From the IMG/VR virus record IMGVR_UViG_3300025085_000211, positions 1 through 22,515 of that record: DNA of 22,515 nt, one strand, 5' to 3'. The translations under genes were made by a program, and so were the position numbers. This document shows, in pieces, positions 1 through 22,515 of the stretch. Numbering within the stretch: position 1 is the stretch's first letter; every line of letters begins with the position of its first letter. This DNA is from a virus. The notes beneath the pieces are model-generated. The model made no database searches and had not been told where the DNA came from. It saw nothing but the letters and a program-made list of their open reading frames with translations.

Positions 1-157
1 CCCGCCAAGCCTCAAGCAAGCTACGCATCTCAACAATATCTTTCTGTGCGGAGTCATCGAGCAAGCCAATAGAAGCTAATGCCTGCTGCGCACCCTTACG
101 TGCAGCACGATCAAGCATAGCTTCAAGTTCATCATTTGTGATAGTAGTTTGACCCAT
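1..157 (-). CDS. DUF6127-like protein, N-terminal part only
   Basis: The first 52 residues are visible before the gene runs off the left edge. The ATG lies at 157-155 and the protein starts MGQTTITNDELEAMLDRAAR. It contains the pattern 'R.G...ALA.IGL.D..A..DI.EMR.LLEAWR', which I recognise as the core of DUF6127, a small family found in alphaproteobacteria, their phages and gene-transfer-agent-like elements. No biochemical function is established for that family. The gene has its own strong promoter (198-226) and a leader of about 35 bases, so it probably opens a new transcription unit continuing to the left. An AGGTG sequence upstream of the ATG is the likely ribosome binding site. The family call rests on memory of the motif, and the missing C terminus limits it. 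Confidence 0.7.
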   Translation of the reverse strand, partial: MGQTTITNDELEAMLDRAARKGAQQALASIGLLDDSAQKDIVEMRSLLEAWR

Positions 158-197
158 GCTCTTTAGCACCTATTGTTATTGAGTAAAGGATGATTAA

Positions 198-226
198 GTT
201 ATAGCAGTTTTTGACCTACTTGTCAA
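198..226 (-). promoter_or_regulatory. Sigma70-type promoter for the DUF6127-like gene
   Basis: On the minus strand there is a perfect -35 box TTGACA (221-226), a spacer of exactly 17 bases, and a -10 box TATAAC (198-203, five of six matches to TATAAT). It lies in the 72-base gap between the 157-residue membrane protein and the DUF6127-like gene. Transcription would start near base 190. A dyad TTGAC-N6-GTCAA (211-226) overlaps the -35 box and could be an operator. Confidence 0.8.
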
Positions 227-229
227 TAC

Positions 230-703
230 TTACCACTTACCCTGTTGCACACCTAAGAAGAATAATAGTAGTATCAAAGTACCTGCACCTGCTAGTAATA
301 CCGCAATACCTACAGCCCAGTTAATACAGTTGTCTATAAACTCTTGTTTCTTGTATACTAGCTCACGTTGTTCTTTACGTTGCTGTGCTTCTATACGTAC
401 TATCTCGTCCCATGCACTAGGGCCATACGTCCAAGAGATATGAGATTTAAGCTCTTCACGCATCTCCTTAAGCTTTTGCTTTTGCGCCCATATGTCTAGT
501 GCAGTAGTTTGGTTGTCACTAAACATCTTGTACATGGGAGGGTTCTTGGCTTTATCCTCCAAGAAGTCTAGGTCACTTACTGCCTTAGACCATTGAGAGA
601 CTGCACCAGTCATAGCACTTATCTCACGCCCTACGGCTACAGCTTTCTTAATGCCGTTGTACGCTGTAGTAGCTGCAGCCATAGCTGTAAAAGGATCAAC
701 CAC
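230..703 (-). CDS. Conserved marine-phage protein with C-terminal membrane segment
   Basis: A 157-residue protein of a type I have seen often in marine phage genomes, with no established function. The N terminus (about 1-45) is small and Ala/Gly-rich, with 'DPFTAMAAATTAYNGIKKA'. Residues 70-122 are highly charged and probably helical, with 'GPSAW' at 94-98. Residues 127-150 form one strong hydrophobic segment, followed by a short positively charged tail. It therefore looks tail-anchored, with a long charged N-terminal domain on one side of the membrane. The start codon is GTG (703-701), one base after the TAA of the upstream membrane protein, so the two are translationally linked. Its place after the virion genes and next to another membrane protein would suit a lysis or membrane-associated role, but no holin, endolysin or spanin signature is visible. 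Confidence 0.75.
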   Translation of the reverse strand: MVDPFTAMAAATTAYNGIKKAVAVGREISAMTGAVSQWSKAVSDLDFLEDKAKNPPMYKMFSDNQTTALDIWAQKQKLKEMREELKSHISWTYGPSAWDEIVRIEAQQRKEQRELVYKKQEFIDNCINWAVGIAVLLAGAGTLILLLFFLGVQQGKW

Positions 704-704
704 T

Positions 705-1052
705 TTACTTTACCATATCTCTATGGTCACGGTTGATGTATCGTAGCTCACTCTCCATAACAGCCATGCGTTGTTTAAGCTTATTGATCTCATTGATAGC
801 TAAGGTCATAGAGGCAAGCTCATCCCATAACTCTTCTATGTCACTCCATACGTACTGTATCTCTACGCCATTACCTTCAACATCACGCTTGAGGTTAATG
901 TTGTCCTCAATAGCCATACGTGAGCCAAGCTGGCTGACAGTCTCTTCTAGGTTAGAGATAGTAGATGCCTGTTGCGACACCCACCATACTCCACCTGCAA
1001 GCTGGACAGCCATAGCTGCAACAAGAGCAATAGGAAGTTTAATGTTTTCCAT
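705..1052 (-). CDS. Small membrane-anchored coiled-coil protein
   Basis: A 115-residue protein with an N-terminal hydrophobic segment at about 6-25 ('LPIALVAAMAVQLAGGVWWV'), followed by a long charged region with heptad-like spacing (about 30-48 and 70-108). The hydrophobic segment lacks a lipobox or clear signal-peptidase site and reads as a membrane anchor. The layout, a short anchor plus a periplasmic coiled coil, resembles inner-membrane spanins. No nested or overlapping outer-membrane spanin gene is visible, so that is only one possibility. The following GTG-started gene begins one base past its stop. The leader to the preceding propeller gene is 34 bases, with a GAGG about 12 bases before the ATG. 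Confidence 0.7.
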   Translation of the reverse strand: MENIKLPIALVAAMAVQLAGGVWWVSQQASTISNLEETVSQLGSRMAIEDNINLKRDVEGNGVEIQYVWSDIEELWDELASMTLAINEINKLKQRMAVMESELRYINRDHRDMVK

Positions 1053-1086
1053 ATCTTTACTAGCCTCTACTTATACTTCAATCATC

Positions 1087-2430
1087 TTAAACGGTGTACA
1101 CTGTGTGGGTTGGCGTGGTAGTAGACGTAATGCCTGCATCGCTTCCTGTAAGATTAGTAAACTCTGAGGATATGTCTGTCTTAGTTAGTTCTGTAGGTGT
1201 GGTGATGGTGACGTTTGTTAAGAAAGAATCTAGGTTATGATCCGTTAAGTCTGAGATAGTAAAAGACCCATACGTACCATTAAAGCTACCATCATCAGGT
1301 AATTTTGCAACATGAAAGCCATCCGCACCTGTTACATAAATAAAGCCATCTCTTTTATCTATACTTGATAGGTAGAAAAATGAAGGTGAGGAGTGCTCAA
1401 TCAACTTTTTATATTGAACTACTCCAGAACTATTAAGTTTCATTAAGAAAGCTCTATTTGAACTGTTAAGGTCGTCCTTTCCACATACGTATACGTCTCC
1501 AGTAGAGTTGTCTACATAAGAACCATAGGGTTGTGTTACTCCACTAGGGACAGAAGAAGTGTAACCTAAATGTTTAGCCCAAGTAATACCTGTTGTTAAG
1601 TTTGAAACACTGCTCTTTACTATGGACATGGTGCCATCATTGTGTGAGTTAAAAATATAAATATTGTCACTAGAGTCTATTTTTAAATCTTGTATATTTG
1701 ATTTAGTGGTAGTACTAATATCGTAATCGAACTCAACTCTTTCTGTATTTGCGCCTGTACTATTACTAAATTGGTAAAGACCTATTCCGTACATCATGTA
1801 TATGTTATCGCTTGAGTCTAACTCTACATTAGTAGGTGAGTCGGCGACAGATAAGTTATAACGGTAGTCAAAGGACCCATGCTTCACTAGTCTTATAAAG
1901 GAAGTTCCGTTAAGGGTTGTTTCGTAACTACCTGTTTGAATAATATTATTAGAACTGTCTATAGCCAAATCAGAACAAGGGCTATTTCTTTGTATGTCTC
2001 TGAGTAAAATAATTTCAGATAAGTCTACATCATCTACACCTGTTATAGATTCATACTTGTGATAACCCCCATGATAATAACCAAGAAAAACATTTGCTGT
2101 TTGATAAACATTACCACTAGAATCTAGTTTTAAATCCCCCTTTAAATCATAGTCAAAAGGGTAGTTAGCATTATTATCTTTACCTATTGTTCTAATTGTT
2201 TTTACTACTTGCCCTGTTATAGAATTGAATTGTTGCATGTAGGATGCGCTGTAGTTATTAGAACTTGTATCAGTATCAGTAGCCACACCACCTACTAAAA
2301 TGGTATTTGCATTATACGAAAGAACGGTTGAGTTTCTAAGATAGGCACCTACCTCGTCTGTTGTAGTATCCCCTTCGACTACCCAACCGCTTTCTTTACC
2401 TGATATAGATACTAATTGCCAAATTTGCAT
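1087..2430 (-). CDS. Predicted six-bladed beta-propeller appendage protein
   Basis: A 447-residue Ser/Asn/Thr-rich protein with six copies of an SBBP-like strand-turn motif, roughly 'L.LDSS.NIY'. They sit near residues 101-109, 155-164, 202-211, 249-258, 305-314 and 356-366. The spacing of about 45 to 56 residues is what one propeller blade needs. No catalytic motif was seen. The C-terminal tail, 400-447, is Thr-rich ('TNVTITTPTELTKTDISSEF') and may be an attachment or trimerisation tail. It follows the 552-residue fibre with a 12-base gap and has an AAGG about 9 bases before the ATG. By position and composition it is probably a distal fibre or receptor-binding component. A virion enzyme or cargo protein cannot be excluded. 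Confidence 0.7.
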   Translation of the reverse strand: MQIWQLVSISGKESGWVVEGDTTTDEVGAYLRNSTVLSYNANTILVGGVATDTDTSSNNYSASYMQQFNSITGQVVKTIRTIGKDNNANYPFDYDLKGDLKLDSSGNVYQTANVFLGYYHGGYHKYESITGVDDVDLSEIILLRDIQRNSPCSDLAIDSSNNIIQTGSYETTLNGTSFIRLVKHGSFDYRYNLSVADSPTNVELDSSDNIYMMYGIGLYQFSNSTGANTERVEFDYDISTTTKSNIQDLKIDSSDNIYIFNSHNDGTMSIVKSSVSNLTTGITWAKHLGYTSSVPSGVTQPYGSYVDNSTGDVYVCGKDDLNSSNRAFLMKLNSSGVVQYKKLIEHSSPSFFYLSSIDKRDGFIYVTGADGFHVAKLPDDGSFNGTYGSFTISDLTDHNLDSFLTNVTITTPTELTKTDISSEFTNLTGSDAGITSTTTPTHTVYTV

Positions 2431-2442
2431 TACAGTTTAACC

Positions 2443-4101
2443 TTATGAGAAATTTTTACCTGCCAAGAAACCGTACCAAGTAGTTCCACCGTCATGAGAG
2501 AAGAACGCCACAATATCAACTTGGTTTGCTCCAGTTGAAATAGCGGGGGTAAGACCATTTGCCCACTTAACAGAAGCAGGAAATGATACACCAAATTCTG
2601 AAGCACTGGCATCCTGAATGATCTTAAGAGTAAAACCATACGCCGTACCTGTAGAGGGAGGATTAGTGAATAAGAACGTGGTAGCTTCACTTAAGGTTAT
2701 AGAGAAGACGTTAGCTGTCTCACAGTCTATAGTTGCTGTACCTGTAGAGGATGTAATAGAACTAAACTCTTCGTTAAGCGAAGTAGCCTTGAGCTCACCT
2801 GATATAGTTACATCGCCAGTAATAGCAACGTCACCCGTGTGGAGTTCATCTACTTTAGTGTCTAGAGAATTCTGTAACCCGTCTACATTGGAGATAATGT
2901 GAGCGTGGCTATCATCCGCTATACTTGCAGTTATGGTGATGTTAGTGCTGCCATCAAATGAAGCAGAGCCTGTTACGTCACCATCTAGTATAATATCACG
3001 TGGATTAGACAAAGCAGTAGCAGACAGAGCTGTATCGGCGCTAGTTGCTGTGGTGGCAGACGTAGCGGTAGTGGCACTTGTTGCTGTGGTAGCGTTACCT
3101 AATAGGTCACCAGAAAACGCTGTAGTAGCTGTAATAGTTGAACCGGAAATTAACCCAGGGGTAGTACCTCCGATAGTAACATTATCAATAGTACCTCCAC
3201 TAATAGCTACAGTAGCTAGGTTAGCCGTACCGCCAATGTAAAGATCATTCCACTCTTTAGTAGTGCTGCCTAAGTCATAGATACCTGTTGTAGCTGGAAT
3301 AACGTTTGTGTTTACTCCAGCATTCACACTTACCGTATCGGCGTTGTCACTACCTATTACAGTATTACCGTTGGCTGTAAGGGTGCTTGTAATATCAACA
3401 GTACCTCCTACCTCTAAGGTGCCGTCGATAGCAGCATTACCTGTGGCGTCCACTGCAGTAAAGTTACCTACATCACGGGTAGTAACACCAATAGCAACTC
3501 CGTCAATAGTACCTCCACTAATAGTAGCTGAATCTGCTGATAATGAATCTACATTAGCTACACCAGTTACGTATAGATTATTCCACTCTGAGCCTGTAGC
3601 ACCTAAGTCGTAGACACCATCGTTTGAAGGAACTAAGCTAGAAGCTAAATCAGCGTTTACAGTTACTGTGTCTGCTGACGTATCACCTAAAGTAGTACTG
3701 CCGTTTACTGTAAGGTCACCTGTGAGCGTAGTGTTTGTAGTCACAGATAGAGTGCCTGTGATAGATGTATTACCAGCAGACAAAGCACCTGTAGCTGTAA
3801 CAGCCGAAACAGTAAGATCTCCTGCTAGATAAGCATCTTTGTATTTCAGACTAGATGTACCAAGATCTACAGTGCTTGTTAGTTTAGGACGTAGTACACT
3901 AGATGTAGCTACAATATCCTGCGCTGGTCCAAGTAATTCTATAGGCGCACCTTCAGCAGATGTACCATCATGGCTGTGTCCTGTAGAACTACTAAAGGCG
4001 CTTTCAACAGCGTTCAGTTCTGCGTCTATATCGTCAGCGTCAATAACATTACCATTAGCTATGTTATTAGCTGTATCTGTTCTTGTGTAACCAATACCCA
4101 T
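2443..4101 (-). CDS. Tail fibre protein with duplicated beta module and shared terminal domain
   Basis: A 552-residue fibre. The N terminus 'DADDIDAELNAVESAF....GHSHDG' (20-46) is a common start of marine phage fibres. Two long related modules follow (about 129-205 and 240-312), each with 'YDLG....EWN.LY', plus a shorter one at 74-98. A simple stretch 'ATTATSATTATSAD' lies at 339-356. Next comes a Phage_fiber_2-like segment, 'DDSHAHIISNVDGLQ..LD.KV' (396-417), nearly the same as in the 1227-residue fibre. The last ~97 residues form a terminal beta domain ('TLSEATTFLFTNPP...FPASVKWANG...GGTTWYGFLAG') shared with the 120-, 393- and 397-residue proteins. It directly follows the gp10-like gene, the position where P22 has its needle gene. 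It probably attaches to the tail hub and contributes to host adsorption. Confidence 0.85.
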   Translation of the reverse strand: MGIGYTRTDTANNIANGNVIDADDIDAELNAVESAFSSSTGHSHDGTSAEGAPIELLGPAQDIVATSSVLRPKLTSTVDLGTSSLKYKDAYLAGDLTVSAVTATGALSAGNTSITGTLSVTTNTTLTGDLTVNGSTTLGDTSADTVTVNADLASSLVPSNDGVYDLGATGSEWNNLYVTGVANVDSLSADSATISGGTIDGVAIGVTTRDVGNFTAVDATGNAAIDGTLEVGGTVDITSTLTANGNTVIGSDNADTVSVNAGVNTNVIPATTGIYDLGSTTKEWNDLYIGGTANLATVAISGGTIDNVTIGGTTPGLISGSTITATTAFSGDLLGNATTATSATTATSATTATSADTALSATALSNPRDIILDGDVTGSASFDGSTNITITASIADDSHAHIISNVDGLQNSLDTKVDELHTGDVAITGDVTISGELKATSLNEEFSSITSSTGTATIDCETANVFSITLSEATTFLFTNPPSTGTAYGFTLKIIQDASASEFGVSFPASVKWANGLTPAISTGANQVDIVAFFSHDGGTTWYGFLAGKNFS

Positions 4102-4109
4102 CTTAAAGC

Positions 4110-5642
4110 CTATCGCCTTTCGTTAGTAGAAAATTCTAGTACGGCAGTATCCAACGTAAAAGAGGCGTTAGTACTGTTATCCTCTATTCGTAAAGCCACT
4201 GTAGTTCCAGAACCTATTATGTTGTTAAAAAAAGTTTGATCCCCAGGTGTACTGTACAGAGTTGTTCCAAAGACAGAACCTGAATCTCCATAGACAAAAC
4301 CTCCTCCACTACCTGAGAGAGTTACGGGTTGAGGTTGAATAACATTAGGTTCGTTTCTATCTAACTTAAGGCTTACATCACAAGTAAAGGAACCTTCAGG
4401 TTTAATGTATGTGTCAAGCTTATAAAAAGTCTTACGTATTTGAGGGTCAACTATAGGCATAAATGCAGATTCATAAATAGCTTCTATACTACCGCTATCC
4501 CTCGTACTGCCTACTTCCTGTTTGTATACATAACCATCATCGTTAGCAAAGTATATAAGCTCTACGTCACCTACTAAGATTGAATCAGCTACGTGTACTT
4601 TAAAACCTTTTAGAGTAGCCCACTGAAAACCCTCACCACCCTGGTCAATAAACTTTGTTGCTATCAATCCCTTGGATACACTATCTCTTATATTATTAGA
4701 ATAAACAAATAGTCTGTACTGTCCCTTCTTACGAATTACATAGCTATGTGCACTTACCGTACCCTTTAAAAGCTCGTCAAGTGTATTCTTGATTGGTTTA
4801 GAGGCTACGTCAAGGCCGAAGTCACCTATACGTTCAGTAGAGCTCAGAGTTCGTAACCCGTCAGGAGCTAAGAACATAACATCGCCGCCAACTTCCCTGA
4901 TGCTATCTGTCTCTAAGCAACCTAAAGCACTTGTTAGAGAACTTAAAGAGAAGTCTGCACTACTTGAGCCTACTAACTTTAGTATTCTATCCGCACAGAA
5001 GATGATTAAGTTGTCACGGTATACAGCCAATCCTGTAATAGTAGACGCTACATTTATAACACCTGCACCGTCAGCAGGATTAAAGTTAGTATCGTCGTAA
5101 GGTGCAGTGAATACAAGCTCTGTACCTACAGCAAAAAATAGAGTGCTTTTATACAGTAAGGCTACTGATGCACCCGCTACGTTAGACTCTCCGATACCTG
5201 AACCTGTTAAGAAAGTTAGAGAGCCTGACTCGTAGTAAGCTGGGTAGTTAAGTCCATCCGTAAATACAATCTTTTCTGTACCAGTAAAATTATAAACTTC
5301 TTTTCGTGTCTTAGTGAAAGTCGTATTAGAAGCTGTGGCTAGAGATGTCCATACAGGAGTACCTGAGGACGAGTCTGCTTCATAGTACGTACCGTCTCTA
5401 ACGGCTATAACTTTAGAAGAGTCTACTGCAGCGATACCCTGTACTGTTCCGTTACCTGTTACTTCAGAATTAATAAGTTTTTCGTACCCCAGTACTTTCT
5501 TATACCCGCCTGATAAAGAAGGTTCAAAGTTCTGTAGGATAGCACCTGATCCAATAGAAGTCATACCGTGTTGTAGAGGACTGAGATTGGATATTAAACC
5601 ACCCTTGAATTGAATGGGAAATGTCTGCCACATTGTTGCCAT
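4110..5642 (-). CDS. P22 gp10-like tail accessory (stabilisation) protein
   Basis: A 510-residue protein matching the pattern of the phage stabilisation / P22 gp10 family: N-terminal 'FPIQFKGGLISNLSPLQHG', repeated beta strands about the imported values ('GIAAVDSSKVIAVRDGTYYE', 'FTDGLNYPAYYE', 'LLYKSTLFFAVGTELVFTAPYD'), and the conserved 'TGLAVYRDNLIIFCADRILKL', 'DSIREVGGDVMFLAPDGLRTLSS'. P22 gp10 (about 472 residues) closes the tail tube below the gp4 ring. The upstream neighbour is the gp4-like adaptor, only 2 bases away, as expected for partner proteins. A GGGGGG run lies upstream of the ATG as a G-rich ribosome binding site. The family call is from recalled pattern, not a search. Confidence 0.85.
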   Translation of the reverse strand: MATMWQTFPIQFKGGLISNLSPLQHGMTSIGSGAILQNFEPSLSGGYKKVLGYEKLINSEVTGNGTVQGIAAVDSSKVIAVRDGTYYEADSSSGTPVWTSLATASNTTFTKTRKEVYNFTGTEKIVFTDGLNYPAYYESGSLTFLTGSGIGESNVAGASVALLYKSTLFFAVGTELVFTAPYDDTNFNPADGAGVINVASTITGLAVYRDNLIIFCADRILKLVGSSSADFSLSSLTSALGCLETDSIREVGGDVMFLAPDGLRTLSSTERIGDFGLDVASKPIKNTLDELLKGTVSAHSYVIRKKGQYRLFVYSNNIRDSVSKGLIATKFIDQGGEGFQWATLKGFKVHVADSILVGDVELIYFANDDGYVYKQEVGSTRDSGSIEAIYESAFMPIVDPQIRKTFYKLDTYIKPEGSFTCDVSLKLDRNEPNVIQPQPVTLSGSGGGFVYGDSGSVFGTTLYSTPGDQTFFNNIIGSGTTVALRIEDNSTNASFTLDTAVLEFSTNERR

Positions 5643-5644
5643 AC

Positions 5645-6364
5645 TTAAAAGCCCCCCGGCCCTCCTAAAAGAGGACTCCTTTGGATACCTGTAGAGTATA
5701 TATAATCGTAAGAGTTAATAAACAAAGTGCGCATATGCTTAATACCTTCTTTGAACTTAGCCTCGGTAAGAGATGCAGCCTGATTGTCACCTCTGAATTG
5801 GTAGCAGTAGTACATAGCACCATCTACAATAACATGTCTAAATTCTGAAGGACTAGCAGGCACATCGTCATGTAAAGAAAGGTCTAATGTGTTTCGGTAG
5901 TACTCGTATACTAATTCGTATTCTTTATCGGGGCTTGGAACTACAAGATATTCTTGGCTAGGTGCTTTGACTATGTAGCGAGGTATACCCCGAATACTAG
6001 TGTCTGTGTTGTACTCATGGTCTACCCAATTCTTTAAGTAATCGCTGTAGTTTAAGTTTGTAAGCTTAGTGGTGCTAACATTTAAATTTATATCTTTCTT
6101 AATTCTAAAGCTATTAACATCAATAGTTTTGGCTTCCGTAGGGTAGCCATACCGTACAGTACCTGCAGTCAGTAAATCCTCTTCTTCTACATGATTCCAA
6201 GGCCAACCAAACTCTTCATGATTAATATGCCTGATAGAAGCGTTGACTGCATCTTTAATAGAACTATAAAAACCTGTAGCGGTAGAAAAGTTAGAACTTG
6301 TAAGTTCTACTTCGTTCAACCTACGGTTAACTTCATTAACTAAACCTAAATAATTATAAGACAT
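5645..6364 (-). CDS. Head-to-tail adaptor, P22 gp4 / tail tubular A-like
   Basis: A 239-residue protein beginning 'MSYNYLGLVNEVNRRLNEVEL', with a predominantly helical N terminus ('IKDAVNASIRHINHEEFGWPW' region, about 33-56). A middle region of beta strands follows ('RYIVKAPSQEYLVVPSPDKEY', 'LVYEYYRNTLDL'), then a C-terminal 'FRHVIVDGAMYYCYQFRGDN..A' helix. This arrangement fits the adaptor that docks under the portal in P22-like and T7-like podoviruses. It is longer than P22 gp4 (166) or T7 gp11 (196). Its ATG overlaps the stop of the preceding gene by one base (TAATG) with AAGGGA upstream. Pairing with the gp10-like gene downstream supports the assignment. Whether it is closer to gp4 or gp11 is open. 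Confidence 0.8.
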   Translation of the reverse strand: MSYNYLGLVNEVNRRLNEVELTSSNFSTATGFYSSIKDAVNASIRHINHEEFGWPWNHVEEEDLLTAGTVRYGYPTEAKTIDVNSFRIKKDINLNVSTTKLTNLNYSDYLKNWVDHEYNTDTSIRGIPRYIVKAPSQEYLVVPSPDKEYELVYEYYRNTLDLSLHDDVPASPSEFRHVIVDGAMYYCYQFRGDNQAASLTEAKFKEGIKHMRTLFINSYDYIYSTGIQRSPLLGGPGGF

Positions 6365-6684
6365 TATTTTTCCCTTATACGTAAGCGAACAGTTCTTTCT
6401 ACCACTAACCCACCACTCGTGGTGACATTACACGTAAAAGTATACAGTTTGTTATTAGTTCCCGCAGCTATAAAAGCAGTGGTAACAGTGTCTGTGTTTG
6501 TATTAGATACTAATTGAATACCATTAACAAGAGGGCCAGAAGGTACTAATTCTGTCTTTACGCCGTCAGCGTCATTAACAAACCAAGTAACACTACTAAG
6601 CGTTTCCCCACTAAGAAAGCGGGACCAGTCAATGCTGTAATCTAAAGTTTCGTCAGCATCTTTGTTGGGCCATTTTAACGACAT
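6364..6684 (-). CDS. Fiber-tail adaptor-like protein
   Basis: A 106-residue protein with the pattern 'KWP.KDADE.LDYSIDW...L.GET.SS..W', then 'F.AAGTNN..YTFTCNVTT.GG.V.ERTV.LRIRE'. This is the typical form of the small beta-sandwich proteins annotated as phage fiber-tail adaptor. They occur in many siphoviral and podoviral genomes near fibre genes. The domain is about the normal family length, with no signal peptide or membrane segment. An AAAGGAT sits about 7 bases before the ATG, and the stop codon overlaps the start of the connector gene. It probably mediates attachment of one of the neighbouring fibres to the tail, which is an inference from the family name and position. Confidence 0.75.
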   Translation of the reverse strand: MSLKWPNKDADETLDYSIDWSRFLSGETLSSVTWFVNDADGVKTELVPSGPLVNGIQLVSNTNTDTVTTAFIAAGTNNKLYTFTCNVTTSGGLVVERTVRLRIREK

Positions 6685-6695
6685 TATAGTATCCT

Positions 6696-7532
6696 TTAAG
6701 CAGCTTGTGCGTATACAACTCTATTAGACGGGCTATCTTGTATGAATACAGTCCTAGACTTATCTGCTTCTACATACGCTATTCTGTTTGATGGGTAGTC
6801 TATTAGGTACACTGTTCTATCCCTCGTGTAAGATTCCGCTAAAGCAGCATAGTTAAACTGTACTGCATCTATAAGTAAAGATCCTAACGGTATGCTGAGA
6901 GAATCAATACTTACATCTAGTATATTATTGCATTTAATATCTACAGCAGCAAGAGAAGATATAGCAAAAACATTTAAGTCTTCTATAGAAGCATCAGCAA
7001 AAACATTTAAGTCTTCTAGTGATGTTGTTACTTCTAGTGTCTGGACTACTACAGTGGCCTGTGCATCAATAACTACATCATCGTCAGTAGTTGTAGGATC
7101 ATCCGTGATACATTCAGCAGAAACACTATCTAAAACAACAGTAGCCTGTGCATCTACTTCTACATTAGAAAGAGTAGAAACAGAAGAGATACTGCTTATA
7201 GATAAGTTTGCTTCTGATATAACAACTACATCATCTATAGTATTTGTTAGTTCTATAGAGGCAGGCACAACATTAGCAGTTGCACTTATCGTAACGGTAT
7301 CTAGTGTTGTAGCACTTTCAGTAGACGTTAGTGTGAGATTAGAATTCGCATTTACTTCTACACTAGGTGTAGGGATAGAAGAGGTAAGGCTTGATAATTC
7401 TAAGTTAGCTAGTCCTACTACTACAGGTACTTCAACAGAACTTGTGATAACTAAAGACGGTACAGCTACCGAAACAGAGCTAGCTCCTTGGTCAGAAAAA
7501 GCTGCACCTGAAAAGGGTGAAACACTAAACAT
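6696..7532 (-). CDS. Beta-repeat virion protein with RTVY/SNR terminal repeats
   Basis: A 278-residue protein without Trp or His, very rich in Val, Ser, Thr, Ala and Asp. It consists mostly of imperfect ~23 to 35 residue repeats of the type 'V.V.A.A.V.L.S....T', for example 'VEVDAQATVVLDSVSAE' and 'VVIDAQATVVVQTLEVT'. An 11-residue unit 'EDLNVFADASI' is tandemly duplicated at the DNA level. The end holds two copies of 'RTV(Y/F)(L/I)(I/Q)D.PSNR(I/V).Y', a pattern also common at the C terminus of marine phage structural proteins. It is probably a fibrous, beta-structured virion component. GGAGG lies 12 bases before the ATG, a longer than usual spacing, with no better in-frame start. I do not recognise a named family. 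Confidence 0.75.
   Translation of the reverse strand: MFSVSPFSGAAFSDQGASSVSVAVPSLVITSSVEVPVVVGLANLELSSLTSSIPTPSVEVNANSNLTLTSTESATTLDTVTISATANVVPASIELTNTIDDVVVISEANLSISSISSVSTLSNVEVDAQATVVLDSVSAECITDDPTTTDDDVVIDAQATVVVQTLEVTTSLEDLNVFADASIEDLNVFAISSLAAVDIKCNNILDVSIDSLSIPLGSLLIDAVQFNYAALAESYTRDRTVYLIDYPSNRIAYVEADKSRTVFIQDSPSNRVVYAQAA
6963..7018 (-). repeat. 23-base perfect direct repeat inside the beta-repeat gene
   Basis: An identical 23-base unit occurs at 6963-6985 and 6996-7018, a 33-base period, so exactly 11 codons are duplicated in frame (EDLNVFA...). The lack of any difference suggests recent slippage or duplication. Confidence 0.9.
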
Positions 7533-7569
7533 TAGATCAATCGTCCTCCCTTATACTGCTATGGGGTTA

Positions 7570-8238
7570 TTATGACACATTTATAACACAACTCATCATT
7601 ATGTTGTAGCTGCCATAATCTCCTCCAGCAGCAACTGTCCTGTTAGTATTGGCATCGTTTTGAATTTCGTAGTACATTCTAATTTTGTTAGCGTTTTCAC
7701 CAGCATCAGCTTCACTGCCATCCCAAAAAGTCCCGCTTATTACCGGAAATGCAGAACTATATGAGGAGTATAAGGCAAGCAATAGATTTGGCGCATCATA
7801 AGATGAAGTGGTTAATGTTTGTTGACCTGGTGTGCCGGAGGTCTGATTGCTATTGTTTACTGAAGAAACATGTACATTTGTAACTGGTATACCTGATCTA
7901 AAGACCAACATAATCGCAGCGTCATAGTTATCTGCGGTTCTAGTAAAGGTCGTTGTTAAGTCTGAAGACGTTAATACCTTATACTGAAACATCTCCTCAA
8001 ATGTACTATTAACACTGGCTATTTGAGTAAATCCAGAATATACAGTTGGTGATGGGCCCGTAGCAGTTGATGAGTGTGCTATGGCAAGATCTCCAGCCTG
8101 CGCCCCAGATGGAACTTGTATGTTCATGTTTACCGTAGCGGTACTTGCGCCAACATATGTAAATCCCGGCGTAGCCGGTGGAGCGGGTCTGTTTAAATCG
8201 TTACTACCCAAGCCCATCGTCATTGCTATATTACTCAT
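7570..8238 (-). CDS. Beta-sandwich-like virion protein
   Basis: A 222-residue protein with a Pro-rich linker (19-24) and then a beta-rich body with 'VPSGAQAGDLAIAHSS' (42-57), 'YDAAIMLVFRSGIPV' (105-119), 'SYDAPNLLLALYSSYSS' (146-162) and a 'MYYEIQND' strand (188-195). The 'G.QAGDL.I' turn and the following pattern are familiar from phage structural proteins with a jelly-roll or lectin-like fold, but I cannot name the family. The ATG overlaps the TGA of the 120-residue gene (ATGA), so it is translationally coupled to that appendage gene. It may be its partner or a fibre tip. No signal peptide or membrane segment is present. Confidence 0.65.
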   Translation of the reverse strand: MSNIAMTMGLGSNDLNRPAPPATPGFTYVGASTATVNMNIQVPSGAQAGDLAIAHSSTATGPSPTVYSGFTQIASVNSTFEEMFQYKVLTSSDLTTTFTRTADNYDAAIMLVFRSGIPVTNVHVSSVNNSNQTSGTPGQQTLTTSSYDAPNLLLALYSSYSSAFPVISGTFWDGSEADAGENANKIRMYYEIQNDANTNRTVAAGGDYGSYNIMMSCVINVS

Positions 8239-8597
8239 GATAATAATTCACCTGCAAGCTTGGCGTAATACGTTGTGCCGCTATCCGTTGTTAAGAACAC
8301 ATACAAATTAGTTGTGCCACTTGCGGGTACATCTGGGGCTGAACCTCCGTGCCATTTTACCGATGAAGGCCATGTTATAGTGTACGTAGACGCTCCAGTG
8401 ACCTCCAATACAAAGCTAGCCGCAAAACCTGACGGAGGTGGGTTGCTAAATGTAAAAGTAGTGTTAGCTGATAAAGTCTTAGTGAAGTAGCTACCGGAAG
8501 ATATATCTATATTTGTAGCTGCCAAGGCACCACCTGATTGCAGATACCTCTTGGCGATCAATCCATTCTTTATTTTAAAGGGTTTATTGTTAGCCAT
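8235..8597 (-). CDS. Minimal appendage protein (N-tag plus terminal beta domain)
   Basis: A 120-residue protein. Residues 1-11, 'MANNKPFKIKN', match the starts of its two upstream neighbours (MSNNKDFKIKN and MANDKDFIVNN). Residues 28-120 form the terminal beta domain shared with the 393-, 397- and 552-residue proteins: 'YFTKTLSANTTFTFSNPPPSG', 'YTITWPSSVKW.GG.AP', 'TTDSGTTYYAKLAG'. The propeller array that separates these ends in the neighbours is absent. It can be read either as an unloaded cassette or as a deletion product of a larger fibre. The frame is intact with start, stop and a GTGAAAC purine stretch upstream, so it appears functional. It could be a short fibre tip or a capping subunit. 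Confidence 0.8.
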   Translation of the reverse strand: MANNKPFKIKNGLIAKRYLQSGGALAATNIDISSGSYFTKTLSANTTFTFSNPPPSGFAASFVLEVTGASTYTITWPSSVKWHGGSAPDVPASGTTNLYVFLTTDSGTTYYAKLAGELLS

Positions 8598-8615
8598 GTT
8601 TCACTTTCTACTCAG

Positions 8616-9809
8616 CTAAGGCCCTGTATTTACAGTAACAAAGTAGTTCGTACCGCCAAAATCATTTGCAACAATTGTGTAGGTGTATTTCTCACTGGGG
8701 CTGGGGCTTGGAAGTGATAGACCGTTACTAAATCTTACTGATGAGGGCCAGTAAACTTTATACTCGGAGGAAGACGAATTAGTAACCTCTACTTGAAATG
8801 TTTGCACATCGCTTAGGTTACTAAATAAAAAGGCTACGTCTGATGATAACGTTTGAGTAAAGTAATTACCTGTGGATGTATCAAGGTTTATGCCTGCTCC
8901 AGTCGATGCTGTGGAGTATTGAAATGCAGAATAGACGCTGTTGACGGAATTACTACCAATAGCAACCAGTTTAGTGCCATCGTTGTTGAAGTCAAACCCT
9001 GATAATAGCACGTTATGAGTATGCTCAGCGCCTAGATTAAAACTTATGCTATCATAACTAGCTGTGCTAATATCATAAGCTGTAGAAAGAGAGTATTGGT
9101 AGATTGTTTCGCTGGAACCACCCACAAACATCTTAGTACCATCGGCATTAAAGACCATCTCTTTGGCGCCGCTTTCCTCATTAACAACACTAAAGCTGAC
9201 ATTATCGTAACTACCTGTGCCAACATCATAAGCTGTAGAAAGAGAGTATTGGTATATGGTGTTGTTATAATCGCCAACAGCATAAATTTTAGTGCCATCA
9301 TTGTTAAATGCTATTCCAGTTGGAAAACTGTCTTGTCCACCAATGTACAGGGAGGAGTTGTTAATATAACTTGCCGTGCTTACATTCCAAGCCGTAGAAA
9401 GAGAGTACTGACGTACCTCATCTCCGCCAGTATCAACTACATACATCTTAGTGCCATTGGGGTTAAAAAGGACACCGTTTGGCGAAGCAGCCATGAAGTT
9501 TGAGGTGGAACCAAAGCTAAGATTACTGTAGGAAGCAGTGCTAAGATCATAAGCTGTAGAAAGAGAGTATTGATATACACGATCTTGCCCGTTCATTAGT
9601 ACGTACATCTTAGTGCCGCTATCACCAAACTGGATACTAAGCGGAACTGTACCCTGCACTGCAAAACTAACAGTATCGTAAGAACCGTTTTCTATTGAAT
9701 ACCCACCCGTAACTACGGTGCCTGCAGAAGAAGAATTACCAATAGTAGCCTTCATGCTACCACCTACTTCAACAAGGTTATTGACTATAAAGTCCTTGTC
9801 GTTAGCCAC
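8616..9809 (-). CDS. Propeller-repeat tail appendage protein (397 residues)
   Basis: This protein has an N-tag 'MANDKDFIVNNLVEVGG' (1-17), five propeller-like repeats with the core 'F...GTK.Y' at 61-69, 115-123, 168-176, 220-228 and 274-282 (period about 52-54), and the shared terminal domain (about 305-397). Each full repeat carries 'YQYSLSTAYD.STASYD..SF'. The design, a blade array between fixed ends, suits a receptor-binding or fibre domain, as phage fibres often use variable central repeats. The start is GTG (9809-9807), with its G shared with the TAG stop of the 393-residue gene (TAGTG). A GGAG 7 bases upstream of it fits a ribosome binding site. It is a paralogue of the neighbouring 393-residue protein. 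Confidence 0.8.
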   Translation of the reverse strand: MANDKDFIVNNLVEVGGSMKATIGNSSSAGTVVTGGYSIENGSYDTVSFAVQGTVPLSIQFGDSGTKMYVLMNGQDRVYQYSLSTAYDLSTASYSNLSFGSTSNFMAASPNGVLFNPNGTKMYVVDTGGDEVRQYSLSTAWNVSTASYINNSSLYIGGQDSFPTGIAFNNDGTKIYAVGDYNNTIYQYSLSTAYDVGTGSYDNVSFSVVNEESGAKEMVFNADGTKMFVGGSSETIYQYSLSTAYDISTASYDSISFNLGAEHTHNVLLSGFDFNNDGTKLVAIGSNSVNSVYSAFQYSTASTGAGINLDTSTGNYFTQTLSSDVAFLFSNLSDVQTFQVEVTNSSSSEYKVYWPSSVRFSNGLSLPSPSPSEKYTYTIVANDFGGTNYFVTVNTGP

Positions 9810-10990
9810 TAAGCCGCTCCATCTATTATGTGAGAAGCTTGATACGATGTGCCGCCGTCACGGGTACTGAATGTTAGTACATCTGCTTCGTTAGTTGCAG
9901 GGGTATCAGGAGCGGAGCCGCCCATAAATTCAATAGAAGAGTCATAGCTGACGGAATAATTCCCAGATGACTTCAACAGCACCGTAGCCTGACTAACGGT
10001 CCCACTATCAGCAGGGTTAGTAAAAAATAATTCAGAGTCAGCTGTTAAAGTAACATCAAATACTGCACCTGTAGAGAGGTCTAGAGTCACATTCTTTGTA
10101 TTTGGGACTGTGCTGTATTGATATAGTCTATCATTGCTATTATTCAATACGTACACCTTACTCAAGTTATTATTGAAGGCTATGCTGAAGGGTAAAGAAG
10201 CCTGGCTATTTACAGAAAAATTCAGGTTGTCATAACTAGCTGTGCTAATATCATAAGCTGTTGAAAGAGAGTACTGATATAAGCTGTTGGAGCCATCATC
10301 AGCAGTATACATTTTAGTACCATCGTTATTAAAGGCAAAACTGTAAAGTCTACTATTCTGAGAAGAAAAAAGCACACTAACGTTGTCATAACTAGCTGTG
10401 CTAATATCATAAGCTGTTGAAAGAGAATACTGATGTATAGTATCTTGCGTAGTACAAACAATATACATCTTAGTGCCATCCGGCTTGAAAAGCAAGTCCG
10501 TTGGTCTGCGCACGTCTGCAATAGTTGTAGTGTCAAAGCTGACATTATCATAAGAAGCTGTGTTTACAGTCCAAGCTGTTGAAAGAGAGTATTGAAATAC
10601 AGACTTGGTATTAAGGTCGCCAATAATATACATCTTAGTGCCGTTGTTGTTGAAACGTACAGCAAAAGGGTTCGTCTCCTGACTACTTACACTAAAAAAA
10701 TCAGAGGAATTATAAGAAACTGCGCTAATATCATAAGCTGTTGAAAGAGTATGTTCATATACTCTGTCGTTGTTCGACCCAATTATATACAGCTTAGTGC
10801 CATCATCATTGAATTCAAAGCCTGTACAAAAACCATCTCTAGCTCCAGCGAAAAACTGCACGTTATCATAGGACCATGTAGAAATACTTTGAGGTGCGGT
10901 TGGATCAGCAATCGTAACTGTACCTAATTTCTCTTGATAAACAGTAGGCTTGATAGCATTCTTTATTTTAAAGTCTTTATTATTTGACAT
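9809..10990 (-). CDS. Propeller-repeat tail appendage protein (393 residues)
   Basis: It has the same architecture as the following gene: N-tag 'MSNNKDFKIKNAIK' (1-14), five repeats with 'F...(G/L)(T/S)K.Y' at 60-68, 113-121, 168-176, 220-228 and 272-280, and a terminal domain from about 299 to 393 ('LDLSTGAVFDVTLTADSELFFTNP', 'SSIEFMGGSAPDTP', 'RDGGTSYQA'). The fifth repeat is degenerate ('FNNNLSKVY'). Five blades is a low number for one propeller, so the fold could be completed by oligomerisation or by neighbouring strands. AAAGGTGAACC precedes the ATG (10990-10988). The gene follows the long fibre by 27 bases. It probably provides receptor binding. No enzyme motif is visible. Confidence 0.8.
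   Translation of the reverse strand: MSNNKDFKIKNAIKPTVYQEKLGTVTIADPTAPQSISTWSYDNVQFFAGARDGFCTGFEFNDDGTKLYIIGSNNDRVYEHTLSTAYDISAVSYNSSDFFSVSSQETNPFAVRFNNNGTKMYIIGDLNTKSVFQYSLSTAWTVNTASYDNVSFDTTTIADVRRPTDLLFKPDGTKMYIVCTTQDTIHQYSLSTAYDISTASYDNVSVLFSSQNSRLYSFAFNNDGTKMYTADDGSNSLYQYSLSTAYDISTASYDNLNFSVNSQASLPFSIAFNNNLSKVYVLNNSNDRLYQYSTVPNTKNVTLDLSTGAVFDVTLTADSELFFTNPADSGTVSQATVLLKSSGNYSVSYDSSIEFMGGSAPDTPATNEADVLTFSTRDGGTSYQASHIIDGAA
10226..10426 (-). repeat. 45-base identical repeats in the 393-residue propeller gene
   Basis: Bases 10226-10270 and 10382-10426 are identical over 45 bases, spaced 156 bases apart (52 codons, one blade). A closely matching 32-base stretch appears in the neighbouring 397-residue gene at 9052-9083. 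The strongest identity is in the region coding for 'QYSLSTAYDISTASYDN'. Confidence 0.9.
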
Positions 10991-11017
10991 GGTTCACCTT
11001 TCCCCTTGTCAAGTATT

Positions 11018-14000
11018 TTAGGCTAAGATGACAGCTTTCGCCGTATAGTTAGTCGAGTTAGATGATGCAGCTGTAGCTAACAACCTTACGTTACCACCAC
11101 TAATATCCACATCAAATGTAGCAATAGTGGTATCGGTGTTAACTGTGCCATATTCTGTAGCTACTGCTGTAGTGTTATCATGTGTTACAAGTAGCTTGGA
11201 TATAGTACGTTCTGTTGTAACTGTATTTGTTGCAATAACAGTGATCTCCAAACCTAACGAAGAAGAAGCAGTGTATGTAGCAATGGCTGTCTGTGAAGTA
11301 CTTGTAGTTGTAGCAGTTTGCTCGTCGCCTCCCGCACTAGCTACTGCTGTATCGACATAGTTTTTGTTTGCTGCGTCCGTTCCAGAAGAAACTGTATCAA
11401 CGCCTTGGATGCGACCTGTGCCACTTAGAGTGATGTCGCCGTCAGATACTGTCAGGCCATTTTTGATGGTAACCTGACTATTGTTCACCACAAGACGCTC
11501 ACTGTTACCTGTAACAACACGCCAACTGTTTGCTCCGTTGAACTGCATGTATGTGTCGGTATCGCCATCGTGGATGATCTTGTCGCCTACATAAGCAGAA
11601 TTAGACAGGTAGAGGTCTTTCCAACGAGTTCCACTTGCACCTAAATTTATTTCAGCATCTTGTAATCCATCTTCATCACAGGGGAGAACACCACTGTTAG
11701 CACCGCCAATACCCGCACCTTGTCCAGTTGCAGTTCTAAGAATAAGATTTGTTGCAACCCCGCCACGAGAAGAAATACTCCCCACAGTGGCACCGTCTTT
11801 GCGGAACTGCACAATATCACCATCTGATGTGCTACGATTAAAAGTAGCTGACCTACCCCCATCACGACTAACACTCAATAAACCGCCATAAGAACCTGCC
11901 GCAAGAGAAATACCTTCAACATTATTTTCTGCTGTAAGTATTGTAGTAGTCCCCACCAGCAAGTTACCGCTGCTATCAATGCGCATGGCTTCTGTGGGAG
12001 AACCAGAGCCAGTTTGAAACCGCATTGATCCATTCTCAGCCTCAAGGTTTAAATTTCCTGCACTTTCAATGGCATTGTTTACACGAATATCACCCTCAAC
12101 ATGCAACTTATCACTAGGCGAACTCGTGCCAATTCCAACATTACCGCTGCTGTCGATGCGCATGGCTTCTGAGTTGGCAGTGCCAAACAACATACGGCCA
12201 GTGGTTTCCTTGTTAAAGATATAGAAGTCATCATTGTAACGCTGAAGATAAGTTAGTTCGTTGCCAGAAGTGCCAAAGACAAGACTTGGATTAGTGCCGC
12301 CAAGATGAAGTTTAGCCGTAGGTGTTATCCCAATTCCAACATTACCGCTGCTGTCGATGCGCATACGTTCTGTGTTGTTGGTTAAAAAACGCAAAGGATA
12401 AGAGCCGTTTGTCCTTACAAACCCGCCAACACTATCTGCCCTTAAATCCATAACAGTACTGTCTAGGGTGTCTTCTATACGAAGTGTGTTTTCAGCATTG
12501 CGAACCATGTGCAATTTAGCACTAGGCGAACTCGTGCCAATCCCAACCCGATTATTTGCGCTGTCAACGTGCAGTGTGTTTGTATCCACAGTCAGCCCAC
12601 CTGCAGTAATAGTACCTGCACTGAAGTCACCTGATGAATCACGAGCTACAACTTTAGATGCTGTGTTAAGAGATGTAGCATCTACGTCTAGTGTACGGTT
12701 AGCTGATAGATCTCCACCACCTGTTAAATAATTACCTGATGTAATAGTTGTAGTGTTGGCTACTTTAGCATCTAGTGCTGTCTGTAATCCATCTACGTTA
12801 GAGATAACATGTGAGTGTGAGTCATCTTGTATGGCAGCATTGATACTTACATCTGCAGAACCGTCAAAGGTCACACTTCCTACTACGTCACCTGTAAGCT
12901 GAATAGTACGTGAGGTTGCTAATGCTGTAGCTGTATCTGCATTACCTGTGGTATCTTGGTTACCTGTGGTATTAACACCAGGTAAATCTATATTAGCTGT
13001 GCCGTTAAAGGATACACCACCAATGTTACGTGCGGTAGCAAGTGCTGTAGCAGAAGTAGCTGTACCTGTTACATTGCCCGTAACATTACCCGTTACATTA
13101 CCCTCAAAGGAATCTGCTTTTAGTATAGCATAGGAAACACTGGAATCTGCCAGATCAATAGCACCTGCTGGTGTAGGATCGTATTCGTCTAACAGAATCC
13201 ACTTACCTTCAGAGGCATCGTAGTAAAAACCTGTGTGAGTGTAACCTACACCAGAAGTACCTGTATTGTAGTTAGTAAAAAAACCAGAATCTACGTTAAT
13301 AGGGCTTGCTGTACCGTTCCACTGATCATTAAGTGTATGACCTGTAGTAGAGCTAAAGGTTACAGAGATGTTATCTGCGCTATGAATAAGCTGTTCATTA
13401 CCTGTAATATCTACACCAGTAGCTACACTTGTAACAAAGTTATCCGTAGACCAAGCAAATGTATCAACACCGCCTGTGCCAGTACCCACACCATCAATCT
13501 TAACATAGTAAGTTGTAGAAGTGGTGCCTGTAAAGTGACCTGCAAAGAAGGCATCGTCAAGACCTGTTCCTGTAAAGGTAGTGCCGGACTCACCAATAGC
13601 ATCACCTTCGTTAGCACGGTAGAAAGGCGCACCTGCTGTAACGTCAGAAGTAGACACAGAAGTAGTAGACCCAAGGACAGTTAGGTTACCATCAACTTGT
13701 AGGTCAGAACCAACGTGTGCAGATGTACGAACACGAAAACTATTTACTGAGTGGTTTTGTTGATTAACAAGAACTGTACCGTCTGTAGCGTCTGAGGTAA
13801 CAACCCACCCAAGGCTCATAGGAAAGTTAGGATATAGAGGAGATGCGTTTTGTACAGCGCCAGGAGTAAGACCTACAAAGAAGTCTGTACCCTCACTAAG
13901 ACCTGATGTATCGAAACCGTCAAGCTGACCTGCAATGATGCAGTAGCCATAGCTGTTGTTAGGAATGTCGGATGCAGCAAGACCCCGTGCGTTATATGCG

Positions 14001-14701
14001 TTAACGTCTGTAGCATCTGCTAATCCAACAGTAGGTACGTCAATACTACCTCCAGTATAGTTACCACTAAAGTAAAGAGGTTTTCCTTTTAGGATAGTAG
14101 CGCCTGTATCGTTATATACACGTTGATGCTCTTCAATACCTAATTCATGAATAACATTCTGGTCATCACTGTAAAAGTTAACTGTCTTATGAATAGAGTC
14201 ATACCAGATTCTGCCCTCTTGGTAAGCTGCATGATCTGATAGAACTTCAAGATCAATGTACCCACCAATGTCAGCATTACTGGTAGTTTCTAGTGTGGTG
14301 AACTTACCTGTAGTAGCACTAGTAGCACCAACAGTAGTACCATCAATAGTACCACCATTAATGTCGATATCACCGTTACCGTCTAGGTAAACAGCCTTTG
14401 AAGCGGGATAAGACATAAACACAGACTTATCGCCTGTACCAAAGTTTACTGCAGATGTACCATTAGACCCTGCTAGGATAGTAGTACGAGATAGAGTGTT
14501 ACCTGTGTTCCAAGTACCTATCCCTACTTCCCATTCATCGACTCCTGATTCTTGTGTTGCGACAGCATAATAAGTTGTGTCACCGTTAGCCATATAAGAG
14601 CTGAACGCTTCGAAGGTACTATCTGCACCCCCTAAAGAAAAATCACCCGTACCTGTGGTGGTAGTGGTTTCTTTTACACGATCTTTAAGAATAAGAGCCA
14701 T
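11018..14701 (-). CDS. Long tail fibre protein (1227 residues)
   Basis: The N-terminal ~100 residues ('ILKDRVKETTTTTGTGDF', '..TYYAVATQ..DEWEVGIGTW..GNTLSRTTIL') are a common attachment domain of marine phage fibres. Residues 190-315 and 355-500 hold folded-looking segments. A 'GNVT' tandem repeat (535-546) leads into a Phage_fiber_2-like segment, 'DDSHSHVISNVDGLQ..LD.KV' (626-647). Three to four 'MRIDSSGNVGIGTSSP..KLH' repeats follow (718-918). The 'INLGASGTRWKDLYLS' motif (1018-1033) and 'VSSGTDAANKNYVDTAV' (1104-1120) come before a 100-residue Thr/Ser-rich end. No C-terminal S74-type cleavage domain was seen. It follows the 145-residue gene by 11 bases, with AGGT upstream. It is probably a major host-recognition fibre. 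Confidence 0.85.
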   Translation of the reverse strand: MALILKDRVKETTTTTGTGDFSLGGADSTFEAFSSYMANGDTTYYAVATQESGVDEWEVGIGTWNTGNTLSRTTILAGSNGTSAVNFGTGDKSVFMSYPASKAVYLDGNGDIDINGGTIDGTTVGATSATTGKFTTLETTSNADIGGYIDLEVLSDHAAYQEGRIWYDSIHKTVNFYSDDQNVIHELGIEEHQRVYNDTGATILKGKPLYFSGNYTGGSIDVPTVGLADATDVNAYNARGLAASDIPNNSYGYCIIAGQLDGFDTSGLSEGTDFFVGLTPGAVQNASPLYPNFPMSLGWVVTSDATDGTVLVNQQNHSVNSFRVRTSAHVGSDLQVDGNLTVLGSTTSVSTSDVTAGAPFYRANEGDAIGESGTTFTGTGLDDAFFAGHFTGTTSTTYYVKIDGVGTGTGGVDTFAWSTDNFVTSVATGVDITGNEQLIHSADNISVTFSSTTGHTLNDQWNGTASPINVDSGFFTNYNTGTSGVGYTHTGFYYDASEGKWILLDEYDPTPAGAIDLADSSVSYAILKADSFEGNVTGNVTGNVTGTATSATALATARNIGGVSFNGTANIDLPGVNTTGNQDTTGNADTATALATSRTIQLTGDVVGSVTFDGSADVSINAAIQDDSHSHVISNVDGLQTALDAKVANTTTITSGNYLTGGGDLSANRTLDVDATSLNTASKVVARDSSGDFSAGTITAGGLTVDTNTLHVDSANNRVGIGTSSPSAKLHMVRNAENTLRIEDTLDSTVMDLRADSVGGFVRTNGSYPLRFLTNNTERMRIDSSGNVGIGITPTAKLHLGGTNPSLVFGTSGNELTYLQRYNDDFYIFNKETTGRMLFGTANSEAMRIDSSGNVGIGTSSPSDKLHVEGDIRVNNAIESAGNLNLEAENGSMRFQTGSGSPTEAMRIDSSGNLLVGTTTILTAENNVEGISLAAGSYGGLLSVSRDGGRSATFNRSTSDGDIVQFRKDGATVGSISSRGGVATNLILRTATGQGAGIGGANSGVLPCDEDGLQDAEINLGASGTRWKDLYLSNSAYVGDKIIHDGDTDTYMQFNGANSWRVVTGNSERLVVNNSQVTIKNGLTVSDGDITLSGTGRIQGVDTVSSGTDAANKNYVDTAVASAGGDEQTATTTSTSQTAIATYTASSSLGLEITVIATNTVTTERTISKLLVTHDNTTAVATEYGTVNTDTTIATFDVDISGGNVRLLATAASSNSTNYTAKAVILA
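12129..12364 (-). repeat. 35-base direct repeat inside the long fibre gene
   Basis: Identical 35-base units occur at 12129-12163 and 12330-12364, coding for 'MRIDSSGNVGIG'. A diverged third copy lies near 11957. A further identical 22-base stretch is shared around 12112 and 12518. These repeats probably reflect duplicated fibre segments. Confidence 0.85.
13068..13103 (-). repeat. 12-base tandem repeat coding GNVT
   Basis: Three 12-base units (13068-13079, 13080-13091, 13092-13103) differ by one or two bases and encode repeated Gly-Asn-Val-Thr in the long fibre. Confidence 0.85.
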
Positions 14702-14712
14702 TTATTTACCTA

Positions 14713-15150
14713 CTAGCTGATACGAATGATTGAAGAGCTCACGCCTGAAGTAGGAAAATCAATTGTAAAGTTACCGTTAGTAGAGGTTTTAGTACCACCA
14801 AAATCAATAACTGCAATAGCACGGTTAGCTTTAGATGCGTTATAGATAATACAACCATCTGCAGAAATAGTAGCTGTTGCTATTACTTCATCGTCAATGT
14901 CCACTAAGGCTGTCTCAGAGGAAGACGTAATAGTAACGTTGTCTAGTATAACACCACCTGCAGTATAACCAGTACCTGTAGCTTCGTCGGTATTCCCTGT
15001 CACATCAGAGTAGTTAGTAGTAGAAGCGTCATAAGTACCTGAAGGAGTATCTTTAATGAGAGCAAGTTTTATAGTATCTGTATCTAGATCATGAGTAGCA
15101 CCTAGAATCTCTGTTTTAAAACTTGTACACATCTTAGTTGTGATAGCCAT
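14713..15150 (-). CDS. Small virion protein downstream of the major capsid gene
   Basis: A 145-residue protein of a pattern commonly seen in marine phages: 'MAITTKMCTSFKTEILGATHDL', 'DTIKLALIKDTPSGTYDAST.NYSDVTGN.DEATGTGYTAGG', 'DGCIIYNASKANRAIAVIDFGGTKTSTNG.FTIDFPTSG'. I know it as a virion structural protein without a firmly assigned role. Its place between coat and first fibre would suit a head decoration, head completion or fibre-associated function. It has no signal peptide or membrane segment. An AAAGGAT about 7 bases before the ATG is the ribosome binding site. A stem-loop (15178-15203) sits in the leader and may reduce its level relative to the coat protein. Confidence 0.75.
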   Translation of the reverse strand: MAITTKMCTSFKTEILGATHDLDTDTIKLALIKDTPSGTYDASTTNYSDVTGNTDEATGTGYTAGGVILDNVTITSSSETALVDIDDEVIATATISADGCIIYNASKANRAIAVIDFGGTKTSTNGNFTIDFPTSGVSSSIIRIS

Positions 15151-15177
15151 GTTTAAATCCTTTACAATGACACTGAA

Positions 15178-15203
15178 GGGCCAGCCTCATGAGAGACCAG
15201 CCC
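15178..15203 (-). terminator. Stem-loop (possible terminator) after the capsid gene
   Basis: In RNA from the minus strand, 26 bases fold into a stem of 11 pairs (GGGC/GCCC at the base, three G-U wobbles in the middle, then C-G, U-A, C-G) with a UCAU tetraloop. It begins 15 bases after the capsid stop codon. The trailing sequence (TTCAGTGTCATTGT) is only partly U-rich, so it could be a weak or partial terminator, or an RNA-stabilising hairpin. Confidence 0.6.
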
Positions 15204-15218
15204 GACAGACTAAGTGAT

Positions 15219-16292
15219 TTAGGCCAAGTTGTACTTAGCTGTTACAAGAGCTTCTGGGCGAAGGATCTTGCGACCGTACAGATGCATACCACGGACGATG
15301 TCAGCAAAGCTGTCTGGGTCACGGTATGTTTCTGTTTTGTTGATCTGCTCTGCAGTTGCTACAGCAGAATCATGACCAGCTACGATAGCACCGAAGTTAG
15401 TGCTTTGGGCGGCTGTACCTGTTGTCGATGGACCAGTGCCGATAGTTGGCAGGTTGTTGGACACATAGACACGGAAGCCGTTCCAGTTGTTCAGTACGAG
15501 ACCGTTACGAAGACCGTTAGAGTCACCGAAGTCTGCATTCAGAAGACGTGAATCTTCGTCCATCAGGATCTCCATCATGACCGGGTCAATACAAACCCAA
15601 CGACCAGCCTTGTCAACACTCTTCTGATCAAGCAAACGACCCATGCGTGCAATCAACATAGTCGGGGAGACATATGCTGTTGGAAGGGCTGTTGCGCCTG
15701 GCAAACGAGCAGCGACTGGGATAGAGTCCCCAGCTGTACCAGCAGTTGTGATGTTACCGAAGTCAGGGCGGGACAGTTTGTTACCAGCCAAGAGTTCATC
15801 GGAACCTGCAGTTGTATCGGCTTTAGTACCGTTAACAACATCGTTTACTGTGTCTGCATTTGCATGAAGAGCAGACTGTTTAAAGCCAGCCAAGTAACCC
15901 AAGACTTCTTGGTCATGCTGATCAGCCAAGCGGAAAGCCGCACGGTTGGTTGCAAGATCCATGAAATTCACATGTGAATGGGCCTCCTCGATATCGTCCA
16001 TCTTAAAAGCAAAATAGTTAGCTTTATCAACGACTAACGAGAAGTCAGCATCTGTAAGATCTTGTGCAGCAATGGTTGTACCACGTGCATAAGCAGATAC
16101 ACTCACCTCTGGCTCTTTGATGATCTTGACAGTGTCACCTTGGTTGGCAATCTCACCAAAATAATCAGAGTTAGTGATGTCGCCAACGACTGTTGACTTA
16201 CGGAAGGCAAGTTGTACCTTCTTAGAGTAGATTACGGAACTGAAGTTTCCGTTGGGCAGGTTGGTATAACCTGACGCTGATGCGAATGCCAT
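15219..16292 (-). CDS. Major capsid protein
   Basis: A 357-residue protein following the scaffold and preceded by an own promoter. It has the pattern of P22-like/HK97-fold coat proteins: N-terminal 'IYSKKVQLAFRKSTVVGDITN' (21-41), then 'GDTVKIIKEPEVSVSAYARG' and 'DKANYFAFKMDDIEEAHSHVNFMDLATNRAAFRLADQHDQEVLGYLAG'. Later parts hold 'VKAGRWVCIDP'-type strands ('SVDKAGRWVCIDPVMMEILMDEDSRLL') and a beta-rich end with 'GFRVYVSNNLP'. Codon use appears more GC-rich and regular than in the fibre genes. AGGAGA lies 8 bases before the ATG, a strong ribosome binding site matching high expression. The gene has a long structured leader and a stem-loop after its stop. Confidence 0.9.
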   Translation of the reverse strand: MAFASASGYTNLPNGNFSSVIYSKKVQLAFRKSTVVGDITNSDYFGEIANQGDTVKIIKEPEVSVSAYARGTTIAAQDLTDADFSLVVDKANYFAFKMDDIEEAHSHVNFMDLATNRAAFRLADQHDQEVLGYLAGFKQSALHANADTVNDVVNGTKADTTAGSDELLAGNKLSRPDFGNITTAGTAGDSIPVAARLPGATALPTAYVSPTMLIARMGRLLDQKSVDKAGRWVCIDPVMMEILMDEDSRLLNADFGDSNGLRNGLVLNNWNGFRVYVSNNLPTIGTGPSTTGTAAQSTNFGAIVAGHDSAVATAEQINKTETYRDPDSFADIVRGMHLYGRKILRPEALVTAKYNLA

Positions 16293-16450
16293 TTTAATTC
16301 TCCTAGAATGTTTGGCTTGATAAGTAAGAATCTATTAGCCCACACAAGGTGCTTAATGTATGTGTGTCGAGTTATGTGTGGAGATTCCAGTTAATAAAAC
16401 CTAAGTCATCTATACTAAGAGGCTGTACATTTTCTAGGGTGCGCTAGGTA

Positions 16451-16468
16451 GACAGTTGGCCAACCATC
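16451..16468 (-). repeat. Palindrome in the capsid leader
   Basis: The 18 bases can pair fully with themselves (with two G-U wobbles in RNA), centred on GTTGGCCAAC, which is a perfect 10-base DNA palindrome. It could be a dimeric protein site on DNA or a short hairpin in the leader RNA. Confidence 0.6.
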
Positions 16469-16576
16469 AGTCTAACGGGCCTATACTTACACAGGTGTTC
16501 TTGGCGTTATGTTTAAGTTTAAGGTTTGGGAAGTTTTGTACAGGGTAAGAGGTAGTCTATAAAGAGGCTCTTAAAC

Positions 16577-16600
16577 TATACGTACTTAGTTATACGTACT
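16577..16600 (-). repeat. 10-base direct repeats around the -10 box
   Basis: AGTACGTATA occurs twice on the minus strand (16591-16600 and 16577-16586), 14 bases apart. The upstream copy contains most of the -10 box. It may be a binding site repeat or a duplicated -10 element. Confidence 0.7.
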
Positions 16601-16616
16601 CGAAAGTGTTTGTCAA
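16589..16616 (-). promoter_or_regulatory. Sigma70-type promoter for the capsid gene
   Basis: On the minus strand there is TTGACA (16611-16616), a 16-base spacer, and TATAAC (16589-16594). The -35 box starts 3 bases after the scaffold stop codon. A dyad GTGTT-N4-AACAC (16606-16619) overlaps the -35 box. The boxes are the same as in the promoter at 198-226. Confidence 0.8.
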
Positions 16617-16619
16617 CAC

Positions 16620-17561
16620 CTAACGTGCACTACCAGTAAGATCATACACAAATTTCCCTGTTCGCATAGCCTTACTAATTTCTTCTTCACGGGCTTCAAA
16701 CTCTACAGATGACATAGTATTAACGTCTGACTCTCTGATTACTGTACCACCTTCAGTAGGGTCTACTTGAGTTCTTGATCCCCTGCCGATAGGTTTGGCT
16801 GCAGCTTTAGTGTTAGCTTTCTTAGCCTGCGTGGTGTGTCCCTTATCAATCTTAAATAAATCAATAACTCGCACTACTGAGTCTGGGTCATCCATGTTCT
16901 CATACAAAGCATCACGTACCCACTTGGGTTGTTTCTCTGCCCACTGATGAAACTCATCTGAGTCTCTTAGCTTACTGAAGTCTGGGTGTGACTCTGCTAT
17001 CTTAGCTTCAGCTGTCTTACGGTCTGCTTCGTACTGGATCTCATCTAGCTGTGACAACCTGTCTTCAGCCTTCTTGAACATCTCTTGTGCTTTCTTAGCG
17101 GCAATGGTCTCAACAATACCAGCTACGTCAGGGTACTCCTTTGACCACTTCTCTATATCTTCGTCTGACTTAGGTGGGACAATAGACTCTTTACGCATCC
17201 TAGTCTCGAAGGAGCTAAACTTATCTTCCCACTCTTTTTCTTTTTGTTGCATGTGGCGGCGGAGATCACCGTAGCGTTTCTTAAAAGACTTCTCCTCTGC
17301 ACTTAGGTTGGAGTCATCTTCTTGTGCTTGAACTTCAGTGTCGGCTTCTTCTTGTTGGGTATTATCCTCGGCTTGTACTTCGGTTGTCTCAAGTCCCTCG
17401 CTATTGGGTTTCTCTTCGAAGGTTTCACCTTTAGCCTCCGCCTCTAGTCGAGCTATCTCTTGCTCTTCTTGTTCGATACGCTTGCGCTTACGGTCATAGT
17501 TAGAGCCTCTATCAACAAATCCTGCTGACTTGGGGGCTTGCATTGTAAGTAGTTCAGACAT
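16620..17561 (-). CDS. Scaffold protein
   Basis: A 313-residue, highly charged and probably elongated helical protein directly upstream of the coat gene. The N-terminal third has a Lys/Arg/Glu-rich helix (about 20-45) and an acidic Gln/Glu/Asp-rich stretch (about 46-90). A coiled-coil region around 95-130 ('FKKRYGDLRRHMQQKEKEWEDKF') follows. The C terminus ends in a short charged helix ('EFEAREEEISKAMRTGKF') that could bind the coat, as in P22 gp8-type scaffolds. The family pattern (an N-terminal acidic region, 'RYGDLRRH', 'HPDF..L..S.EF..W...QP') is familiar from podoviral scaffolds. AAGGAT precedes the ATG. There is no active-site motif for a protease fused to it. Confidence 0.85.
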   Translation of the reverse strand: MSELLTMQAPKSAGFVDRGSNYDRKRKRIEQEEQEIARLEAEAKGETFEEKPNSEGLETTEVQAEDNTQQEEADTEVQAQEDDSNLSAEEKSFKKRYGDLRRHMQQKEKEWEDKFSSFETRMRKESIVPPKSDEDIEKWSKEYPDVAGIVETIAAKKAQEMFKKAEDRLSQLDEIQYEADRKTAEAKIAESHPDFSKLRDSDEFHQWAEKQPKWVRDALYENMDDPDSVVRVIDLFKIDKGHTTQAKKANTKAAAKPIGRGSRTQVDPTEGGTVIRESDVNTMSSVEFEAREEEISKAMRTGKFVYDLTGSAR

Positions 17562-17582
17562 AGTTCTATCCTTATGTTGGGG

Positions 17583-17598
17583 CCAGCAGTATTGCTGG
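17583..17598 (-). repeat. Hairpin between the 92-residue gene and scaffold
   Basis: A perfect 6-base stem, CCAGCA / TGCTGG, with a four-base loop lies in the 71-base gap before the scaffold gene. It is not followed by a U run, so it is not a standard terminator. It might stabilise or modulate the scaffold mRNA. Confidence 0.55.
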
Positions 17599-17632
17599 GT
17601 AGCCTTATTGTTGTTTTAAGTAACTAGTTGTT

Positions 17633-17911
17633 TTAACGTGCGCCTAGTCCTGAACGAATTGGTTGCCGTTCTTGAGTTGCAACTGCTTCTTGTCCCTTCT
17701 GTTGTAGGCTGCGAGAAATTTCGTTCACACCTTCTGCAAGTGCTTGAGAAACCTCTGGCCCTATAATCTTACCAATCATGATTAACTCAGGGGAGCCGTA
17801 CATGTTTGCTAAAACCTTCACTTCCTCTGCGTCTAAATTATTGAGGCGGTTCGAAACTTCTACTTTGTACTGTTCTAGATTACTGATTGTATCTTGTGCT
17901 TGTTCTAGCAT
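17633..17911 (-). CDS. Small helical protein upstream of scaffold
   Basis: A 92-residue protein if started at the ATG at 17911-17909 (MLEQAQDT...). A TTG start at 17926 would add five residues, but AAAGGA lies about 7 bases before the ATG and overlaps that alternative, so the ATG is preferred. The ATG is one base past the stop of the 799-residue gene. The protein is mostly helical, with a coiled-coil-like N terminus (about 5-25), a middle 'VKVLANMYGSPELIMIGKIIGPEVSQALAEG', and a basic tail. No named family is recognised. Its place between a large virion-associated protein and the scaffold suggests a role in head assembly. Confidence 0.7.
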   Translation of the reverse strand: MLEQAQDTISNLEQYKVEVSNRLNNLDAEEVKVLANMYGSPELIMIGKIIGPEVSQALAEGVNEISRSLQQKGQEAVATQERQPIRSGLGAR

Positions 17912-17912
17912 C

Positions 17913-20312
17913 TTAAGTCCTTTCAATGTCTACAAGGTTCCCTCTGAAGGCCTTCCAGATACCAATGGTGTAGGAGGGTACATAAAAGAACAACTTACCT
18001 AAGGTAGCTTGTATACTCTTCTTATTGAGAACGGTTGAGTCGTAGAAACCATTAGATAACCACTGAATTAAGTTACTATCAACTCTTGGTGCAATTACTC
18101 TTTTACCAAAGGTAACATAACCGTTTCTCCAAAGAAGGGTGTCTAGTTTACCTTCAGGTTTTGAGTTCATACACCACTTAATAAGTTTTAGTCTTTGTGT
18201 TTGGGACCAGTAACCTTTTTGCTGAAGTGCTGTAGCAACATAACAACCGTATCCACCAGTCGATGAGGTAGTATCAGTCGAAGTCTCGTTGCTTCCTGTA
18301 GCATTTTTATTAACGCCTGTATATGTACGAGTAAGTTGTTTGCCGCCATTTTCGTTAAGTGCCGGAGTTCCATCTGCGTTCTTTTTTGCCACCCACTCGA
18401 AACCGTCACCTGCGTACTGGCCACCTGATGATACAGCGCCTTCTGTTTTTGTATCGTTACCTTTACTGTCCTCAATAGTTGATGGGTTCGTATTAACAAT
18501 GACAGCTTTACCCGTAGTGGTGGTAACCGTGTCCTTGACAGGTCTTGTCGGGGTAGTTTGAGCAGGCTCTGATGCAGTTTCCTGTGTTGAACTAAGCGGA
18601 TCGGATACAGAAGCTGGTCTCATCTTGGGTCTTACCGTAGTCTCACCTGGGGTAAAGAAACCTTGGTTAAAGCCATCATCTGAACTAGGGGCAGTGTAAG
18701 AGGATGCAGTTGAACTCGGTTGATTTGGATCTGTAGCCACGGCTCCGCCGCTTGTAAGAGGTACCTCTACATAATCGTAACCTAAGTAGTCTTGTAGATT
18801 TTCCTTACCTACCTCATTTAAACCCTCAACGTTAAGAACATTTCCTTCTAAAGCGTACTGACTTACAGATGACTCAAGAGCGTTGTTGAACCGTTCTTCA
18901 CCTTTAGCAAAAACACTATCAAGAGAAGAAACTACACCGGGGGCCTCCTTGAGGAAGTCATCAATTTCCTTTTGTATGGAAGTAGCATCTTCAGTCTTAC
19001 CTAGAAACTCTGCCATCTTTAGGTTTGCGTTTGCTTTGGACAAAGCAGATAGTTGACTTACTAAGTTTACCCCAGCACCTGCTACACCAAGGACGGGGTT
19101 GATAGCGGAAAGAAGTGCGCCCGCCCCTTTTGAAACTTTAAAGGCATCGTTGAGGGCAGCCCTAGCTCCTGAGAGAGGATCATTAGCGTTTACCCCACTG
19201 TCCTCATACATCTTTCTAACACCATCAGGTGTGTCAGGGTCTACTGTTGTCTTGACATTTACGTTGTAGTTTTCGACAGTGTTGTCATCGTCTACGCCTA
19301 CAGATGTACCTGTCGTCACGGTATCAGCGTCAGTATCAATGTCAGTATCAGTGTCAGTAGTGCCCGTGGTATCTCCTACACCGGAGATGCTACAACCAAA
19401 TCGAGCACTATTCTCGGGGGTATCTTCTAAGTACTCGTTAAAGTTAGCAGGTACCGAACTAATAGGCTTACCGTTCAACATGAGTACTGAAATACGTGAG
19501 CAGTCTTTGTTGATATAAAACTTTGTTATCATACCCTCAGTACTTGTTGAGGTGTCCGTTGTTGTTGAAGTAGGGGTCGGTGTACCTGTAGTGGAAACTA
19601 CAGCACGATTAGTGGCGGGTGTGGCTGCGGTATAGGGGGTTCCTGCCGCAGTGGTAACACCGTAGATACCTTGGGGGTTTGCTGGATTAGTCGGGAGGAC
19701 GGAATAGGCTGGTTGGTTAGGAGACTGCTGCACTGGTTGAATGGGGTTGCCAAAGGGATCTTTAGCTACTATACCGCCTAAAGCCATATTGATAGGTTGA
19801 TTGTAACCTGTTTGTTGGGAGGGGTCAACAGCTAACTGAGGATTTGTCATAGGTTGTTGAGGGGAAGGGTAAGGAACCTGTTGGTTGATGGCACCGCCTT
19901 GATGCATAGCGACAGGCTCACCTTGAGCCATTACCTCCTGCAGTAGAGCCATTTCGTCTTCTGTTAAGTCATCTTCATCCTCTGGAACTGGTTCGCCGCC
20001 GATACGTCCGTTGGTTTCCATGTCTGCCAGTTCTACCTTAGCGTTAGCTCTAAGATCCTCAAAGAACTTTACTCCGTAGAACCTAGTGACATCCGCTGGA
20101 ACAACATACTCACCTTCAGACAGCATAGCAGGGATATCGTCTCTTACTTCCTCTGGGGTAGACCCTGGCGGTACTTCATTACCTGATACTGGATCAATCT
20201 CCTCGACAGACCCACCGAAAGACATTTCCATTTGTTGACCCATTACTGCTCCGCCCTTTTTGAATTTGAATCTTACATCGCTTGGAAGGTCTACTTCTGT
20301 TTGATCAACCAT
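17913..20312 (-). CDS. Large virion-associated protein with C-terminal CFI-box-like domain
   Basis: A 799-residue protein with four zones. Residues 1-140 include 'DDIPAMLSEGEYVVPADV.RFYGVKFFEDLR' (58-88), a motif I have met in marine phage structural proteins. Residues 140-360 are Pro/Gln/Thr-rich and low-complexity, with a (Thr/Ile/Ala-Asp) run at 318-331. Residues 380-480 are helical and include a hydrophobic stretch (395-425). Residues 510-685 are another Ser/Thr/Pro linker. The last 110 residues form a compact domain starting 'GYGCYVATAL' (687-696), followed by 'LKLIKWC....EGKLDT.L.RNGY..FGK'. This resembles the CFI-box C-terminal domain of bacterial proteins. The gene overlaps the previous one by 8 bases. 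Its placement between portal and scaffold hints at an internal, ejected or portal-associated role. Confidence 0.75.
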   Translation of the reverse strand: MVDQTEVDLPSDVRFKFKKGGAVMGQQMEMSFGGSVEEIDPVSGNEVPPGSTPEEVRDDIPAMLSEGEYVVPADVTRFYGVKFFEDLRANAKVELADMETNGRIGGEPVPEDEDDLTEDEMALLQEVMAQGEPVAMHQGGAINQQVPYPSPQQPMTNPQLAVDPSQQTGYNQPINMALGGIVAKDPFGNPIQPVQQSPNQPAYSVLPTNPANPQGIYGVTTAAGTPYTAATPATNRAVVSTTGTPTPTSTTTDTSTSTEGMITKFYINKDCSRISVLMLNGKPISSVPANFNEYLEDTPENSARFGCSISGVGDTTGTTDTDTDIDTDADTVTTGTSVGVDDDNTVENYNVNVKTTVDPDTPDGVRKMYEDSGVNANDPLSGARAALNDAFKVSKGAGALLSAINPVLGVAGAGVNLVSQLSALSKANANLKMAEFLGKTEDATSIQKEIDDFLKEAPGVVSSLDSVFAKGEERFNNALESSVSQYALEGNVLNVEGLNEVGKENLQDYLGYDYVEVPLTSGGAVATDPNQPSSTASSYTAPSSDDGFNQGFFTPGETTVRPKMRPASVSDPLSSTQETASEPAQTTPTRPVKDTVTTTTGKAVIVNTNPSTIEDSKGNDTKTEGAVSSGGQYAGDGFEWVAKKNADGTPALNENGGKQLTRTYTGVNKNATGSNETSTDTTSSTGGYGCYVATALQQKGYWSQTQRLKLIKWCMNSKPEGKLDTLLWRNGYVTFGKRVIAPRVDSNLIQWLSNGFYDSTVLNKKSIQATLGKLFFYVPSYTIGIWKAFRGNLVDIERT
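19321..19356 (-). repeat. Hexanucleotide tandem repeat (Asp-Thr type)
   Basis: Six degenerate 6-base units coding for alternating Asp with Thr, Ile or Ala run through 19321-19356. Copy number changes would keep the frame and only lengthen or shorten an acidic linker of the 799-residue protein. Confidence 0.85.
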
Positions 20313-20496
20313 TAACTTTATCCCTTAAGAACTTAAACTTATTTAAACAAGCTGCCTGACCCTGAAGCCTGAAGAGATCCTCTACAGAACCTGCTTGCTC
20401 CATCTGTCTGTGGACTTCATTTAGCCTGCCTTGTATCTCGTCTAAGAAAGATTCCCACAAAGCTTTATCATTGACTAGAGGCTTAAGGTTGTGCAT
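20305..20496 (-). CDS. Conserved small protein after the portal gene
   Basis: A 63-residue helical protein, 'LVNDKALWESFLDEIQGRLNEVHRQMEQAGSVEDLFRLQGQ...LNKFKFLRDKVNG'. Short proteins of this pattern are regularly found next to portal genes in podovirus and related phage genomes. I know no confirmed function. Its ATG overlaps the portal stop (TAATG) and its stop overlaps the next gene by 8 bases, so all three are translationally coupled. It could be a portal-associated or assembly factor. Confidence 0.75.
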   Translation of the reverse strand: MHNLKPLVNDKALWESFLDEIQGRLNEVHRQMEQAGSVEDLFRLQGQAACLNKFKFLRDKVNG

Positions 20497-22515
20497 TAAG
20501 CAGCCCCTTGTTGACCAGTATTACCTGAGAAACCCTGTTCTCCCGGCTGAGGTGCGGTACCAGTCCCAATGTTACCTCCACCTGCTCCTGACGTATCCTG
20601 TACTCCAGGAGCCGATCCTTGGCCCTGTGGGCCTCCCTGTGGTGGTTGCACACCCTGTTGGGGTTCAGGCGGTGGGTTTTGGGCTTGGAAGTCCTTGAGA
20701 AGTTCTGCTTGAAGTTTAGCATCAGCCATAGAGTTGACTACCTTGTCTGGGTCAAGATCCATAGACTTAGCAATCTCTCTGATGATGTAGTCCATCTTAG
20801 AGAACGGAGCTAGAGCAGGGTTCTGAGCAATCTGCAAGAACTGCATCAGGCGCTGACTACGTACTTCGTTAGCCATGAGGCTCTCGGTACCTTGGGCTTT
20901 AACCTCTAGGTCACCCTTAATCTCGTCATCAAAGTCAAACTGCATATTAAAGTTAAAGAAAGCTTTACCCAAGGGTGACAGAAGGTAATCATCTACATTC
21001 TTAACCACATTACGAATAGAGCCGTTAGCAGCAGACATGAGCATACTAATGCCGCTTGCAGTCCTACCAACACCACTAACCCCTGTTTGACCATGAGCAA
21101 AAGACGGGAACCCTGTCGATTCATCTGCTAGTACCCTCGCTTTATCAAACAACTGCATATTCTCATTAGAAACGTTAGGGAACTTGGTGCCAAACAAGGC
21201 TTGACCAGGCGCACCCCCTTGTCTTCTAAAGACTTTTCCTGGGTATACTGACATATCTTGACCAGGGACTAGGTTGGTTTCGTCTACTTCAATGATCAAG
21301 TTACCTGATAGCGCAGCATTATCTACAGCCATACGCATGAAACCATTCATAAGTGTTTGGGTATCATCCATATTTTCTGCAATGCCTACACCGAAGAATG
21401 AGTAGGGGTTAACTTCATAAGGCACTGCATAGTAGGGAATATAGGATGGAGTAAATGGATTAAGAACTAGTCTAAGAACCTGACCGTTACATACCCAGAT
21501 GTTGACCGATACTTGATCTACATCTTCCATGTCCTCTGGGATGTCTACATTCTGCTCTTTTAAAAGGTCTGTATCTACAAAGCCCCAGAACTCTAGGACC
21601 TCAAAACGCTCACTACGTGTCTCTTGCTCATCATCTTCCATTGCTTGTTCCCACCACTCTTTAGTGTAGGACTCACCCATAGAAACTGCTGTATCTATAG
21701 AATTAGAACGGAAGAAGGGTCTGTTCTTTAATGCTCTTATCTGAGTGCGAGACATCTTGTGACGTTCAATAATGTACTCTGCGTCATCCATGTTAGATGC
21801 ATCTGGATCTGGGTAGAAGTTCCAAAGAGAAACAGAGGAACACCTAGGCATAGTCTTAATAAGAGGAGAGTACTCACCTTCTTCTGACCAGTTTGGGTAC
21901 TCTTTGTCTACTGCAAAGGGACCTTTCATGATACCTGTTCCAAAGAGGGCACACTCAAAGGCTGCTGTACGTAGCTCTTTTCTAGCGTTAGACTCTTCTA
22001 GTTGGTCATGTATTTTCTTTTCCATCTTCTTCGCAGCAATCATAGCTGGGTGGAAAGTAATCTGTGTAGGTGATTCCGCTTCACCTTCCTTTAAGTCTTC
22101 CTGTACAGGAGCTAGCTTTGACTTAAGCCCAGCCAGTCTTTCCCTAAAGTCTACGAGTGTCTCACCAGGTTGTATCTCTGGGGTCTCGGTGAAACCTGCC
22201 TCAGGAATCTGTTGCTCGTTCATCTTCTTGAGAGTGTCTTCGGTCTCTAGGTGAACCGCTTCAGTTACACCTTCGGGAAGAACTGTGGGATCAATACTTA
22301 TAGGAAACTTGTTAGCACCAAAGAGTACTTCTACGATCTGACCGTAAGCAGCGAGAACCTTAGTCTTAGTTACTTTAACAAAAACTCTAGACTTCTCAGC
22401 TGAAGTAAACTGTACGTCTGGTCCGTAAAGACCTCTATAGTTTCTGTAAGCTCTGATCCATCTTTGCTCTTCACCAGTTCTTGCTGTCTCAGCTTTAGCG
22501 AACCGCTGTTGCACA
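20496..22515 (-). CDS. Portal protein, N terminus cut by the window edge
   Basis: 672 residues are visible, with the right edge inside the gene. The codon at the edge is GTG, more likely an internal Val than the start. The conserved core includes 'ARKELRTAAFECALFGTGIMKGPFAV', 'SLWNFYPDPDASNMDDAEYIIERHKMSR', 'VPYEVNPYSFFGVGIAENMDDTQTLMNGFMRMAVDNA' and 'ASGISMLMSAANGSIRNVVKNVDDYLLSPLG'. These fit a P22-like/marine podovirus portal, the dodecameric DNA gate where head assembly and packaging start. The C-terminal 60 residues are Pro/Gln/Gly-rich and probably disordered. Gene order portal, small proteins, scaffold, coat agrees with a P22-type head operon. A terminase would be expected further right, outside the window. 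Confidence 0.85.
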   Translation of the reverse strand, partial: VQQRFAKAETARTGEEQRWIRAYRNYRGLYGPDVQFTSAEKSRVFVKVTKTKVLAAYGQIVEVLFGANKFPISIDPTVLPEGVTEAVHLETEDTLKKMNEQQIPEAGFTETPEIQPGETLVDFRERLAGLKSKLAPVQEDLKEGEAESPTQITFHPAMIAAKKMEKKIHDQLEESNARKELRTAAFECALFGTGIMKGPFAVDKEYPNWSEEGEYSPLIKTMPRCSSVSLWNFYPDPDASNMDDAEYIIERHKMSRTQIRALKNRPFFRSNSIDTAVSMGESYTKEWWEQAMEDDEQETRSERFEVLEFWGFVDTDLLKEQNVDIPEDMEDVDQVSVNIWVCNGQVLRLVLNPFTPSYIPYYAVPYEVNPYSFFGVGIAENMDDTQTLMNGFMRMAVDNAALSGNLIIEVDETNLVPGQDMSVYPGKVFRRQGGAPGQALFGTKFPNVSNENMQLFDKARVLADESTGFPSFAHGQTGVSGVGRTASGISMLMSAANGSIRNVVKNVDDYLLSPLGKAFFNFNMQFDFDDEIKGDLEVKAQGTESLMANEVRSQRLMQFLQIAQNPALAPFSKMDYIIREIAKSMDLDPDKVVNSMADAKLQAELLKDFQAQNPPPEPQQGVQPPQGGPQGQGSAPGVQDTSGAGGGNIGTGTAPQPGEQGFSGNTGQQGAA

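Follow-up and report, generated by a model that had tools for sequence, protein, structure and literature searches.

Taken together, our comparisons make it probable that three adjacent phage genes, here termed A, B and C, make up a conserved cassette of swappable adhesins in which every scaffold offers two sites for exchangeable modules. The genes lie in a 22.5-kb viral record of IMG/VR (22,515 nt; hereafter, the window) with a backbone of the HMO-2011 type, its major capsid protein being 97.8% identical to that of Roseobacter phage CRP-13 and 68.9% identical to that of HMO-2011. Sequence comparison establishes the homology of the scaffolds, the two slots, the two module types, the gain, loss and replacement of modules as units, and the conserved set and order of the genes, while structure models support a propeller fold and the retention of the strands of the fibre-type end domain (CTD) when a module splits it. 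In our model, the constant scaffold consists of an N-terminal tag and the CTD, and the permissive sites are slot 1, in front of the CTD, and slot 2, within one of its loops. We infer that the scaffolds attach via the tag and assemble via the CTD to build an appendage from which the modules would project outward, most likely binding host surface structures such as glycans. Whole folded domains would be exchanged, gained and lost when phages, and sometimes genes, recombine via homology in the slot flanks, possibly aided by a NUMOD3 homing-endonuclease-like gene. Plugging in modules looks like a fast way of changing the adhesion target of the virus.

The shared scaffold and its two slots

The genes and their parts are listed below (0, empty slot; P, five-blade array; slot 1 is given before slot 2).

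9809..10990, minus strand: gene A, 393 aa; N-terminal tag, five-blade array in slot 1, CTD, slot 2 empty; state P0
10109..10876, minus strand: slot-1 module of A, five-blade array, residues 39-294; fold predicted from the model of the L104 homologue
9833..10087, minus strand: CTD of A, residues 302-386; profile match
about 9956-9970, minus strand: empty slot 2 of A, between residues ~341 and ~345
8616..9809, minus strand: gene B, 397 aa, GTG start; N-terminal tag and CTD, with a module in slot 1 and none in slot 2; state P0
8910..9686, minus strand: slot-1 module of B, five-blade array, residues 42-300
8637..8888, minus strand: CTD of B, residues 308-391; profile match
about 8763-8774, minus strand: empty slot 2 of B
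8235..8597, minus strand: gene C, 120 aa, minimal; N-terminal tag and CTD, with no module in either slot; state 00
8382..8396, minus strand: empty slot 2 of C, residues ~68-72 (VTG-AST); holds a five-blade array in relatives, e.g. L024 and L032
7570..8238, minus strand: gene D, 222 aa, beginning MSNIAMTMG; four-base overlap with C (ATGA)
2443..4101, minus strand: tail-fibre-like protein, 552 aa; fourth CTD copy at its end (residues 457-548), unsplit; lacks the tag of A, B and C

A, B and C are intact open reading frames. As the original prediction had described from the DNA alone, A and B have five repeats each and C has none; the repeats are ~52 residues long. The window phage has a load of two propellers (A1 and B1) and four empty slots. 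The start codon of B shares one base with the stop codon of A (TAGTG), an overlap that, together with the one between C and D, makes the gene set look translationally coupled.

The prediction hinged on homology of the terminal domains, and here a profile of the CTD, which is ~88 residues long, matched all three proteins at the listed positions (residues 29-116 in C) with E-values of 5e-40 for C, 2e-30 for A and 6e-23 for B. The claim of three paralogues bearing this domain stands, but it overlooked the fourth copy in the 552-aa protein (1e-29); BLAST returned the same four proteins. A profile resembling PHROG 9017, a family of tail-fibre end domains, likewise matched the 552-aa protein (6.1e-20), C (2.4e-12), A (1.1e-4) and B (4e-4). 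All three genes have the predicted tag, M-[AS]-N-[ND]-K-x-F, but by itself it is nonspecific: NKDFKVKNG begins fibre-like proteins in many other phages that lack the CTD of A, B and C, and we rejected the motif as a diagnostic marker because it recruits many unrelated fibres.

We scanned IMG/VR three times with protein queries and once more with a tag pattern blind to the cargo of the gene, which yielded ~45 related contigs carrying the cassette, every one of them a metagenome assembly. Among these relatives the set and order A-B-C are conserved, and each gene has its own signature (A, KDFKVKNGI-PT-Y; B, KDF-KNA-EVGG or NGPV-VGKD; C, FKIKNGL-A-RYL). All three genes were present in 20 of the 23 clusters counted with flanking sequence; in the other three, the contig ends within a gene (L017, L138) or C lacks the CTD near the contig end (L133).

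Essentially all complete proteins of the family fit the formula tag-[0/P/D]-CTDn-[0/P/D]-CTDc, in which a slot is empty or holds either one five-blade array (P) or one DUF7483 domain (D). Slot 2 lies between the CTD strand ending in LEVTG and the strand TITWPSS, as seen in B of L095 and in others; proteins with two arrays might be taken to contain two tandem CTDs, a reading we rejected because profile coordinates and sequence both describe a single CTD split by a module. The five-blade modules (n = 97) have a median length of 269 aa (range 260-289) and the DUF7483 modules (PF24299; n = 14) are ~326 aa long, with slot matches from 3e-43 to 2e-65. Gene A is mostly PP, P0 or PD, with 0P and 00 found once each and DD in L186; B is P0, 0P, 00, PP or 0D; and C is 00, P0, 0P, D0, 0D or PP. 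This amounts to 20 slot combinations in 25 non-redundant clusters, or 21 in 31 complete clusters once L161, L178 and L239 are included. The modular reading of the original prediction, in which the array comes and goes as a unit, is therefore borne out, although it missed both the slot within the CTD and the second module type.

The comparison also bears on minimal gene C, which had been proposed to be a cap or an ancestral scaffold. In relatives, the empty gene may be A (L032) or B (L010, L015, L017, L019, L022, L032, L094 and L125), so any of the three can be minimal, and a special role of C, be it as a dedicated cap or as an ancestral scaffold, is not supported. Nor is it a frameshifted or decayed remnant, since its reading frame is intact in relatives. 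The two-slot scaffold explains why a minimal fibre gene of 120 residues can persist.

With regard to stoichiometry, the constant composition of one A, one B and one C suggests a heteromer. We put forward only tentatively the extended proposal that the three proteins are obligate partners of one heteromeric spike, for example an A:B:C trimer, with six addressable slots, such that the phage population would constitute a combinatorial display library. If so, domains of at least two unrelated folds would plug into standard sockets, one of them inside an end domain, while the scaffold stays unchanged.

Possible placement of the appendage on the virion

AlphaFold predicts C to be a small all-beta domain (pLDDT 84), and Foldseek searches with the CTD matched many viral fibres by fold. 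Among PDB structures, C and the CTD gave weak matches to the capsid spike of Pseudomonas phage Pa223 and to the tailspike TSP4 of CBA120. The Pa223 spike (9ny6; probability 0.92, E 0.03) was the best though weak PDB match of C and, together with gene position, allows for an appendage on the head. The cassette would then encode head (capsid) fibres whose propellers act as loose binders of glycans or particles that keep the phage near its hosts, leaving host range to other fibres. Candidates for the latter are present in the window, with further fibre genes at 11018-14701 and 2443-4101, and on the cassette contig L104, which has a J-type central tail fibre gene, and the PHROG matches include virion structural and head categories. 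We nevertheless consider this placement doubtful, because the CTD occurs mainly in proteins annotated as tail fibres and because a gene of a tail fibre assembly chaperone family (PF16778) lies close behind the cassette in relatives. The presence of the J-type gene on a cassette contig also indicates that the cassette spans more than one backbone.

Gain, loss and exchange of modules

Support for the proposal that modules behave as units comes from closely related contigs, which strongly favour the predicted gain or loss of the array in one piece. One well-supported clade (100/97; inner pair 97/91) combines nearly identical scaffold sequences with three states of B, which is empty in L010, filled in slot 1 in L011 and filled in slot 2 in L127. 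Similarly, the B genes of L017 and L129 differ by the absence or presence of a module of ~800 bp between near-identical DNA flanks. On a scaffold tree with 25 tips, the slot states require at least 35 changes, as compared with 43 on average and a minimum of 37 for shuffled labels, suggesting that they carry only little phylogenetic signal; support for the tree is moderate, and recombination of the scaffolds would inflate the figure of 35.

Modules are not only gained and lost but also replaced. Between pairs of contigs, core identity ranges from 43% to 94%, and yet modules occupying the same slot remain near 45% identical, with medians of 41-47% whichever bin of core identity is considered, from <50% to >90%. 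This is the pattern expected of receptor-binding proteins, with a conserved attachment scaffold from which module identity is decoupled. Consistently, the array of B in the window has only 68.1% nucleotide identity to that of the close relative L003, whereas the flanking end of A (97.5%), the CTD of B (94.5%) and C (95.3%) are far closer. The closest pairs have identical arrays, and turnover is thus fast but not total. The arrays in slot 1 of L128 B and L110 A are 85% identical, and their nucleotide similarity starts at the start of the module and stops just within the CTD, pointing to movement between genes and phages. In L093, L118 and L128, A and B are separated by a NUMOD3 homing-endonuclease-like gene. 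No reverse transcriptase, as would be expected near the target of a diversity-generating retroelement, is among the annotated genes of this genome fragment. On a larger scale, the window and L001 share 99.5-100% identity over A-B-C as opposed to 88-93% in gene D, gp12, the 552-aa fibre and a 447-aa gene, and it looks as if the whole cassette was recently transferred.

Within the arrays, codons of the repeat motif in window A and B have a pair identity of 0.72, compared with 0.36 expected from codon usage and a maximum of 0.52 in 2000 simulations, an excess that we take as a sign of repeat duplication or conversion. Such homogenised repeat DNA might lend itself to neutral domain mosaicism, in which repeat-mediated recombination or assembly errors would swap domains without any selected function, and repeats can mislead the assembly of metagenome contigs such as these. 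This explanation is improbable, given that nearly all genes preserve their reading frame and slot borders, that the number of repeats is held at five, that two unrelated folds share the same slot borders, and that the arrangement of the window recurs in the independent contigs L001 and L002.

Module function and related systems

The AlphaFold model of A from L104 (mean pLDDT 90.9) contains two propellers, each with five four-stranded blades, and retains the CTD strands on either side of the filled slot 2; by homology, the arrays of window A and B would also be five-blade propellers. Foldseek searches with the array matched many solved propellers with a probability of 1.00. PDB sequence searches gave nothing useful and no match to Gp45 of phage phi11. 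The consensus of the 97 arrays consists of five units with a strict period of 52 residues, and every position conserved in 85% or more of the arrays belongs to the repeat consensus; no conserved residue unique to one blade, as for a catalytic or metal site, was found among them, a pattern more in keeping with a binder than with an enzyme. Weak Pfam matches to SGL (SMP-30/gluconolactonase, PF08450; B 26.9, just above the cut-off of 26.3, A below it at 19.0) and Lactonase (PF10282; B 23.8, just above 21.7) speak for the alternative that the modules are propeller enzymes of a lactonase or depolymerase type, degrading polymers of the host or matrix. We rejected this alternative as very improbable in view of the missing blade-specific residues and of the unrelated DUF7483 fold family in the same slots.

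Modular receptor-binding proteins are well known and usually keep their N-terminus while the C-terminal part is exchanged. In the cassette, both ends of the scaffold are constant, and all three paralogues have their exchangeable parts at two internal positions, one of which interrupts a folded domain. The original prediction knew of no described system of this arrangement; modular phage fibres are a known kind, but a three-gene, two-slot cassette was not described in the open-access literature searched, and a description may exist elsewhere. Similarly to A and B, the receptor-binding protein Gp45 of Staphylococcus phage phi11, a proposed GlcNAc binder, has one five-bladed propeller with four-stranded blades per chain, flanked by a proximal stem and a C-terminal tower (PMC4901313). 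It differs in being a single gene with a helical stem from a siphophage of Firmicutes, and the pertinent passages of that paper mention neither a further slot nor a form lacking the propeller nor its replacement by another fold (PMC4901313). The shuffling of folded domains between receptor-binding proteins follows the same principle (PMC10684548), whereas this general survey does not mention propellers and, in the pertinent passages, describes no fixed two-slot scaffold in three paralogues and no insertion into an end domain. Papers on HMO-2011-type phages (PMC6918029, PMC8528129) treat tail fibre variation, in the relevant sections, in general terms only, and one on Sulfitobacter phage PhiGT1 is unrelated to the cassette.

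Among isolates, the same array family occurs on related backbones in the long fibre of CRP-13 (gp43), CRP-9, CRP-2 and CRP-738, but there it is part of a single protein of ~1130-1240 aa without the CTD of A, B and C, located elsewhere in the genome, and there is no A-B-C set. The CTD is present in other fibres of CRP-13, CRP-9 and CRP-603; the last of these has the gene order of the window around the site, with the CTD ending gp53 and gp58, but no cassette. Lentibacter phage ICBM2 gp51 (403 aa) has a five-unit array of the same kind, with neither the tag nor a detectable CTD of the A, B and C family. The row of small fibre genes in HMO-2011 was ruled out as a set of minimal cassettes because these genes lack the CTD. 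A search of the phage-isolate collection with minimal A and minimal B returned CTD matches only and no carrier of either gene, and one GTDB scan with minimal B returned no relative.

The cassette provides a natural, readable record of domain exchange at two defined permissive sites in an abundant marine phage type, and it raises a testable question, namely whether module content predicts the host or adsorption target. Variable cargo extends to the neighbouring gene D, whose relatives share a similar start followed by variable passengers, including five-blade, ten-blade and DUF7483 modules.

Possible mobility of the three-gene cassette

Between the window and L001, a related phage contig, the block formed by the paralogous appendage genes A, B and C (8235-10990) is 99.5-100% identical, whereas the genes around it are 88-93% identical and E and F are intermediate, at 97.4% and 98.4%, respectively. 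Judged from this contrast in sequence identity with its neighbours, the A-B-C block of the window and L001 looks as if it had recently moved. In three related cassettes, the interval between A and B is occupied by a NUMOD3/homing-endonuclease-like gene, which retains the one-base overlap with A and could drive co-conversion of the cassette:

L093, 1871-2557: NUMOD3/homing-endonuclease-like gene between A and B
L118, 10294-10875: NUMOD3/homing-endonuclease-like gene between A and B
L128, 1916-2533: NUMOD3/homing-endonuclease-like gene between A and B

The C-terminal domain and N-terminal tag in other phages

The C-terminal domain (CTD) common to A, B and C also occurs behind other N-termini (e.g. 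M.V.IDYTSG) in phage contigs L025, L037, L041 and L055, and in the last three a five-blade array interrupts the domain at slot 2, the module site inside the CTD. The NKDFKVKNGL tag also starts fibre-like proteins without this CTD in many other phages (e.g. IMG/VR contigs L232, L237, L242 and L254), often as a tandem pair of ~630-680 aa and ~150 aa. In the isolate phage CRP-603 (L088; gp58, gp53), the CTD terminates a fibre that matches window 11018-14701 by its start sequence, while the end of the window gene differs from this CTD-bearing end. HMO-2011 (L090, 5011-11700) carries at a similar location a row of ~15 small fibre or tail-related genes (80-364 aa), in which the CTD of A, B and C is absent.

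Gene D and a 447-residue protein

Window 7570-8238: gene D, 3' of C

Comparison of this gene with the downstream genes of L005, L104, L106, L117, L118 and L010 revealed a short, conserved start, MSN..M(G/S), followed by a variable passenger; depending on the relative, it consists of either five or ten blades, a single DUF7483 domain or two of them, or an LVIVD propeller. Elsewhere in the window, a 447-aa protein (1087-2430) gave weak propeller-repeat matches (DUF5122, SBBP) and no match in a PHROG search; its gene is 89% identical to L001 at the nucleotide level.
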